A stretch of 64,000 nt of DNA, from the NCBI RefSeq assembly GCF_900112205.1, contig NZ_FOKW01000005.1, forward strand, positions 124,001 to 188,000, written 5' to 3'. Numbering within the stretch: the first letter of the stretch is position 1; each line of letters starts with the position of its first letter. The position numbers were made by a program, and so were the translations under genes. The DNA is from Natronobacterium haloterrestre (lineage in GTDB: Archaea > Halobacteriota > Halobacteria > Halobacteriales > Natrialbaceae). Below are positions 1 through 64,000 of the stretch, in pieces. The notes under the pieces were generated by a model. The model did no database searches, was not told the DNA's origin, and saw nothing but the letters and a program-made list of their open reading frames with translations.

Positions 1-411
1 GACGCCGTACAGCGCGGTCGCGAAGCCAAACAGGATCGTCGCCGCGAACAGTACCGGGACCGAGCCCGCGACGACGACGAACGTCAGCGCGACCGCCGAG
101 ACGCCGGTGCTCGCGACGAGGACGCGGCCGCCGCCGATCCGATCGTCGAGGACACCGCCGGGGAGCTGTCCGAGCGCGTACGCCACCCAGAGCGCGGTGA
201 TGAGCAGTCCCGAACGCGTCAGGTCGAGGCCGTAGGCGGCGCGCAGTTGGGGCAAGACGGCGGGGTAGATCATCCGGACCCCGAGCGAGAGGAACCAGCC
301 GCCGGCGACGGCGACGAGGATCGGTCCCCGGCCCTCGCTCCAGAGTTCGGCCCCGAGGCGGCGAAGTCGCCTGGCCCGGTCGGCGACGTGCGTCGGTATC
401 GGCGTCGACAT
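1..411 (-). CDS. MFS transporter, N-terminal part (cut by window edge)
   Basis: The frame is open from an ATG at 411 to the first base of the window, giving the first 137 residues. It begins with a short basic segment (MSTPIPTHVADRARRLRRLG) and then shows hydrophobic helices typical of a major facilitator N-terminal half. Between helices 2 and 3 there is a PGGVLDDRIGGG stretch, a good match to the MFS loop motif G-x-x-x-D-R-x-G-x-R/G. Substrate cannot be judged. The gene is the only one on the left edge; 290 bases separate it from the next minus-strand gene upstream. The C-terminal half lies outside the window. Confidence 0.85.
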   Translation of the reverse strand, partial: MSTPIPTHVADRARRLRRLGAELWSEGRGPILVAVAGGWFLSLGVRMIYPAVLPQLRAAYGLDLTRSGLLITALWVAYALGQLPGGVLDDRIGGGRVLVASTGVSAVALTFVVVAGSVPVLFAATILFGFATALYGV

Positions 412-701
412 CGATGCGTCGGTACTCGCGCTCCGACCGCATTGTATGCACCGGTGGCGGAAGTTCGCGTTCGCGTTCGCGTTTGCCGGTCCCGGTTCCC
501 AACTCCCCGGGCCGGGGATCGCTCGAGAACGGCGGAAACGCACCGCGTCAGCCTACGTCGGATTCCGGTCGGGAGAGCGCAGACCACGGTACCTCGAATC
601 GGCGGCCCCTCGCGAACGCTCGGGTGGACGAAGCGGCGGTTCGACTCGAGGGGAAAGCTGTGCGGAAAATCGAGTACGGGCTCGCGGTCGTTGCCCGGAC
701 C

Positions 702-932
702 TTACCGGAGCGCGACGACCCGTGCGAGGATCTTCTGGTAGGCGATCCCGTAGACGCCGGCGTAGAGCATGACGCCGCCGATGGCGGCGAGCCACAGCGC
801 GACCATCAGTTCGCCGGAGCCGTAGTGCTGCAGGCTGGTGTACTCCGCGAGTGCCCCACCCGCCGTAAGCAGCGCCGCGGCGGCGGTATAGAGGAGTACG
901 GACAGCGATTCGACGAGGAGTTCTGACGACAT
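702..932 (-). CDS. Small two-helix membrane protein, function unknown
   Basis: A 76-residue protein with two hydrophobic segments (about residues 8-28 and 40-63) and a short basic C-terminus. I do not recognise a named family beyond small haloarchaeal membrane proteins. A TATA-like element lies about 28 bases before its ATG, which supports a real, leaderless gene. It is divergent from the glycosylase gene at 1059. Confidence 0.65.
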   Translation of the reverse strand: MSSELLVESLSVLLYTAAAALLTAGGALAEYTSLQHYGSGELMVALWLAAIGGVMLYAGVYGIAYQKILARVVALR

Positions 933-957
933 TATGCGGTCAGAGACGCTCGGCGAA

Positions 958-969
958 GGTAAATTTATC
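958..969 (-). promoter_or_regulatory. TATA-like promoter element for the 702-932 gene
   Basis: On the minus strand the sequence reads GATAAATTTACC, ending 26 bases before the ATG at 932. The spacing fits a leaderless haloarchaeal promoter. It is an AT-rich island in GC-rich surroundings. Confidence 0.55.
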
Positions 970-1027
970 CCCTCGAGCGGGGAGCAACGTCACTCCGGCG
1001 GAATCGTCATTCGAATCGAACCGACCC

Positions 1028-1035
1028 ACATAAAC
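1028..1035 (+). promoter_or_regulatory. TATA-like promoter element for the UDG-family gene
   Basis: ACATAAAC sits 24-31 bases before the GTG at 1059, the spacing expected for leaderless transcription. It helps to choose that GTG as the start. Confidence 0.5.
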
Positions 1036-1058
1036 GCCTCCGAGCCCTGGCGTCGTCC

Positions 1059-1835
1059 GTGTCTCCGCGCGACTCCGATCCCGACTCGAGGGGGAGCGGC
1101 CGACCGGCCGACCCGGCCTTCCCCGACGACCAGGGACTCGAACTCGAGCCCGACTGCACACGGTGTCCGGCGCTCGTCGACGCCCGCGAGCGCATCTCGT
1201 GGGGGAACGGCCCCGAGGACGCGAGCATCGTCGTCGTCGGCGAAGCGCCCGGTTACGGGAACCCGGACGCCGACCGCTGGAAGGGCGGCAACTGGACGGG
1301 GAAGGCCTACACCTCGCGTCACTCCGGCCGGCGGATCCGGCGACTACTCGAGCGCGTCGGCTTCGGGGACGACGCCTACTACACGAACGCGGTGAAGTGT
1401 TTCCCGAGCGAGCCGCGCAGCGTCCCGAAATCGGCGAGCGGGGAAACCGCGAGCCACGACCCCGACGATCCGACGACGAACCGGGAGCCGACACCCGAGG
1501 AGCGCGCGAACTGTCGACCGCACCTGCTACGGGAACTCGAGATCCTCGACCCAGCGACCGTCCTCGCGACGGGGAAACACGCGACGAAGACGGTGCTCGC
1601 GGCGGAACGAGCGGCGGGCGAGGACGGCGAGGACGGCCCGCAACTCGAGGGGTTCGTCGATAGCGTCCTCGAGCCGATTCGCTGCGACGCGCTGGGCGTC
1701 CACCTCGTGCCCGTGCTCCACCCCTCGTACCAGGACGTCTGGATCGGCCGCCTCGGTTACGAACCGGCGGAGTACCGGGCCGCGATCCGGGACGCCCTCG
1801 AGGAGACGACGGAACGGGCAGAAGAGTCGTCGTAG
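1059..1835 (+). CDS. Uracil-DNA glycosylase superfamily protein with 4Fe-4S cluster
   Basis: A 258-residue protein of the Fe-S uracil-DNA glycosylase group (families 4/5), which removes uracil from deaminated DNA. Visible motifs are the first cysteine pair C33-x2-C36 (CTRCPAL), the catalytic-loop motif GEAPG at 61-65, C114 in NAVKCFP, C152 in NCRPHL, and the second active-site motif HPS at 221-223. The four cysteines match the cluster ligands of the family. C114 and C152 are 38 residues apart because of a polar insertion (about 117-145), longer than the usual 14-17 residues. The GTG start is supported by the upstream TATA element. Exact family (4, 5 or a non-uracil relative) is not settled. 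Confidence 0.85.
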   Translation: MSPRDSDPDSRGSGRPADPAFPDDQGLELEPDCTRCPALVDARERISWGNGPEDASIVVVGEAPGYGNPDADRWKGGNWTGKAYTSRHSGRRIRRLLERVGFGDDAYYTNAVKCFPSEPRSVPKSASGETASHDPDDPTTNREPTPEERANCRPHLLRELEILDPATVLATGKHATKTVLAAERAAGEDGEDGPQLEGFVDSVLEPIRCDALGVHLVPVLHPSYQDVWIGRLGYEPAEYRAAIRDALEETTERAEESS

Positions 1836-1841
1836 CCGTCC

Positions 1842-2006
1842 CTACGCGACGGCCGAAACGAGGGTGTAGAGCAGCGCGAAGAACGTAAACCACAGCAGCG
1901 TCCGGACGAACAGCATGCTGTAGACGTCCGGCACCGGTACCATCGCGTGGAACCGGCGCTCGGCCTCGAGAAACGCACGAACGGCGGCTTTACTGCGATC
2001 GATCAC
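1842..2006 (-). CDS. Small single-span membrane protein, function unknown
   Basis: A 54-residue frame from GTG 2006 reading MIDRSKAAVRAFLEAERRFH and then one hydrophobic helix (about residues 31-53: MLFVRTLLWFTFFALLYTLV). A shorter start at ATG 1943 would give only 33 residues with the helix. The amphipathic N-terminal helix and single span look protein-like. It is convergent with the glycosylase gene, with 6 bases between stops. No named family is recognised. Confidence 0.5.
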   Translation of the reverse strand: MIDRSKAAVRAFLEAERRFHAMVPVPDVYSMLFVRTLLWFTFFALLYTLVSAVA

Positions 2007-2192
2007 GGTGCTAGTTGCTTTCGGACCGGTAATGAACGTGTCGAGGGCGGGGCGTTCGGCCGGCAGGCCGCCGTCGCGAGCGAGCCACGTAGCTGCCCCA
2101 GTCGCCGCGCAACCGACGGGGACGGGACCGATTCCCCGCGCGAGCGGATAAAGCGGGTAACCTTCTTACGCCGAGCCGACACACACTCGCGT

Positions 2193-2612
2193 ATGAGTAC
2201 GATCTTCAGCCAGATCGTCGAGGGTGAGATCCCCGCACGCGTCGTGTACGAGGACGAGAACACGCTTGCGTTCCTGGACGCGAACCCGCTCGCGCCCGGG
2301 CATACGCTGGTGATCCCGAAAGACGAGTACGAACGGCTGGACGACGTCCCCGAGGACGTCGCCGAGGACCTCTACGCGACGATCCACCGGATGGTCCCGG
2401 CCGTCGAGGAGGCGGTCGACGCCGACGCGACGACCGTCGCGTTCAACAACGGCGAGGCCGCCGGCCAGGAGGTGCCCCACGTCCACTGCCACATCGTCCC
2501 CCGGTTCGAGGGCGACGGCGGCGGCCCGATCCACGCGGTCGCGGGCGACCGTCCCGACCTCGAGGACGACGAACTCGACGATATCGCCGCGGATATCGAA
2601 TCTCGAGCCTGA
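2193..2612 (+). CDS. HIT family nucleotide hydrolase/transferase
   Basis: A 139-residue histidine-triad protein. The signature HVHCHIVPR places the triad at H96, H98 and H100. The N-terminal part (IFSQIVEGEIPARVVYEDE, residues 4-22) is typical of HinT-like proteins, which hydrolyse nucleoside phosphoramidates and related AMP conjugates in the cytoplasm. The acidic C-terminal tail (DLEDDELDDIAADIE) reflects halophilic adaptation. Start chosen at the ATG that gives the standard family N-terminus. True substrate is unknown. Confidence 0.93.
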   Translation: MSTIFSQIVEGEIPARVVYEDENTLAFLDANPLAPGHTLVIPKDEYERLDDVPEDVAEDLYATIHRMVPAVEEAVDADATTVAFNNGEAAGQEVPHVHCHIVPRFEGDGGGPIHAVAGDRPDLEDDELDDIAADIESRA

Positions 2613-2718
2613 ACGCAGCCGCTCGAGTCAGGCCAAGAGAAGACGCCGATCGGCGCCGAGCGAACTCGAGTCTGCGCCGTGACCGTTTTGTCCCCTCGCT
2701 GCGAGCACCGAGTATACG

Positions 2719-2976
2719 ATGCCCCTCGCGAGCCTCGTCGCCCGCTTTCGCAGCCACCCTATCGCCACAACCCTCGAGCTCGGCAGCGTCGTCGTCTGTC
2801 TCGCGCTGTTCGTGACTACCTTCGCCCTGCTTCTGAGTGGCGCGCCGGCGACGGGAGCGGCCGGCGCGCGGACCGGCACGGCAGAGACCGCCTGGCTCGC
2901 GGTCGTCGGCGTGGGGGCGGTCTTCGTCCTGTTCTGGACGGCACTGGTGCCCCTGTACGAGCGGCTGGTTTACTGA
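2719..2976 (+). CDS. Small two-helix membrane protein, function unknown
   Basis: An 85-residue protein with hydrophobic segments at about 19-42 and 58-80, joined by a small-residue linker (GAPATGAAGARTGTAE). The gene ends two bases before the prepilin peptidase stop codon on the other strand, so the two are convergent. No family is recognised beyond haloarchaeal small membrane proteins. Confidence 0.65.
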   Translation: MPLASLVARFRSHPIATTLELGSVVVCLALFVTTFALLLSGAPATGAAGARTGTAETAWLAVVGVGAVFVLFWTALVPLYERLVY

Positions 2977-2978
2977 CC

Positions 2979-4025
2979 TTACAGCACCGTGCCGAGCAAC
3001 AGATCCCCGTAGAACAGGCCGACGACGAGCCCGAGGAACACCGGCACCAGGAACGGCGTTCCCGGCGAGATCCAGACCGTCTCCGTCTCCGGATCGGCGA
3101 CGACCGCGAGCCCCTCGCGGAGTTCCGCGGGCGTCGTTCCGTAGGCCGTCCCCTCGATGTCCTCGAGGAAGGCGTCGGCTCCCCAGGGATCGTCGTAGTC
3201 GTGGTCGTAATCGCCGTCCTCGCTATCGGCGTCCACGTCGGGAGTCGGCTCGCCCTCGAGGGCTGTCTCGCTACCGCCGTCGCTTCGCACCTCGGCGGTG
3301 ACCGCACCGTCGGTCGGCGGGTTCGGCTCCTCGGGCAGGGTCGCCGGATCCCGGTAGTGCCCGGCGTTTTCCCGGAGTTCGGTGAGCGAAAGCCCCCGCC
3401 ACCGGAGGTACATCCGCAGGGCGTCCAGGTCGAGACCGCCACGGGAGACCCCCTCGGGCGTCTCGAGCAGGCGGCCGTGTCGCTCCGGCAGTCGGTCGAC
3501 GGCAACGGGCCAGCCGACGAACATCACGGGCGCGATCCGGCCCGCGGCCGCGTTCCGGACCGCGAGCGCGATCGGGATCAGTATCGCGACGAGGACGGCG
3601 TTCGTCAGGATCGTAAACGAAAACGACCCGATCGGCGTCGTCGCGACGGGAAAGGTAACGGATCCGACCGTATACGCCGGGAACGTCGGAAAGAGAAGCG
3701 CAAGCGCGAGCAGGGCTTTCGCGTCGGCCCCGCCGAAACCGCCGAACCACCAGAAGAGGTAGGCGATGGGGACGACCAGCCCCAGGCTGATCGCCGCCGG
3801 GACGAGGAACTCGTGGCTCCAGGCGTAGCCGCCGGCCGCTCGAGCGATGCGAGCCTCCCAGGCGAGCAGGGCGCCCCCGAGCAACGCGAGCGGGATCCAG
3901 ACCCCGCTCGAGACGCGCCTGGTCTCGATGTCCCGGATCGCGACCCAGGCGAAGACGGGGAGCGCGACGAGTCGCAGGAGGTCCGGTCCCGTAGCCGAGA
4001 CGAACGCGAGTGTCACGTCTCTCAC
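2979..4025 (-). CDS. pibD: A24-type prepilin/preflagellin peptidase
   Basis: A 348-residue membrane aspartyl protease that cleaves class III signal peptides of archaellins and type IV pilins. The two catalytic aspartates are visible: D32 in RDIETRRVS and D101 in the GGADAKAL motif, the GxGD-like signature of the family. Hydrophobic helices occupy about residues 10-165, with more near 325-347. Between them lies a long soluble acidic segment (about 180-320), which makes the protein considerably longer than typical archaeal FlaK/PibD (about 230-240 residues). The start is GTG 4025. No pilin or archaellin genes are next to it, which is common in haloarchaea. The symbol is given on family membership. 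Confidence 0.88.
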   Translation of the reverse strand: MRDVTLAFVSATGPDLLRLVALPVFAWVAIRDIETRRVSSGVWIPLALLGGALLAWEARIARAAGGYAWSHEFLVPAAISLGLVVPIAYLFWWFGGFGGADAKALLALALLFPTFPAYTVGSVTFPVATTPIGSFSFTILTNAVLVAILIPIALAVRNAAAGRIAPVMFVGWPVAVDRLPERHGRLLETPEGVSRGGLDLDALRMYLRWRGLSLTELRENAGHYRDPATLPEEPNPPTDGAVTAEVRSDGGSETALEGEPTPDVDADSEDGDYDHDYDDPWGADAFLEDIEGTAYGTTPAELREGLAVVADPETETVWISPGTPFLVPVFLGLVVGLFYGDLLLGTVL

Positions 4026-4210
4026 TCTCGAACGCGGGGGTGTTATCCTTTCGGCCTCGCCCTCGCCCTCGCCATCGACTACGAGTTCGACTTCGCCCTC
4101 GCTCAGCGCGGAGTAGTCGAACTCGAAAAGCAGACGACGATCGGGAACGGAAAAACGGTAGAGCTACCGCTTCGAGACCGGGCGAGCGATAAAAAGCGGT
4201 GCGCGTCAGT

Positions 4211-4600
4211 TTAAATGACGCGGTTCTGCAGGTAGTCGAGGTGCTTCGCGTTGTAGACGATCTTGACCTCGTCGGTTTCGGCGGAGCCGATGCAGGTCAG
4301 GCGGACGTTCTTCTCCTCGACCTCCTCGTCGCTGAGGATCTGCTGCATGTCCATGTCGATCTCGCCCTCTTTGACGATGGCCGCACAGTTCGCACAGGCA
4401 CCTGCGCGGCAGGAGAAGGGCCAGTCGTAGCCCTGAGCCTCGGCAGCCTCGAGGATGTACTCGCCCTCGTTGACCTCGAGCGTGCCGTAGTCCTCGTCGC
4501 CGAGGCCGGCGTCGGCCGCCTTCTCGAAGAGGTCGTCGTCGTCCATGTCCCAGCCCTGGTCGTCCAGCACTTCGTAGTTGAGGTATTCTACCGTGGGCAT
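4211..4600 (-). CDS. fdx: Halobacterial-type 2Fe-2S ferredoxin
   Basis: A 129-residue plant-type ferredoxin. Cluster ligands are C64, C69, C72 ([10 protein letters not shown]) and C103 (LTCIG). The N-terminal acidic stretch ([18 protein letters not shown], about 13-30) is the extra helical domain seen in Halobacterium and Haloarcula ferredoxins. It carries electrons in the cytoplasm, classically from 2-oxoacid:ferredoxin oxidoreductases. A longer frame reaches 4651, but the start at MPTVEY (4600) matches the known mature protein, so I use it; a second ATG directly precedes it (4603). Confidence 0.95.
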
Positions 4601-4756
4601 CATTTGGCGGTTCGAGGCCCGTACTGGTATAGCTTGCTGTTCAGTCTTCAATCGTTTTTAACACAAAATCGGCGTTTGAACGGCCTCAGCTGCCAACGGA
4701 CACCAAATGACGGGTTGGGGTTCGATGACACGCGGCGAACGGTCACGTCGGCGCGC

Positions 4757-6004
4757 TCAGAAGCCAAAGATCGGCACGAACTGGAACGTGAGGTACGCGC
4801 CGACCGTCGAGATGATCGGGACCACGTTCTGCATCAGGATGACGCGGGCCGTCGTCGACGGATCGAACAGGTCCGAGGCCTTCGGGATGTCCTCGGGTTC
4901 CTCCTCGCCGATTTCGGGCGAGCGTTCCCCCTCCTCTTCGACGGTAAGCGCGCCGACCGAGACGCGGGTCTCCTCCTCCCCGCGGGCAGCCTCGGAGATG
5001 GTCGTCGTCCGGGTCGCTCGTCCCCAGCCGAGACCGACGATGCTCATCGTCGCGATGACGACGAAACTCGCCGGGATCCCGATCGACGAGAGGAAGATGA
5101 CGATCCCCGAACTGATGACCGCGACGACGATCGCCGCCGTCAGCGGGAGGTTCGTGATGTCGTTGCCAAGCGTATCGAGCGTTCGTCGTGCGATCGTGAA
5201 ACAGCCGACCGCGACGGCCGCCGACCCGATGAGGATCAACACCAGCATATCGGGATCGATCCCGTAGATCAGCTCCGGCCCGCTCGAGGCCTCCATTCCG
5301 AGCAGCGCCAGCATGTCAACGTCGGCGCCGTAGATCGGTGCGATCGCGTTGGCGATGTTGCTCGTGCCGGACGAAAAGGCCATCAGACAGCCGATCGCGA
5401 CGACGACGAACGCGCCGGTGACCTCCCGGCGGTCGGCGTTCGGTCCGAACTGGAGTCGGGGGACGAGCCCGGAGCGATCGACGGAGATCATCCGTTCGCC
5501 GTCGCGGCTCCCCTCGATGGCGACCCACTCGTTGATCCGCGGGTAGAAGTACCGGCCGACGACGCCGGCGACCCAGAAGCCGAGGATCGGCGCGACGATC
5601 CACCAGACGACGATTTCACCGAGAACGTCCCAGGCGAGTTCGCCGGTCGCGAGCCCGAGCGCGGCGATGGCACCGACGGCGGTCATCGACGTCGAGGCCG
5701 GGACGCCGGCGTAGTTGCCGACGAACAGCGCACCTCCGATGAAAAAGAGGACCGCGACGTTCGAACGGAGAGTGAAGATCTCGGTGGAGTGGACGAGGTC
5801 CTCCCCGAGGGTCGTCACGACCTCCGGACCGATCGTCACCGCCCCCACGAAGAAGAAGATCGACATCAACCCGGCTGCCATCAACTTCGTGATGACGTTC
5901 GCACCGACGGCCGGTCCGAACGCGGGTCCCGTGGTCGCGCCGCCGATGTTGTAACCGACGAAGATCGCAACCAGAAGCCCTACGATAAGGAGTACTTCAG
6001 TCAC
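4757..6004 (-). CDS. PiT-family inorganic anion (phosphate-type) permease, copy 1
   Basis: A 415-residue polytopic membrane protein with the internal repeat of the PiT (phosphate/sulfate permease) family. The first repeat motif reads GYNIGGATTGPAFG and the second SSGTSNIANAIAP, where classical PiT proteins have GANDVANSFG and GxNDVANAxGP; the key Asp is absent in both. A cytoplasmic acidic loop (about 325-365, EEETRVSVGAL and EEGERSPEIGEEEPED) precedes the last helices. It is closely similar to the genes at 7475 and 8847. Phosphate is the default substrate guess, but the changed motifs leave this open. Confidence 0.85.
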   Translation of the reverse strand: MTEVLLIVGLLVAIFVGYNIGGATTGPAFGPAVGANVITKLMAAGLMSIFFFVGAVTIGPEVVTTLGEDLVHSTEIFTLRSNVAVLFFIGGALFVGNYAGVPASTSMTAVGAIAALGLATGELAWDVLGEIVVWWIVAPILGFWVAGVVGRYFYPRINEWVAIEGSRDGERMISVDRSGLVPRLQFGPNADRREVTGAFVVVAIGCLMAFSSGTSNIANAIAPIYGADVDMLALLGMEASSGPELIYGIDPDMLVLILIGSAAVAVGCFTIARRTLDTLGNDITNLPLTAAIVVAVISSGIVIFLSSIGIPASFVVIATMSIVGLGWGRATRTTTISEAARGEEETRVSVGALTVEEEGERSPEIGEEEPEDIPKASDLFDPSTTARVILMQNVVPIISTVGAYLTFQFVPIFGF

Positions 6005-6364
6005 AGGTGGAACTCACGCGAGCGGACCGTAAAAATGGCTCCGTTCGCTCACAGCAGGGGTCCCCGGTGAACCTCCGCGCTCGAGTCCGCGGCCGACTCC
6101 GGGCTGGGACCACAGTCACCCGGTCGATGTCCTCTCGAGGCCCGTGTGGTGGCGTACCAGGCCGAAGGTCTCCCGTCGCCGTACGTAACAAAGGATTTCA
6201 ACTGAGCCCACCGTACGTTCCAGTATCATGTATGGCAGCTGGGAGTCTTGTTCCTGTGGGGAAAGCGTGCGACGAGACGGGCCGGCGACCGCGCCGACTC
6301 GAGCCGGGCGAACCGTGAGCCGACCGACCGCCTCTGGGGCGAGCGTGACGGGTGAGCGGCGACG
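6005..6364. other. Intergenic region between divergent PiT and coiled-coil genes
   Basis: About 360 bases with no convincing gene. The stretch near 6180-6250 (TAACAAAGGATTTCAACTGA, then TTCCAGTATCATGTATGG) is less GC-rich than its surroundings and is where promoters for the two divergent genes would be expected. I see no clear TATA box with good spacing for either start. Confidence 0.4.
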
Positions 6365-6967
6365 ATGCTGAACCCGGTTCGTGTCGACGCGGCGGTCGAC
6401 CTCGCCTACGGTGCCTTGATCGCGCTCTCGATCGTGCTGATCGCCCTTCTCGAGACCGACATCGGACTCGCGTTCGGGATCGGCGTGTTCGTGTCCTACG
6501 TCGTCCACGTCACCTGGAAGATGGCGCGGTTCGACCCGGACTGGATGACCCGGGCGGTCGAAGAGACGGTCGGTGAGACCGTCGAAGAGACCGTCGAGGA
6601 GCAGGTCGAGGGCGTCCAGGCCCAGGTCGACGAAACGGTCGAACAGACGGTCGAGGAAACCGTCGGCGAGACCGTCGAGAAACAGGTCGAGGAGGTCCAG
6701 GCCCAGGTCGAGGAGACCGTCGAAGAGACCGTCGAGAAGCAGGTCGACGAGGTCCAGACCCAGGTCGAGGAAACCGTCGAGGAGACGGTCGGCGAGACCG
6801 TCGAGGAGCAGGTCGAGGGCGTCCAGGCCCAAGTCGAGGCCGTCGAGGAACGCGTCGATCGCCGGCCTCGAGAGGATGAGGTCGAAGAGATCGTCGAGGA
6901 GTCGGTCGAAGAAGAGGGAACGGAGGGAACGGAGGGAACGGAAGAAACGGAAGAAACGGACTCGTAG
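6365..6967 (+). CDS. Membrane-anchored Val/Glu coiled-coil repeat protein (PiT-associated)
   Basis: A 200-residue protein with two N-terminal membrane helices (about 12-29 and 32-50), a WKMARFDPDWM linker (about 51-61), and then about 95 residues of near-repeats built from ETVEETV and EEQVEGVQAQV. Valines recur every 4,4,4,3 residues, so the stalk is a long amphipathic helix. It ends with VDRRPRED and an acidic tail of E-G-T and E-E-T repeats. The protein at 10266 has the same membrane part and the same RRPREDE ending but a much shorter stalk. Both lie beside PiT permeases. Function unknown; an accessory or oligomerising partner of the permease is an inference. Confidence 0.8.
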   Translation: MLNPVRVDAAVDLAYGALIALSIVLIALLETDIGLAFGIGVFVSYVVHVTWKMARFDPDWMTRAVEETVGETVEETVEEQVEGVQAQVDETVEQTVEETVGETVEKQVEEVQAQVEETVEETVEKQVDEVQTQVEETVEETVGETVEEQVEGVQAQVEAVEERVDRRPREDEVEEIVEESVEEEGTEGTEGTEETEETDS

Positions 6968-6977
6968 CGGCCGCGGA

Positions 6978-7406
6978 TCAGCGGACGATCGTCACCGGCA
7001 CCGGCGCGCGTTTCGATACCGTTTCGGCGACGTTTCCGACGAGGAACCGGCGCGTTGCCCGGTTCCAGTCCGCACCGTGGCTGCCGAGGACGATCGCATC
7101 GTAGTCGTCGGCGCGGTCGATGATGTTCCGGGCCGGGTGGCCGATCCCGACGACCGTCTCGATTTCGCGGTCCCGGTCCGCCGCAACTTCGCGGGCGCGT
7201 TCGATCACCGGTTCGGCACGGTCGTCGGCCGCCTTCTCGAGGTCGTCCTCGAGCGACAGGCCGACAGCGTCGCCCATCATCATCGACGGGACGCCGACGA
7301 TGTGAAGCACGGTGATCTCGGCGTCGGGGTAGTTCTCGAGGGCGTACTCGAGGGCGTGTTCGGCGTGGTCGGAGTCGTCCATCGGGACGAGGACGCGGGA
7401 GATCAT
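6978..7406 (-). CDS. UspA-type universal stress protein
   Basis: A 142-residue single-domain Usp protein. It starts ISRVLVPMDDSDHAEHAL, the usual first strand and helix. The ATP-binding motif is recognisable as GSHGADWNRATRRFLVGNV (G-x2-G-x9-G-N) near the C-terminus, followed by the final strand VPVTIVR. The start is the ATG at 7406; the frame extends upstream without family homology. It lies between the coiled-coil gene and PiT copy 2 and is co-directional with PiT 2, 68 bases downstream of it. In haloarchaea UspA domains often accompany transporters, so a regulatory role on the permease is possible. Confidence 0.92.
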   Translation of the reverse strand: MISRVLVPMDDSDHAEHALEYALENYPDAEITVLHIVGVPSMMMGDAVGLSLEDDLEKAADDRAEPVIERAREVAADRDREIETVVGIGHPARNIIDRADDYDAIVLGSHGADWNRATRRFLVGNVAETVSKRAPVPVTIVR

Positions 7407-7474
7407 GGGTCTGGATCGTGAGGGAGTTCGTCGGCCAGTGACGTAAGTCCTCAGCCACCCAGTCGGGAGAGGCC

Positions 7475-8653
7475 TCAGGCGATGCCCGGCAGGACGGTGA
7501 AGAAGCCGTAGGCCAGGATCGTCGACATGGAGGGGCCGATGATCCACATCGAGACGTACTTGACGATCGCTCGAGGGTTGAAGAGGTCGTCCCCGCGGAG
7601 CACCTCGTCCGCCTCCGGCTGGCCGATCCTGGGGGCGGTCTCGCCGACCTTCTCCTCGGAGACGATGGCTCCCAGTTCGATCTCCGCGTTACCCACGTCG
7701 CGGGTGACCGCCTCGCGGACCGTCACGGGGCGGGTCGCTCGCCCCCAGCCGATGCCGACGATCGTCATCACCGTCGCCATCACGAGGCTGATCGGGATGC
7801 CGGCCCACGAGAGGATCGTCGTGATCGTCGAGGCGGTGACCATGACGAAAAGCGCCGCGAGCAGCGGGATATCGCTCAGTTCCCCGCCGACGGAGTCCAT
7901 CGTCCGGCGGGCGATGGTGAACCCGCCGAGGCCGATCGCGAGCGTGGCGACGATGATCGCGGTGTCCGCCCCCAGCCCGTCGACGGTCCCGACCAGCGGC
8001 GCGGCGGCGTTGGGCACGTTGCTCGCGCCGGCGCTGAAGGCCATGTAACAGCCGATGACGAAGACCGCGATCGTGGTGCCGAACTCCTGGCGGGTCGTGT
8101 TCGGGCCGAGCGCGGGCGTCGGGACCGTGCCCCGGCGCTCGAGTCGAAGCAGCGGTCCCTCGGACTTCTCGATGTCGACCCGTCGGTTGACCCAGGGATA
8201 GATGTAGCGACCGATCAGCACGCCGATCCAGAGGCCGATGACCGGGGTGACGATCCACCAGGTGACGATCCCCGCGACCGTGGCGTAGTTGAGAGTGCCC
8301 GTGGCCAGTCCCAGCCCGGCGATCGCGCCGACCGTCGTCATCGACGTCGGGACGGGGACGCCGAAGACGTTGGCGACGAGCATCCCCAGGCCGATGAAAA
8401 AGAGGACGGCGACGCCGGCCGACAGCGTGAGATCGACCGTGACGATCCCCTCGCTGAGCGTCTCCATCACGTTCCGGCCGACGGTCCACCCGCCGAAGAA
8501 GACGAAGAAGGTCATCACCGCCGCAGCGGTCGTCTTCGTGACGATTCCGGCACCGACCGAGGGGCCCCACGTGATCCCCGTCGAGGAACCGCCGATGTTG
8601 AACCCGACGAAAATCGAAGCCGCGACCCCGACCAACAACACCGTTTCGACCAT
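7475..8653 (-). CDS. PiT-family permease, copy 2
   Basis: A 392-residue paralogue of the 4757 and 8847 permeases and the most diverged of the three. The repeat motifs read GFNIGGSSTGITWG and SAGASNVPNAAAP. The cytoplasmic loop is shorter in acidic runs (EKVGETAPRIGQPEADEV). The start at ATG 8653 gives the same N-terminal helix as the paralogues (VLLVGVAASIFVGFN). A UspA gene follows on the same strand. The upstream 190 bases contain CGTAAATAAACATGG, an AT-rich patch near 8678-8692 on the plus strand that is suitably placed for its promoter. Confidence 0.85.
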   Translation of the reverse strand: MVETVLLVGVAASIFVGFNIGGSSTGITWGPSVGAGIVTKTTAAAVMTFFVFFGGWTVGRNVMETLSEGIVTVDLTLSAGVAVLFFIGLGMLVANVFGVPVPTSMTTVGAIAGLGLATGTLNYATVAGIVTWWIVTPVIGLWIGVLIGRYIYPWVNRRVDIEKSEGPLLRLERRGTVPTPALGPNTTRQEFGTTIAVFVIGCYMAFSAGASNVPNAAAPLVGTVDGLGADTAIIVATLAIGLGGFTIARRTMDSVGGELSDIPLLAALFVMVTASTITTILSWAGIPISLVMATVMTIVGIGWGRATRPVTVREAVTRDVGNAEIELGAIVSEEKVGETAPRIGQPEADEVLRGDDLFNPRAIVKYVSMWIIGPSMSTILAYGFFTVLPGIA

Positions 8654-8846
8654 CGGCGGATGGTATACCGCCGTTCGTAAATAAACATGGGACTCAGGTA
8701 CACTATCAGTCCGACGGGAAGGCGATGCCGGTCGCCCCGCCCACGTCGACGGGCGCTCGTCGACGGTGGGAAACTGATTCCGGGTTCGGGTTCGGGTTCG
8801 GGACCGGAAACGCCGCGAACGACGGGCGGACCCCACTGACCGACGG

Positions 8847-10028
8847 TCAGAGCCCGAAGATCGGCACGAACTGGAAGGTCGCGTACGCGCCGACCGTCGC
8901 GATGGCCGGGACGACGTTCTGCATGAGGACGACGCGGGCCGTCGTCGCCGGATCGAAGAGGTCCGACGCTTTCGGGATCCGCTCGGGTTCCGCCTCCTCG
9001 CCGATCGGCGGGAGTTCCTCGCCCTCCCGGTCGTCTGACAGTGAGCCGACAGAAACCGGCGCCGACTCCTCGCCGCGGACGGCGTCGCCGACCGTCATCG
9101 GTCGGGTCGCCCGACCCCAGCCGAGGCCGATGATACTCATCGTCGCGATGATGACGAAACTCGCCGGGATGCCGATCGCGGAGAGGAAGATGACCAGCGT
9201 GGCGCTGACCGTCGCGGTGATGATCGCCGCCGTCAGCGGGAGTTCGGTGAGTTCGTTGCCCATCGTCTCGAGGGTCCGGCGCGCGATCGTGAACGTCCCG
9301 ATACCGACCGCGAAACAGCCGATGACGATCGCGGGGTTCATCTCGAGTTCGCCGCTGCCGACCAGCGGCGCGACCGCGTTCGCGATGTTCGAGGTGCCCG
9401 AACTGTAGGCCATCAGACAGCCGATCACGATCACCATCACGACGCCCCCGGCTTCGCGAACGTTCGTGGTGTCGCTCAGGGCCGGTACCGGAACGATCCC
9501 CGAACGATCGACCTCGAAGAGCGGGCCCTCGCTTCGCTCCAGCGCGATCCGTCGATTGAGTTCGGCGTAGAAGTACCGACCGATGATCAGCGAGACCCAG
9601 AAGCCGATGAACGGCGAGACGATCCACCAGATCGCGATCTCGCCCATGACCGCCCAGTTGAGTTCGCCGGTCGCGAGGCCCAGCCCCGCGATCGACCCGA
9701 CGGCCGTCATCGACGTCGACGCGGGCACGCCGAAGAAGTTCCCGATGAACAGCGCGACCCCGATAAAAAAGAGAACGCCGACGCTCGCCTCGAGCGTGAA
9801 GACGCCGGGATCGCGAACGAGTTCCCGCCCGAGGGTGTCGACGACCCGCCGACCGATCGTCCACGCGCCGACGAAGAAGAACACCGTCATCAGGCCGCCG
9901 GCCAGGGTCTTCGAGATCGCGTCGGCACCGACGGCGGGCCCGAACGCGGGGCCGGTCGTCGCGCCGCCGATGTTGTAGCCGACGAAGACGGCGACGAGGA
10001 TCCCGGTGAGAAGCAGCGTCGTAGTCAT
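8847..10028 (-). CDS. PiT-family permease, copy 3
   Basis: A 393-residue permease closest to copy 1: both share the motif GYNIGGATTGPAFGPAVGA in helix 1, SSGTSNIANA in the second repeat, and a C-terminus ending in FQFVPIFG. The conserved Asp of classical PiT motifs is missing here too. Start taken at ATG 10028 (MTTTLLLTGILVAVFVG); a start 7 codons earlier is possible. The coiled-coil paralogue at 10266 lies upstream on the same strand, so the two may share a transcript, though 237 bases lie between them. Confidence 0.85.
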   Translation of the reverse strand: MTTTLLLTGILVAVFVGYNIGGATTGPAFGPAVGADAISKTLAGGLMTVFFFVGAWTIGRRVVDTLGRELVRDPGVFTLEASVGVLFFIGVALFIGNFFGVPASTSMTAVGSIAGLGLATGELNWAVMGEIAIWWIVSPFIGFWVSLIIGRYFYAELNRRIALERSEGPLFEVDRSGIVPVPALSDTTNVREAGGVVMVIVIGCLMAYSSGTSNIANAVAPLVGSGELEMNPAIVIGCFAVGIGTFTIARRTLETMGNELTELPLTAAIITATVSATLVIFLSAIGIPASFVIIATMSIIGLGWGRATRPMTVGDAVRGEESAPVSVGSLSDDREGEELPPIGEEAEPERIPKASDLFDPATTARVVLMQNVVPAIATVGAYATFQFVPIFGL

Positions 10029-10265
10029 CCGTGGAGGGGTGAAGTACACCGGTGTTCGTGCTGTCCGACGGCGGGCGGCTTTACGGCTCCCGGCCGGCGA
10101 GTTCGTTTCGTCGACTCCACTCCGGGGTGGTCCCCGGCGTCGTCTCGCGTCGGCCGGGACGCTCGAGTCGCGGTCGTTCGGCCCCCAGCGGGACGCCGAT
10201 CCAGGGTCGGGTATCGTCGCCCGCCCGATCGCGCGTCGATCGGCGACCGTCGAACGCTGCCGGGT

Positions 10266-10619
10266 TCACCCGTCGGACGTCTCTTCCCTCTCATCTGTCA
10301 CCGTTCCCTCGAGTAGTTCCTCGATCTCGTCCTCGCGCGGCCGCCGATCGATCCGTTGATCGACGGTCTCGATCCGTTCTTGAACCGCGTCGACCTGTTC
10401 GCCGACCGTCTCTTCGACCGCCTCCTCGACCGTCCGGGTCATCCAGTCCGGGTCGAACCGGGCCATCTTCCAGGCGACGTGTAACGCGTACGAAACCAGC
10501 ACGCCCAGTCCGAACGCGAGTCCGACCAGCGTTCCGACAGAGACGATCAGGAGGATCGAGACGAAAATCAGGACGCCGTAACCGAGGTCGATGATCGCAT
10601 CGACGCGACGCGGGTTCAT
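10266..10619 (-). CDS. Short membrane-anchored coiled-coil protein, paralogue of 6365-6967
   Basis: A 117-residue protein with the same layout as the 200-residue relative: two membrane helices (about 9-47), the nearly identical linker WKMARFDPDWMTRTVEE, a brief stalk (about 58-88), then IDRRPREDEIEELLEG. It lacks the expanded ETV/EQV repeats. It is co-directional with PiT copy 3. This short form is probably nearer the ancestral length, with the other copy expanded by repeat duplication. Function unknown. Confidence 0.75.
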   Translation of the reverse strand: MNPRRVDAIIDLGYGVLIFVSILLIVSVGTLVGLAFGLGVLVSYALHVAWKMARFDPDWMTRTVEEAVEETVGEQVDAVQERIETVDQRIDRRPREDEIEELLEGTVTDEREETSDG

Positions 10620-10893
10620 CGTTCGGTCACCCCTCCGAGACGATCGCGATCGTGGGACCGCGTTGGGTTCGGTCGATCCCCTTACTCATGACGCAGTGGC
10701 AGTTCATCGGACCGCGTAAAATCAGTTTGGGACGCTGTCGTCACTGTCTTCCGGCGACGAACTCCGTCGTTCGGGACGGGTTCGTCGCGACTCCTCGCCG
10801 GTCGACGGCCCGTGATCCGACGGAGGGAGATTCGTCGACCCCCGCCGGGCGGGCGTGCCGCCACGACGAGAACCTCCCTCGAGCGAACGCCGT

Positions 10894-12771
10894 TCAAACG
10901 CCCCAGAAGAACGCGATCCCGAGCACGGTCACGACCGACAGCAACAACTGTAGCGGCGCGCCGATCCGGAAGTAGTCGCCGAACCGGTAGCCGCCGGGAC
11001 CGTAGACGAACAGGTTCGTCTGGTAGCCGATCGGCCCCAGGAACGCGGTGCTCGCCGCGAACGTCACCGCCAGCACGAACGCGAAGGGGTTCGCGCCGAT
11101 CCCCGACGCGGCGGCGGCCGCGACCGGGATCAGAAGGACGACGCTCGCGTTGTTGCTGATGACCTCCGTGAGCAGGCCGGTCATGATGTAAAACAGCCAC
11201 AGCACGACCAGCGTCGGCAGGAACCCCGCCGTCGAGACGACGAGCCACGCGATGTAGGCCGCCGCGCCCGATCCCTCGAGGGCGATCCCGAGCGGGATCA
11301 CGCCCGCAAGCAGGAAAATGACGTCCCACTCGACGGCGTCGTAGAGTTCGTTCGGGTGGAGCACGCCGGTGACGACCATCGCGACCACGCCCGCCAGCGC
11401 CGACAGCACGATCGGATAGATCTCGAGCGCCGCGACGGCCACGACGCCGATCATGATGGCGACGGCGATCGGCGCCTTGTCGGCGCGGTACTCGGGCCGG
11501 GGCGGTTCCCGGGCGACGATCACGTCGTCGCGCCGGGAGAGCCGATCCAGTGCGTCGGGCGGGGCCTGGACGAGCAGGGTGTCGCCGACCTCGAGTCGCC
11601 GGCCGACGATCCGGTCGGTGACGAGTTCGCCGCGGTGGCGGAGGCCGAGGACGGCGGCGCCGAACTCCTCGCGGAACCGCTCGAGGTCGAGGCGTTCGCC
11701 GACGAGTCGGGAGTCGAGCGAGACGACCAGTTCGGTGACGATGCCGTCCTCGTCGCCGTTCCTCCCGGGGCTACCGCCGTTCGAAAGCTCCGATGCGGCC
11801 GTCAGTCGGCCGACGAGTTCGGCGCCGGGAACGTCCTCGAGAGCCTCGATCGCGTCCCGGTCGGTCCGGACGACGGGTACGTCCCCCTCCCGGAGGCGGG
11901 TCTTGCGCCGGGGTGCGACCGAGCGGTCGTCGTCCCGGACCACCTGGACGACGTCGACGTCCGGCCCGAACGCGTCCGTGGCCTCGCCGACGGTTTCACC
12001 GACGAGCGGGGAGCCGGGGACCACCGCGACGTCGGCGACGTAGTTGCCGAGGTCGTACTCCTCGAGGTAGTCCGCCCGGGCGGGAACCCGCTCGGGTAGG
12101 AGGTAGTGGCCGACGAAGATCAGGTACAGCGAGCCGACGACCACGACGACGATCCCCAGTTGCGTGAACTCGAACATCGAGAACGCGCCGAGTTCGGGGT
12201 ACTCGTCGCCAAGGCGTGCGCTGATGTCGCTCGCGAGCAGGTTCGTCGATGTGCCGATCAGCGTGAGCATGCCGCCGACCTGGGAGGCGTACGACAGCGG
12301 GATGAGGAGCTTCGAGGGCGAGGTGTTGCCCCGGTGTGCGACGTCGGTGACGACGGGGACGAGCAGGGCGACGACCGGCGTGTTGTTGAGAAAGCCGGAG
12401 ACGGGGCTGGTTACGACCGTCGTCGCGAACAGCTGTTTCCGGACGCTGTCGCCGGCGTAAGACGCCATGCGGCGGCCGAGTTCCTGGACGAGCCCCGTCC
12501 GGGCGACCCCGCCGCTCAGGATCAACATCGCGAGCACCGTGATCGTTGCCTCGTTCGAGAAGCCAGAGACGCCGGTCGCCGGATCGACGCCGGTCCAGGG
12601 CTCGAGCACGACGAGGACGACGATCAGCAGGATCGCGGTGACGTCGATCGGGAGCCGCTCGGTGAGAAACAGGACCAAGGCGACGAGGACGACGCCGAAG
12701 ACGACCAGGGCGTCGGTCGTCAGTTCCGGCCGCGTCGCCGCTTCCTGAGCCAGGACAGCACGAACCGCCAT
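10894..12771 (-). CDS. SLC13/DASS-type permease with two RCK_C-like domains
   Basis: A 625-residue membrane protein. Residues about 20-200 carry helices with the divalent anion:sodium symporter features, including NNTPVVALLVPVV and the IGTSTNLLAS motif typical of the family. A central cytoplasmic region (about 220-400) contains two TrkA-C-like domains (GSPLVGETVGEA; LDSRLVGERLDLERF). The second membrane half follows (about 415-625), including VISNNASVVLLIPVA. Related proteins move sulfate, dicarboxylates or similar anions; the substrate here is unknown. ATG 12771 is chosen because a TTATTA box lies 28 bases upstream; a GTG five codons earlier is less well spaced. Confidence 0.88.
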   Translation of the reverse strand: MAVRAVLAQEAATRPELTTDALVVFGVVLVALVLFLTERLPIDVTAILLIVVLVVLEPWTGVDPATGVSGFSNEATITVLAMLILSGGVARTGLVQELGRRMASYAGDSVRKQLFATTVVTSPVSGFLNNTPVVALLVPVVTDVAHRGNTSPSKLLIPLSYASQVGGMLTLIGTSTNLLASDISARLGDEYPELGAFSMFEFTQLGIVVVVVGSLYLIFVGHYLLPERVPARADYLEEYDLGNYVADVAVVPGSPLVGETVGEATDAFGPDVDVVQVVRDDDRSVAPRRKTRLREGDVPVVRTDRDAIEALEDVPGAELVGRLTAASELSNGGSPGRNGDEDGIVTELVVSLDSRLVGERLDLERFREEFGAAVLGLRHRGELVTDRIVGRRLEVGDTLLVQAPPDALDRLSRRDDVIVAREPPRPEYRADKAPIAVAIMIGVVAVAALEIYPIVLSALAGVVAMVVTGVLHPNELYDAVEWDVIFLLAGVIPLGIALEGSGAAAYIAWLVVSTAGFLPTLVVLWLFYIMTGLLTEVISNNASVVLLIPVAAAAASGIGANPFAFVLAVTFAASTAFLGPIGYQTNLFVYGPGGYRFGDYFRIGAPLQLLLSVVTVLGIAFFWGV

Positions 12772-12798
12772 CGACTCGTTCGACACTGGCGGGACATG

Positions 12799-12804
12799 TA
12801 ATAA
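12799..12804 (-). promoter_or_regulatory. TATA element for the SLC13-type permease
   Basis: TTATTA on the minus strand, 28 bases before ATG 12771. The spacing supports a leaderless start there. Confidence 0.6.
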
Positions 12805-12888
12805 TTCTGCACGAAAGTCGAACAGTGTCGAACCGATGGGGGTTCCGGGATCGTCGCCTTTACTCGCGTCGGCCGCGCTCACTCGAGT

Positions 12889-13695
12889 ATGAGTCAGGAA
12901 GACCCGGATGCGGATGCGGACGCGGACGCGGACGTATACGTGAACGCGGACGCGGACGCCGACGTGGGCATCGGCGAGGAGTTCGACGTCATCCCCGCCG
13001 TCGACGTGAAATCGGGGGAGGTCGTCCAGCTCGTCCAGGGCGAACGCGGCACCGAGAAGACGTACGGCGATCCGGTCGAGGCCGCCCGGCGGTGGGTCGA
13101 GGCGGGCGCGGAGACGCTGCACCTGATCGACTTGGACGGCGCGTTCGAGGGCGAACGCGAGAACGCCGACGCCATCGACGCGGTCGTCGACGCCGTCGAC
13201 GTCCCGGTGCAACTGGGCGGGGGCATCCGGACCGCCGCGGACGCCGTCGATCTGCTCGAGCGCGGCGTCGATCGCGTCATTCTGGGCACCGCGGCGGTCG
13301 AAACGCCCGAGATCGTCGCCGAGATCAGCGACGACCACCCCGGGAGCGTCGTCGTCAGTCTCGACGCGAAAGAGGGCGAGGTCGTCGTCGAGGGCTGGAC
13401 CGAGGGCGCGGGGATCTCGCCCGTCGAGGCCGCCGAGCGGTACGAGGACCTCGGGGCCGCGGCGATCCTCTTTACCAACGTCGACGTCGAGGGGAAACTC
13501 GAGGGCGTCGCGACCGACCCCGTCCGGGAACTGGTCGAGGCGACCGACGTACCGGTGATCGCCAGCGGCGGCGTCGCGACCCTGGAGGACGTGCGAGCGC
13601 TCGCGGACGCGGGCGCTGCCGCCGTCGTCGTCGGGAGCGCACTGTACGAGGGGGCGTTTACGCTGGGGGAGGCGCGGGCCGCGCTCGAGGACTAG
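12889..13695 (+). CDS. hisA: HisA, phosphoribosyl-formimino-AICAR isomerase, with acidic N-terminal extension
   Basis: A 268-residue TIM-barrel isomerase of histidine biosynthesis that opens the ribose of ProFAR to PRFAR. Hallmarks are the catalytic Asp in VIPAVDVKSGEVVQLVQG, the phosphate-binding loops (VQLGGGIR; VIASGGVA; AVVVGSALYEG) and FTNVDVEGKLEG. The first 25-30 residues are a low-complexity Asp-Ala repeat (DADADADADVYVNADADADVG) not found in normal HisA, which begins just before VIPAVDV. A TATA-like CCTTTACTCG at 12856-12865 fits the ATG at 12889, so the extension is probably translated. No other his genes are adjacent; hisG lies at 34.9 kb. Confidence 0.95.
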   Translation: MSQEDPDADADADADVYVNADADADVGIGEEFDVIPAVDVKSGEVVQLVQGERGTEKTYGDPVEAARRWVEAGAETLHLIDLDGAFEGERENADAIDAVVDAVDVPVQLGGGIRTAADAVDLLERGVDRVILGTAAVETPEIVAEISDDHPGSVVVSLDAKEGEVVVEGWTEGAGISPVEAAERYEDLGAAAILFTNVDVEGKLEGVATDPVRELVEATDVPVIASGGVATLEDVRALADAGAAAVVVGSALYEGAFTLGEARAALED

Positions 13696-13762
13696 ACGCG
13701 ACGGGCCGCCGCCCTCGTCGGAGACGAACGCCTTCTTACGCCCGTAGCCCGTACCCGCGGTC

Positions 13763-14992
13763 GTGCACCCGCGAGATCGCGACCGGGTCGTGCTCGCCGC
13801 GGTCGTCTTCGCCGTGCTCTTCTCGCAGCTGTTGCTGTATCCGGGGATCGCGACGCTGGTCGACGCGCTGGGGGCCGACGCGACGACCTCGCCGTTCGCC
13901 GAGACCAGCCTCGACGCGAGCATGTGGTTCCTCGTCGCCGAGTTCGGCGCGTACGTCGCCTTCGTCGGCGTCTGGGGGGCCGCAAGCGACGTGGTCGGGC
14001 GACGGACGCCGTTCATCGTCGCCGGGGCCGTCGCCGGTGCGGCCGGCTACGCGACGCTCGCAGCCGTTCCGACGATCGGAACGATCCCGTTCGAGGGCGT
14101 CCTCCTGTTGCGGGTCCTCCAGGGGGCGACGACCATCGGCGCGTTCTCGCTGACGATGACCATGCTGATGGACCTGGGCGGCGGCCACGGCCGAAACATG
14201 GGCGCGGCCGGGATCGCCATCGGCCTCGGGGCCGCACTCGGCGCGCCGGTCGGCGGCCAGCTGACCGAACGCCACGCGCTCGCCCCGCTTCTCGCCGCCG
14301 CGACGCTGCTGCTCTGTGTCGGCGCGCTCGTGACCGTCGTCGAGGACCGCTCCCCGGACCGTCGCCGTAGCGCCCGGGCGCTGCTCGAGGGCGTGCGTCG
14401 GCGGCCGACGCTGTCGATCCCCTACGCCTTCGGCTTCGTCGACCGGATGACTGCCGGCTTCTTCGCACTGGTCGGAACGCTGTACTTCCAGGAGACGTTC
14501 GGGCTCGGTGCCGGGGCGACCGGCCTCCTCCTGGCGTGTTTCTTCGCGCCGTTCGCCCTGTTACAGTACCCGATGGGGGCGCTGTCGGACCGGATCGGGC
14601 GAACGATCCCGATCGTCGTCGGCTCGCTGTGTTACGGGCTCGGCATCCTCGCCGTCGGTGCAGCCCCGACCGTGGGGATCGTGGCCGTCGCGATGATCCT
14701 CGTCGGCGTCCTCGGCGCCCTGGTCTCGCCGGCGACGATGGCGCTCGTGACCGACCTCGCCGACGAAGCCGAGCGCGGGGTCGCGATGGCCGGGTTCAAC
14801 CTCGCGGGGAGCCTCGGCTTCCTCGGCGGGTTCCTCGTCGGCGGCACCGTCGCCGGCAGCTACGGCTACCACCTCGCTTTCCTCGCCGTCGGCGGCCTCG
14901 AGATCGGGATCGCGATCGTCGCGGTTCCTGCCTTCCTCCGGCTGTCCCTCGAGAGGGGGACGGGCGGCCGGAATCCGAAGACTGGGTCCTGA
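13763..14992 (+). CDS. MFS transporter
   Basis: A 409-residue protein with about 12 hydrophobic helices. The MFS loop motif appears as GAASDVVGRRTPFIVAG after helix 2 and again as GALSDRIGRTIPIVVG in the second half, a clear two-repeat layout. A cytoplasmic link (EDRSPDRRRSARALLEGVRRRP) joins the halves. Start is GTG 13763, 67 bases after hisA. The overall character suggests a drug- or metabolite-exporter type MFS, but substrate is not readable. The C-terminus is short and basic. Confidence 0.88.
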   Translation: MHPRDRDRVVLAAVVFAVLFSQLLLYPGIATLVDALGADATTSPFAETSLDASMWFLVAEFGAYVAFVGVWGAASDVVGRRTPFIVAGAVAGAAGYATLAAVPTIGTIPFEGVLLLRVLQGATTIGAFSLTMTMLMDLGGGHGRNMGAAGIAIGLGAALGAPVGGQLTERHALAPLLAAATLLLCVGALVTVVEDRSPDRRRSARALLEGVRRRPTLSIPYAFGFVDRMTAGFFALVGTLYFQETFGLGAGATGLLLACFFAPFALLQYPMGALSDRIGRTIPIVVGSLCYGLGILAVGAAPTVGIVAVAMILVGVLGALVSPATMALVTDLADEAERGVAMAGFNLAGSLGFLGGFLVGGTVAGSYGYHLAFLAVGGLEIGIAIVAVPAFLRLSLERGTGGRNPKTGS

Positions 14993-15131
14993 GCCGATCG
15001 GTTCGGCGACCGATAACTCGGTTACGTACTGCTATTGTCGTCTCGGTTGACATCCAATACGTGTTCGTGGCGAAACGAGGGGTAATCCTTGGTATGAGTG
15101 CGCATATCGACGTACAGATGGAGGGTGGCAA

Positions 15132-15138
15132 TTTTTAT
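15132..15138 (+). promoter_or_regulatory. TATA element for the halocyanin-like gene
   Basis: TTTTTAT lies 25-31 bases before the ATG at 15163, the expected distance for a short or absent leader. Confidence 0.6.
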
Positions 15139-15162
15139 GTATTCGCCCCTAACAGCAGAGCG

Positions 15163-15651
15163 ATGACACGAGACAACGCGATTTCGCGCCGAACGGCGAT
15201 GAAGATGACCGGTGCGGCCGCCGCGACCGCACTCGTCGCCGGCTGTAGCAACGACGAGGGCGGCGACGGCAGCGACGATGGCGGCGACGACGGCGGCGAC
15301 GGCGGCTCCGACGGGTACGAGATCGAGCCCGGCACGATGATCGAACTCAACGCCCAGACCGCCGGCTGGGAAGGCATCGCGCCCAGTCAGATCGAGGGCG
15401 AGCAGAACCCGACCCTGATCCTGCAGGAAGGCGAAGACTACGAGATCGGCTGGCCCAACGAGTCCGACGGCTCCACCCACAACATCGAGATCCGCGACGA
15501 CGGCGGCGACGTCGTCGACGACCTCTCGACCGAAGAGGACAACGAGCCCAGCGAGGACCAGGTCCTCGAGTTCACGGCCAGCAGCGAGATGGCCAGCTAC
15601 GTCTGCAACCCCCACGAGACCACGATGATCGGGGACCTCGTCGTCGAATAA
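15163..15651 (+). CDS. Halocyanin-like blue copper lipoprotein
   Basis: A 162-residue cupredoxin exported by the Tat route. The signal has R9-R10 in SRRTAMKM, a hydrophobic stretch, and the lipobox LVAGC with C28 as likely lipidation site. A Gly/Asp linker (30-51) tethers the domain. Type 1 copper ligands are H106 (STHNIEI), C148, H151 and M155 (YVCNPHETTM). It probably shuttles electrons at the outer face of the membrane. The spacing between H106 and C148 is normal for the plastocyanin/azurin group. A T-rich stretch follows the stop codon (15670-15685). Confidence 0.92.
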   Translation: MTRDNAISRRTAMKMTGAAAATALVAGCSNDEGGDGSDDGGDDGGDGGSDGYEIEPGTMIELNAQTAGWEGIAPSQIEGEQNPTLILQEGEDYEIGWPNESDGSTHNIEIRDDGGDVVDDLSTEEDNEPSEDQVLEFTASSEMASYVCNPHETTMIGDLVVE

Positions 15652-15669
15652 CGCCGGTCATCGACCCGT

Positions 15670-15685
15670 TCTTTGCGGCTTTTTC
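15670..15685 (+). terminator. Possible T-rich terminator after halocyanin
   Basis: TTCTTTGCGGCTTTTT, starting 18 bases after the halocyanin stop. Archaeal termination commonly uses T-runs without a needed hairpin. No other support. Confidence 0.35.
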
Positions 15686-15870
15686 GCCCGCCCCCGAAAT
15701 CGCGTGAGCCACCGGTCCGTCGGTGATCGCGTCGTCTCCTCCCGTTTTGACGGTTTTCGAACTCGAGTCGGTCACAGCGGCCGCGTTCGACGGTCCGCCG
15801 TCGCAGCTACTGTCGCCATCACAACTCCCATACCCTCTCGCCGCGCAGTTGAACGTATCAGGTGGTTTGT

Positions 15871-16983
15871 GTGACCGACAAACGCGAATACACGGGCGAC
15901 TACCCCGACAAGAAGTTGTACATACCCGGCCCGACCGAAGTCCGCGAGGACGTCATCGAGGAGATGAGCCAGCCGATGTTCGGCCACCGGATGGACCGGA
16001 TGACCGACCTCTACACGACCATCGTCGAGGACACCAGGGAGTTCCTCGGCACCGACAACGACGTGATCGTGCTGACGGGGTCGGGAACCGAGTTCTGGGA
16101 GGCGTCGACGCTCAACCTCGTCGACGAGAACATCCTCGTCCCGACCTGCGGGAGCTTCAGCGAGCGCCACGCCAACGTGGCCGAGCGACTGGGCAAAACC
16201 GTCGACCGACTCGAGTACGAGTGGGGCCAGGCGATCAAACCCGAGGACATCCGCGAGGCCATAGAGACGAGCGACAAACACTACGACGTGGTCGCGACCG
16301 TGATGAACGAGTCCTCGACCGGCGTCCGGAACCCGATCGAGGAGATCGGCGACGTCGTCGCCGAGTACCCCGACACGTACTTCGTCGTCGACGCGGTGTC
16401 GTCGCTCGGCGGGGACTACGTCGATATCGACGAGCACAACATCGACGTCATCTTCGCCTCGAGCCAGAAGGCATTCGCCATGCCGCCGGGGCTGGCGATC
16501 TGTGTCGTCAGCGACGAGGCTTACGAGCGCGAACTCGAGAAGGAGTCGGCGTCGTGGTACGGCGGCTTCCAGCGGTGTCTCGACTATTACGACCGGAAGG
16601 GCCAGACCCACTCCACGCCCGCGATTCCGATCATGCTGGCCTACCGCAAGCAGATGAAGTACATGCTCGAGGAGGGCCACGAAGCGCGCGACGAGCGCCA
16701 CCGCGAGATGGCCGAGTACACGCGCGAGTGGGCACGCGAGCACTTCGATACCTTCCCCGAGGAAGGGTACGAATCCCAGACCGTGAGCTGTATCGAGAAC
16801 ACGCAGGGGATCGACGTCGCCGAGACCATCGAGGCCGTCTCCGAACAGTACGACTACGTCTTCTCGAACGGCTACGGATCGCAACTCGGCGAGAAGACGT
16901 TCCGCATCGGTCACATGGGCGAACACGACCTCGAGTCGATCAAGGCACTGACCGACGCTATCGAGGACGTCGCCGGACTCTGA
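15871..16983 (+). CDS. Class V aminotransferase (alanine-glyoxylate / serine-pyruvate type)
   Basis: A 370-residue PLP enzyme. The N-terminus has the class signature LYIPGPTEV (16-24). The PLP aspartate is in FVVDAVSS (D174), and the Schiff-base lysine is K200 in ASSQKAFAMPPG. Relatives are serine-glyoxylate, alanine-glyoxylate or serine-pyruvate aminotransferases; which amino donor is used cannot be told. GTG 15871 (MTDKREYTGDY) is preferred over GTG 15862, three codons earlier, because it matches the expected short N-terminus. It stands alone between two long intergenic regions. Confidence 0.9.
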   Translation: MTDKREYTGDYPDKKLYIPGPTEVREDVIEEMSQPMFGHRMDRMTDLYTTIVEDTREFLGTDNDVIVLTGSGTEFWEASTLNLVDENILVPTCGSFSERHANVAERLGKTVDRLEYEWGQAIKPEDIREAIETSDKHYDVVATVMNESSTGVRNPIEEIGDVVAEYPDTYFVVDAVSSLGGDYVDIDEHNIDVIFASSQKAFAMPPGLAICVVSDEAYERELEKESASWYGGFQRCLDYYDRKGQTHSTPAIPIMLAYRKQMKYMLEEGHEARDERHREMAEYTREWAREHFDTFPEEGYESQTVSCIENTQGIDVAETIEAVSEQYDYVFSNGYGSQLGEKTFRIGHMGEHDLESIKALTDAIEDVAGL

Positions 16984-17398
16984 TCGGTCGGCTGTACGCT
17001 TCGTCCACCCGTTCGAGCTTCTTCTCGACGTTTCGTGAGGAACTGGTCGGCCGTATCGTCGCACTGACCGTCTTTCCCGCTCGAGCGACTCGAGTGACTC
17101 GAGCACACTTTCGGCCCCAGTACCGAGTATAGACATCGTCGCCACCGCCGAGTGACGACGGCGTCCGCGACGAAACGATCGACAACTGTATCGAATTGTA
17201 TAATCAGTTCGTTATATTGAGAAACGATGACGTGGTAATGATTACGTGGTCAGATAGGCTCTCTATAGCAAAAATTAATCCATGTTCCATGGTAGCATGT
17301 ATCCATTCCTACCAGAGATGTGAAATGTTTTTATAGCCCGATACCGTATTTCGAATCGAGACAGGTAGCTCCCCGTCACGGGGCGCCACTCAGCACCC
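16984..17398 (+). other. 415-base intergenic region with AT-rich promoter segment
   Basis: No gene is visible. From about 17180 to 17345 the sequence is strikingly AT-rich for this genome, with TTGTATAATCAG, TTATATTGAG, AAAAATTAATCC and GTTTTTATAG. The last (17327-17336) is a plausible TATA box for the gene at 17399 with a leader of roughly 35 bases. Small dyads such as CCATGTTCCATGG (17281-17292 region) occur inside. Confidence 0.5.
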
Positions 17399-17680
17399 AT
17401 GAGACAGCAACCACGCACCCCACGGACCAGCATCGTCAGCGAACCACCCTCGGCGTCGGCGACGATCGGCGGCGGAGTCGCGTTCGTCGCGCTCGTCATC
17501 GCCCTGCTCTGGGCGGTCAGTTACCCCGTCCTGGCGGCCTCCATCGCTCTGGTCGGCGCGGCCGCGGTCGGCGTCGTCCGCACCGGCGGACGCGCCCTCG
17601 CCCGTCGCCTCCACGGACGGATCACCGAACTCTCGATTCCCGGCGTCGCGACCGTCCGGATCAGCGTCTCCCCGAACTGA
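17399..17680 (+). CDS. Small membrane protein, function unknown
   Basis: A 93-residue protein with a polar N-terminus (MRQQPRTPRTSIVSEPPS), two adjacent hydrophobic segments (about 23-42 and 44-60), and a basic stretch RTGGRALARRLHGR followed by a short beta-like C-terminus. No family is recognised. It lies downstream of an AT-rich regulatory-looking region, which suggests it is expressed and perhaps regulated. Confidence 0.6.
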   Translation: MRQQPRTPRTSIVSEPPSASATIGGGVAFVALVIALLWAVSYPVLAASIALVGAAAVGVVRTGGRALARRLHGRITELSIPGVATVRISVSPN

Positions 17681-17868
17681 TCGCGGTCGACGACCGCGGT
17701 CGTCCGTCTCCATCCATCCCTTCCATCCATCCCATCCATCTCCTGCCGTTTTCAGTACGTCACAGCGACCAGCGAACCGCCCGAGCACTCACGACGGGGT
17801 CGAAAATCGACGACGCCAGCGCTGCTGACCTCGAGAAGACGGTGAAAACGGAGTTCGATCGGGAGTCG

Positions 17869-18159
17869 TTACTGGATGTGGCCTTCTTCCCGGAGCTGGT
17901 CGGCCTCGCTCTTCTCGTAGCGCCAGGTGATGTCGGCCTTCTCGTCCTGCCAGTCCCAGGGCTCGACGAGGACGACGTCGTCTTCACGGATCCAGATTCG
18001 CTTTTGCATCTTGCCGGGAATGCGCGCAGTGCGTTCTTTCCCGTCGGCACAGCGTACTTTGACCCGATTCGCCCCGAGCATGTCGGTAACGGTCGCGAAC
18101 ACCTCGTCGTCGTCCGGCATTCGGAGGTTCTTCCGACCGTCGTTACCGTCCTCGCTCAT
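17869..18159 (-). CDS. eif1A: Translation initiation factor aIF-1A
   Basis: A 96-residue OB-fold protein, full length for the family. The core reads [22 protein letters not shown], then [41 protein letters not shown], which is the S1/IF-1-like domain of eIF1A. It helps load initiator tRNA on the small ribosomal subunit. It has only a short N-terminal tail ([12 protein letters not shown]), as in archaea. Highly confident from conserved sequence. Confidence 0.97.
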
Positions 18160-18395
18160 GGCCCGGGGTTCGCGTTCGAACGGTTTAACCCTTTATCGAT
18201 TTCGCCGGCCGAATCGCCGGCTGTCGCTGGCAAACGCTAGCTCGCTCTCTCTCGGGATCGAGAGTCGACGGAGACGGCCGACGACCGCCCGGAAGCCCGC
18301 CAACACCGAATCCCGGACTTCCGGAAGGCTCCCCGATTCCGGACGGAAGCCGGGAAACCACGCCGTTTATTTCCCTGCCCTGACCACTCGAGCGT

Positions 18396-18575
18396 ATGCT
18401 GGACAAGCTCGGTCCGTTCGGACTCGTCGGTATCCTGGTGTTGCTGGCCGGAATCGGACTCATCGCGTACGCGAACTACGTGATCGCAGCCGGCATCGCG
18501 CTCGTACTGGTCGGCCTCGGACTGGTCGTAAAGTCGCTGGTCTCGAGCGTGCTCCAGAGCTTCGGAATGATGTAG
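18396..18575 (+). CDS. 59-residue two-helix membrane protein
   Basis: A short frame MLDKLGPFGLVGILVLLAGIG followed by a second hydrophobic stretch (NYVIAAGIALVLVGLGLVV) and the tail KSLVSSVLQSFGMM. It resembles conserved haloarchaeal small membrane proteins of DUF type. A TATA-like GTTTATTTCC (18365-18374) is 22-31 bases upstream of the ATG, which supports it as a real gene despite its size. Confidence 0.7.
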   Translation: MLDKLGPFGLVGILVLLAGIGLIAYANYVIAAGIALVLVGLGLVVKSLVSSVLQSFGMM

Positions 18576-18635
18576 CGCCCCCACGACCCGTTTTGCTGCT
18601 CCGACGCCTCGAGTCCGCGGCCTGACGGCTCTCTT

Positions 18636-19253
18636 TCAGATATCGAACGTCAGCGCGAAGTTCGCGAACTTGGCCGCCGTCGCCGCCGTGGTCATCAGTT
18701 CGACGACGTCCGCGTCCGTGTAGCCGAGTCGTTTCAGCTCGTCGAACTCTTCTTCGGTCACGTCGGCCGGCGACTGGACGCTTTTGACGCCGAACTCGAT
18801 CGCCACGCGCTCGGCCTCCGGAAGTTCGTCCTTGCGGTTCTCGAAGTCCGCGGCCACGTTGAACCGCTCCGGATCCAGCTCCTCGAGTTCGGCGCTGGTC
18901 GTGTGCCACGCGATGCAGATCGACGCGCCGCGCTCGTGGGCGACGGCCGCCCCGAGCAGTTCCTTGAACCCGCGGCTCAGTTCCCCGTCGGCGAACACCT
19001 GTCCCTCCTCGGCCCACCAAATTTTGAACGTCTCGGGGTGGTGTGCGAGGACGCCGGTGAAGGAGAATCCCCAGTCCTCCTGGCCGTCGTACTTCTCGGG
19101 AACCTCCTCGTCCTCGAGCGCGCCGAGGATCGCTTCGGCACGTTCCATGTTCGCCTTCGCGGCTTCGGGGGCGTCCTCGAGGATTTCCTGGACGCGTGCG
19201 GGGCTTTTCGGTTCGACGCGCGGACCGGTCGCGTGCGGGTTGTCGATCGCCAT
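18636..19253 (-). CDS. AhpD/carboxymuconolactone decarboxylase-like protein
   Basis: A 205-residue mostly helical protein of the AhpD-like superfamily. The hallmark region is ELLGAAVAHERGASICIAWHT, equivalent to the CxxCxxxH redox motif, but the first Cys position is Ala (A-S-I-C-I-A-W-H), so only the second Cys and the His remain. A second half-domain follows (ERVAIEFGVKSVQSPADVTEEEFDELKRLGYTDADVVEL). Classical AhpD uses both Cys as a thiol peroxidase relay; this version may rather act as a decarboxylase-like or single-Cys peroxidase protein. Substrate unknown. Confidence 0.75.
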   Translation of the reverse strand: MAIDNPHATGPRVEPKSPARVQEILEDAPEAAKANMERAEAILGALEDEEVPEKYDGQEDWGFSFTGVLAHHPETFKIWWAEEGQVFADGELSRGFKELLGAAVAHERGASICIAWHTTSAELEELDPERFNVAADFENRKDELPEAERVAIEFGVKSVQSPADVTEEEFDELKRLGYTDADVVELMTTAATAAKFANFALTFDI

Positions 19254-19457
19254 ACGGCCGTCATTTGGCGGGAGTCGACGTAAACCGGGCGTCCGCGGTG
19301 GTGCCGGCCGCGATCCGCGACGCCACCGAACGCGGATATCGGGTCACGACCCCGGAGAGGACGCTCCAGCGGCGCTCTCGAGGAGAGAAGACGAGTACGG
19401 GAAAGCTGCAAGTATCACCGTCCGGCCTGACAACGGATGAGGACCGCTGGAACGCCT

Positions 19458-21431
19458 TCAGACCTCGTTGTCGCCCGCCCGGTGTTCGCTGATCAACTGG
19501 TCGACCATCGCCGCCTTCCGGTCGCGGCGGCGCTCCTCCGCCCGCTCGTGCCAGTCGTCGATCACCGCCTCGACGTCCTCCTCGCGGGCCACGGCGAGTT
19601 CGTCGACCTCCTGCATCGCCACGTCGTCGGCCGGCCCGACCGGGATCTCGGCGTCGAAGAGGATCTCGTCGGCGATGTCGGAGAGCCCGCCGTTCTTCAG
19701 GATCACGCGGGGTTCGAAACCGGCGAGGAGTTCCGCCGTCGACCGACCCGCGCCGCTGGCGTCCCGCAGGTAGACCACGTCGCCCGGCGCGATGCCGTAC
19801 TGCTCGTCGGCCTCCCGGATCGCGCCCTTGGTGAACTTCTCGACCACCTTGACCGGGACCAGCCCCTCCTTCTCGGCGGAGACGTCGCTGAAGTTCGAGT
19901 GATCAAGTTTCCAGAGGGCCTTCATCCGATCGACCTTCTTCTCGAGTTCCTCGACCTCCTCGCGGGCCTCGTCGCGTTCGTACTCGAGGCGCTCGGCCTT
20001 CCGCCGGTAGCGGGTCACCTCGCGGTTGCGCCGGACCTCCTTGCGCTCCTCGCGGCGGGCCTGCTCGAGTTCGGACTCGAGTTCGTCGATGCGGTCGTCC
20101 TTCTCCTCGAGACGGCCCTCGAGGGTCTCGACGTGGGACTGGAGCCGCTCGACCTGCTGCTCGAGGTCCTTGATCCGGCGTTCGTCGGCGGTGAGTTCGC
20201 GCGGTTCGTGCTCGGTCGTCTCCTCCTCGCCGCCGTCGTCGTCCTCGAGGTCGGCGAGGACGGCCTCGACGCTCTCCTCGCCGGCGACGACGCGGGCGGT
20301 GACCTCCCCCCGGTCGACCCCCGGCGGGAGCTTCGCGGCGATGCGCTCGAACTGGTCCTCGTGGGCGTCGACCGCGTACAGGGCCGCGGCCATCGCGTCG
20401 CGCTGGTGGTCGTCGTCGTAGCTGTGGTCGCGGGTCCGGTGTTGCTTCTCGTCGACGGGGAGATCCGTCTCGGGCGTCCAGCCCGCGGCGTCGAAGCTCC
20501 GGCGGAACTTCTCGACGGTCTCGGGCATCGGCGTCACGTCGGCCGCGACGACGATGGGCCGCCCGCGCTCGACGATCCACTCGATCACCTCGGCGGTGTC
20601 GCTGGTCCGGGAACTCCAGACGTCTAACACCTCGCCCTCGAGGCCGACGATGGCGACCGCCGTCGTCGTCCCGGGATCGATGCCGACGACGACGTGGTCG
20701 CGGCGCTTCGCGAGCGGCCGGAACTCGATCCCGTCGCGGCGCCGTCGTTCGATCTCGACGCGAACGTCGCCCGACCGGTTGCGCGAGACCGGGATGTCCT
20801 GCGGGCGGGCCTCGACCGTGAACACGGCGTTGGCGAACCCGCCGTAGGCCTCGCGGACCTCCCGCTCGTACTCTAAGTTCGCGTCCTCGAGTTCGGACTC
20901 GACCTCGCGGGCCCGCTTTTTTACGGAGCCGTGGATGCGGCGGGTGTAGCGGTCCTCGCTCCAGCCGCCGCTGCCGGTCGAGCGGCCCCGGGCGACCTTG
21001 ACCTCGGTGGTGTCGGTGAACGCGGAGACCTCGTGGCCGACGTTGTGGGCCGCCAGGCGGGCCGCGGCCTCGGCCTCCCGCATCGGCTCCTTCCCGTAGG
21101 GGATTCCGTGGCGCTTGGCGACGCGGGAGAGGGGTTCGGGCTGTTCGGCCCCCGTCACCTGGACGAGTCTGGTCCCCGCGGGCAACGAGCCCAGAAAGTG
21201 GATCAGTTCGTCCTTGTCCGCCGCCAGCTCGTACATGTTGTCCGTGGCGACGATCGCCGGCTCCTCGTCGTCGATGAGTCGCCTGAGTTTCCGGTGGGAG
21301 ACGACGTCCCGGGCGAGGTCGTCGCCGTCGTACCGGACCAGGGCGTAGGAAGGGGCGTCGCCCCGCACGTCGCCGCTCTGGACGTCGACACCGAAGACGA
21401 CTGCATCGAGGGCACTCGTTCGCGTACTCAC
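19458..21431 (-). CDS. DUF460 family protein with RNase H-like/RuvC-like fold
   Basis: A 657-residue archaeal DUF460 protein. An N-terminal domain (about 1-90) carries DAVVFGVDV; a central RNase H-like domain holds VVVGIDPGTTTAVAIVG with the first acidic residue of a RuvC-type site, and later acidic patches (IVVAADVTP; DDHQRDAMAAALYA) complete a plausible nuclease centre. A long charged coiled coil (ERRIKDLEQQVERLQSH to KKVDRMKALWK) precedes a conserved C-terminal domain ending with DDWHERAEERRRDRKA. GTG 21431 is supported by a TATA box about 25 bases upstream. The cellular role is not established to my knowledge. Confidence 0.88.
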   Translation of the reverse strand: MSTRTSALDAVVFGVDVQSGDVRGDAPSYALVRYDGDDLARDVVSHRKLRRLIDDEEPAIVATDNMYELAADKDELIHFLGSLPAGTRLVQVTGAEQPEPLSRVAKRHGIPYGKEPMREAEAAARLAAHNVGHEVSAFTDTTEVKVARGRSTGSGGWSEDRYTRRIHGSVKKRAREVESELEDANLEYEREVREAYGGFANAVFTVEARPQDIPVSRNRSGDVRVEIERRRRDGIEFRPLAKRRDHVVVGIDPGTTTAVAIVGLEGEVLDVWSSRTSDTAEVIEWIVERGRPIVVAADVTPMPETVEKFRRSFDAAGWTPETDLPVDEKQHRTRDHSYDDDHQRDAMAAALYAVDAHEDQFERIAAKLPPGVDRGEVTARVVAGEESVEAVLADLEDDDGGEEETTEHEPRELTADERRIKDLEQQVERLQSHVETLEGRLEEKDDRIDELESELEQARREERKEVRRNREVTRYRRKAERLEYERDEAREEVEELEKKVDRMKALWKLDHSNFSDVSAEKEGLVPVKVVEKFTKGAIREADEQYGIAPGDVVYLRDASGAGRSTAELLAGFEPRVILKNGGLSDIADEILFDAEIPVGPADDVAMQEVDELAVAREEDVEAVIDDWHERAEERRRDRKAAMVDQLISEHRAGDNEV

Positions 21432-21453
21432 GGACGGGCCTAGGGGCGAGTCG

Positions 21454-21463
21454 GCTATAAATC
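21454..21463 (-). promoter_or_regulatory. TATA element for the DUF460 gene
   Basis: GATTTATAGC on the minus strand, 23-32 bases before GTG 21431. It supports that start over any longer reading. Confidence 0.6.
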
Positions 21464-21554
21464 CGGCGCGGGTCCACAACGGAAGCGACTGCCCGGGCCC
21501 GACCCCGGCGCTTGCCAGCCCCGAGGGTTTGAGCGGACGCGACGTCGCTCGGGT

Positions 21555-21752
21555 ATGGGGGGCGTCTACAGCTGTCGGTCCTGTAACGCCCATTTCAAGG
21601 CGACCCGGCGACAGTGTTCCGTCTGCGGGACGGCCGGGATGGAGACCGACCGGGAGACGTGCGTGAGCTGTGGCACGACCCTCGCTGATTCTCCGGTCCA
21701 GCAGTGTCCGCGCTGTGGCTCGAGCGACGTCGAACTGATCGCCAGGGAGTGA
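21555..21752 (+). CDS. Small four-CxxC zinc-ribbon protein
   Basis: A 65-residue protein with four Cys pairs: CRSC (7-10), CSVC (21-24), CVSC (36-39) and CPRC (50-53). They form two tandem zinc ribbons, each closed by a downstream pair. The remaining residues are polar with no other domain. Such small zinc-finger proteins are abundant in haloarchaea and some modulate transcription or translation; no specific role can be read. It is divergent from the DUF460 gene. Confidence 0.75.
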   Translation: MGGVYSCRSCNAHFKATRRQCSVCGTAGMETDRETCVSCGTTLADSPVQQCPRCGSSDVELIARE

Positions 21753-21766
21753 GCCGGCGATGGGGA

Positions 21767-23077
21767 TCACCCCTCGCCCGTCGTCACGAACCGCACCTGG
21801 ACCGCGACCCGCTCGTCCGCGTGCCCGTTGATGTTCGTGTCCAGCGTCGAGATCAACTCCTCGTCGTACACCCCCGGCGGGCCGCCGACCTCGATCACGA
21901 CGACGTCGATCTGCTCGGTCGCGTCGAGCGACGCGTCGAACGGCGCGCCGCCGTTTCGTACCTCCACGGTCAACTCGAGCAGCGTCGCCTCGTCGTGTTC
22001 GGCAAGGACGGCTTCGGCCTCCTGGGTCGCCGTCTCCTCGAACGAGGAGACCTGATAGGAGGTGAACGTGACCCCGGCCAGGAACATCGACAGCAGGACG
22101 ATGACGGCGACGAAGACGGCGATCTGTTTGACGAACTGTCGCTGTGCCGCCGAGATCTCGAACCAGCTTCCGGGACGGTAGCCCAGATACCGCAGCGTCA
22201 CGAGCCCTGCGAGGTTCACGCTCAGCAGGTTCACCAGCACGAGCACCGTCGATCCGAGCGCCGCGACCGGTAACCCCCACGCGATGGCGATGCCGGCAGC
22301 GGCCATCGGCGGCACCAGCGCGGCCGCGATCATCACGCCGACGATCGCGATCGAGAACCCCGTCGCGAGGCTGAGCACGCCCGCCGCGCCGGCACCCAGC
22401 GCGACGGGAAGCAGGAGTAGCTCGGGGGCGATCCGTTCTGACACCTCGTCGATCTCGGTGATCTCGATCCCCGGCGGCACGAGCAGGGTCGATTGGATGA
22501 GCCAGGCAACGACGGCCGCGGCGGCGATCCCGCCGGCGACGCCGATGAACTGGTAGCGCATCCCCGTCGCGAACACGTCCCGGTCGTTGACGACCGTGCC
22601 GATCGAGGTGCTCAGCGCCGGCCCGATCAGCGGCGCGATCACCATCGAGCCGACGACGACCGCCGGCGAGTCGAGCAGGAGCCCCACCGTCGCCACGACG
22701 GCGCTGATCAGCGTCATCGCCAGGAAGACGCTGAACGTCGGCGTCAGCTCGTTCGCCTGGGTGAGCAACTCCTGTCGGGAGATCTGCTCCTCCTCGACGC
22801 TCTCGGTGGCGTACTCCTCCTGGAGTTCGTCGAACTGTCTGGAGGCGACGGTCTCGGCGTCGACGACGACGGTGTAGGACTCCTCCTCGACCCCGACGTC
22901 CCGCAGCGAATCCAGAACCGGCTCGACGGCGTTCGTCGGTACCGGGAAGAAGACGACGGCGTCGTAATCCCGGCTGCTGGTCTCGTCGGTCACGACGTAG
23001 TCGATCCCCTCCTCGTCCAGCGACTCGAGGACCGCCCGGCGCTTCCCGGTCGGGATCGTGACCTGGATGTGACGCAT
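21767..23077 (-). CDS. DUF389 / TIGR00341 membrane protein
   Basis: A 436-residue protein. The N-terminal 110 residues form two small alpha/beta repeats (MRHIQVTIPTGKRRAVLESLDEEGIDY...; FFPVPTNAVEPVLDSLRDVGVEEESY). They are followed by about 8 helices with the family core motifs VVGSMVIAPLIGP and GVMIAAALVPPMAA. The C-terminus (about 340-436) is an extracytoplasmic-looking domain ending VAVQVRFVTTGEG. The family is uncharacterised; ion transport has been suggested. The start at MRHIQ is preferred; an ATG three codons upstream exists. The RNase Z gene lies 96 bases upstream on the same strand. Confidence 0.88.
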   Translation of the reverse strand: MRHIQVTIPTGKRRAVLESLDEEGIDYVVTDETSSRDYDAVVFFPVPTNAVEPVLDSLRDVGVEEESYTVVVDAETVASRQFDELQEEYATESVEEEQISRQELLTQANELTPTFSVFLAMTLISAVVATVGLLLDSPAVVVGSMVIAPLIGPALSTSIGTVVNDRDVFATGMRYQFIGVAGGIAAAAVVAWLIQSTLLVPPGIEITEIDEVSERIAPELLLLPVALGAGAAGVLSLATGFSIAIVGVMIAAALVPPMAAAGIAIAWGLPVAALGSTVLVLVNLLSVNLAGLVTLRYLGYRPGSWFEISAAQRQFVKQIAVFVAVIVLLSMFLAGVTFTSYQVSSFEETATQEAEAVLAEHDEATLLELTVEVRNGGAPFDASLDATEQIDVVVIEVGGPPGVYDEELISTLDTNINGHADERVAVQVRFVTTGEG

Positions 23078-23173
23078 CCCGGGCACGTACGCTCTCCAGG
23101 CGAAAACCGTCTGTGTCGGAAACTGCGGGTCCGCCCGAACGCGAGCGGCGACGCTCCGCCGTCGCCGGACCGG

Positions 23174-24109
23174 TCAGTCGTCCTCGTGCTCCGGGAACGG
23201 AATCTCGAGTTTCTGGCCGTCCTGGGGTACGAGGACCTCGCCGTCGAAGGTCTCACGGGCCTCCGCGAGGTGGCCGTCGACGCCGCCCGTGTACCGCGAG
23301 GAGATGTGGACCAGGGCGAGCCGTTTCGCGCCGGCCCGGCTGGCGATTTCGGCCGCGCCGCGGGCCGTCGAGTGGGCCGTCTCGCCGGCCCGGTCCGCGC
23401 GGTCGTCGGCGAACGTGGCGTCGTGGATCAACAGATCCGGCTCGTCGGCGACCTCGATCGTCCGCACCGTCGGGCGGGTGTCGCCCGTGTAGACGATCGA
23501 CCGGCCCGGCCGCGGATCGCCGACGACCTGGTCGGGTTCGACGACGGTTCCGTCCTCGAGTTCGACGGGTTCGCCCTCGTGGAGCCTCGAGAACTTCGGG
23601 CCCACCGGCACGCCGAGTTCCTCGGCGCGCTCGCGGTCGAACCGGCCCTTGCGGTCGTCCTCGACGAGCGCGTAGCCGACCGAGCGGGCGTCGTGGTCGG
23701 TCTCGAACGCCCGGACTTCGTAGTCGTCGGCCCGATAGGCCACGTCGCCGTCACCGACCTCGCTGATCCGGACGGGGAAGTCGGGGCGGTTGCCGAGGGC
23801 GTTGACCAGCCCCTTGAGCTGGCGACGGGTGCCCTGGGGGGTGTGGATCGCGAGCGGCTCCTCGCGGTCGTTGAAGTCCATCGTCTGGAGGAGCCCGGGG
23901 ATTCCGAGGACGTGATCCCCGTGGAGATGCGTGACGAACAGATGGGAGACGGAAAAACCCGTACCGAACCGCATCATCTGACGCTGGGTCCCCTCGCCGG
24001 CGTCGAACAGCAGCTCTTCCCCTTCGCGGGAGACGTGGATCCCGCTCGGATTCCGCTCCGTCGTCGGGACGGCCCCGCTGGTACCCAGAAACGTCACGCG
24101 TAGTGGCAT
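23174..24109 (-). CDS. rnz: Ribonuclease Z (tRNA 3'-processing endonuclease)
   Basis: A 311-residue metallo-beta-lactamase-fold nuclease that removes the 3' trailer of tRNA precursors. The zinc motif THLHGDH (H61, H63, D65, H66) is present, with the N-terminus LRVTFLGTSGAVPTTERNPSG typical of the enzyme, and later ligand motifs LLIHDATF and LVHISSRY. Length is right for the short-form (archaeal/bacterial) RNase Z. It precedes the DUF389 gene on the same strand. Confidence 0.96.
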   Translation of the reverse strand: MPLRVTFLGTSGAVPTTERNPSGIHVSREGEELLFDAGEGTQRQMMRFGTGFSVSHLFVTHLHGDHVLGIPGLLQTMDFNDREEPLAIHTPQGTRRQLKGLVNALGNRPDFPVRISEVGDGDVAYRADDYEVRAFETDHDARSVGYALVEDDRKGRFDRERAEELGVPVGPKFSRLHEGEPVELEDGTVVEPDQVVGDPRPGRSIVYTGDTRPTVRTIEVADEPDLLIHDATFADDRADRAGETAHSTARGAAEIASRAGAKRLALVHISSRYTGGVDGHLAEARETFDGEVLVPQDGQKLEIPFPEHEDD

Positions 24110-24405
24110 CGGTACACCCTCGACGGGCCGGGGCTAAACCGGCTTCGATCGCCGGTCATCGGCCGCGTGACACCGGCCCCGGTGAACCCGAAAGGCCGGG
24201 CGACACAAGCGACGCCGCAGTAAGGTCCGACTATGCGAATTAAGCGCCCGGAACCGCTCGGCATTCTGCGAACGGAGGGGGCGTTTTACGTCGTTGCAGT
24301 TCGTACCTGCGGCACCGACAGCGACGGCCGAATCGGTACCGGCGGCACGGTCGTACGGTCGTGCCCCGGCCGACGACGGCGAGCGCGTCGACCGCGACCC
24401 AGTCA

Positions 24406-25617
24406 ATGAGCACGAGATCGACTTTCGGCACGGCAAAGCGGATCGTCGCCATCTTGATCGCGATCGCGATCGTCCTCGCCGCGGGGATCGTCGTCGGGCA
24501 GGCCCCCGCGATCTTCGGCGTCGAGGAGTCCCCGACGGCGTCGATCACCTTCGAGGACCAGGAGGCGAACGGCACCGTCGTCACGATCGACGAGGTGAGC
24601 CTCTCGGACGGCGGATTCGTCGTCATCAGCAGCGGCGACGAGACGCTTGCCGTCTCCGATCGCCTCGAGGCCGGCACCCACGAGAACGTGACCGTCGAAA
24701 GCGAAGACGGGGAGCTGGTCGGACAGCTCACCGCGACGGTCCACCGGGATACGACCGAGGACGACCGCTACGCCTACGAGGAGACCGACGGCGAGGAGGA
24801 CCGACCGTACCTCGCCGACGGGTTCCCCGTCAGCGACACGGCGACGGTGACCACGCCCGGCGGGGGCGACCCGCTCGCCGAGTCGTTCACCGTCGACTCC
24901 CTCGAGGTGCCGACGACGGCGACGACCAACGAGACGATCGAGGTCGTCGCCGAGGTCGAGAACCCGACCGAACTCGACGCCCAGCAACGCGTCGAGTTAC
25001 GCATCGACGGTCGCGTACTCGAGTACCAGGTGCTCGACCTCTCCGCCGGCGAGTCGACGAACGTGACCTTCGCGTTCGACACCCGCGGCACCGCACCCGG
25101 CGAGCGAACGGTCGGGATCTACACCGACGCCGACGGCGAACTCGAGACCGTCGAGTTCGAGTTCCATACCGACCCGTCGGTGTCGGTCACCGACGCCGAC
25201 GAGGACAACGTGACGACCGACGTCGCGACGCCGGCCGACGGCTTCGTCGCGGTCGTCGACGCCGCGGACAACGTCACCGAGGGCGGCGACCTCGTCGTCG
25301 GGCCCGGGGACGTCCTCGGTACGAGCGAGGCCCTCGGGCCTGGCGAACACGAGAACGTGACGGTACCGTTCGACGAGAACGCGACCGTCGACGAGGACGA
25401 CGAACTGGCGGCGGTCCTCTACGAGGGCGATCCGGACGACCTCGAGGGGGCGTCGGCGGTCGAACGCGACGGCGAGCCGGTGGTGACGCCGTTTACGATC
25501 GCCGGCGGCGAACTGCCCGCGGAGGCCGTCGGGGAGGACGGGTCGGACGGCGGGCTCGGTAACGAAACCGACGACACCGTCGAGGTCGAGGCCGAAGCGG
25601 CCGACGGCGGCTCGTAG
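24406..25617 (+). CDS. Secreted/anchored surface protein with DUF7282-like domains
   Basis: A 403-residue protein with one N-terminal hydrophobic helix (about 9-32, IVAILIAIAIVLAAGIVV) that can act as signal or anchor. Two similar beta domains follow (about 40-115 and 255-350), each with the pattern GFVVISSG/GFVAVVDA, then L-E-A-G-T-H-E-N-V-T-V. A CARDB-like immunoglobulin domain lies between them (about 160-240, EVVAEVENPTELDAQQRVELRIDG). The C-terminus is acidic and low-complexity. DUF7282 is my recall of the haloarchaeal family. Start chosen at ATG 24406, just before the hydrophobic segment. Confidence 0.75.
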   Translation: MSTRSTFGTAKRIVAILIAIAIVLAAGIVVGQAPAIFGVEESPTASITFEDQEANGTVVTIDEVSLSDGGFVVISSGDETLAVSDRLEAGTHENVTVESEDGELVGQLTATVHRDTTEDDRYAYEETDGEEDRPYLADGFPVSDTATVTTPGGGDPLAESFTVDSLEVPTTATTNETIEVVAEVENPTELDAQQRVELRIDGRVLEYQVLDLSAGESTNVTFAFDTRGTAPGERTVGIYTDADGELETVEFEFHTDPSVSVTDADEDNVTTDVATPADGFVAVVDAADNVTEGGDLVVGPGDVLGTSEALGPGEHENVTVPFDENATVDEDDELAAVLYEGDPDDLEGASAVERDGEPVVTPFTIAGGELPAEAVGEDGSDGGLGNETDDTVEVEAEAADGGS

Positions 25618-25662
25618 TCACAACCGACCGATTCTTACCCGCCCCGTTCCTACCGGCGACCG

Positions 25663-26667
25663 ATGGACGCGCCGCTGTGGACCGACACGTACGCCCCCGA
25701 GCTGTCCGAGCTACCGCAGGACGACGCTCGCGAGTACCTCGAGCAGGCCGTCGACGAGCCGATGAACCTCCTCCTGCAGGGGCCGCCCGGGAGCGGCAAG
25801 ACCGCGGCGGCGCGTGCGCTGGCCGAGGAAGCCCACGTCGATCCCGACAACGACCTCGTCGAGATCAACGTCGCCGACTTCTTCGGCCGGACGAAAACGG
25901 AGATCAAGAACGACCCCCGGTTCGAGCAGTTCCTCGTCGGCCGGTCGTCGATGTCCAAACGCGACATGATCAACCGCGTCCTCAAGGAGTCGGCCAGCTA
26001 CTCCTCGGTCTCCGGCGAGTACAAGACGATCCTGCTCGACAACGCCGAGGACGTCCGCGAGGACTTCCAGCAGGCCCTGCGCCGGATCATGGAGCAACAC
26101 CACAGGACGACCCAGTTCGTCATCGCGACCCGCCAGCCGACGAAGCTCATCCCGCCGATCCGCTCGCGGTGTTTCCCCGTCTCCTTCCGCTCGCCGACCA
26201 GCGACGAGATCGAGACCGTCCTGATACGGATCCTCGAGGCGGAAGACGTCGAGTACGACGAGGACGGCCTCGAGTTCGTCGCCGGCTACGCCGACGGCAA
26301 CCTCCGGCGGGCGATCCTCGCGGCCCAGACGACCGTCGAGGACGAAGGCGAGTTGACGATGACTGCGGCCTACGAGACCATCGGCGAGGTCGGCATCGAC
26401 GATCGGATCGAGTCGATGCTCGACGACGCCGAGGCCGGCGAGTTCACGGACGCCCGGTCGACGCTGGACGACCTCCTGATCGACGAGGGGCTCGACGGCG
26501 GGGAGGTCCTCGATGCGGTCCTCAGGGTCGCCCGCAAGCGATACCAGGGCGAGCGGCTCGCGCGGATCCACCGGCTCGCGGGCGACGTCGAATTCGAGAT
26601 GCACGAGGGGACGAGCGACCGGATCCACGTCTCGCGGCTGCTCGCCGAACTCGGACGGGACGACTGA
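25663..26667 (+). CDS. RFC small-subunit-like clamp-loader ATPase (divergent paralogue)
   Basis: A 334-residue AAA+ protein. Walker A is GPPGSGKT (40-47), and the SRC motif that senses ATP across subunits is at 168-170 (IRSRC). The Walker B core is LLDNAED (126-130) where normal clamp-loader subunits have DEAD or DExx, so Mg/ATP hydrolysis may be weakened. The collar domain follows (about 230-334). Haloarchaea encode more than one RFC small-type protein, and this looks like the divergent one (RfcC-like). It probably loads or unloads PCNA with the main RFC subunits. Confidence 0.85.
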   Translation: MDAPLWTDTYAPELSELPQDDAREYLEQAVDEPMNLLLQGPPGSGKTAAARALAEEAHVDPDNDLVEINVADFFGRTKTEIKNDPRFEQFLVGRSSMSKRDMINRVLKESASYSSVSGEYKTILLDNAEDVREDFQQALRRIMEQHHRTTQFVIATRQPTKLIPPIRSRCFPVSFRSPTSDEIETVLIRILEAEDVEYDEDGLEFVAGYADGNLRRAILAAQTTVEDEGELTMTAAYETIGEVGIDDRIESMLDDAEAGEFTDARSTLDDLLIDEGLDGGEVLDAVLRVARKRYQGERLARIHRLAGDVEFEMHEGTSDRIHVSRLLAELGRDD

Positions 26668-26833
26668 AATTCTCGTCGCGGCGATACACCGACCCATTCC
26701 TATATCGGCCGTTTTCGACGCTCAATCGTGCTCTCTCCGACGATCGACCGACGTCTCGAGACGAAAAGTCAGCCGCCCGACCTAACAGTGCGGCCGTTAC
26801 CACTATCAGGCGGTATTACACTGGTACTACTAC

Positions 26834-28501
26834 ATGAACGTGGCACGACTCCTTCTTCCCGGACGCGTCCGGCGGAGCTACACCGCGAAGCTGGGGGCGA
26901 TCTTCGCCCTCGTGATCGCGGTCACCGTCGCGTTCGGCGGGGCAGTCTACCTGGAGATCACGGCTGCCATCGCCGAGGCGAACGCCGGCGGGGACGGGAA
27001 CGTGGGGGAGGTCGCGGTTTCCGCGATCCTGGGACTGATCGTACTGACGGTAATCAACCTCGGACTGGTCGCGTCGACGGTCGGGGGGAACACCGCCGCC
27101 TCGCTGTCCTCGTTGTCGAAGAAGGCGAACCGGATGAGCGAGGAGGAACTCGACGTCGACCTCGAGACCCGCCGTAACGACGAGATCGGCGACCTCTACG
27201 ACTCCTTCGCCGAGATGCGCGACTCGCTGCGCGAGTCGATCGAGACCGCCGAGCGGGAGCGCGAACGCGCCGAGGAAGCCCTCGAGGAAGCCGAGACCGA
27301 GCGCGAACGCGCCGAAGCGGCCCGCGAGGAGGTCGAACGCGAGCGCGAACGCCTCGAGGAGATCAACAGCAATCTCGAGCGGGAGGCCGAGCGGTTCAGC
27401 GGCGTGATGGCCGACTGCGCCGACGGCGACTTCACGCGGCGACTCGAGGCCCGCAGCGACAACGACGCGATGGTGGCGATCGCGGAGTCGTTCAACGAGA
27501 TGATGGACGGGATCGAGGAACTGGTCGGCCGGATCGACGGCTTCGCGGAGAACGTCTCCGAGAGTAGCCAGGAGGTGCGAGCAAATGCCGAGCACGTGAT
27601 GGACGCAAGCGAGGACGTCAACCGGACGATCCAGGAGATCTCCAACGGCGCGAACCGCCAGACGGAGAACATCCAGGAGATCGCCCGCGAGATGGACGAC
27701 ATCTCCGCGACGACCGAACAGATGGCCGCGAGCGCGACCGGCGTCGCCGAGACCTCCCAGGAGGCCGCAAGCGCCGGCGAGAAGGGCCGCGAGACCGCGG
27801 AGAAGGCCATCACCGAGATGAACGAGGTCGAGGCCCAGACCGAGGAGGCCGTCGAAGCCATCGAGGCGCTCTACGAGGAGACCCAGGAGATCGGCGAGAT
27901 CACCGAACTGATCGCCGACATCGCCGAGCAGACGAACCTGCTCGCGCTGAACGCCTCGATCGAGGCCGCCCACGCGAACGCCGACGGCGACGGCTTCGCG
28001 GTCGTCGCCAGCGAGGTGAAGTCGCTGGCCGAGGAGACGAAGGAGGCGACCGACGAGATCGACGATCTGATCGGGCGCATCCAGGAACAGTCCCAGGAGA
28101 CCGTCGAGGACATCCGGACGACCAGCGACCGGATCTCGCGGGGCGTCGACACCGTCGAGGAGACCGTCGACTCCCTCGAGCGGATCGTCGAGGCCGTCGA
28201 GGAGGCAAACGCCGGCATCCAGGAGATCAACGAGTCGACGGACACCCAGGCCCGTTCGGCCCAGCAGGTCGTGAACATGATCGACGACGTCGCCGCGGTC
28301 TCCGAGGAGACGGCCGCGGAAGCCGACAGCGTCGCGAACGCCGCGGAGACGCAGGCCGAATCCGTCCGGGACGTCTTCGAGCGGGTCGACGACCTCGCGG
28401 ACGAGTCCGACGCCCTGCTCGAGATCCTGCAGGACGCGACGGTCTCGCGGAGCGGAACCGACGATCGAACCGCACGGACCATCGCGGGTGATGCGGCATG
28501 A
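26834..28501 (+). CDS. htrII: Sensory rhodopsin II transducer HtrII
   Basis: A 555-residue transducer. Two membrane helices (about 19-43 and 60-83) are followed by HAMP domains (about 84-135 and 190-245) and a full cytoplasmic methyl-accepting coiled coil with the CheA/CheW-binding tip [23 protein letters not shown] at about 360-382. The N-terminus ([21 protein letters not shown]) and TM2 ([12 protein letters not shown]) closely resemble Natronomonas pharaonis HtrII. The coiled coil between the HAMP domains is rich in R-E-R-E-R-A repeats and appears 21 residues longer than in that protein. The stop overlaps the rhodopsin start (ATGA), so receptor and transducer are translationally coupled. 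Confidence 0.95.
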
Positions 28502-29208
28502 TCGACCTCCCGGTCTGGTTCGCGATCGGTGCCCTCGGCATGTTCGTCGGGACCGTGGCGTTCGTCTGGGGCGGCCTCTCGGCCAGTGAGGGGTACGTGC
28601 GGTACTACGCCACCCTGGCGGCGATCAGCCTGATCGCGACCGTCGCGTACGCGGTGATGGCCCTCGAGATCGGCTGGTACACGGTCGACGGCCGCGAGGT
28701 GTTCATTCCCCGGTACATCGACTGGATCCTCACGACCCCGCTGTTGCTCGCGTTCCTCGGATTGCTCGCGGATGCCGACCGGGATACCCTCCTCAAGGTC
28801 GTCGGCGTCAACACCGTCGTGATGGTCGCGGGCTTTGCGGGGGCCGTCCTCTCGGGCACCGAGCGGTTCGCGCTCTTTGCCGTCGGCGGCCTCGCGTACG
28901 TGGGACTCGTCTACCTGGTCGTCGGCCCGATGACGGCACAGGCCGCCGGGCAGGACGACGGCATCGAGTCGCTGTTTACCAGCCTGCGGAACCTCACGAT
29001 CATCCTCTGGTCGGTGTATCCGGTCATCTGGCTGCTCAGCCCCGCCGGGTTCGCGCTGCTCACCCCCGGCGTGGACGTAATGCTGATCACCTACCTCGAC
29101 CTCCTGACGAAGGTCGGGTTCGGCCTGATCGCGCTCAACGCGAGTACGGTCATCGAGGCCGAATACGAGACGACGGGGATCGAAGCCGGCGCCGAACAGC
29201 CAGCCTGA
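28498..29208 (+). CDS. sopII: Sensory rhodopsin II (phototaxis receptor)
   Basis: A 236-residue seven-helix retinal protein. It keeps the same residue numbering as N. pharaonis SRII: R72, D75 (counterion, in [11 protein letters not shown]), N105, V108, M109, G130, Y174, T189, Y199, D201, T204 and the retinal lysine K205 (LTKVGFG). These are the residues tied to blue absorption and to the Y174-T204 signalling contact and Y199 transducer contact. It should mediate blue-light avoidance through HtrII, encoded immediately upstream. A proton pump is excluded by the Asp96-equivalent position and the coupling to htrII. Confidence 0.96.
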
Positions 29209-29256
29209 GCGCGGAGCCGAGCCTACTTTTTTCGCGGTCCGTCCCGAGTAGCCGGT

Positions 29257-29694
29257 ATGCCGACCGTCCTCGAGACCTACATCGAGAACCGGTTTCGCGT
29301 CCAGCCGAACCACGCGAACAACAACGACACGCTCCACGGCGGGAACCTGATGAAGTGGCTCGACGAGGTCGCCGCGATGTCCGCGATGCGCTTCGCCGGC
29401 GAGACCTGCGTCACCGCGCAGGTGAACGAACTCGACTTCGAGCGGCCGATCGGGATCGGCGACACGGCGTTGATCGAGGCTTACGTCTACGATTCCGGCC
29501 GGACGAGCGTCCACGTCGCCCTGCGGGCCTGGCGGGAGGAACCCCGCAGCGGCGAGGCCGAGAAGACCACCGAATCCTCGTTCACCTTCGTCGCGATCGA
29601 CGAGGACGGGTCGCCGGTCTCGGTTCCGGACCTTTCCGTCGAGACCGACGAGGGCCGAGAACTGCGCGACCGGGCGCTCGAGGCGGAGTACTGA
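29257..29694 (+). CDS. Acyl-CoA thioesterase (hot-dog fold)
   Basis: A 145-residue 4HBT-type protein. The conserved segment PNHANNNDTLHGGNLMKWLDEVAAMSAMR (18-46) is the hot-dog central helix region, and CVTAQVNELDFERPIGIGDT follows as in YciA/BACH-type acyl-CoA hydrolases. It likely hydrolyses acyl-CoA to free acid and CoA. It stands alone 48 bases after sopII, on the same strand, but I would not claim a shared function. Confidence 0.88.
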   Translation: MPTVLETYIENRFRVQPNHANNNDTLHGGNLMKWLDEVAAMSAMRFAGETCVTAQVNELDFERPIGIGDTALIEAYVYDSGRTSVHVALRAWREEPRSGEAEKTTESSFTFVAIDEDGSPVSVPDLSVETDEGRELRDRALEAEY

Positions 29695-29709
29695 CCACTA
29701 CGGGCGCGG

Positions 29710-30174
29710 TCACGATTCACCAACGTCATCGAACCGCCGAAGAACGTTTTCCGGAACGGGGTTGACGTACTCGAACGGCTCGTCCACGCACAGTTGTTCG
29801 AAATCCCTGTCAGTCGTCACGAGAGCGTCTACGTCGGCCCGTCGAGCCAGCGCGACGTAGAAACAGTCGTACACGTCGTGGTTCTTCTCCGCGCTGATTT
29901 CGTAGGCTTCGAGAACCGCCTCGTCGTCTACGTCGACGAACTCGAGCGGATACTGCAAGAACGACGAAACGGCGTTTCTCGCCTCGTACGATTCGAACCC
30001 GAGATCTTCGAGAACCCACTGGATCCGAAGCGGGAGATAACCGAAGACGACCAGGGTATCACCGCCCGTAAGCGCCGATGCGATCTCCTCAGTAACGTAC
30101 GGATAACCGGGGTGGTCGTCGACTAACTGGATAGCGAGAGCGTTGAGGTCCGGAAGAATTCGTTTCGAGGCCAT
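29710..30174 (-). CDS. PIN-domain toxin-like nuclease (VapC-like)
   Basis: A 154-residue protein with PIN-domain acidic positions: D9 (LPDLNALA), D103 (HDVYDCFYVALAR) and D122 (VTTDRDF). The second acidic residue normally near position 40 is not obvious. The gene abuts the AbrB-type gene upstream with no gap, the usual toxin-after-antitoxin order. VapC toxins cleave tRNA or rRNA. The region is less GC-rich than its neighbours, which is compatible with transfer. Confidence 0.8.
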   Translation of the reverse strand: MASKRILPDLNALAIQLVDDHPGYPYVTEEIASALTGGDTLVVFGYLPLRIQWVLEDLGFESYEARNAVSSFLQYPLEFVDVDDEAVLEAYEISAEKNHDVYDCFYVALARRADVDALVTTDRDFEQLCVDEPFEYVNPVPENVLRRFDDVGES

Positions 30175-30429
30175 CTACCGTCCACCGAACGTCGCATCTC
30201 CGGCGTCTCGGAACGCCTCTTCACCCCACTCTTCATCTCGAGTTAACGTCTCGAGTTCAGGGAGATCCCGGACGAGTCGGATATCACCGCCATCACGGAC
30301 GACCCGGAACTCGGTTCCGTCTTCGAGGTTGAGATCGTCTCGTAGCTCTTTCGGGATCGTTAGTCGTCCACGATGGTTGAGACGCGCCGTTCCGTACTCC
30401 TCGTCGGCGTGGTCCTCGGACGTACTCAC
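30175..30429 (-). CDS. AbrB/SpoVT-type antitoxin-like protein
   Basis: An 84-residue protein with a swapped-hairpin AbrB domain: TARLNHRGRLTIPKELRDDLNLEDGTEFRVVRDGGDIRLVRD (about 14-55). The acidic tail (DEEWGEEAFRDAGDATFGGR) would contact the toxin. It directly precedes the PIN-domain gene, stop and start codons abutting. Likely autoregulates the pair through DNA binding, by analogy with VapB. Confidence 0.82.
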   Translation of the reverse strand: MSTSEDHADEEYGTARLNHRGRLTIPKELRDDLNLEDGTEFRVVRDGGDIRLVRDLPELETLTRDEEWGEEAFRDAGDATFGGR

Positions 30430-30513
30430 GGGTGATCACCCTTGTACGTGGTGAAGGGATCGATCACCATAAAATTCTGGGAGTGGATCGTGGTGAGCGA
30501 TACGAAGCGATAA

Positions 30514-31602
30514 CTACCGTTCTTCGGAGAGCACCAGTACGTGCCGCGTCAGCGACCGGTGGACGCGTCGCTCGAACGCCGCCTCGAGTTCCCACCCCGC
30601 TTCCCGAGCCTCCGAGGCCCACGAGCGGTCGGCGACGACGACCGCCCGCGGAGCCACGCGCCGCGCTTCCGATAGCGCCCCGGCAACGAGGTCCTCGAGC
30701 CGGTGGGTGTCGATCTTCGACTGCCGGCCGTAGGGCGCGTCGAAGACGACGCCGTCGACCGCGTCGTCGGCGAGCGGAAGGCGCGTCGCGTCGCCGCGGC
30801 CGACGGACCAGCCCCCCCGCTCGACGCCGATCGGCGAGGGTTCGTCGACCTCGAGGAAAGCCCGCAGGTTCTCGCGGGCACCCTCGGCCATCTTTCGCTG
30901 GGCGTCGGTACCGATCACGTCCGCGCCGACGAGGCCGGCCTCCACGAGCACGCCGCCGGTGCCACACATCGGATCGAGGACGGTCGCGCCGGGCCGTGCG
31001 CCGGCGACGTTGGCGATCGCGCGGGCCAGCAGGGGATCCATGCTCCCCGGCTGGAAGAAGGGTTTGTCCGTCGGCGCGCGCTCGCCGAAGTCCCGGACGC
31101 TCTCGGCCGCGAGCCAGCCGAGGGCACAGACCGAGACGTCCTCGCCCCGTTCGGACTCGGCGTCGTCGGCCTCGCTCTCGAGGACGCCGTCGTCCGCGTC
31201 GTCCGTGAGTCGGCCCTCCGAGAACGTCGCCCGCAACAGGTGGTCGGGGTCCTCGAGGTCCACGGAGAACCCGCGGTCGACCAGAACCTGACCGAGTTCC
31301 CGCTCCGCTCGTTCCGTACTGATCCCCGTCGAACCGTGGACGTCCGTCGCCCGCACCGCGACCGGGCCCTCCCGGTCGATCGGCGCGGCCTCGAGCAGCG
31401 TCCGCGCGCTCTCGAGGTCGGCATCGGTCCGCCCGAGGAGGTCGCTCGCCCGGTGTGTGTAGGCGAGTCCGCGGACACGGTCGGGGACGACGGCGTTCGC
31501 GACGGCGAGCCCGGGTGCGATCCGCTCGAGGCCGGTCGCGGCGCTTCTCGCCTCGCAGGCCGCGAACGCGTCGTCCTCGCCGCCGAGCTCCAGCAGGTAC
31601 AC
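30514..31602 (-). CDS. tRNA/RNA (guanine-N2) methyltransferase, Trm-G10 type
   Basis: A 362-residue protein with an N-terminal THUMP-like RNA-binding half (about 1-160) and a C-terminal Rossmann methyltransferase. SAM-binding motif I is DPMCGTGGVL and the catalytic motif is DAPYGRQ, a variant of the D/N-PPY motif of N2-guanine methyltransferases. This matches the archaeal tRNA G10 N2-dimethyltransferase family, with Asp-Ala-Pro-Tyr replacing Asp-Pro-Pro-Tyr. A segment at about 120-150 is an acidic insertion. Divergent from tbp, sharing a 200-base intergenic region. Confidence 0.88.
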   Translation of the reverse strand: MYLLELGGEDDAFAACEARSAATGLERIAPGLAVANAVVPDRVRGLAYTHRASDLLGRTDADLESARTLLEAAPIDREGPVAVRATDVHGSTGISTERAERELGQVLVDRGFSVDLEDPDHLLRATFSEGRLTDDADDGVLESEADDAESERGEDVSVCALGWLAAESVRDFGERAPTDKPFFQPGSMDPLLARAIANVAGARPGATVLDPMCGTGGVLVEAGLVGADVIGTDAQRKMAEGARENLRAFLEVDEPSPIGVERGGWSVGRGDATRLPLADDAVDGVVFDAPYGRQSKIDTHRLEDLVAGALSEARRVAPRAVVVADRSWASEAREAGWELEAAFERRVHRSLTRHVLVLSEER

Positions 31603-31740
31603 GCCCGTTGCTCGTCGGGGCTCGAGTATCAGCCTGCCGTTTTCTCAGCGGGGCGCACGACCGGTTTGATAAATCAATCCCTTGCACCCGCTAAGCCGAC
31701 CGATATCGGGCCCTGCGCCGGATATCGGCCAGGGAATAAA

Positions 31741-31758
31741 GCGGACATATCAGTCCGC
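31741..31758. promoter_or_regulatory. Inverted repeat upstream of the tbp TATA box
   Basis: GCGGAC-ATATCA-GTCCGC is a perfect 6-base dyad ending 11 bases before the tbp TATA box. A further palindrome CCGATATCGG and a GATATC half-site copy lie just upstream (about 31699-31725). The placement suits an operator for tbp or the divergent methyltransferase gene. Confidence 0.5.
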
Positions 31759-31768
31759 GGCACCAACC

Positions 31769-31776
31769 TTTATAAA
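31769..31776 (+). promoter_or_regulatory. TATA box of the tbp gene
   Basis: TTTATAAA, with the AACC to its left resembling a BRE, lies 28-35 bases before ATG 31804. Two more AT-rich words follow (TTAAATA, TTTTTAAG), so an extended AT-rich core promoter is present. Confidence 0.7.
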
Positions 31777-31803
31777 CCTTAAATACGTCTTTTTAAGCGA
31801 CTA

Positions 31804-32364
31804 ATGACGGATCCGAAGGACACCATCAACATCGAAAACGTGGTGGCGTCGACCGGCATCGGCCAGGAACTCGACCTCCAGAGCGTCGCGATGGACCTCG
31901 AGGGGGCCGACTACGACCCGGAGCAGTTCCCCGGTCTCGTCTACCGTACCCAGAATCCCAAGTCCGCCGCCCTGATCTTCCGTTCGGGGAAGATCGTCTG
32001 TACCGGCGCGAAAAGCACCGACGACGTCCACGAGAGCCTGCGCATCGTCTTCGACAAGCTCCGTGAACTCCAGATCCAGGTCAACGAGGACCCCGAGATC
32101 GTCGTCCAGAACATCGTCACGTCGGCGGACCTCGGCCGCAACCTCAACCTGAACGCGATCGCGATCGGTCTCGGCCTCGAGAACATCGAGTACGAGCCCG
32201 AACAGTTCCCCGGCCTCGTCTATCGGCTCGACGAGCCCGAGGTCGTGGCACTGCTGTTCGGCTCCGGGAAGCTCGTCATCACCGGCGGCAAGAAGCCCGA
32301 AGACGCCGAACACGCCGTCGACAAGATCGTCTCCCGACTCGAGGACCTCGGCCTGCTCGAGTAA
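31804..32364 (+). CDS. tbp: TATA-box-binding protein
   Basis: A 186-residue TBP with its two direct repeats, each carrying NIVxS...DL...EQFPGLVYR and S-G-K-I/L-V-C/I-T-G: repeat 1 at about 8-80 and repeat 2 at about 98-170. The saddle binds TATA boxes and recruits TFB and RNA polymerase. Full length for haloarchaea, with an acidic tail ending LEDLGLLE. Its promoter has a strong TATA box and dyad elements, which fits autoregulation but does not prove it. Haloarchaea often have several TBPs; only one is in this window. Confidence 0.98.
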   Translation: MTDPKDTINIENVVASTGIGQELDLQSVAMDLEGADYDPEQFPGLVYRTQNPKSAALIFRSGKIVCTGAKSTDDVHESLRIVFDKLRELQIQVNEDPEIVVQNIVTSADLGRNLNLNAIAIGLGLENIEYEPEQFPGLVYRLDEPEVVALLFGSGKLVITGGKKPEDAEHAVDKIVSRLEDLGLLE

Positions 32365-32646
32365 CGGGACTCACTCGCCGCTTCGATCGCCGTCCCTCGA
32401 GCGACGGTGTCGGCTCGGTCGGGCCCGATCCGCGGGTTCTCGGCCACGTCTCGTCGTCGTCCACGGCCGCGCCCACGTCCGTCCGTTTTCGTCCGTGTTC
32501 CGGTTCCAGCCCGGCTTCGGGGTCGCCTCACAACGCCGCTCCTATCCTCGGTGACCGACGGCCGGCGCTCGCGGCGATCCGGGACCATCACGCCGCAGGA
32601 TTCGCCGGCCGGTGGTTGACGGGACTGGGGAACGAAGACGGGAAAA

Positions 32647-33708
32647 ATGCAACCGCTCTTCCTCCTGGCGGGCGCTGCGGTGCTCGTCGCCGTGATCGTG
32701 GACATCCTGTGGACGACGCTGTGGGTCGACGGCGGCTCCGGACCCCTGTCCGGTCGACTGACGACGATCGTCTGGCGCGGGCTGCGACGCGTCAGCCGCG
32801 ACGACTCACGGGTACTCGGCCTCGCGGGACCCCTGATCCTCGCGCTCACGCTCGCGATGTGGATCGCCCTGCTGTGGCTCGGCTGGACGTTGCTTTTCGC
32901 CGGCGGCACGACCGCGCTCGTCAGCACCCAGACCGACCAGCCCGCGACCTGGTCCGGCCGGATTTACTACGTCGCCTACACGATGTTCACGAACGGGAAC
33001 GGCGACTACACGCCCACCAGTTCGACCTGGGAGATCGCCAGTTCGTTCACGACGGCGACGGGGATGGCGTTCGTCACCCTGGGCGTCTCCTACGTCCTCG
33101 CGGTGCTCGGGGCCGTCTCCGAGAAGCGATCGTTCGCCAGCGACGTCACCGGCCTCGGCGACCGCAGCGAACGATTCGTCCGCACGGGGTGGGCCGACGG
33201 AACCGGCGACGCGGACGGCGACCGCAATCCCACCCGCGGCCTCGAGCTCCCCCTCGAGTCGATGGCCACCCAACTCTCGCTGCTCGCGGAACAGCACAAG
33301 TCCTACCCGATCCTCCACTACTATCACAGCGAGAGCGATGGCGAAGCCTCGGCGATGGCCGTGGCGATCCTCGACGACGCCCTGACGCTGCACCGCCACG
33401 GAATCCCCGACGGCCGGGGACTCGATCCCGCGCTGATCGAGACCGCGCGAGCGAGCGCGGACAGCTACCTCGAGACCCTCGACGAGGCGTTCATCGACCC
33501 GGCCCCGGAGGAGCCACCCGAACCGGACCTCGACCGACTCCGGGAAGCGGGGATTCCGACCGTCCCGGACGACGAGTTCGAAACAGCACTCGAGGAGTTG
33601 AGCGACCGCCGCCGGAAGCTCCGCGGGATCGTGGAGGCCGATGCCTGGGAGTGGCCGCCGACGAGCGGCGACGTCGAGGGGGGAATCAGGGAAGAGGTCG
33701 CCCGGTAA
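32647..33708 (+). CDS. Ion-channel-like membrane protein with TNGNGD filter
   Basis: A 353-residue protein. Helices lie at about 1-25, 60-85 and 132-158, with a pore loop between the last two: IYYVAYTMFTNGNGDYTPTS, filter residues T115-N116-G117-N118-G119-D120. This follows the K-channel T-V-G-Y-G-D layout with Asn in place of both V and Y. The C-terminal half (about 160-353) is soluble and acidic with no cyclic nucleotide or RCK domain that I recognise. It resembles haloarchaeal potassium channel family proteins; ion selectivity is uncertain. Confidence 0.78.
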   Translation: MQPLFLLAGAAVLVAVIVDILWTTLWVDGGSGPLSGRLTTIVWRGLRRVSRDDSRVLGLAGPLILALTLAMWIALLWLGWTLLFAGGTTALVSTQTDQPATWSGRIYYVAYTMFTNGNGDYTPTSSTWEIASSFTTATGMAFVTLGVSYVLAVLGAVSEKRSFASDVTGLGDRSERFVRTGWADGTGDADGDRNPTRGLELPLESMATQLSLLAEQHKSYPILHYYHSESDGEASAMAVAILDDALTLHRHGIPDGRGLDPALIETARASADSYLETLDEAFIDPAPEEPPEPDLDRLREAGIPTVPDDEFETALEELSDRRRKLRGIVEADAWEWPPTSGDVEGGIREEVAR

Positions 33709-33751
33709 TCGTCCGTTACTCGACGGTCCGTGGCTCGTTACTCGGCGCTCG

Positions 33752-33964
33752 TCACTCGATCGACGCGAGGTACGCCCGACCGTCCTCGGTGATTCCGAAC
33801 ACGTCGGTGGAGATCCGACGGACGTGTCCCCGGGACTGTAACGCGTCGCACCGCTGGGTGACCGTGATCGGGTGAGCGTCCAGTTCCGCGGCCAACTGGG
33901 TCGCCCGCGCTGGGCCACGCTCCTCGAGGGCCGCCAGAAGCGCCCGATCCGAGCAACGCACCAT
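33752..33964 (-). CDS. Small winged-helix DNA-binding protein
   Basis: A 70-residue protein consisting of one winged-helix domain: LLAALEERGPARATQLAAELDAHPITVTQRCDALQSRGHVRRI (8-50) followed by a wing (STDVFGITEDGRAYLASIE). It is a typical haloarchaeal stand-alone MarR/PhiH-like wHTH protein. Target genes are unknown. It is convergent with the ion-channel gene. Confidence 0.75.
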   Translation of the reverse strand: MVRCSDRALLAALEERGPARATQLAAELDAHPITVTQRCDALQSRGHVRRISTDVFGITEDGRAYLASIE

Positions 33965-34207
33965 TCGTGGGTGAAGCTACCACACCACACTGGGATATAG
34001 TGGTTTCCCCAACCCTCGCGCGCCGAGGAGTCACTCCGACGCCGGAAACGACGCTCCGATCGGGGGACGGCGAAACCGCCGAACGAACGAAACGGCCGGC
34101 GATTCGCTCGAACTTCGGACCGATCATACCGAGTTTTCGACCGTTTATCCGGGCCTAATTCGCCGATACTGGCCCGAATCCTCCGTGACCGTCGAAACGG
34201 GTTGGCG

Positions 34208-34215
34208 ACTTTAAC
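34208..34215 (+). promoter_or_regulatory. TATA-like element for the 34243 gene
   Basis: ACTTTAAC, 28-35 bases before ATG 34243; it decides for that ATG over GTG 34228. Confidence 0.45.
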
Positions 34216-34242
34216 CGTACCCAGGGCGTGGCACTCGAGTAC

Positions 34243-34668
34243 ATGCCGACCCATCCCGACCGTACGTGGCGGCAGTCCCCCGGAGCCCGGACCGGATCGA
34301 ACCGAGCGAACGCGGCCCCCCGCAGTCCCGGCGGCCACGCGCTCTCGCGTGGCACGCTCGAACGAGTCCTCGAGAACGACCGCCGGCGAGCGACCCTGGA
34401 GACGCTCCTCGAGGCCGGCGAGTCGCTCTCGCTGGGGACGCTGGTCGGCCGACTCGCGGACGCCGAGGGCGACGCGACGACGGTGAGTACGGTCCACGAA
34501 CGCCGCCAGCGCGTTCACGTCTCGCTGTGTCGCACGCACCTTCCCCTGCTCGAGTCCCACGGGCTCGTGGCCTACGATCGGGAGCGAGGCCTGGTCTCGC
34601 CCGGCGACCGACTGTCCGCGGTCAAGACGAAACTCGAGGCGGCGCTCGAGGCGACCGACGGCCGGTGA
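34243..34668 (+). CDS. DUF7344-like winged-helix protein
   Basis: A 141-residue protein. After a basic N-terminus (about 1-40, with several Arg), it has the haloarchaeal pattern TLERVLENDRRRATLETLLEAGESLSLGTLVGRLADAEGD, then VHERRQRVHVSLCRTHLPLLESHGLVAYDRERGLV, a winged helix of the DUF7344 type. Such proteins are probable transcriptional regulators whose ligands are not known. The start is set by the TATA-like element upstream. Confidence 0.72.
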   Translation: MPTHPDRTWRQSPGARTGSNRANAAPRSPGGHALSRGTLERVLENDRRRATLETLLEAGESLSLGTLVGRLADAEGDATTVSTVHERRQRVHVSLCRTHLPLLESHGLVAYDRERGLVSPGDRLSAVKTKLEAALEATDGR

Positions 34669-34934
34669 GGGACGGCCGATCCGTTTGACACAGGTGTTAG
34701 TACTGAACGCATCGTCGGTCGACCGGCCGAGTCGGAGACAGTCAGAGGCACGGATTCCGACTCGGCACCCCTGTTACCGGACCGAATCGGATCGTTAGGC
34801 GTCCCGGCCGAACCCTTTCTCCCGTCTCCGTCGTAGTCGAATCGTCCGCCGACGGTAGTAACAGAGCCCACTCCGGCACTCGAGGACGAGTCTTCGAAAA
34901 AGAACGACCGAACGGAATCGTACCCGACTCCGGC

Positions 34935-35798
34935 TTACTCGACCAGCCGCTCGATCTCGGTCACCAGCACGTCGCTCGCGCCGACCTTCTTGACCTCCGT
35001 GATCGTCTCGAAGACGTCGCTCTCGTCGACGACCGCGTGGACCGCAACCTTGCCGTCGCCGTTCTCGTCCGCGATGTCCATCACCGTCGGGCCGCCCATC
35101 CCCGGGATCACGTCCCGTACCTGATCGAGGCGGTCCTCGGGGACGTTCATCATCAGGTACCGCTTCCCTTCGGCCTGCTTGACCGAGGCCAGCGCGGTCC
35201 TGACCTCCTCGATCTTCGGGTCTTCGAGGGCGTCCTCCCGGGCGAAGAGGCGGACGGAACTCGAGAGGACCTCCTCGACGACCGCGAGTCGGTTCATCTT
35301 CAGCGTCGTCCCGGTGCTCGTGATGTCGACGATGGCGTCGGCCATCTCGACGTGGGGCGTGAGTTCGGTCGCCCCCGTCACTTCGACGACGTCCGGTTCG
35401 GGGTCGACGCCCGTCTCCGCGAAGAAGTCCCGCGTGATGTTCGGGAACTCGGTGGCGACGGTCTTGCCGGCCAGGTTCTCGACCGCCGTAATGTCGCCGT
35501 CCTCGGGCGCGGCGAGGACGAGTCGACAGCGGCCGAACTCGAGATCGAGCAGTTCGGCGACGTCGTCGACGCGGGCCTCCCGGACCTGATCGTAGCCGGT
35601 GATCCCCGCGTCCGCCGCGCCGTCGGCGACGTACTCCGGGATGTCAGCCGCGCGGGCGAACAGCACGGAGACGTCGGGATCGACGGTATCCGCGTAGAGC
35701 TTTCGATCCGCACCGTTCTCGAGATGGAGCCCCGCCCGCTCTAGGAGGTCGATCGTCGGCTCGTGCAGGCGGCCCTTGTTGGGAACGGCGATACGCAT
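34935..35798 (-). CDS. hisG: ATP phosphoribosyltransferase, long form
   Basis: A 287-residue HisG that makes phosphoribosyl-ATP, the first step of histidine biosynthesis. Conserved motifs include [19 protein letters not shown] (1-19), [11 protein letters not shown], and the PRPP-binding [15 protein letters not shown] (about 160-175). The C-terminal segment (about 215-287) is the ACT-like domain that in long-form enzymes gives feedback inhibition by histidine. It is not adjacent to hisA (12.9 kb), so the his genes are scattered here. Confidence 0.96.
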
Positions 35799-35928
35799 TG
35801 TGCGTCCGTTCGGGCCGGTGCGGGAACTGTTTTTCTATGTCGCTCGCGTCGGTTCCGACGGCGTCCGCGAGCGGACGGCCGCTCGAGCAAGGCGAGCAGG
35901 AAGCTCGTCCGCCGTCCGCGGAACGACC

Positions 35929-38295
35929 TCAGAGCGAGAGGTCCGCCCGCCGGAGCAGTTGCGCGTTGATCGCCACGATCACCGTGCTCGCGGACATCAA
36001 CACCGCGCCGACCGCCGGGGAGAGCAAGACGCCGATCGGCGCGAGCACGCCCGCGGCCAGCGGCAGGGCGAAGACGTTGTAGCCGGCAGCCCAGGCGATG
36101 TTCTCCTGCATCTTCCGGTAGCTCTTCGCGCTCAGCCGGACGAGACGTGCGACGTCCCGCGGGTCGTTCTCGACGAGCACCACGTCAGCCGACTCGACGG
36201 CGACGTCGGTCCCCGAACCGATAGCGATCCCGACGTCCGCCCGGGTCAGCGCCGGCGCGTCGTTGACGCCGTCGCCGACCATCGCCACCAGGTGACCCCG
36301 GTCCTGAAGCTCCACGATCTTCTCGTCTTTGTCCTCCGGCAGCACTTCCGCGAAGACGGTGTCGATCCCGAGGTCGTCCGCGACGCTTCGGGCTACGTCC
36401 CGGTCGTCGCCGGTCAGCATCGCCACCTCGACGCCCATCCCGTGAAGCGCGTCGACCGCCTCGTAGCTCGCGTCGCGGATCACGTCCGCCAGCGCGATCG
36501 CGCCGACGACCTGCTCGTCACGGAGGACGTAGACGACCCCCTCGCCGCGCTCACCGGCGTCGTCCGCGAACCGCTCGAGGGCGTCTCCCGGGTCGATCTC
36601 GAGGTGACGAAGGAGGTTCGGACCGCCGACCGAGACCGTGTGACCGTCGCGATCGGTCGTATTAGCGGCCGCTCGGTCCCGGCCGGCGTCGCCGACGACG
36701 GCCGGCGGAGCCTCGCCTTCGATCGTCGCCCGGACCCCTCGCCCCTCGAGGGCCTCGAACCCACGCACGTCGGGGACCGAGAGCCCGCGGTCGCGTGCCT
36801 CCTCGCGGATCGCCTGCGCGATCACGTGTTCGGAGTCGCCCTCCGCGGCGGCCGCGAGGGTCACGACGTCGTCCGGGTCCGGGTCCGGGTCCGGGTCCCG
36901 GTCCTCGAGCGCCGTCACGTCGACGACGCCCTGTTCCCCCTCGGTGAGGGTCCCGGTCTTGTCGAAGACGACCGTGTCGAGCTCGCGGGCCCGTTCCATC
37001 GCGATCCGGTCGCGTACGAGGATGCCGTTTCGTGCGGCCATCGAGGTGTTGATCGCGACCACGAGCGGGACGGCCAGCCCGAGCGCGTGCGGGCAGGCGA
37101 TGACGAGGACGGTGACGACCCGTTCGACCACTGGCAGGCCGAATCCGACGGCGACGGTCCAGGCGACGGCCGTCACCGCCGCGACGCCGACCGCGGCGTA
37201 GAAGAGCCAGCCAGCCGCTCGGTCGGCCAGCACCTGGGTCCGGGAGCGGCTCTCCTGGGCCTCCTCGACGAGCCGCATGATCCCCGACAGCGTCGTCTCG
37301 TCGCCGGTCGCCGAGATTCGAACTCGGAGGCTGCCCTCCCGGTTGGTCGTTCCGCCGATGACCTCGTCGCCCGGTTCCTTCCCGACGGGTTTCGACTCGC
37401 CGGTGACCATCGCCTCGTTGACCTTCGACTCCCCCGTCTCGACCACGCCGTCCGCGGGGACGTTCGCCCCGGGCCGGACGAGCACGAGGTCGCCCTCCTC
37501 GAGCACGTCGACGGGGACCTCTTCCGTCTCGCCGCCCTCCGAAACCCGTTCGGCCGTATCCGGCAGCAGTTCCGCGAGTTCGTCCAGCGCGCCCGACGCG
37601 CGCCTGACGGATCGCATCTCGATCCAGTGGCCGAGCAGGAAGATGACGATCAGCGTCACGAGTTCCCAGAAGAACGGCTCGCCGATCCCCGACAGGGCGG
37701 CCGCGAGGCTGTAGACGAACGCGACGGCGATCGCGAGCGAAATCAGCAACATCATCCCCGGTTCGCGGTTTCTGGCCTCGACCGCGCCCATTCGGAGGAA
37801 GGGCACGCCGCCGTATGCGAAGACGATTACGCCGAAAACGGGACCGACGAACTCGCTGCCCGAAAACTCGAGGGCGGCGTAGCCGAACCACTCCTGGATC
37901 ATCGGGCTGTAGTACAGCACCGGGAGCGCGAGGACGAAACAGACGAAGAACCGGCGTTTGAACAGTTCCTCGTGGTCCGAGTGGTCGACGTGGGCACCGT
38001 CGTCGCCGTCGCCGTCGCCGTCCCCGTCCCCGTCCCCGTCCCCGTGGTCGTGTTCGGCCCCCTCTCCTCGCTCGCGGCCGTGATCGCGGTCCTCGTCGGG
38101 CTCCCCCAACTGGCGGTCCGCCTCCGCCGTCCCCTCGAGCCCCGTCGAAGGGGCGGCACCCGATTCCGGGACCTCCCGGTAGCAGCGACAGACGCGACAG
38201 CACGAACAGTACGCGTCGGTCGGACTTCGCCCCTCGTCACGGTCCGTCCTCGTCGACCGCGGCGAGGCGTCGGGGGCGGAATCGACGTCGACCAT
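35929..38295 (-). CDS. copB: CopB-like P1B ATPase with CPH motif and Cys-rich/His-rich N-terminus
   Basis: A 788-residue heavy-metal P-type ATPase. The transmembrane metal motif is C401-P402-H403, typical of the CopB/P1B-3 group (Cu(II), sometimes Ag). D445 is the phosphorylated Asp in [13 protein letters not shown] completes the hinge. The conserved HP dipeptide reads SEHVIAQA, with Val in place of Pro. The N-terminus lacks an HMA domain. Instead it holds a Cys cluster C30, C32, C33, C36, C38 and an acidic, His-containing tract (about 80-110, with D-G repeats and HVDHSDH). It should export copper. Divergent from the membrane-anchored regulator at 38451. Confidence 0.9.
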
Positions 38296-38450
38296 AGCGT
38301 GTGAGTACGACCCACGCCGTCATAGTCCTCATCCATGCACCGTCCCAACGCCCGCCGGGAGGACGGCGAACCGGTTCGGCCGAGCGTAGCGTCGGCGGGC
38401 ACGAAAAGCGTAACACGTAGGGAACCGTCGAGCGAAAGCCGAACGGGACC

Positions 38451-39050
38451 GTGGATCGAAGGACGCTCGACAGGATGGTAGCCGCCGTCGTCGCCGGAAT
38501 CCTCCTCCTGGGTGCCGGCGCGGCCTGGCAGACCTACCGACAGGCCCAGGCTCACGCCGGCATGATGGGCGGCCACGGCGGGACGATGCACGGCGTCCAC
38601 CCGGTCTGGTACCTGCTGGGGGCCGTGCTCGCCGGGGGAATCGTCGCCGGCGCGTACGCGCTCGGTCGGGAGCAACTCGTCGGCGGGACCGAACCCGAAG
38701 CCGAAGCCGGACCCCCGACCGCGGGGAGCGAAAGAGACGACTCTCCAGCCGCTGGCGGTCACGGAAGCGGCGACGACGGAACCGGGAGCAGTGACGGGCA
38801 GCGGGCCGAAGCCACCTCGAGCGCGACGGCCGTTCTCGAGGTGCTCCCGGAGGACGAGCGCCGCGTCCTCGGGCCGGTCGTCGACTCGCCGGGGCTGACG
38901 CAGATCGAACTCCGCGACCGGGCCGATTTCTCGAAGAGCAAGGTCAGCCAGACCGTCACCGACCTCGAGAAGCGGGGACTCCTCTATCGCGAGAAACAGG
39001 GCCGTACGTATCGGGTGTACCCGAGCGACGACCTCGAGGGTGACGGATAG
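38451..39050 (+). CDS. Membrane-anchored winged-helix regulator with His/Met-rich loop
   Basis: A 199-residue protein with two membrane helices (about 9-27 and 52-72) joined by a loop holding H35, M38, M39, H42, M46, H47 and H50 (AQAHAGMMGGHGGTMHGVHP). A Ser/Asp/Gly linker (80-125) leads to a MarR-like winged helix (about 126-199: EDERRVLGPVVDSPGLTQIELRDRADFSKSKVSQTVTDLEKRGLL). The loop would face outside if both ends are cytoplasmic. Divergent from the copper ATPase gene, so a one-component metal-responsive regulator is a natural inference. GTG start at 38451. Similar membrane wHTH proteins are known in haloarchaea, but I do not know a described function for this one. Confidence 0.8.
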   Translation: MDRRTLDRMVAAVVAGILLLGAGAAWQTYRQAQAHAGMMGGHGGTMHGVHPVWYLLGAVLAGGIVAGAYALGREQLVGGTEPEAEAGPPTAGSERDDSPAAGGHGSGDDGTGSSDGQRAEATSSATAVLEVLPEDERRVLGPVVDSPGLTQIELRDRADFSKSKVSQTVTDLEKRGLLYREKQGRTYRVYPSDDLEGDG

Positions 39051-39107
39051 GGTCCACGGAGCAGACGACGACTCGAGGTTTTTGACGCGCGAGCGCCAAC
39101 GACGGGT

Positions 39108-39863
39108 ATGGCGATCGAACACGGCGACCTGACCGTCTCCTGGCTCGGCTACGCGACGGCGCGCATCGAGGCGTCGGACGGCACCGTGGTCTACACCGAT
39201 CCCGGCCGCTACGGCACGCTCGACGGCACCTGGGCACAGCAGTATGGCGGCGCGTCCCACCCGAGCAGCGACCCCTACGACGCCCGGGACGGCGACCTCG
39301 TGGTCGTCACCCACGACCACCACTACGACGACGACGGGATCGAACGCGTCGCGAGCGAGGACGCGACGCTCGTCGTCTACGAGGACGTCTCCGCCGAGCG
39401 GATCACCGCGGGCGGCCGCGACGTCGTCCCGCGCGAGGACCTCCCCTACGACGTCCGCCGGGTCGCGTACGGCGACGAACTCACCGTCGCGGGCGTCGAC
39501 GTGGAGGTCGTCCCCGCGTACAACCACCCCGACGGCCCGAACGCGCCCGGCGGCGACCCGATCCACCCCGAGGGGTTCGGCTGTGGCTTTCGCCTGACCG
39601 TCGACGGCGTCCCCTGCTTCTGGACCGGCGACTCGGACGTCATCGACGCCCACGACGACCTCGAGGTCTCGCTGTTCCTGCCCTCGATCGCACAGAACTT
39701 CACGATGGACCGCCACGCCGCCGCCGACCTCGCCGAACGGCTCGCGCCCGACCTCGTCGTCCCGATCCACTACAACACGTTCCCCGACCTCGAGGCCGAC
39801 TCGAGGGCGTTCGCGGGGGACGTGGCGAGCCGTGGGGTGCCGGTCGTCCTCGACGAAGATTGA
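39108..39863 (+). CDS. Metallo-beta-lactamase fold hydrolase (UlaG-like)
   Basis: A 251-residue protein of the UlaG-type MBL branch. It begins with LTVSWLGYATARIEA and has the zinc motif VVTHDHHYDD (HDHHYDD), a further EVVPAYNHP segment, CFWTGDSDV with the ligand Asp, and VVPIHYNTFP near the C-terminus. Members act on phosphodiesters or lactones; the substrate is unknown here. It lies between two metal-related genes but shows no metal-transport feature itself. Confidence 0.85.
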   Translation: MAIEHGDLTVSWLGYATARIEASDGTVVYTDPGRYGTLDGTWAQQYGGASHPSSDPYDARDGDLVVVTHDHHYDDDGIERVASEDATLVVYEDVSAERITAGGRDVVPREDLPYDVRRVAYGDELTVAGVDVEVVPAYNHPDGPNAPGGDPIHPEGFGCGFRLTVDGVPCFWTGDSDVIDAHDDLEVSLFLPSIAQNFTMDRHAAADLAERLAPDLVVPIHYNTFPDLEADSRAFAGDVASRGVPVVLDED

Positions 39864-39987
39864 GTTTCGGAAACGATCAGAACGCTCTAAAAACGTTGTC
39901 GAACGATCTCGTCCCGTATTTGTATCTTCGTTCACGCCCAGATCGACAAATCTACCCGGGCCGTAGGGACGAACGAGGTGAGAGGAG

Positions 39988-40278
39988 ATGCGTACCCAAC
40001 TCTACCGACTCGGACTGGCCGCGCTCGTCGCCGTCGCGCTGCTGGGTGGCGCGGCGCTCGCGAGCGCCGACGATGGGACCGCCGACGCGAACGGACTCGA
40101 GTGGACCGACGCCCACGACTGGATGAGCGACCACGCGGGCGAGCACGGCAGCCACCACGAGGGTGCCCACCAGCACGGCACACACCACGCCGGCGACCAC
40201 GACCCCGGTGTCCATCACGGCGAGCAACACGAAGGTCAGCACCAGCACGACCACGAAGCCGCCGGGGCGTGTCACTGA
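39988..40278 (+). CDS. Secreted histidine-rich protein
   Basis: A 96-residue protein with a Sec-type signal (basic MRTQLYRLG, hydrophobic core to about 24, cleavage after ALASA) and a mature part of about 70 residues with 17 His between 43 and 96, in motifs such as HGSHHEGAHQHGTHHAGDH. One Cys (C95) is next to the last residue H96. It resembles His-rich metal-binding peptides. The two P1B ATPase genes flank it, suggesting a role in copper or nickel/zinc buffering outside the membrane. No enzymatic domain. Confidence 0.78.
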   Translation: MRTQLYRLGLAALVAVALLGGAALASADDGTADANGLEWTDAHDWMSDHAGEHGSHHEGAHQHGTHHAGDHDPGVHHGEQHEGQHQHDHEAAGACH

Positions 40279-40299
40279 TCGGCACTGAGACGGGCGACC

Positions 40300-40324
40300 G
40301 GGCGGGAGAAAGCGGTACCCGCCC
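40300..40324 (+). terminator. GC hairpin downstream of the His-rich gene
   Basis: GGGCGGG (40300-40306) and CCCGCCC (40318-40324) form a perfect 7-base stem with an 11-base loop, 22 bases after the stop codon. There is no strong T-run after it, so its terminator role is uncertain. Confidence 0.35.
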
Positions 40325-40445
40325 TCTCGAGATCCGTTTTCGAGGGCTCGAGCGGTAGACTACTCGATCGTCGGCGGGTAGCCCGCCGTACCGGGGCGGT
40401 TTCGTTCGTCTCCTCGGGGGACGACGACGGTAGCAGCGAACGTCG

Positions 40446-43190
40446 TCAGCCCGTCACGCGATCGGAGACCCACACGAACGGCCGGAACGGCAGGAAGACG
40501 TAGTCCTCGTGGGGGTCCCACTTCATGAACGCCAGGCTGTTCGAGACGACCGAGACGCTCGAGAACGCCATCGCCAGCCCGGCGAGCGCGGGGTTCAACA
40601 GCCCGATCGACGCGATCGGGATCAGCGTCGCGTTGTAGGCGAGCGCCCAGAACAGGTTCTGGCGCACCTTCGAGATGGTCGCGTCGGCGACTCGCATCGC
40701 CTTCAGCACGTCTGCGGGATCGTCCCGCATCAGCGTGATGTCGGCGCTCTCGATGGCGACGTCGGTCCCCGAACCGATCGCGACGCCGACGTGCGCGGTC
40801 GTCAGCGCCGGCGCGTCGTTGACGCCGTCGCCGACCATGATCGCGCGGCTCCCGTCCGCCTGGATCGCGTCGATCTCGTCGGCCTTGTCCTCGGGCAGCA
40901 CCTCGGCGTGGACGTTCTCGGGATCGATCCCGAGCCGGTCACCGATCGCCCGGCCGGTGCGTTCGTTGTCGCCGGTCAGCATCAACACGTCGTAGCCGCG
41001 ATCCTGGAGTTCGGCGACGGTCTCCCTGGCGCTGTCCCGGACCGTGTCGGCGGTGGCGACGACGCCCAGCAACTCGTACGCTCGCGGTTCCTGCCCGTCA
41101 TCGCTTTCGGCTTCCGCGGTGCCAGACGCCGCGCTCTCCAGCGCGACCAGCATCGCGGTCTTCCCCTCCGACTCGAGGCGTTCCATCGTCGCCTCGACGG
41201 GCGCGGGATCGACGCCGTTGTCCGCCATCAGTTTGCGGTTGCCGACCAGCACCTCGCCGTCCGAGAGCGTCGCGCGGATGCCGTGGCCCGGGACGTTCTC
41301 GAACTCGGTCGGCTCCTCGAGGTCGACGCCGCGCTCCTCGGCCCCCTCGACGATGGCCTGTGCGAGCGGGTGCTCGGAGCCGGATTCGGCGCTGGCCGCG
41401 ACCGAGAGCAGGAGGTCGTCGTCGACGGCCCGTTCCCGTTCCCGTTCCCGTTCCTCTGTCTCGCGATCAGCGAGCACGCCACCGTCGGGTGCCGGCGTAC
41501 TGCCGTCGGACCCGCCGTCCGTCTCGAGGGCCTCGTCGACCGGCACGACGTCGGTCAGTCGCATGTCGCCGTGGGTCAGCGTCCCCGTCTTGTCGAAGAC
41601 GACCGTGTCGATGCCGCGGGCCTTCTCGAGGATGTCGGCACCCTTGTAGAGGACGCCGTTTTTCGCCGACAGCGTCGAGCCGACCATCGTCGCCATGGGG
41701 GTCGCCAGCCCCAGCGCGCAGGGACAGGCGATCAGGATCGCCGAGGCGAGCACGATCACGGAGAACTCGAAGACGGGCACGCCACCGAGTTCCGGACCGA
41801 TCGGCCCACCCCCGACGGGCTGGAGTACCGGGATCCACCCGCCCAGCGACGAGGCGATCGGGTACAGCGCGTCGTGGAAGAAGAACCACAGGACCGACCA
41901 GACGACGGCGTTGACGATCACCGCGGGCACGAAGTAGGCGCTGACCGTGTCGACCAGCCGCTGGACGTCGGGCTGGCGCGCCTGGGCCTCTTTCACCCGT
42001 GCGACGATCTGCTGGATTGCCGTCTCTTCGCCGACGTTGGTCGCCTCGACGTAGAGGACGCCGTTCTCGTTGATCGTCGAGCCGACGACCTCGTCGCCCT
42101 CGCCTTTCTCGACGGGGACCGACTCGCCGGTGACCATCGACTCGTCGACCGCGCTCTGGCCGTCGACGACGACGCCGTCGGTCGGGATCTTCTCGCCGGG
42201 CCGGACCTTCATCACGTCGCCGGGTTCGACCTCCTCGAGGGGGACGACGCGTTCCTCGCCAGGGACGGCGTCGCCGTCCGCCGGAGGCGTCTCCCACTCG
42301 ACGACGGTCGCCTCCTCGGCCTGCATCTCGAGCAGTTCACGCAGCGCCGAACTCGCGCGGGCCTTCGAGCGGGCCTCGAGCCAGACGCCCAGGTAGATGA
42401 ACCACAGGATGAAGGCGACGGCCTCGAAGTACAGTCCCTCGCTGGCGATGAGATCGAAGAGCACCGCCGTGCTGTAGACGTATCCGACGGAGGTGCCAAG
42501 CGCGACGAGCGTGTCCATGTTCGCCTGGTGGTTGTTGACCAGGGACTTGTACGCGCCCGCGATGAAGTGCCGGCCGAGCGTGGCCATCAGCGCCGTGGCG
42601 AAGAGGAACTCGACCCAGTCGAACCACTCGGGCAGGAACTCGACGGCGAACATCTCGGCCATCACGAGCAGGAACGGCGCGGCGAGGAGGCCGCCGACGA
42701 TCGTCCACCGGCGCTTCGTCCGGAGTTCGCGCTGGACGGCGCTCTCCCGCTGTTCGGTCAGTTCGTCGCCGTCGTCGCCGGCGCGTTCGGGTTCGAACCC
42801 CGCGTCCTCGATGGCGTCGTAGATCGCCGCCAGCGAGGTGTCCTGGGGGTTGAACTCCACCGTTCCCTCTTCGGTCGCGTAGTTGACCGTCGCCGAGAGC
42901 ACGCCCGGGATGTCCTCGATGGCGTCCTCGTTCGTCCGGGCGCAGGTCGAACACGACATGCCGGCGATCTCGACCGTCGTCTTCGTCCGGTCGGGTTCGT
43001 AGCCGGCGTCCTCGATCGTCGCGTAGATCTCCGACAGCGAGACCTCGTCGGGATCGTACTCGACGGTCCCCTCGTCGGTCGCGAAGTTCACGTCGACGGC
43101 CTCGACCCCCTCGAGGTCGCCGACGGCCTCCTCGACCGTCCCGGAACACGTCGCACACGACATCCCGGAGATGGCGATGGTAGATTTCAC
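40446..43190 (-). CDS. copA: Copper-exporting P-type ATPase CopA with two HMA domains
   Basis: A 914-residue P1B-1 ATPase. Two N-terminal heavy-metal domains carry GMSCATC (C12, C15) and GMSCSTC (C80, C83). The transmembrane metal site has C489-P490-C491 (ACPCALGLA), with Y-N and M-S-S motifs in later helices ([21 protein letters not shown]). D533 in DKTGT is phosphorylated; [12 protein letters not shown] and GDGVNDAP are all intact. It exports Cu(I). A run of E-R repeats ([12 protein letters not shown]) interrupts the P/N region. Start is GTG 43190. A TTTTTATT element lies about 90 bases upstream, possibly giving a leader. Confidence 0.96.
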
Positions 43191-43386
43191 GGTGTGATCA
43201 CTCGACTGGGACTACGGGCTGACGTTTCAAGCGGTTTGTCACTAACGGATCGTGGCTCTTGCGCGCCTCGAGTTCAGAATAAAAACTGCATCTGGCACTC
43301 GAACCAGTAAAAGAAAGAAATAACGCTCCAGCGACGAACGAACGGGATCGAAGCCGACGGCCGCCGATCCGGGTTGCGGATCGGAA

Positions 43387-44484
43387 TCAGGGCAGCGACG
43401 AACTCGAGTCCGGCGGTGCGGCCTCGGCCCCGGCCCCGGCTCCCGCCAGTTGATCGGCGAACAGCAACTCGAGGAGTTCGGGCGTAATGTAGGCCTCGAC
43501 GAACGCGGCGAGTACCAGCAGGAGCCACCCGAACACGGCGAAGGCAAGGGTCCGGTAGAGGTACGGTTTCGTGACGAACGCGTCCCGGGAGCCGAACACT
43601 CGTTCGCCGAACCGGTAGAGCAGGCGAAAGCCGACGCCGGCCGCGATGAACAGCGCGGGCAGTTCGAAGATCCCGTGGGGCGCGAGTCCGGCGACGATGT
43701 AGCCAGCGCCGATCTCGCCACCGACCGCCGCGGCGACGTTGCCGACGACGATCCCGTTGAACACCATCAGGAACGCCGTCAGGAGCCCCAGCGACAGCGC
43801 GCCGACGATCGACAGCAGAAACGGCTGCGAGTTGTTTCGAATGAAGAAGCTGGCGGTCAACTGGAACTCCTCGTCCTCGAGTTCGGGGAATAGCCCTTCC
43901 TCGAGCAACTCGGCGATGAGTTCGAGCAGATTGACCCCGGCAAGCAGGAGAACGACGCCGACGACCGTCCCGAACGCGAAGAGGGCGACCGAGAACCGGA
44001 CGTACCGCCGGTGCTCGAGCCAGCCCGCGGACAGCCCCTCGAGGAGCGTCGTGTGCCCGAGCCGGGGCGAGACCGCGAGCGCGGCGAACACGACGCCGAG
44101 GCCGGCGACCCCGGCGACGGGAACGAGGTCGTCGTGGGCGGCGAACGTGAACGCGGCCGTCGCGAACGACGCCACCGCGAGCGCGACGGCGAGCAGCGAC
44201 CAGTTCCGGACGGCGTCCGGACCGGGGTCGGGGCCCGATCCCGACGGGTCGAAGCCGGGATCGGACGTCGGCGGCTCCGACCCCTCGGGGTCGTCGTCGC
44301 GAAGGTCGACCTTGATCCGGGTCTCCCCGGACCGACGAACCGTATCGGCGTCCGTCGCTGCCCCCGGACCGGCGCTCGAGTCGTCGATCGGTTCGCGCTC
44401 CGGGCCGAACTCGAAGTCGCCGGCGGGGTCACTGTCGCGGTCGTCGCCCTCCGCGTCGCGCGTCCCGTCGCGGCCGCCGTTCAT
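43387..44484 (-). CDS. Stage II sporulation protein M (SpoIIM/DUF95) family membrane protein
   Basis: A 365-residue protein. The N-terminal 110 residues are polar and disordered (Asp/Gly/Pro-rich). Two helices (about 118-160) precede the SpoIIM core: LSAGWLEHRRYVRFSVALFAFGTVVG, FFIRNNSQPFLLSIVGALSLGLLTAFLMVFNGIVVG, and GYIVAGLAPHGIFELPALFIAAGVGFRL. The N-G and APHGIFELPA motifs are hallmarks of the family. The C-terminus ends in an Ala/Gly-rich tail. The function in archaea is unknown. A TATA box lies at 44508-44517. Confidence 0.86.
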   Translation of the reverse strand: MNGGRDGTRDAEGDDRDSDPAGDFEFGPEREPIDDSSAGPGAATDADTVRRSGETRIKVDLRDDDPEGSEPPTSDPGFDPSGSGPDPGPDAVRNWSLLAVALAVASFATAAFTFAAHDDLVPVAGVAGLGVVFAALAVSPRLGHTTLLEGLSAGWLEHRRYVRFSVALFAFGTVVGVVLLLAGVNLLELIAELLEEGLFPELEDEEFQLTASFFIRNNSQPFLLSIVGALSLGLLTAFLMVFNGIVVGNVAAAVGGEIGAGYIVAGLAPHGIFELPALFIAAGVGFRLLYRFGERVFGSRDAFVTKPYLYRTLAFAVFGWLLLVLAAFVEAYITPELLELLFADQLAGAGAGAEAAPPDSSSSLP

Positions 44485-44811
44485 GCCACACGATTGGGGA
44501 AATACAAGGATAAATCCGCCGCCTACTGTCACGATCGGAGGCGAGTTCGCAGGGTTCGACCGGATCCGCGGGGGGCTCCCGACGGACCGATCACGCGGGG
44601 TACGCCGGCCGGCCCACGACGTCGAACGCCGTTCCACGCGAAACGAAGGGGCTGTCCTGGAGCGCCACGGCGGGAATTCCCGGGCGCGACGGCTGTCGAC
44701 GGCGCGACTCGGCCTCGAGTTCCGGACGGGTCGAGCAACCCGGACGGCCACCAGACACGCCGCCGACCCGATTCGACACTATAAGGCGGTGCGACGAGAA
44801 AATCCCGACCG
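44485..44811. other. 327-base divergent intergenic region
   Basis: No gene seen. It contains the minus-strand TATA box GGATTTATCC (44508-44517, 24-33 bases before the SpoIIM start) and a plus-strand TATA-like ACTATAAG (44778-44785, 27-34 bases before the deaminase ATG). A 12-base perfect palindrome CGGGAATTCCCG lies at 44671-44682. Confidence 0.55.
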
Positions 44812-46116
44812 ATGACCACGCTGGCACTCACCGGCGGACGGGTGCTCCGCCCCGACGCGACGGTGATCCGTGCGGACGTACTGATCGACCGGGACCGCGG
44901 CGAGATCCTCGAAATCGGCTCCGACCTCGGGGGCGACGCCGCGGAGACACTGAACGCCTCGGACTCGCTCGTGACGCCCGGCTTCGTCAACGGCCACTGT
45001 CACGTCGCGATGAGCCTGCTCCGCGGGTATGCCGACGACAAACCGCTGGACGCCTGGCTGCGCGAGGACATCTGGCCCGCGGAGGGCGAACTGACCGCCG
45101 AGGACGTCCGCGTCGGCGCGGAACTCGGCCTGCTCGAGATGATCAAGTCCGGGACGACGGCCTTCGCCGATATGTACTTCCACGTCCCGGAGATCGCCGC
45201 CGCCGTCGAGGAGGCCGGCCTCCGCGCCCGCCTCGGCCACGGCGTCGTCACCGTCGCAAAGGACGAGGAGGGGGCCCACGAGGACATGGAGACGAGCCTC
45301 GAGATCGCCGAGGAGTACGACGGCGCGGCCGACGGCCGGATCTCGACGGCGTTCATGCCCCACTCGCTGACGACCGTCGGCGCGGAGTACCTGGAGGAGT
45401 ACGTCCCGAAAGCTCGCGAGCTCGGCGTGCCGATCCACTATCACGCCAACGAGACCGAAGACGAGGTGACGCCGATCGTCGAAGAGGAGGGCGTCCGGCC
45501 GCTTGCCTACGCTGCCGAGAGGGGGATGCTCGAGGCCGAGGACTTCGTCGCCCACGGCGTCCACGTCGACGAGAGCGAGATCGGCCTGCTCGCCGAGGCC
45601 GGCACCGGCGTGATCCACTGTCCGGCCTCGAACATGAAACTGGCAAGCGGGATGGCTCCCGTCCAGCGGATGCGCGAGGCGGGCGTCACCGTCGGACTCG
45701 GCACCGACGGCGCGGCCTCGAACAACGATCTCTCGATGCTCGACGAGGCTCGGGACGCGGCCATGCTCGGCAAACTCGCCGCCGACGACGCCGCCGCCGT
45801 ACCGGCCGAGGCCGTCGCCGAACTGCTGACTGCAGGCAGCGCCGACGCCCTCGGCCTCGAGTCGGGGCGGGTCGAGGAGGGCGCGCCGGCCGACCTGGCG
45901 GTGCTCGACCTCGAAAAAGCACACCTCACGCCCCGCCACGACCTCGTGAGTCACCTGGCCTACGCCGCGGCCGCGGCCGACGTTCGCCACACGATCTGTG
46001 ACGGGCAGGTGCTCATGCGCGACCGCGAGGTGCTGACTCTCGATGAGTCGGCGGTCCGGGAACGCGCGCTCGAGGCGGCAGAGGACCTGGCTGCCCGGGT
46101 GGACACGACCGAGTGA
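44812..46116 (+). CDS. mtaD: 5'-methylthioadenosine/S-adenosylhomocysteine deaminase
   Basis: A 434-residue amidohydrolase. The metal-binding NGHCHVAMSLLRG (60-72), the HYHANETEDE motif, GVIHCPASNMKLASG, and VGLGTDGAASNND are the marks of the MTA/SAH deaminase family. It deaminates SAH or MTA to the inosyl forms. AhcY, which hydrolyses SAH, is two genes downstream. The start ATG is preceded by a TATA-like element, in line with leaderless translation. Confidence 0.92.
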   Translation: MTTLALTGGRVLRPDATVIRADVLIDRDRGEILEIGSDLGGDAAETLNASDSLVTPGFVNGHCHVAMSLLRGYADDKPLDAWLREDIWPAEGELTAEDVRVGAELGLLEMIKSGTTAFADMYFHVPEIAAAVEEAGLRARLGHGVVTVAKDEEGAHEDMETSLEIAEEYDGAADGRISTAFMPHSLTTVGAEYLEEYVPKARELGVPIHYHANETEDEVTPIVEEEGVRPLAYAAERGMLEAEDFVAHGVHVDESEIGLLAEAGTGVIHCPASNMKLASGMAPVQRMREAGVTVGLGTDGAASNNDLSMLDEARDAAMLGKLAADDAAAVPAEAVAELLTAGSADALGLESGRVEEGAPADLAVLDLEKAHLTPRHDLVSHLAYAAAAADVRHTICDGQVLMRDREVLTLDESAVRERALEAAEDLAARVDTTE

Positions 46117-46233
46117 GCACGCTTCCCCGTCCCATCGTAAACGAAAATCAAACGTTCAGACGTTTTTATAAACTCTTAGAACGGATTTCAATCGGCGTTG
46201 ACGGATCGAAATTGGGGGTAACTGCCGACCGGG

Positions 46234-46239
46234 TTTATG
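46234..46239 (+). promoter_or_regulatory. TATA element for the acidic surface protein gene
   Basis: TTTATG, 27 bases before ATG 46266. An additional TTTTTATAAAC at about 46163-46173 lies further upstream, so two promoters are possible. Confidence 0.5.
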
Positions 46240-46265
46240 CTCCGATCGGTGAACCTTCAGCGTGG

Positions 46266-47609
46266 ATGAAGCGTTATCGACTGCTCGCAACGGCGCTTGC
46301 GATCGTCATGGTCCTGTCCGTCCTGGCCCCCGCCGGGACGGTCGCGGCGGACTCGCATGACGATCCCGCCCTCGTGGTATCGGACGACGGTGTGGTCACC
46401 GTCACGGCAAACGAAACTCCGGTCGAGAACGCCACCGTCGAGGTGGAACTGGTCGACGACGCGGACGAGAACGCCTCGTACGCGGGCACCGGGACGTACA
46501 CGACCGACGACGACGGCGAAGTCGAACTTCCCGAGCCCGACGAAACCGTCGAGGTGAACGTCACCGCGTCGACGGACGACGCAACGGTCTCGACGACGAC
46601 CGAACTCGAAGGCGATACCGTCGAGGACCTCTCGATCGACGTCGAGCAGGACGACGACGAGGTCGAAATCGAAGTCACCGACAGCGATGACGAGGACGTC
46701 GAAAACGTCACCATCGACGTCTCGCTGACCGACGACGAGAACGCCTCCTACGCCGGTACTGGCGAATACGTCGCCGAGGACGGCGAACTCGAGCTCCCCG
46801 CGCCGAACGAGACCGTCGAAGTGACGATTACCGCGACCCTCGAGGACGTCTCCGCTACCGAGACCGTCGAACTCGGGGCCGACAGCATCGACGGGCTCTC
46901 GATCGACGTCGAACAGGACGACGACGAGGTCGAAGTAGAGATTACGGATGGCGACGGCGAAGACGTCGAGAACGCAACTGTCGACGTCGCACTCGCGAAC
47001 GACGACGGGAACACGTCGTACGCCGGGACCGGCGAGTACACGACCGGCGACGACGGCGAGGTCGAACTGCCCGCCCCCGAGGAGCCGGTCGAAGTGACGA
47101 TCACCGCGACGCTCGAGGACGAGTCGGCCGAAACGACGGTGACGCTCGAGGGCGACGACGGCGAGGCTGAGCCGTTCGGCGCGCTCGTCTCGGCGTTCGT
47201 CTTCGACCAGCAAAACGAGACGGACGGCGGCATCGGCCAGGCGGTCTCGAGTTTCGTCCTCGAGAACAACCCCGGGAATGGACCCGATGACGACGAACGC
47301 GGCCCGCCGGAGCACGCCGGTCCGAACGGTGACGAGGACTCCGAACGCGGCCCGCCGGAGGACGTCGGCCCGGACGGTGACGAGGACTCCGAACGTGGCC
47401 CGCCGGAGCACGCCGGTCCGAACGGTGACGACGACGATGAGGACGAGGAAGACGAGGAAGACGCGGAGGAGAACGAGGTCGAAGAGGACGAAGAAAACGA
47501 CGATGAGGAGGACGAAGAAGACGAAGACGAAGACGATGACGATGAGGAAGACGAAGACGATGAAGACGACGAAGATCAGCAAGGTCCGCCGGACCACGCC
47601 GGTCCGTAA
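46266..47609 (+). CDS. Secreted repetitive acidic surface protein
   Basis: A 447-residue protein with a Sec signal (MKRYRLLATALAIVMVLSVLAPAGTVAA). Three similar beta-rich repeats of about 85 residues follow, each with N-A-S-Y-A-G-T-G-x-Y-T-T and ETVEVTITA patterns, close to transthyretin/CARDB-like adhesion folds. Then a 16-residue motif (ERGPPEHAGPNGDEDS and variants) recurs three times as a 48-base tandem repeat (47294-47437). The rest is almost pure Asp/Glu. It ends with QQGPPDHAGP. Several N-x-T/S sites suggest glycosylation. Function unknown; a cell-wall or matrix protein is likely. Confidence 0.85.
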   Translation: MKRYRLLATALAIVMVLSVLAPAGTVAADSHDDPALVVSDDGVVTVTANETPVENATVEVELVDDADENASYAGTGTYTTDDDGEVELPEPDETVEVNVTASTDDATVSTTTELEGDTVEDLSIDVEQDDDEVEIEVTDSDDEDVENVTIDVSLTDDENASYAGTGEYVAEDGELELPAPNETVEVTITATLEDVSATETVELGADSIDGLSIDVEQDDDEVEVEITDGDGEDVENATVDVALANDDGNTSYAGTGEYTTGDDGEVELPAPEEPVEVTITATLEDESAETTVTLEGDDGEAEPFGALVSAFVFDQQNETDGGIGQAVSSFVLENNPGNGPDDDERGPPEHAGPNGDEDSERGPPEDVGPDGDEDSERGPPEHAGPNGDDDDEDEEDEEDAEENEVEEDEENDDEEDEEDEDEDDDDEEDEDDEDDEDQQGPPDHAGP

Positions 47610-48002
47610 TCCGAAATAGGGCCACGCTATCGTGCGCCTACGGGCCGCCGTCGCCCGACGGACCGGATCGAATCGCTGTCAGAGGCACGAAACGTCGTCC
47701 GTCGCCGACGCCGGCGAAGCCGCCGGCCCCGAACCGAACCGGGTCGACGGCCACCCACAGCTCACCCACCGACGCCGCGTCGTTTTCCCGTTTTCCGGTA
47801 GTCGAACGACGGGTAGCGGTCGCTCCGCGCAGGCTTTCGTCGGCCGAGACGACGGAGGAGAGGACCGTGAGTCGGCCTCTGCCCGTCCCCATACCTATCT
47901 CAGTCACGTTCACGTCCACGGCAACGTCTACGTCCACCATCCGCCGACCGGCCGTCGGTTCGCTTCGGTAGCGTTTTGGCTCCGGTCACACTCAGTCCAC
48001 CC
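47610..48002. other. 393-base intergenic region before ahcY
   Basis: I see no supportable gene. A low-scoring reading on the minus strand (47638-47940) has no homology signs. A short promoter-like GCGTTTTGGCTC at about 47970-47981 lies about 22-33 bases before the ahcY ATG, but it is weak. Confidence 0.4.
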
Positions 48003-49310
48003 ATGACCGAGAGCGAGGCCGAACGCGGGAGTGCCTACCCGCCGATCAGCGAACAGCTAGACGACGTCGAGGCCGCCCGCGAGGAGGGCCGACGCAAGAT
48101 GGACTGGGCCGCCCAGCACATGCCCATTCTCGAGGCCGTCCGCGAAGAGTTCGTCGACGACCAGCCGTTCGAGGGCGAGCGCATCGGGATGGCGATGCAC
48201 GTCGAGGCGAAGACGGCGATGCTCGTCGAGACGCTCGCGGAGGGCGGTGCCGAAGTCGCCGTAACGGGTTGCAACCCGCTCTCGACCCACGACGACGTCT
48301 CCGCGGCGCTCGACGCCCACGAGTCGATTACCAGCTACGCGAAACGCGGCGTCGACGACGAGGAGTACTACGACGCCATCGAGGCCGTCATCGCCCACGA
48401 GCCGACGATCACGGTCGACGACGGGATGGACCTCGTCGCCGCGATCCACGAGGACTACCCCGAACTGATCGACGGCATCGTCGGCGGCGCGGAAGAGACC
48501 ACGACCGGCGTCCACCGCCTGCGCGCGATGGACGACGACGACGCGCTCGAGTACCCCGTCTTCGCCGTCAACGACACGCCGATGAAACGGCTGTTCGACA
48601 ACGTCCACGGCACCGGCGAGTCCTCGCTGGCCTCCATCGCGATGACGACGAACCTCTCGTGGGCCGGTAAGAACGTCGTCGTCGCCGGCTTCGGCTACTG
48701 TGGCAAGGGCGTCGCGAAGAAGGCTGCCGGCCAGAACGCGAACGTCATCGTCACCGAGGTCGAACCCCGCCGCGCCCTCGAGGCCCACATGGAGGGCTAC
48801 GAGGTCATGCCGATGGACGAGGCCGCCGAGGTCGGCGACGTCTTCCTCACCACGACGGGCAACCGCGACGTCATCGTCGAGGAGCACTTCGAGAAGATGG
48901 ACGACGGGGTCCTCCTGGCGAACGCGGGCCACTTCGACATCGAGATCGATCTGGACGCGCTCGAGGACCTCGCGGTCGACCGCTACGAGGCCCGCGACGG
49001 CGTCGAGGCCTACGAGATGGAAGACGGTCGCCGACTGAACGTCATCGCCGAGGGCCGACTCGTGAACCTCGCCGCGCCCATCTCGCTCGGCCACCCCGTC
49101 GAGGTCATGGACCAGAGCTTCGGTATCCAGGCCGTCTGCGTGCGCGAGATGCTCGAGAACGGCGACGAGTACGAACCCGGCGTCCACGAGGTGCCCGACG
49201 AACTCGACCGCGAGATCGCGGAGATCAAACTCGAGGCCGAAGGCGTCGAGTACGACTCCCTGACGGATACCCAGCGCGAGTACATGGACTCCTGGGATCA
49301 CGGGACGTAA
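48003..49310 (+). CDS. ahcY: S-adenosylhomocysteine hydrolase
   Basis: A 435-residue NAD-dependent enzyme that splits SAH to adenosine and homocysteine, relieving inhibition of methyltransferases. Motifs: [32 protein letters not shown] (N-terminal), the NAD-binding [22 protein letters not shown], and [10 protein letters not shown]. Full length for archaeal AhcY. The start is ATG 48003. It is near mtaD, consistent with SAH clearance, though the surface protein gene lies between them. Confidence 0.97.
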
Positions 49311-49396
49311 CGACGAAAACGGCTCGCGAACGAGTCCGGGGCGAGCCGCGACGGGCTCGAGAACGGTCCGAAAGCGAACTAGCGAACGGTAGCGGA

Positions 49397-50221
49397 CTAT
49401 TCTTCCGACCCGGTTTGTCCTTGCTCGAGCGCGTCGACGGCGAACACGAGCGACCCGTCCTCGAGGCCGTCGACGCGGACGGTCGCCTCGAAATCGGCAC
49501 CGTCAGGTCGCCGCCCCGTCGCCGTCCCGCTCCAGCGCCAGCCGTCCTCGACGGTCGGGATCGCGGTCTCCTCGAGGCGGCCGACCGCGGACGGCGCGAA
49601 CAGGTCCTGCCACGGACGGCCGGAGAGGGCGTCCCGATCCGCGCCGAACTGGACCGCGAACGCGCGGTTCGCGAACTCGACCGTCCCGTCGGGAGCGACG
49701 ATCGCGATCGCGTCGCCGGCGAGTTCGAGCCCCGAGAACGACCGTTTCGACAGCACGGAGAGACGTCGTCGCTCGGCGAGCCGCGGGAGACGATGGGAAA
49801 GCCGGTCGCGTAGCCGCGCCGGATCGGCGGCGGCCACGACGTCCGTCCAGCGGTACTCGCTCGCCGCGTCCCGTGCCTCGGCGGCCCGGTCCGGCGCCGT
49901 CGTCGCGAACAGCACCGGCACCGTCCCGCGGCGCCGAACGCGCTCGAGGACGGCCGTCGGCTCGGCGGACGCGAGCGGATACTGACAGACGAGACAGTCG
50001 ACGCCGTCGATGGACTCGGCGGCCGCAAGCGAGGGCGTGGTTCGGAGGTGGACTCGCTCCTCGCGGTCGGGGCCGTACTCGGCGTCGGGATCGTCCGTCC
50101 GGTGTGCCTCGAGCGGCTCGATCGACTCGACGAACGCCTCGGTACCGAGGGCGAGCACCTCGAGGGATTCCGAAGCGACGCGCTGATCGCGGAACGTGCC
50201 GGTTATCGAGGGGGATGTCAT
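49397..50221 (-). CDS. PAS-domain signalling protein with degenerate receiver-like N-terminus
   Basis: A 274-residue protein. The first about 140 residues form an alpha/beta domain resembling a receiver-like fold (GVDCLVCQYPLAS, VPVLFATTAPDRAAEARDA), which lacks a clear phosphorylatable Asp pair. The C-terminal PAS domain (about 165-262) reads GDAIAIVAPDGTVEFANRAFAVQFG and GWRWSGTATGRRPDGADFEATVRV. There is no kinase or HTH. It lies 60 bases downstream of the HalOD1 gene on the same strand. Confidence 0.75.
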   Translation of the reverse strand: MTSPSITGTFRDQRVASESLEVLALGTEAFVESIEPLEAHRTDDPDAEYGPDREERVHLRTTPSLAAAESIDGVDCLVCQYPLASAEPTAVLERVRRRGTVPVLFATTAPDRAAEARDAASEYRWTDVVAAADPARLRDRLSHRLPRLAERRRLSVLSKRSFSGLELAGDAIAIVAPDGTVEFANRAFAVQFGADRDALSGRPWQDLFAPSAVGRLEETAIPTVEDGWRWSGTATGRRPDGADFEATVRVDGLEDGSLVFAVDALEQGQTGSEE

Positions 50222-50281
50222 CGGTGGTGTCGTGGCAACGCAGTGCTCGTAGGCCGGGGCGCGGGACTGGCGGGCGCTCGC

Positions 50282-50539
50282 TTACGCCGCCTCATGGACG
50301 GTTCCGTCGACCGAGATGGTACCGTCCCCCCGAACTTCGACCGAGTGTCCTGCGTACTCGAAAGTGACGGCGGCGAACGCGTCCGAGTCGTCCCGGAACA
50401 GCTGGTCGAGGGCCTCGGGGTCGACCGCCTCGTACAGCGGATCGAGTTCGAGCGGGTCGGTGCCGGTCGTGCTTGCGAGCGCATCGATGACGCGGAGACT
50501 GGGCGAGTCGTTGTGGTGATCCAGAGCAGATTCTACCAT
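50282..50539 (-). CDS. HalOD1 output-domain protein
   Basis: An 85-residue stand-alone HalOD1 domain. The core SPSLRVIDALASTTGTDPLELDPLYEAVDPEALDQLF (12-48) and the beta part FEYAGHSVEVRGDGTISVDG are characteristic. HalOD1 is a haloarchaeal output module commonly associated with signalling genes. Start taken at ATG 50539 (MVESALDHHNDSPSL). Probable operon with the PAS protein; divergent from the large LOV regulator, 217 bases away. Confidence 0.82.
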   Translation of the reverse strand: MVESALDHHNDSPSLRVIDALASTTGTDPLELDPLYEAVDPEALDQLFRDDSDAFAAVTFEYAGHSVEVRGDGTISVDGTVHEAA

Positions 50540-50726
50540 CTTACTCCAACGAAGGCGAGGAAGGGGCATTTTCCTGTTTACTATATGCGTTCGGTCGTCG
50601 GCCTGCGGACGCTACATGTATAGCCCCGGACCCGGTCCGACCGACGTCGAGTGCACGACGGCGAGAGAGCGTTCCCGCCGCCGGATACCGGTTGCGGTCG
50701 GTCCGGCGGTCGAGAACGCACCCAAC

Positions 50727-50733
50727 ATATAAT
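50727..50733 (+). promoter_or_regulatory. TATA box of the LOV regulator gene
   Basis: ATATAAT, 24-30 bases before ATG 50757, with CACCCAAC to the left as a BRE-like region. It supports a leaderless start at MCHSS. Confidence 0.65.
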
Positions 50734-50756
50734 CGCTGACACTGTGTATTGCGGGT

Positions 50757-53700
50757 ATGTGCCACAGTTCGACCCCGCCCCTCGCGATCGGTGCCGGATG
50801 GCGGCTCCGTAACGACCGATCCGCACGATCCGGTCGGTTCGGCCGGGACGGGTGGTGGCTCGCGGCGACTGTCGCCCTCGCGGCGTTCGCGGTCATCGGT
50901 GGCCTCGAGTCGACGCCGGCCGTCGACCCCCTCCGGTTCGGCCCCGTCGCGATCGGTTCGGCCCTCCCGTTTCCCGCGCTCCCGGCGGTGCTCGGGCTCG
51001 CCGCCGGCGGCAACGATCGACTCGGCCCCGTCGAGCGCCTCACTGACGACGTCAGAACGGTCGCCGGCGCGCTCGAGGACGCCGAGAGCGTCGCGGACGC
51101 GGACCGGCGATTTCCGGCTGTCGACGCCGAACTCGAGCGGGACGACGAACTCGGCGAGCTGTCGGCGGCGGTCGACGACCTCGCGGCCGTCCTCGACGAA
51201 CGGGTCGAGCAACTGGCCGCGAACGAACGCTCCGGGGAGGCGCTCGACCGGATCGCGTCCGATGCCGACCTCGAGCCCGAAGAGACGATCCGGCGGCTCC
51301 TCGAGATCGGTCGCGAACGGCTGGGCGTCGAGGCAGGGTTCGTCGCGCGACGGAATCCCGACCGGAGCCGCTACGAGGTACTGATCGCGGAGGGAAGCGA
51401 GGTCGTTCTCGAGGGCGCACACGCGCCGATCGAACGGGAACACGGCGGACGGGAAGACACCGGCGATTCAGGCGATTGCACCGACGGGACCGTCGAATTC
51501 ACCGACGGTTCCGGGGCCGAACTCGAGGTCTCCGACGGGGCCCACCCCATCTGCGGAGCCTGGGCCGACCGGGGCGTCGAGTGGGCCGCCGGCGGACGGA
51601 TCGACGTCGACGGGGAGCCCTACGGGACAGTCTGTTTCGTCGATCGCGAGCCACGCGAAGCGCCGTTTACCGGGATCGAACGGACGTTCGTCGACCGCGT
51701 TCGGCGGCGGTTGAGCCACGTCCTCGAGCGCCGGGAGTACGAGCGGGAGCTTCGGCTCAAGACCCGGGCGCTCGATTCGGCACCGATCGGCGTCACGATC
51801 ACGGACCCCGACGAGCCGGACAATCCCATCGTCTACGCCAACGAGGAGTTCGAGCGGCTAACGGGGTACTCGCCGGCGGAGTACCTCGGGCGGAACTGCC
51901 GGTTCCTCCAGGGGGAGGGGACCGATCCCGAACGGGCCGCCGAGCTACGTGATGCCGTCGAGGCCGCGGAACAGACGACCGTCGAACTTCGCAACTATCG
52001 GGCGGACGGGACGCCGTTCTGGAACCGGGTGACGGTCACCCCGCTCGAGGACGACGCGGGGGCGGTCACCCACTTCATCGGGTTCCACGAGGACGTCACC
52101 GAGCGCAAGCGCCGCGACCGCGAGCTCCGCGAGCGGGAACAGGAGCTGTCGGCGCTGATGGACAACGTCCCCGGGATGGTCTACCGGTGTCGAAACGAGC
52201 CCGACTGGCCGTTCGAGTTCGTCAGCGGTGGTGCCGAGGAGATCACCGGCTACGAGCCCGCGGAACTGGTCGACGGCGACGTCAACTGGGGACGGGACGT
52301 CCTGGTCGGGAACCGGGACGATCTCTGGGACGACGTCCAGCGTGCGCTCGAGAACCGGGAGCCCTACCGGGTGACGTACCGGATCGAGACCGCCGACGGC
52401 GAGCGCCGGTGGCTGAGCGAACAGGGGCGTGGCGTGTTCGACGAGGACGGCCAACTCGCGCACCTCGAGGGGGCAATCGTCGACATCACCGAGCAGGTCG
52501 AGAACGAACGGGCGCTCGAGCGGACCCGCGGACTGCTCGAGCAGGCCCAGCGGATCGCCGGCGTGGGCGGCTGGGAACTCGACGTCCGGGAGGACGAACA
52601 CGAGGTAACGTGGACCGAGGAGACGGCACGGATCCACGGGCTCCAGCCCGGGACCGTCACCGACCTCGAGCGGGGGTTCGAGGGCCTGCTCGACTACTAC
52701 CACCCGGACGATCGACCGAAACTCGAGGCGGCGATCGAACGGGCCATCGAGGACGGCGAGCCCTACGACCTCGAACTGCGGCTGATCCGGGCCGACGGCG
52801 AACAGCGGTGGGTGCGGACGATCGGGGAGCCGATCGCCGACTGCGGGCGACAGTCCGCGGCACGGACGGGATCGGACGGGGACGATCGCGACGACGGTGC
52901 GCCCGAGGGTGTAGACGGGGACGTCGACATCGACGCCGTTCGCGGCTCCATTCAGGACATCACCGAGCAGAAGGAACGCGAGCAGGACTTAGAGCGAACG
53001 CGGGCCTTCCTCGAGCGGATCCAGACGATGGCCGACATCGGCGGCTGGGAGCTCGACATGCGGACGGATCCGCCGACGCCGACCTGGACGGACGAACTGT
53101 TCCGGCTCCACGGGATGCCCGACGACGAGGAGCCCGACCTCTGGGAGGCGATCGACAGATACCACCCGGACGACCGGGAGACGGTACGCGAAGCCCTCGA
53201 GTCGGCCATCGAGAGCGAGACCATCTACGACCTCGAGGCGCGGATACAGCCGGAGCCGGACGAGATCAGGTGGGTCCGCGGGTTCGGCGAGCCGATCTTC
53301 GAGGACGGCGAACTCGTCAAGTACCAGGGTGCGCTCCAGGACATCACCGACCGGAAGGAACGGGAACTCGCCCTCGAGTCGCTCCACGAAGTGGCCAGGG
53401 GGCTGCTCGGTACGGAGACGGTCGGGGACGTCGCGGAGACGGTCGTCGACGCCACCGACGACCTCCTCGACGCGCCGGGCGTCGCCCTCTACGTGCTCGA
53501 TGCCGAGGTCAACCGGCTCGTCCCGATCGCACGCACCGAGGCGTTCGAACGGCTCTCGAGCGACGACCCGTCGGCTGCCGTCGGGAACGGCGATTCGGTC
53601 CTCTGGAACGCCTTCGTCACGGGGGTACAGACCGTCGTCGACGACGCGGTCGCGTTCGACCGCTCCGAGGCCTTCGAGACGGGCGTCGAGAGCGCCGTCG

Positions 53701-55202
53701 TCGTCCCCATCGGCGACCACGGCGTGTTCGCGGTCGCCTCCGACGGGGAGCCGATCGACGTCGAGGCCCGGCGGCTGATCGAGACCCTGGGCGCGACGAC
53801 CGAAGCCGCGCTCGACCGCCTCGAGAGCGAGGCCAACCTGCGGGAACGCGACGCGGAACTCGAGGCGCGCAACCGCCGGCTGCGACGCCAGATCACGATC
53901 AACGAGACCATCAGACGGATCAACCAGTCGCTGATCGGCGCGACGAGTCGGGCCGAGATCGAACGCACCGTCCCCGAGCAACTGGTCGCGGTCGAAGAGG
54001 TTGCGTTTGCCTGGATCGGCCGGTCGGGACCGGACGGCGAGTCCCTCGAACCCCGCGGGTGGGCCGGCGACGGCGAGGAGTACCTCGATCTCGTTTCGCT
54101 CGATGCGGCGGGGGCCGGCGACGCGGACGGGGACGGATCGATCCCCCCGGCCGTCAGAACCGCCAGCAACGAGGAGACGACCGTCGTCGAGAACGTCGTC
54201 GAGGACCTCCAGCGCGAATCCTGGCGCAAGCGCGCCCTCGAGGCCGGGTTCCAGTCGGTCGTCAGCGTCCCGCTGGCCGTCGAGGAGTACTCCTACGGCG
54301 TCCTGACCGTGTACGCGACCGAGCCCGACGCGTTCACCGGCCTCGAGCGGACGGTGTTCGGTGAACTCGGCGAGGCCATCGCGAACGCGATCACGGCGAC
54401 GAAGACCCGCGAGGCGCTGCACGCCGAGACGGTCGTCGAACTCACCCTCGAGATCCCCGATTCGACCGACGTCCTCTCCCGGATCGCGTCGCTGACCGAC
54501 GCCCGGGTCGAGTACGAGGGGCTCGGTACCCACTCCGACTCCGACTCCGACTCCGACTCCGACTCCGGCGACGACGCGCTACTGTTCTTCGAGACCCGCG
54601 GGGCCGACCCCGACGCGGTCGCAGCGGTCCTCGAGGACCTCGTGTCGGTGTCGGAGTATCGGTTGCTCAGTGCCGACACGAACGGGGATAACGGGGGAGA
54701 AAACGAAGATAAAGACGAAGACGAAGACGAAAACGAAAACGAGGAGGCAACCTGTCGATTCGAAGCACTCGTTACCGGCCCCGTCATCGCCTCGTGGCTG
54801 GTCCGTCACGGCGGCAGCCCCCGGTCGATCGTCGCCGACGGCGCGGAGACCGTCGTCACCGTCGACGTCCCCGCCGGCACCGACGTCCGCGAGTTCGTCG
54901 AGACGTTCGCCGACCACACCGGCGACGCGGACCTCCGGCGTCGTCGCCACGTCGAACGCGCACTCCAGACTCGCCGGGAACTCGTCACCTCGCTGTTCGA
55001 CGCCTTGACCGACCGCCAGCTCGAGGTCCTCCGGACGGCCTACTTCGCGGGTTTCTTCGAGTGGCCCCGGGAGAGTACCGGCCAGGAGGTCGCCGAGGCG
55101 CTGGGGGTGAGCCAGCCGACGGTCAACCGCCACCTCCGGATCGGCCAGCAACGCCTGTTACGACAGCTGTTTGAAGACGGTGCGGTCGCGGTCGGCGAGT
55201 AG
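50757..55202 (+). CDS. LOV-PAS-GAF-BAT-HTH_10 sensor/regulator
   Basis: A 1481-residue multi-domain signalling protein. In order: two possible membrane segments (about 33-48 and 60-80), a helical linker, a GAF-like domain (about 165-325), a LOV/PAS domain (about 340-455) with GRNCRFLQG and adduct Cys C381, three PAS domains (about 460-580, 590-735, 745-875), GAF-like domains (about 880-1030 and 1060-1215), a BAT domain (about 1225-1400) and HTH_10 (about 1418-1475: LTDRQLEVLRTAYFAGFFEWPRES). In the LOV domain NYRADGTPFWN is intact, but the usual flavin-sensing Gln of FIGxQ is H444. Low-complexity SDSDSD and EDEDENEN insertions break the BAT domain. It should bind flavin, sense blue light and/or redox, and regulate transcription. 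Confidence 0.92.
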   Translation: MCHSSTPPLAIGAGWRLRNDRSARSGRFGRDGWWLAATVALAAFAVIGGLESTPAVDPLRFGPVAIGSALPFPALPAVLGLAAGGNDRLGPVERLTDDVRTVAGALEDAESVADADRRFPAVDAELERDDELGELSAAVDDLAAVLDERVEQLAANERSGEALDRIASDADLEPEETIRRLLEIGRERLGVEAGFVARRNPDRSRYEVLIAEGSEVVLEGAHAPIEREHGGREDTGDSGDCTDGTVEFTDGSGAELEVSDGAHPICGAWADRGVEWAAGGRIDVDGEPYGTVCFVDREPREAPFTGIERTFVDRVRRRLSHVLERREYERELRLKTRALDSAPIGVTITDPDEPDNPIVYANEEFERLTGYSPAEYLGRNCRFLQGEGTDPERAAELRDAVEAAEQTTVELRNYRADGTPFWNRVTVTPLEDDAGAVTHFIGFHEDVTERKRRDRELREREQELSALMDNVPGMVYRCRNEPDWPFEFVSGGAEEITGYEPAELVDGDVNWGRDVLVGNRDDLWDDVQRALENREPYRVTYRIETADGERRWLSEQGRGVFDEDGQLAHLEGAIVDITEQVENERALERTRGLLEQAQRIAGVGGWELDVREDEHEVTWTEETARIHGLQPGTVTDLERGFEGLLDYYHPDDRPKLEAAIERAIEDGEPYDLELRLIRADGEQRWVRTIGEPIADCGRQSAARTGSDGDDRDDGAPEGVDGDVDIDAVRGSIQDITEQKEREQDLERTRAFLERIQTMADIGGWELDMRTDPPTPTWTDELFRLHGMPDDEEPDLWEAIDRYHPDDRETVREALESAIESETIYDLEARIQPEPDEIRWVRGFGEPIFEDGELVKYQGALQDITDRKERELALESLHEVARGLLGTETVGDVAETVVDATDDLLDAPGVALYVLDAEVNRLVPIARTEAFERLSSDDPSAAVGNGDSVLWNAFVTGVQTVVDDAVAFDRSEAFETGVESAVVVPIGDHGVFAVASDGEPIDVEARRLIETLGATTEAALDRLESEANLRERDAELEARNRRLRRQITINETIRRINQSLIGATSRAEIERTVPEQLVAVEEVAFAWIGRSGPDGESLEPRGWAGDGEEYLDLVSLDAAGAGDADGDGSIPPAVRTASNEETTVVENVVEDLQRESWRKRALEAGFQSVVSVPLAVEEYSYGVLTVYATEPDAFTGLERTVFGELGEAIANAITATKTREALHAETVVELTLEIPDSTDVLSRIASLTDARVEYEGLGTHSDSDSDSDSDSGDDALLFFETRGADPDAVAAVLEDLVSVSEYRLLSADTNGDNGGENEDKDEDEDENENEEATCRFEALVTGPVIASWLVRHGGSPRSIVADGAETVVTVDVPAGTDVREFVETFADHTGDADLRRRRHVERALQTRRELVTSLFDALTDRQLEVLRTAYFAGFFEWPRESTGQEVAEALGVSQPTVNRHLRIGQQRLLRQLFEDGAVAVGE

Positions 55203-55314
55203 CGAGCTCTCGCCGCCCGCGGGTGTTGACGAGCGTGACGGACGATCCGCTACAGAGCCGGCCCCATCGCCCGACACAGGAACGCCCAAAAGGCCAGTTC
55301 CCGTAGGGACGTGC

Positions 55315-56160
55315 ATGGAAACCCCCTCGACGTCGACGTCCTCCTACCAGCGCGACGACGGGCCGGTACGGGCGACGCTCGTCGGCATCGGTCTGACCGT
55401 GTTCGGACTCCTCATGGCCAACGTCTTGACGACGCCGGCGTTCCTGTTCGATCCCGCCCTGCTCGAGGGGCTCGGGAACGGTTCGATCGCGGGCCGGACC
55501 CTCGCGCTGATCCTGAACTTCGTCGGGATGTTCCTGGCCGGCCTGCTCTACCTGCTGGCGACCGGCCGTGGGTTGGCGTGGATCGACCTGCGGATTCCGT
55601 CCCGACGCGACTGGAAGTACATCGTCGCCGGCGGCGTCGGCAGCCTCGTCTTCCTGTTCGCGTTCAACATCGTCACGACCCTGCTCGAGGTGTCGGCCGC
55701 CGAAAGCCAGATAATGGAGATCATCGGGGGAGACCAGACGATGATCCTGATCATGATCGTCGTCGTCTTCCTGTTCAACGCGCCGGCCGAGGAGTTCCTC
55801 TTCCGGAACGTGATACAGAAGCGGTTGTACGCCGCGTTCACCCGAATGCAGGCGGTCGTCGTGGCGAGTGTCATCTTCGCGCTCGTCCACTTCCCCATGT
55901 ACGTCGCCTTCGCCGACTCCCTCCTCTCGACGCTTGCGTCCCTGACGGTGATGTTCGGCGGCGCGCTCATTTTCGGCTACGTCTACGCGAAGACGGACAA
56001 CCTCCTGGTCCCGACGGCCGCCCACGCGGTGCTCAACGCCTTCCAGTTCACCGTCCTCTATCTCGCCATCGAGTACGGCATCGAGGAAGTGCAGGCCGAA
56101 CCGGCGACGCTGGCCGAGGTCGCCGACGCGGTCTGGACCGTCGCTGTAGCCCTGGCATAG
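55315..56160 (+). CDS. CPBP family intramembrane metalloprotease, copy 1
   Basis: A 281-residue membrane protein with about seven helices. Motif 1 is APAEEFLFRN (E159, E160, R164), motif 2 is VHFP (H192), and motif 3 AAHAVLNA (H237, N241), the CAAX-protease/bacteriocin-processing signature. It is a glutamic-type intramembrane protease; substrates are unknown. The start ATG 55315 is selected for family length. It is 113 bases after the LOV regulator on the same strand. A second CPBP gene lies at 57.7 kb. Confidence 0.9.
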   Translation: METPSTSTSSYQRDDGPVRATLVGIGLTVFGLLMANVLTTPAFLFDPALLEGLGNGSIAGRTLALILNFVGMFLAGLLYLLATGRGLAWIDLRIPSRRDWKYIVAGGVGSLVFLFAFNIVTTLLEVSAAESQIMEIIGGDQTMILIMIVVVFLFNAPAEEFLFRNVIQKRLYAAFTRMQAVVVASVIFALVHFPMYVAFADSLLSTLASLTVMFGGALIFGYVYAKTDNLLVPTAAHAVLNAFQFTVLYLAIEYGIEEVQAEPATLAEVADAVWTVAVALA

Positions 56161-56219
56161 CCCTCGAGTCCCCGACCGCTGTCCGTTCCTTTATTATTCG
56201 GCGCCGGTGAGAGAGGTGT

Positions 56220-56741
56220 ATGTCCCACGCGAAGGGCGACCGCCGCGAGCGGGAACTCGTCAACGAACTCGACGAGGCCGGCTTCGCGGTGATGCGAGCG
56301 CCTGCAAGCGGCTCCGCGACGGAACGCGAACTCCCAGACGTACTCGCCGGCGACGGCGAGACGTTCTACGCCATCGAGGCGAAATCGAGTTCGGGCGACC
56401 CCATCTACCTCTCCGGCGAGGAGGTCGAGGCACTGACCTACTTCGCGCAGAACTTCGGCGCGAAACCGCGCATCGGCGTCCGGTTCGACCGCGAGGACTG
56501 GTACTTCTTCCACCCCGCGGACCTCCACGTCACCGACGGCGGCAACTACCGGGTCAAGAAGGAGACCGCCCTGGCCGACGGCACCGACTTCCCCGAGTTC
56601 GTCGGCGACAGCGAGAAGGTCACTCTCGAGGAGGTCGGCGAGGACGGGGACGACGGCCACGACGAGGACGTCCTCAGGGTTCTGAACGCCGTGAAACAGG
56701 GGACGATGGAGATCGAGGAGGGGGCCGACCTGCTCGAGTGA
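56220..56741 (+). CDS. hjc: Archaeal Holliday junction resolvase Hjc
   Basis: A 173-residue nuclease that resolves four-way DNA junctions during recombination. Family motifs: [60 protein letters not shown], in which E10/E12, D40 and E52-A-K54 form the PD-(D/E)xK site. The C-terminal acidic region (about 125-173) is longer than in thermophile Hjc. It begins 59 bases after the CPBP gene on the same strand. Confidence 0.94.
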
Positions 56742-56745
56742 CTAA

Positions 56746-57642
56746 CTATCGTCGAGCGTAGTCGACGACGTTACAGCGGTCGTCGACCACGAGTTCGAGG
56801 CGGTCTTCCTCGAACTCGAAGCCGAGTTCGAGACGCGGCGGCTCTTCGAGAAGCGCCGCGTCAGGGTCGAGCAACGGGGTGAGCTCCCAGATGTACGTCG
56901 TTCGGGGATCGAGACCGACGTCGAACAGCGTCGCGACGACGACAGGGTGACCGATCAGTACGATTCCCGCGTTCAGATGTGTCACGTCGCCACACTCCCG
57001 ACACTCGAACGTGACGTCCAGATCCGGATTGTGAGCGACCGGTTCGCGTGCCGACGCCGCGGTAAGCATTGCTTCGACCCGCCCTCGACACAGTTTGCAG
57101 AGGCCGCGATTCAACGCCTGGACGCGCAGTCGGAGATGATCGTTGATCGCACGCGGGACCGCTGGCGACTCGTGGCTCGCGAGAACGACGGGCGGGACCG
57201 GCAGCCGAAAAATAAGGCTCTCACAGGCCTCACACTCGAGGATACAGTGACCGTCCTCGTACCGGATCGTCACGGCCTCGTCACAGAATAGGCAGGAGCC
57301 GGCTTCGATGGTCTCGGCCTCGAGACGGTCAGCAGCCGTGTAACGTCCGGAGAGGACTGCTCCGATCACGTCTCGACCGGCAAACGTGAGGGCGTAGCCG
57401 CTGTCGACGGTCCGGACGAATGCCGGCGTCAGCCTGTCGAGGTGGTAACTGAACTTCCCCGAGTCGCGGGTGTCGACCCGTTTGAACAGGTCAGAAAACG
57501 CGAGTGTGTCCGACTCGGCCTCCCAGAGCCGCTGGAGAATCTCGAGTCGGAGTTCGTGTGCCAATAGCTCGAAGACATCCTCGAGTTCGCTCGCTACCGG
57601 ACCGTGTTCCGACACGGCGGAGAACACGTCGCGGAAGCTCAT
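56746..57642 (-). CDS. Winged-helix regulator with zinc-ribbon C-terminal half
   Basis: A 298-residue protein. An ArsR-like winged helix occupies about 15-95 (ELEDVFELLAHELRLEILQRLWEAESDTLAFSDLFKRVDTRDSGKFSYHLDRLTPAFV). The C-terminal part has Cys pairs CLFC, CILECEAC, CKLC and CREC, likely two zinc ribbons separated by a helical stretch. It is divergent from the CPBP gene at 57742, with an AT-rich region containing AGTTCAACTT between. It probably senses a signal through the zinc domain and regulates its own or the CPBP promoter. Start ATG 57642 is favoured. Confidence 0.8.
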   Translation of the reverse strand: MSFRDVFSAVSEHGPVASELEDVFELLAHELRLEILQRLWEAESDTLAFSDLFKRVDTRDSGKFSYHLDRLTPAFVRTVDSGYALTFAGRDVIGAVLSGRYTAADRLEAETIEAGSCLFCDEAVTIRYEDGHCILECEACESLIFRLPVPPVVLASHESPAVPRAINDHLRLRVQALNRGLCKLCRGRVEAMLTAASAREPVAHNPDLDVTFECRECGDVTHLNAGIVLIGHPVVVATLFDVGLDPRTTYIWELTPLLDPDAALLEEPPRLELGFEFEEDRLELVVDDRCNVVDYARR

Positions 57643-57675
57643 TAAGAGTTCTGGAGCGAGTCTACGCGGCAAAAG

Positions 57676-57700
57676 TGTCAATAGTTCAACTTAAATGCAG
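57676..57700. promoter_or_regulatory. AT-rich divergent promoter region with GTTCAAC dyad
   Basis: TCAATAGTTCAACTTAAATGC lies between two divergent genes. It holds a dyad AGTTCAACT and overlaps TATA-like words on both strands (CTTAAATG; ATTTAAGTT). A shared operator for the regulator and the CPBP gene is plausible. Confidence 0.45.
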
Positions 57701-57741
57701 CTCAGATGACACTTATCGTCGATCAGGGCCGAGATGTCGCC

Positions 57742-58770
57742 ATGGATTCGATCTCGAATTATCTGCGGGCGGTATTGTATGGGAGCCGAAATGATCGTCC
57801 GCGAGCGCTCTGGCGCGGGCTGGTTCCGTTTCTGGTCATGCTCGGACTGACGTTCGTCGGGATGACGGTGTACGTCTCAGTTGTGGGGTCGGTCGTCCGG
57901 GCCTGGGACCTGCCCTTCACCAGAAGCCACGACCTGTTCGTAGTGGGACTCATCGCGCTGGGGAGTTTCGGAGCGGCATTCCGGCTGGCAAAGCGTATCG
58001 ATCGCCGGGAGTACGTGGAGTACGGACTCGAGAACTCGTGCTCCTGGTGGACCGATCTCGTCGGCGGACTCCTGATCGGGTTCGGGATGGCTGCGATTCC
58101 GTCGATCGTCGGCGTCGCGCTTGGCTACGGAGAGGTGACAGAGGTTTTTCGAGCCGCCGCCGGCACCGGCGTAGTGGTACTGGGCGCGTTCTCGCTGTTC
58201 GGACTGCTCGTCAACGTCGTCGGCGAAGAACTCCTTTTTCGGAGCGTCATGCTCCAGAACTTCGCCGAGGGGATGGCTACCCGGTCGTACCCGACGACGG
58301 GCGCAGTGACGGTCGCCCTCGTGGGCAGTAGCGTCGTGTTCGGTCTGTATCATATCGTCTTCCAGGGCGGTGGCGGGTACGAGGGCCGCAGTCTCGCGCT
58401 CGTGATCTCGAGTGCGCTGTTCGGCCTCGTCTGGGGGATCGCGTACATGGGCACCGGAAAGATAGCACTCCCGCTCGGGATGCACCTCGGATACAACGTG
58501 ACGAATGGACTCGTGCTCTCTATCCCGCCGATGGCCGCGGATGCCACACTTCCGACGTTGGTCGTGGTCGGAGCGATCGAGGAATGGTTCTGGGAGTCGT
58601 ACGCACTCGTTGCCCTCCGAACGATCGTCGTACTCGGGTTGCTCTTCACGTGGCTCCTGGCCGTTCACGGACGCGTTCGAATCGTTGAGGACATCGCTGA
58701 CCCCGGCACTACTGGCAGAGCCTCACCGAAAGCGACCGACACCGCCGGTTCGGCTGGCGACGACGATTGA
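57742..58770 (+). CDS. CPBP family intramembrane metalloprotease, copy 2
   Basis: A 342-residue membrane protein (354 if started at ATG 57706). It has the three CPBP motifs: GEELLFRS (E162, E163, R167), GLYHIVF (H204) and GMHLGYNVTNG (H248, N252). The C-terminal tail (about 310-342) is polar and acidic. It is not closely similar to copy 1 in the helices, so it is a distinct paralogue. Start 57742 is chosen from the likely TATA position. Codon use and GC are lower than in adjacent genes, which suggests a separate history. Confidence 0.86.
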   Translation: MDSISNYLRAVLYGSRNDRPRALWRGLVPFLVMLGLTFVGMTVYVSVVGSVVRAWDLPFTRSHDLFVVGLIALGSFGAAFRLAKRIDRREYVEYGLENSCSWWTDLVGGLLIGFGMAAIPSIVGVALGYGEVTEVFRAAAGTGVVVLGAFSLFGLLVNVVGEELLFRSVMLQNFAEGMATRSYPTTGAVTVALVGSSVVFGLYHIVFQGGGGYEGRSLALVISSALFGLVWGIAYMGTGKIALPLGMHLGYNVTNGLVLSIPPMAADATLPTLVVVGAIEEWFWESYALVALRTIVVLGLLFTWLLAVHGRVRIVEDIADPGTTGRASPKATDTAGSAGDDD

Positions 58771-60606
58771 TCAGACGGTCGGGGCCGCCTCGAGGTCCTC
58801 GACCGAAATCGCCTCGTACCGGACGACCGCGTCGAACGCCTCGAGCGGGAACCGATCGCCGCTCGTGATCCCCCGCGCCTCCCGGTCTTCGAGTTCGTTC
58901 GCGACGAAGCGGGTGGCCACGAGCGCCAGTCGACCCTCGCCGTCCTCGATTTTCGCCTGTGCCTCAGCCAGCAACAGCGCCGCCGTGAAGACGTCGAAGA
59001 CGTAGTGTGCCAGCCGCTTTGCCGACAGCTGTGCGTAGTCGGCGTCCTCGCCCGCGAGCGTCACCAGCGCCGTCTCGAGGTCGTGGAACTCGGCCTCGAC
59101 CGTCTCGGCGGCGTCGGTAAGCGCCGGGTGGGTGACCGACGCGAGTCGCTCTTCGACGGCCTCTCGGAACGGTTCGTGGGCGTCCTCGCGCTCGAGGGCC
59201 CGGAGCACGTCCAGCGAGAGGATGTTCTCGGTGCCTTCCCAGATCGGCAGGACCTGGGCCTCCCGCAGGAGACGGTTGGTGACGAAGTCGTCGACGTAGC
59301 CGTTGCCGCCCTGGATCTCCATCGCGTAGGAGGCGGTGTCGACGGCCATCCGCGCGGTGCGGAGTTTGGCGACGGGGATCAGCAGGCGCATGAGCCGGTA
59401 GGCGTCCTCGGCGTCCGCTTCCGTATCCGCGCCCCGTTCGGCACGTTCCCGCTCGGAGAAGAGCCGCGCGGCCTCGAAGACGAACGCCGTCGCGGCCTCG
59501 TGATCGACGGCCATGTCCACCAGGTCCTCGCGCATCAGCGGGTACTGGTCGATCGTCTCGCCGAACGCCTCCCGGTTCGCGGCGTGGATCTTGCTCTCGA
59601 GCAGCGCCCGGCCCATGATCCCGCAAGAGGCCGCGGCGTTCGACAGCCGCTCTAAGTTCAGCATCTCGGTCATCTCCTTGAAGCCGCGTTCCTCCTCGCC
59701 GACGAGGTAGGCCTTCGCGCCCTCGAGTTCGACCTCCCCGGTCGGGACGGAGATCGTCCCGAGTTTGTCCTTGAGCCGCCGATAGCGTTGCTCGTTGACC
59801 GCGTCGGGGTCGAGGGGGCCGTTCTCGAGTCGGTCGCCCTTGGTCCACGGGCCGTCCGCCGCGTCTGGATCGGCGTGGGGAACGAGGAACATCGAGAGGC
59901 CGTCGGTCCCCTCGGGTGCGCCTTCGGTGCGGGCCAGCGCGAGCGTCCCCTCGGCGTCGATGTTCGAGCAGAACCACTTCTCGCCCGTGAGCCGCCAGCG
60001 GTCGGCCTCCTCGTCGTACTCCGCACGGGTCTCGGTCGCGCCGACGTCGCTGCCGCCTTGCTTCTCGGTGAGGAACATCGCGCCCTCGATCACTTCCTCG
60101 TAGTCGCGGCTGGTCAGTGCCTCGTAGTAGTCCGCGAGCGAGCCGTCGTCGAACTTCTCGAGGACGAGCGCCGCGCCCGCGGTCATCGCGACCGGGCAGT
60201 CGAAGCCGGGGTCCGCATACGAGAGCAAATACTGCATCGCGAGGTTGTGTGCGAGCGGCATCGGCTCGTCGCGACCCGGCGGAGCCTCGAACGCGTCGGC
60301 GACGATCCCGCGATCGTACGCGAGACGCTCGGTCTCGAGCAGTTCCGCGGGGTACCGGACGCGGTTCACGACGTCGCCGTGTTTGTCGTAGCTCTCGAGT
60401 TCGGGGCCGTGGTCGTCGACGTAGTCGGCGTTGTCGGCGATCGTGTGGCCGACGACGTCGCCGAACTCGGCGAGTCGTGGTTCGGCCCACTCGAACTCGT
60501 CGGCGGCGTAGATCCGCCGGAGTTCGCGCCGGATAGCGCGATCGAGGTCCCAGTAGTTGACGTGCCGTCCCTCCTCGAACTCGCCGTAGTCGATGGCCGA
60601 ACTCAT
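58771..60606 (-). CDS. AidB-like acyl-CoA dehydrogenase family protein
   Basis: A 611-residue flavoprotein. Motifs are MFLTEKQGGSDVGATETRA (FAD-binding loop), EKWFCSNIDAEG, MEIQGGNGYVDDFVTNRLLREAQVLPIWEGTENILSLDVLRAL, which match the AidB group (DNA-alkylation-response protein) rather than short-chain beta-oxidation enzymes. In bacteria AidB binds DNA and is thought to deal with alkylating agents; the archaeal role is unknown. The catalytic Glu of acyl-CoA dehydrogenases is not clearly seen. Start at ATG 60606 (MSSAIDYGEF). Confidence 0.85.
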   Translation of the reverse strand: MSSAIDYGEFEEGRHVNYWDLDRAIRRELRRIYAADEFEWAEPRLAEFGDVVGHTIADNADYVDDHGPELESYDKHGDVVNRVRYPAELLETERLAYDRGIVADAFEAPPGRDEPMPLAHNLAMQYLLSYADPGFDCPVAMTAGAALVLEKFDDGSLADYYEALTSRDYEEVIEGAMFLTEKQGGSDVGATETRAEYDEEADRWRLTGEKWFCSNIDAEGTLALARTEGAPEGTDGLSMFLVPHADPDAADGPWTKGDRLENGPLDPDAVNEQRYRRLKDKLGTISVPTGEVELEGAKAYLVGEEERGFKEMTEMLNLERLSNAAASCGIMGRALLESKIHAANREAFGETIDQYPLMREDLVDMAVDHEAATAFVFEAARLFSERERAERGADTEADAEDAYRLMRLLIPVAKLRTARMAVDTASYAMEIQGGNGYVDDFVTNRLLREAQVLPIWEGTENILSLDVLRALEREDAHEPFREAVEERLASVTHPALTDAAETVEAEFHDLETALVTLAGEDADYAQLSAKRLAHYVFDVFTAALLLAEAQAKIEDGEGRLALVATRFVANELEDREARGITSGDRFPLEAFDAVVRYEAISVEDLEAAPTV

Positions 60607-60744
60607 ACCGTGGTAATCCCCCACGAACGTCGATAAAACCGGGGTAAACAAACGGCCCGTCGGTGTTCGTCCGTTTCTCCGCGCGGTCGACCGCCCCGCT
60701 CCATGCGGGAAACTCTCATGATCCCCGGCGTCGTCTGCTCCCCT

Positions 60745-61119
60745 ATGACTTCGGACGACCGAACGACCGTCGAAGACGTCATGTCGACCCCGCTCGAGAC
60801 GATCGCGGCGGACGCGACGGTGATGGAAGCGACCAGTCGGATGCGGGAGAAGGACATCAACGCGCTCGTGGTCCGGACCACCCCGCGGGCGATAATCAGC
60901 AGTACTGACGTGCTCGATGCCGTCTCGGAAGGGAAAGACCCCACGAGCCTCGAGGTCGCGGACGTGATGACGACCGACGTCGAGACCGCCGCGCCGGACC
61001 TCTACATGGAGGAGGTCGCCGCGATGATGACCACCTACGGGATCAAACACCTCCCGGTCGTCGACGACGACTACGTGGGGATGGTCTCCTCGACGGACGT
61101 CACCGCGCACCTCTCGTAG
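60745..61119 (+). CDS. CBS-domain-pair protein
   Basis: A 124-residue protein consisting of a CBS pair. The repeats are VEDVMSTPLETIAADATVMEATSRMREKDINALVV and VADVMTTDVETAAPDLYMEEVAAMMTTYGIKHLPVV, each followed by the short S-S-T-D-V helix start. CBS pairs bind adenine nucleotides or SAM and report energy or metabolite state. The partner is unknown. Start ATG 60745; an in-frame ATG at 60703 is too far upstream of the domain. Confidence 0.9.
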   Translation: MTSDDRTTVEDVMSTPLETIAADATVMEATSRMREKDINALVVRTTPRAIISSTDVLDAVSEGKDPTSLEVADVMTTDVETAAPDLYMEEVAAMMTTYGIKHLPVVDDDYVGMVSSTDVTAHLS

Positions 61120-61125
61120 GCGCGG

Positions 61126-61776
61126 CTACCGCTTGCCGTCCGTGTCCGCGGCCTTCTCGAGTCGCGTCCGCGGGAAGACGTAGACCTTCAGCGACGAGGG
61201 GACGACGCCGTTGGGTTCGACGTTTGCATGCGGGTAGACCGCGCCGACGACCGGCACGTCGGGGTCGTAGTCCTCGTTCGTCCAGTAGTCGGCGACGGTC
61301 CGGTCGGCCGCCGGGATCTCGACCGCGTCGGCCCGGTACTCCGAGACGTCGACGACGGTGAGCCGATCGCCCGTCTCGCGGTCGACGACGGTATCGCCCG
61401 GGTAGATCGCGTGCTCGTCGCAGTAGGCCGGTTCGATCGCCTCGTCCTCGTCGACGAACACCGGCGCGTCGCAGTCGTGACACTCTAGCGCGATTTCGCC
61501 CGGCGGCGGCGTGCGTCCTTCGGTGATCTCGATGGCGACGCGACGGACGTGCTTGCACCGACCGCCGCGGAAGACGTGGTCGGGACAGGTACAGCGTCCG
61601 GCCTCGAGGTCGACGAGATAGGTGTTGTCGCTGGCGGATTCGACCTCGTAGAGTCCGTCGCCCAGCGGGAGCACCGACATCGGTTCGGTGCGGGCCCGAA
61701 GCGATCGCTGCTCGAGGCGGTCGACGTCGGGAGACGATACGGGAAGCGGTGCTTTCGGTGATGCTTTTGTTTTCAT
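61126..61776 (-). CDS. SWIM zinc-finger protein
   Basis: A 216-residue protein. The SWIM motif CxCx(n)CxH is seen as C62-T-C64 ... C74-K-H76 (RCTCPDHVFRGGRCKHVRRV). A second zinc site ECHDCDAPVFVDEDEAIEPAYCDEHA (about 95-120) follows. A C-terminal beta-rich domain (about 120-216) contains GDTVVDRETGDRLTVVDV and SSLKVYVFPR. SWIM domains bind DNA or protein; the role here is unknown. The start at ATG 61776 (MKTKASPKAPLP) keeps the polar N-terminal tail. Convergent with the CBS gene, 6 bases apart. Confidence 0.82.
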   Translation of the reverse strand: MKTKASPKAPLPVSSPDVDRLEQRSLRARTEPMSVLPLGDGLYEVESASDNTYLVDLEAGRCTCPDHVFRGGRCKHVRRVAIEITEGRTPPPGEIALECHDCDAPVFVDEDEAIEPAYCDEHAIYPGDTVVDRETGDRLTVVDVSEYRADAVEIPAADRTVADYWTNEDYDPDVPVVGAVYPHANVEPNGVVPSSLKVYVFPRTRLEKAADTDGKR

Positions 61777-61956
61777 GGATGCATCGGGGTGCTCGCAGTC
61801 GGTCGGCGGGCTATTCGACTTCACTAGGCACTCGAGCCCTATAACGGCCCCGCCGGGTGTTAGCGGGACTGTCCGTCCGGAATTCCGACCTGATTCGATC
61901 GGAACGCTCCGGATCGCCTCGGGAAGTTCTAAAGGGAGGACTCCGTTGACTCGGGT

Positions 61957-62562
61957 ATGGGACTGCTGGACGGACTCCGGGCCGCCCTCGGCCTCCGTGC
62001 CGAAGCCGACGCGAGCCGCGACGCCGACCCCGACGACCTGTTCGGGATGAGCACCGCCTACCTGACGATGGAGGCTGAACTCGGCTACGAGTCGGCCGAC
62101 GTCGGCGCGCTCTGTTTCTCCGGCGTCGACTCCCACAGCTTCCGGGAAACCGTCGACGAGGTCGAAGCCATCCTCGAGGCCGGACAGGACGAGACCGGCA
62201 CCGCGTTCTCGGTCTCCGAGGACGACCACGGCTACCACTGGGTCGTCCTCGAGGACGACGACCCCGAGGACCTGATCACGAGCATGCACTTCGCCGCGGA
62301 CACGTTCATCGAGCACGGCTACGGCTCGCGACTGCTCGCGGCGGTCTTCGCCTACAGGGGCCGTGACGGCCCTGCCTACTGGATCTACTCGTTCCGCCGA
62401 GGCGCGTACTACCCCTTCGCGCCTCGGTCCGGCCGGGAACGGGACTCCAGCGCGGAGTTCAAACTCGAGTCGGCGCTTGACGGCGAACTCGAGATCGAAC
62501 GCGACAAGGAGTACTGGTACCCGCTGTGGCCGAGCGCGAGCGGGACGCATCCCTGGGAGTGA
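61957..62562 (+). CDS. pspAB: PspA-associated protein PspAB
   Basis: A 201-residue protein starting MGLLDGLRAALGLR, with a core SADVGALCFSGVDSHSFRETVDEVEAIL, DDHGYHWVVLEDDDPEDLITSMHFAADTFIEHGYGSRLLAAVFAY and a C-terminal YWIYSFRRGAYYPFAP motif. This is the conserved PspAB pattern found near PspA in Actinobacteria and haloarchaea. I see no PspA gene in the window. A role in membrane-stress response is inferred from the name and family only. Confidence 0.8.
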   Translation: MGLLDGLRAALGLRAEADASRDADPDDLFGMSTAYLTMEAELGYESADVGALCFSGVDSHSFRETVDEVEAILEAGQDETGTAFSVSEDDHGYHWVVLEDDDPEDLITSMHFAADTFIEHGYGSRLLAAVFAYRGRDGPAYWIYSFRRGAYYPFAPRSGRERDSSAEFKLESALDGELEIERDKEYWYPLWPSASGTHPWE

Positions 62563-62784
62563 GAGGGAACCAAATTCTTTTGGAAGAGCTCGTATTACCC
62601 TGGGACCGGAAGGAGGAAGTACGGCAGGACGCCGACGCCACATCATCATCGCTGCGCCATACACAGCGGTCTTCGGTGCCTGCCGGGTTTTCCCCCTTCC
62701 GTTCCCCCTTCCGAACGACGTCCCCTCGAGCCCCGCGGCTCCGCAGTGGCCCGACGACCCCGTACGACGCCGGAGATCCGTTCC

Positions 62785-62790
62785 ATTATA
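62785..62790 (+). promoter_or_regulatory. TATA element for the PQQ-propeller gene
   Basis: ATTATA, 26 bases before GTG 62816. It supports the leaderless GTG start. Confidence 0.55.
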
Positions 62791-62815
62791 CCGATCCGAC
62801 GAGTAGCCCCGCGCA

Positions 62816-64000
62816 GTGACGACCTGGGACCAGCACAAGGGCGACGCGCACAATGCGGGCGTCCGTCGCGACCTCGAGGGACCGCTCCGGGTCGAGTCCG
62901 CCTGGACCGCCGACCTCGCCGGGGCCGTCGGCTCGCCGGTTCTCGACCGCGAGGCCGTCTTCGTCGGCACCGAGCGCGGGAACTGGTACGCGCTCGAGCG
63001 CGAGAGCGGTCGTCGCCGGTGGGTCTTCGAGACGTCCGGCGGTCCGGCCGCGACGCCGGTCGTGGCGCGCAACCGGGTCTACGTCGCCACCGCGGACGGG
63101 ACCGTCCACGCGCTCGAGGCCGCGACCGGCGACGAAGCCTGGGCCGCGGCGCTGCCCGGCGCGGACTCGAGTTCGCTCACCGTCGCCGACGGGCGGCTGT
63201 ACGTCGGCCACACGGCGGGTGCGTCCGCGATCGCGCTCGCGCTCGAGAGCGGCGCCGGTAGCGTGCTCGAGGAGCCCGAAGACGGGACCGCCGAGCCGGG
63301 TGAGATCCGCTGGACTCACGAAACCGACGCGCCGGTCGTCGGCCGCCCGGCGGTAGGCGACGGGGACGACGGCCAAAACCGGTTCGGCGAGCCCGAAAAC
63401 GCGAACTCGCTCCCGGACCCGACCGCGGACCCGACCGCGGACCCGAGTTCGGGCACCGAACCCGACGTCGACCTCGAGACCGGGTTCGACACCGACTTCG
63501 ACCGCGGTTCGGCGGCGTCCCGCGTGTTCGTCGCCGACGAAGACGGGACCGTCCACGCGCTCGAGGCCGCGACCGGCGACGAAGAGTGGACCGCCCCGAC
63601 CGACGGGGTCGCGACCGGCGGGCCGACGGTCGCCGACGGGCTGGTCTACGTCGCCGGCGACGACGGCACGCTGCTCGCGCTGGACGCCGACTCCGGCCGG
63701 GCGTGGTTCTCCTACGACATCGATGCCGCCTTCACCGGTTCGGCGACGGTGCTGCCCGACGTGGATACGACGTTCGTCGGCGCGACCGACGGCTACCTCC
63801 ACGTCACCGACACGTCGTTCGGCCGGCGCAAACTGCGTGGCTGGCTCTTCTCGAAGAAGGGCGTCGAGTTGGACGGGCCAGTCCGCGGGAGCCCGGTCGT
63901 CGTCGGCGACGTCGTCTGTGTCGGCGACGAGACCGGCTCGCTGTACGGACTCGACACGGCCGACGACTGCACCCACCTCTGGCACTTCGACACCGGGACC
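62816..64000 (+). CDS. PQQ-like beta-propeller repeat protein (open at window end)
   Basis: An open frame of 395 residues from GTG 62816 to the last base. It has blades with the pattern GTVHALEAATGDExW (seen twice, near 100 and 243), VYVAGDDGTLLALDADSG and GSLYGLDTADDC, the signature of PQQ-type beta-propellers. Between blades lies a low-complexity insert with the 12-base repeat DPTADPTADPSSGTEPD (about 200-220). No signal peptide is seen at the N-terminus. Function is unknown; haloarchaeal relatives may be cell-surface or cytosolic scaffolds. The C-terminus is outside the window. Confidence 0.85.
   Translation, partial: MTTWDQHKGDAHNAGVRRDLEGPLRVESAWTADLAGAVGSPVLDREAVFVGTERGNWYALERESGRRRWVFETSGGPAATPVVARNRVYVATADGTVHALEAATGDEAWAAALPGADSSSLTVADGRLYVGHTAGASAIALALESGAGSVLEEPEDGTAEPGEIRWTHETDAPVVGRPAVGDGDDGQNRFGEPENANSLPDPTADPTADPSSGTEPDVDLETGFDTDFDRGSAASRVFVADEDGTVHALEAATGDEEWTAPTDGVATGGPTVADGLVYVAGDDGTLLALDADSGRAWFSYDIDAAFTGSATVLPDVDTTFVGATDGYLHVTDTSFGRRKLRGWLFSKKGVELDGPVRGSPVVVGDVVCVGDETGSLYGLDTADDCTHLWHFDTGT

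Follow-up and report, generated by a model that had tools for sequence, protein, structure and literature searches.

The window, a 64,000-nucleotide stretch of DNA from Natronobacterium haloterrestre, encodes a protein that we read as a one-component transcription regulator anchored in the membrane and controlling copper handling, with a loop rich in Met and His as its sensor; we put the probability of this reading at about 0.55. The reading as a copper-linked membrane regulator is well supported; the reading as the copper sensor of copB is unproven. Because the protein is recurrently encoded beside copper-handling genes, it is probably a direct switch of those genes that senses metal at the cell surface.

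The regulator gene and its neighbours

The window sits on contig C13 of a 4.5-Mb genome, whose nearest named relatives among those found are Natronococcus, Natronoglomus, Natronorubrum and other Natrialbaceae. As defined from the ORF list, Pfam, AlphaFold2 and the family alignment, the gene for this MarR/DUF7343 transmembrane regulator (38451..39050, + strand) has a GTG start and encodes 199 aa. The gene for a CPH-type P1B ATPase (35929..38295, - strand; ORF list and Pfam) starts 155 bp away and is transcribed divergently. Its CopB-like product has a His-rich N-terminus and no HMA domain, and we presume this gene, here called copB, to be the target. An earlier note on this DNA had described the divergence from a CPH-type ATPase correctly; the range that it gave for the regulator, 38296-39050, contains the gene and also takes in the intergenic region, the gene proper starting at 38451. 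Downstream of the regulator lies a gene for a metallo-beta-lactamase fold (39108-39863). Further along are genes for a small His-rich protein with a signal-like N-terminus (39988..40278, +), which belongs to no Pfam family, and for a CopA-like copper ATPase with two HMA domains (40446..43190, -; Pfam), both of them likely members of a copper locus. Relatives of the small His-rich protein occur in 9 of the 106 family loci at the thresholds used. The source genome encodes 11 heavy-metal ATPases above cut-off.

Domain organisation and predicted fold

In order, the regulator consists of a helix, the Met/His loop, a second helix, an acidic linker and a MarR/DUF7343 winged helix. The winged helix domain (residues 134-190; 38850..39020, +) was located by Pfam and is nearly invariant in the family alignment. 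MarR_2 (PF12802) scores 36.2 bits against a cut-off of 27 over residues 138-184, and DUF7343 (PF24034), named merely as a domain of unknown function, scores 34.2 bits against 27.6 over residues 134-188; PF01047 falls slightly below its cut-off (23.9 versus 24.6 bits). All 40 members of family alignment A1 match both MarR_2 and DUF7343 at E 0.001. Hydropathy, with maxima at residues 9-27 and 52-72, and AlphaFold2 together predict a helix at residues 3-38 (38457..38564, +), of which about 9-27 would be in the membrane, and a transmembrane helix at residues 51-76 (38601..38678, +).

In the AlphaFold2 model, a monomer computed with 40 homologues as input, these two helices flank the loop and are followed by a disordered linker (78-115), a helix (115-131) and the winged helix. 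Local pLDDT is mostly 74-89 in the helices and winged helix and about 60 in the loop; given a mean pLDDT of 68.6 and a pTM of 0.36, the parts of the model are usable and their overall arrangement is not. Model, hydropathy and Pfam scores all bear out the helix-loop-helix followed by a MarR-like wHTH that the earlier note had read from the sequence. A Foldseek search with the model returned nothing at E 0.001 or better, the top matches being mostly MarR proteins, and a sequence search of the PDB gave a single weak match (2eth, E 0.005).

A conserved Met/His loop

The loop, placed at residues 34-52 by the family alignment (38550..38606, +), is predicted to lie outside the cell. Its Met and His residues are H35, M38, M39, H42, M46, H47 and H50, and the numbering proposed previously is exact against the 199-aa translation. 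Seven Met or His among 19 residues exceeds what chance would give, with a binomial p of ~5e-6 at an assumed background of 4%, and of 9.5e-11 at the 0.8% background of the family's linker and winged helix. A ligand set of His and Met without Cys suits Cu(I) and Ag(I).

Family statistics were taken over 101 distinct proteins from the 106 loci, from which L045, L046 and L053 were dropped as their N-terminus was not alignable, leaving 98 full-length members. At least three loop Met/His residues are present in 98/98, at least two Met in 97 and at least one His in 92. Loops are 15-28 residues long, the median count being 4 for Met and 1 for His, and these two residues make up 25% of the loop on average, as against 0.8% of the linker and winged helix. 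Loop Cys is absent from all 98 members and loop Lys/Arg from 92. The M39 column is Met in 92 of the 98 and the H47 column His in 88, with G48 and P51 after it kept in 96 and 95; His in the H35 and H42 columns (13 and 12 members) is largely confined to the window's clade.

In membrane proteins the side rich in Lys and Arg faces the cytoplasm, the positive-inside rule. Across the 98 members, Lys and Arg average 2.5 per member in the N-terminus, 0.06 in the loop and 1.2 after helix 2. With an N-terminus averaging 2.5 such residues, the rule would place the loop on the outer face of the membrane and the winged helix in the cytoplasm, and from these sequences we infer this topology in the cell, in agreement with the extracytoplasmic loop suggested earlier.

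The Met-rich SHOCT hairpins encoded in the same operons were considered as relatives of the Met/His hairpin. Profile comparison gave a probability of 85%, but over no more than 19 TM2 columns, and one of 2% for a second SHOCT type; homology was accepted in neither case. Two family loci, L045:5764-6225 and L046:5842-6435 (Haladaptatus, Actinarchaeum), encode variants without the Met/His hairpin; their different, Cys-containing start has a stretch reading MISCSL, followed by a single predicted membrane segment. Cluster 60, a group of related HTH proteins, is represented by the gene adjoining the L046 member and by one near the L045 member.

Linkage to copper-handling genes

The 106 loci are mostly ~14.6 kb long, with 6-kb flanks for the named ones and shorter flanks at contig ends, and include one duplicated record (L042/L059). 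Neighbour marker names are based on Pfam. A P1B ATPase, multicopper oxidase, cupredoxin or DUF411 gene lies within ~7 kb in 75 of the 106 loci (P1B ATPase in 52, cupredoxin in 26, multicopper oxidase in 18, DUF411 in 8). Other markers are a Met-rich SHOCT protein (69 loci), a secreted Met/His protein (62), a YHS/ArsP permease (50), DUF302 (41) and a His-rich protein (9). When the permease and the secreted Met/His and His-rich proteins are added to the four copper families, 91 loci have at least one marker; the 15 loci without any of these seven core markers count against a copper regulator. Every marker scored 0 in 20 control loci around other wHTH relatives. Five of the markers (SHOCT, secreted Met/His, DUF302, DUF7546 and permease) were themselves derived from loci of this family, so it is these controls and the four established copper families that carry weight. 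Clustering at 70% identity reduces the set to 43 representatives, with a P1B ATPase at 17 of them and at least one of the four copper families at 23; for a random 14.6-kb window we estimate a P1B ATPase frequency of ~4%, derived from the 11 ATPases of the source genome.

Within the window's clade a divergent P1B ATPase frame is found at 12/12 loci, two of which (L033 and L035) keep a remnant only, and at L034 and L064 a SHOCT gene lies between the regulator and the divergent ATPase. The remnants, at L033:5343-5845 and L035:5305-5961 (Natronococcus), are N-terminal parts of copB beside an intact regulator and the conserved promoter blocks. In other clades the ATPase is on the same strand or convergent, so the linkage persists through rearrangement. 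Where the closest ATPase is within 1.5 kb, it is of the CPH type in 18 of 23 cases. By motif pattern, ATPase frames of more than 500 aa comprise 28 CPH, 19 CPC and 15 of neither type, and inspection by eye of the ATPases of 14 loci placed SPC and CPG types among the pattern-negative ones; the presence of such other types (SPC or CPG motif) at several loci counts against our main reading. The earlier note had called the protein a one-component metal sensor for copB. Comparison supports part of this, namely the family-wide loop, the charge pattern and the recurrent copper-gene linkage in several orientations; 'for copB' is too narrow, because most members sit in other operons, with a YHS/ArsP permease, secreted Met/His protein, Met-rich SHOCT protein, cupredoxin or multicopper oxidase.

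Conserved promoter blocks

The region between copB and the regulator has diverged among the clade's 12 loci, two blocks excepted. These are GAAAAGCGTAACACGTAGGG before the regulator gene (38403..38422, +) and TGCATGGATGAGGACTATGA before copB (38320..38339, -), each the top-scoring window site for its matrix and a candidate operator or core promoter. The regulator-side block, 32-45 nt before the gene, is RAARCGTAACAGGTAGG-like and has variants in 12/12 loci of the clade; the copB-side block is GTGTGAGRAYTATG-like, with a matrix built from nine sites, and was not found in L066. The two are not clearly one sequence, which counts against the main reading. Because they are positioned where BRE and TATA should be, the blocks could be core promoters, operators or both; that they may be core promoters and nothing more also counts against the main reading.

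The Met-rich clade has a different but similar element, AATCAMAACTGGTACA, with the core AACWGGTA in common, usually 68-69 nt before the regulator and likewise at the expected place of BRE and TATA. A search for it over 1.79 Mb gave 89 sites at threshold, 60 of them before a regulator gene and 3 in the 20 control loci; the remaining sites are scattered and mostly low-scoring. With the same matrix over all loci (1.79 Mb), no operator common to the other operon genes was found.

Outside the window's clade, 63 of 88 distinct upstream regions contain a mini-ORF, mostly of 12 codons, whose TGA overlaps the regulator start (ATGA, GTGA, TTGA); that of L112, for example, lies 35 nt before the start. 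The mini-ORF ATG is mostly near the expected start of a leaderless transcript. None of 27 distinct 35-nt leaders has an in-frame stop, and as their codon positions vary alike the peptide is not conserved. The overlap possibly serves translational coupling.

Distribution of the family

Among 125 genomes of the same taxonomic family we found 41 full-length matches (E < 1e-38) in 34 genomes, the next match having an E of 3e-13. Across the order, 121 of 392 genomes, from 45 of 95 genera, match at E 1e-20 or better. A phylum-wide sample of 392 genomes contains at least 26 that match at E 1e-25 or better. These 26 all belong to the haloarchaeal order, and no relative from outside that order is among the matches listed at this threshold; the best 8 candidates per genome were scored, so the counts are lower bounds.

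Named members are carried on plasmids of Haloarcula marismortui (pNG600), Halobacterium hubeiense, Halorubrum, Salinigranum and Natrinema. Wherever a gene is annotated under the match in 36 plasmid records, its product is 'MarR family transcriptional regulator'. The gene order on pNG600 is permease, regulator, hypothetical protein, SHOCT, DUF302, SHOCT, thioredoxin and plastocyanin/azurin. Upstream of these are genes for a P-type ATPase and an HMA protein, and genes of the AsnC family, YHS and DUF411 are close by. Identical regulator scores (293.8 bits) recur across different genera (e.g. G222, G293, G306, G308 and G353), which suggests a recent spread of these regulators, probably carried on plasmids.

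Proposed mechanism and alternatives

These observations allow us to propose a mechanism in which two transmembrane helices would hold the Met/His loop (15-28 residues) outside the cell and the MarR-type winged helix inside. Binding of Cu(I), or Ag(I), by the loop would change the helix hairpin, and this change, passed on via the linker, would alter how the winged helix dimerises or how far it reaches, and with it how firmly the regulator holds the core promoters of copB and its own gene. Because the conserved blocks lie at BRE/TATA positions we lean slightly, as a guess, towards metal releasing a repressor over metal-dependent activation. More tentatively, at not quite even odds, the protein may be a minimal copper sensor, a DNA-bound one-component regulator whose entire input domain is a bare extracytoplasmic Met/His loop of 15-28 residues between two transmembrane helices. 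It would need no kinase, phosphorelay or soluble sensor to read Cu(I)/Ag(I) at the surface, and its ligands would have diversified across haloarchaea into His-rich versions with copB and Met-rich versions with secreted Met/His operons.

The same operons offer another role for the loop, that of a docking site for a metal-loaded partner (a secreted His-rich or Met/His-rich protein, a SHOCT hairpin protein or the ATPase), with the regulator still controlling copper genes. Candidate partners are frequent (secreted Met/His protein in 62, Met-rich SHOCT in 69 and His-rich protein in 9 of 106 loci), and His-rich loops pair with a His-rich secreted protein and Met-rich loops with a Met-rich one, each pairing being essentially one clade. 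We nevertheless regard docking as unlikely, as the soft ligands of the loop are already sufficient in themselves and the loop is kept in members without a detected partner. Still less probable is that the loop reads an oxidant, or copper-driven redox stress, through methionine oxidation instead of binding metal. Met does prevail in most loops (median 4 Met, 1 His) and multicopper oxidases lie near 18 of 106, but His occupies the H47 column in 88 of 98 members, the window's clade is His-rich, and the recurrent neighbours recognised include no Met-sulfoxide reductase, an enzyme not itself a search target.

Control of copper genes could also come from elsewhere in the source genome, where contig C7 encodes an Lrp/AsnC protein (L189) that matches TRASH below threshold, a finding that counts against the main reading. 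CopR activates copA in other archaea (PMC7830388), and copB might likewise answer to a cytoplasmic CopR-like Lrp/TRASH regulator, leaving the membrane regulator to serve another target or signal. We give this little credence, since the Lrp/TRASH gene is not beside copper genes within the 3.1 kb seen, whereas the membrane regulator adjoins a divergent ATPase frame at 12/12 loci of its clade. The L189 protein has a TRASH-like C-terminus below the Pfam cut-off, and its gene lies near an isopropylmalate/citramalate synthase-like gene (named by eye).

If the preferred reading, a membrane-anchored copper regulator with the loop as sensor, is true, haloarchaea gain an extracytoplasmic copper sense via a loop of ~20 residues, one of the smallest sensor domains among transmembrane regulators, and a function is given to a protein family now named just 'MarR family transcriptional regulator'. 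At such a length the loop lends itself to tests one residue at a time.

Comparison with known systems

We found no description of this regulator family, and no mention of 'DUF7343', in the open-licence literature, where subscription journals are mostly missing. In the work cited here, archaeal copper regulators are of the CopR/Lrp type with a TRASH domain, and none is described at the membrane. MarR proteins form dimers through their terminal helices and have a ligand pocket; the regulator's winged helix scores above both curated cut-offs (PF12802, PF24034), and the protein differs from the usual MarR in its membrane anchor. Bacterial CopY and ArsR-SmtB proteins are winged-helix repressors of metal efflux genes, with a Cys metal motif in CopY/TcrY. 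In contrast, the regulator of the window contains no Cys and scores far below both models (CopY_TcrY, 13.8 bits against 121.95; HTH_metalloreg of ArsR/SmtB, 19.6 against 55).

Archaeal CopR, with an Lrp/AsnC-type HTH and TRASH, is, like the regulator, an HTH protein divergent from a copper ATPase gene, in its case copA (PMC7830388). It differs in having the TRASH metal domain, which is absent from the regulator's Pfam matches up to E 1, and no membrane anchor is described for it in the sections cited. In Haloferax alexandrinus under silver stress, too, the evidence is for an Lrp regulator, encoded next to copA (PMC10694973).

A further likeness is to transmembrane transcription regulators (TTRs), which combine a transmembrane region and a DNA-binding domain in one protein and of which 1,384 were counted in archaea (PMC10269533). 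The regulator has both sequence features of a TTR, a predicted DNA-binding domain and a predicted transmembrane region, and so shares the build of CadC, ToxR and archaeal ArnR. Membrane-anchored one-component regulators are a known class (PMC10269533), and the earlier suggestion of an undescribed type holds for the copper-linked family with the Met/His loop, as far as the open-licence literature goes, and not for the class; MarR, copper, metal and Halo- do not occur in the main text of that paper. The HTH of ArnR is N-terminal and its two TM segments are C-terminal, with a HAMP/sensing region in addition (PMC6396743), whereas in the regulator the helix hairpin is N-terminal and the winged helix C-terminal. 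What further sets it apart from TTRs is its linkage to copper genes and a predicted sensor that, in place of a folded domain, would consist of a Met/His loop of 15-28 residues.

Follow-up and report, generated by a model that had tools for sequence, protein, structure and literature searches.

A haloarchaeal LOV-PAS-GAF-BAT-HTH_10 regulator with histidine at the active-site glutamine position of its LOV domain

In LOV photoreceptors the active-site glutamine passes the adduct state on through flavin N5. A gene of Natronobacterium haloterrestre, located in a 64 000-nt stretch of contig NZ_FOKW01000005.1 (hereafter the window), encodes a regulator whose LOV domain has histidine at this position. 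Gln-to-His is among the few substitutions here reported to block LOV photochemistry, yet in this protein it occurs naturally beside an intact adduct cysteine. Does the histidine mark a different way of signalling, or a light sensor that has been weakened or blinded?

Gene and domain architecture

The gene and its features are as follows.

50757..55202 (+): gene for the PAS/LOV-GAF-BAT-HTH_10 regulator, an open reading frame of 1481 aa with a 90% identical orthologue in the same genus
51765..52103 (+): LOV domain, residues ~337–449 (PAS_9, E 2.6e-25 for the isolated piece)
51888..51914 (+): LOV motif GRNCRFLQG with the adduct cysteine C381 (codon 51897–51899)
52086..52088 (+): codon CAC for His444, which stands in for the conserved active-site Gln; orthologues have CAG
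52116..53408 (+): three PAS_3 domains (Pfam), C-terminal to the LOV domain
53400..54407 (+): two GAF_2 domains (Pfam)
54426..54983 (+): BAT domain, residues 1224–1409 (PF15915, 118 bits, over the cut-off)
55005..55160 (+): HTH_10 DNA-binding domain, residues 1417–1468 (PF04967, 64 bits, over the cut-off)

The open reading frame and the LOV-PAS-GAF-BAT-HTH architecture proposed for it by a sequence-only reading are real, as judged by Pfam matches, which place the BAT domain before HTH_10. The title of that reading named the domains correctly; it omitted the N-terminal region, where Pfam gives no match and one or two stretches are hydrophobic, and the PAS domains after the LOV domain number three. 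The best PDB matches of an AlphaFold model of the LOV domain are LOV structures (Foldseek, E about 1e-9); the model, whose underlying alignment was thin, has a mean pLDDT of 67 and is too weak for side-chain geometry. The regulator and the Bat-type bacterio-opsin activators (PF15915 plus HTH_10) have the GAF-BAT-HTH_10 output arrangement in common, but the sensor block is larger in the regulator and control of an opsin gene is not apparent. Two distant orthologues (L021 and L022) are without any Cys-type LOV domain, so the LOV domain is a lineage-variable sensor module of this regulator.

Position and rarity of the histidine

The sequence-only reading had taken the motif GRNCRFLQG to be intact, with its cysteine at 381, and H444 to occupy the place of the usual Gln. 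Both assignments hold: the cysteine is at 381, and HMMER alignment to solved LOV domains (PAL, 6hmj; Chlamydomonas phototropin LOV1; YtvA/YF1) sets His444 against their active-site Gln. These alignments, together with that of the 144 domains described below, rule out misalignment of H444. N413, N423, R382, R398 and Q385, whose contact with flavin is an established role, are all present, and each is conserved in 132–144 of the 144 relatives.

The relatives are 144 distinct Cys-bearing haloarchaeal LOV domains, taken from a protein search of haloarchaeal genomes and from about 120 further domains added to its results (loci picked by the Gln pattern were left out). The active-site position is Gln in 142 of them and His in two, namely this regulator and L149, which is from another genus; conservation in haloarchaeal LOV proteins, which the sequence-only reading had suggested checking, is thus high, and His is rare. 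Since His444 stands where nearly all relatives have Gln, the domain, as classed by its residues, is not a canonical Gln-type LOV; it fits the glutamine-deficient type (LOV-deltaQ), in which the hallmark LOV residues are kept and the active-site Gln is replaced (PMC9098866).

Among patterns applied to DNA, a strict one for the Gln form matched 195 of the 391 genomes of the class, the strict His form (anchored on AACTGC) matched this genome only, and a further pattern, with FWN as its anchor, gave six cases of His across six genera. The idea that His is unique to this regulator, as the AACTGC-anchored pattern had it, was dropped, the FWN-anchored pattern and the protein survey having given other cases. 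A search of plasmids for LOV domains returned distant LOV matches only.

The other Cys/His domain (L149/L214, genome G110) is an independent haloarchaeal LOV that retains the Cys and has His in place of the Gln; its open frame is 633 aa long. In further LOV-like domains from haloarchaea (L202/L211, L212, L213 and L215) His likewise occupies the Gln position, and the Cys is replaced by Ser, Tyr, Phe or Leu.

A recent change in a conserved locus

The nearest orthologue (G002, same genus, syntenic) is 90% identical over the protein and 91% in the LOV domain, and has Gln encoded by CAG. Three further orthologues also have Gln (G004 and G001, both with CAG, and G080). CAG in the sister and CAC here differ by one base, G-to-C. 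In the tree His444 maps to a terminal branch, with support of 0.99 for the sister clade, in agreement with Gln in the same-genus syntenic orthologues and in G080, and the other His cases fall elsewhere. As read from this tree, the Gln-to-His change is recent and, within the genomes examined, confined to this species, and haloarchaea acquired His at the active-site Gln position on several occasions. Among the sampled relatives a conserved His clade is ruled out, the His cases being scattered over several places in the tree. The dedicated alternative mechanism that the sequence-only reading implied finds no footing here: the His is private to the species and the sister has Gln, and because the syntenic orthologue and the three further orthologues have Gln, what is seen is one G-to-C change and not a conserved alternative mechanism.

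The order ahcY, PAS protein, regulator, CPBP/Rce1-like protease and Hjc, by which the orthologous locus was recognised, is common to the same genus and Natronorubrum, and partly to Halosimplex; with a HalOD1 gene separating the PAS protein from the regulator, this order (47976–56741) is kept across several haloarchaeal genera. Compared with the sister, dN/dS is 0.31 over the whole gene and 0.37 within the LOV segment, by which the gene is not decaying (the period after so recent a change is not covered by these values). The closeness of the LOV segment to the whole gene gives no indication of special relaxation, a point against a blinded LOV module but a weak test for a change so recent. A pseudogene is ruled out by the intact frame and the whole-gene ratio.

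Published LOV variants

About 350 natural proteins of the LOV type lack the Gln, His-bearing ones included, and most Gln substitutions retain signalling; Q-to-H did not (Dietler et al. 2022, PMC9098866). In that work YF1 Q123H and AsLOV2 Q513H bound flavin without forming the canonical adduct; PAL Q347H lost its light response, being held in a lit-like state, while YF1 Q123H was fixed in a dark-like one. The natural Gln-deficient example assayed, a Met variant, kept its light response. For AsLOV2 Q513H another laboratory reported incomplete bleaching and faster recovery, in 27–30 s (Zayner and Sosnick 2014, PMC3903614), and the two studies do not fully agree on this variant. In ALovD-1, an archaeal LOV of Lake Diamante, the Gln is retained (Q109) and the domain photocycles (PMC12202551).

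The substitution in YF1 Q123H, NmPAL Q347H, AsLOV2 Q513H and CagFbFP Q148H (structure 6ywr) is identical to H444, and the same alignment column was confirmed for YF1/YtvA and PAL; but those are laboratory mutants, whereas H444 is natural, and in a halophile. Glutamine-deficient LOV domains, with His or otherwise, are already known, and this protein is a further such case; it differs from the natural one tested (PMC9098866) in having His, not Met, and in being an archaeal BAT/HTH_10 regulator. The haloarchaeal LOV domain of ALovD-1 (PMC12202551) likewise lies inside multi-sensor proteins and has the same motif, but there the Gln is kept.

What the LOV domain may do

We give a rough probability of 0.55 to the reading that the LOV module has recently been weakened or blinded, and that the otherwise constrained regulator now follows its other inputs. 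The module would derive from a blue-light sensor of the ordinary Cys/Gln kind, in which a single CAG-to-CAC change put His in the place of the active-site Gln. It probably still binds flavin, with a cysteinyl adduct that is poor or absent; N5 protonation would then not be relayed to the beta-sheet, the LOV module would be frozen in a single state, leaving the remaining PAS and GAF inputs to set the DNA-binding output. That state may be dark-like or lit-like, as the engineered Q-to-H examples went both ways. The altered photocycle of the sequence-only reading agrees with YF1 Q123H, AsLOV2 Q513H and PAL Q347H, and so draws partial support, from mutants elsewhere. The same genome encodes a second LOV-HTH_10 protein with an intact Gln, so redundancy is possible.

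The native context may compensate. Against a blinded module stand the intact Cys381 and other conserved pocket residues, and AsLOV2 Q513H, which in the second laboratory still photocycled, with partial bleaching. These same observations favour the main rival, a photoreceptor that still works but is attenuated or recovers fast, in which the adduct forms, His or a water relays the N5 signal, and sensitivity or kinetics are tuned. The short recovery time of Q513H (PMC3903614), the signalling of the natural Met variant (PMC9098866) and the purifying selection on the gene are all consistent with it; we nevertheless consider it unlikely, though less so than any other alternative, as Q-to-H abolished the canonical adduct of YF1 and AsLOV2 and left PAL unresponsive to light, and most other substitutions behave differently from Q-to-H (PMC9098866). 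Considerably less probable is a redox or photoreduction sensor, in which His would stabilise flavin in its reduced or semiquinone form, so that what the domain reports would be redox state, or light via photoreduction, instead of the adduct: Cys-less LOV receptors can signal via the neutral semiquinone, according to the literature, and bleaching is altered in His variants (PMC9098866, PMC3903614), but the Cys is retained here and, with a conserved His clade absent among sampled relatives, long-term selection for His is not apparent. An error of sequencing or assembly at this one base, or a neutral variant confined to the strain, seems to us just as improbable; a single assembly of the species was examined and the sister differs by one base, but the rest of the 4.4-kb frame is intact, and L149, from another genus, is an independent LOV of the Cys/His kind.

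The His protein and its Gln sister, so similar in the LOV domain, offer a natural comparison for asking whether Q-to-H is rescued by its native context, and the pair also bears on how LOV sensors lose or change function.

Histidine and loss of the adduct cysteine

The Cys is missing in four of the six His cases, which have Ser, Tyr, Phe or Leu instead, and in four of the 30 domains with Gln that served as controls (Fisher p = 0.014, with six cases and kinship ignored); the controls were found with the same kind of pattern and are the first 30 domains among the matches listed. We regard this apparent association as a lead. Loss of the Cys along with His is the expected outcome if His marks lost photochemistry. 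A more speculative extension, which we think rather doubtful, is that Cys/His LOV domains have repeatedly served haloarchaea in nature as a way from photochemistry to redox or constitutive signalling through flavin, in which Gln gives way to His before the Cys is lost; this protein would then be at the first step, with its Gln-bearing sister as control.

Upstream region and genomic surroundings

A putative promoter element lies upstream of the regulator.

50725..50735 (+): TATA-like element CATATAATC, about 25–30 nt 5' of the ATG, conserved in same-genus relatives

Its conservation upstream of the ATG supports the start codon, and the element suggests a leaderless transcript starting at 50757. 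The intergenic region upstream of the regulator was searched for tRNA and Rfam RNA, and none was found; this stretch is unusually conserved because the small HalOD1-domain gene (50282–50536, reverse strand), also kept in relatives, sits there.

Elsewhere in the window, two overlapping genes (26834–28501 and 28498–29208, both on the forward strand) encode a transducer (Htr2 transmembrane domain, HAMP and MCP signalling domains) and a rhodopsin, which by their domains resemble an HtrII/sensory rhodopsin II-like pair and would constitute a further light-sensing system. The rhodopsin gene is about 22 kb upstream of the regulator, and a tie between the two is not apparent. The genome as a whole (G000) has six rhodopsin-family matches and 63 HTH_10 matches, a very large set of BAT/HTH_10-type regulators.
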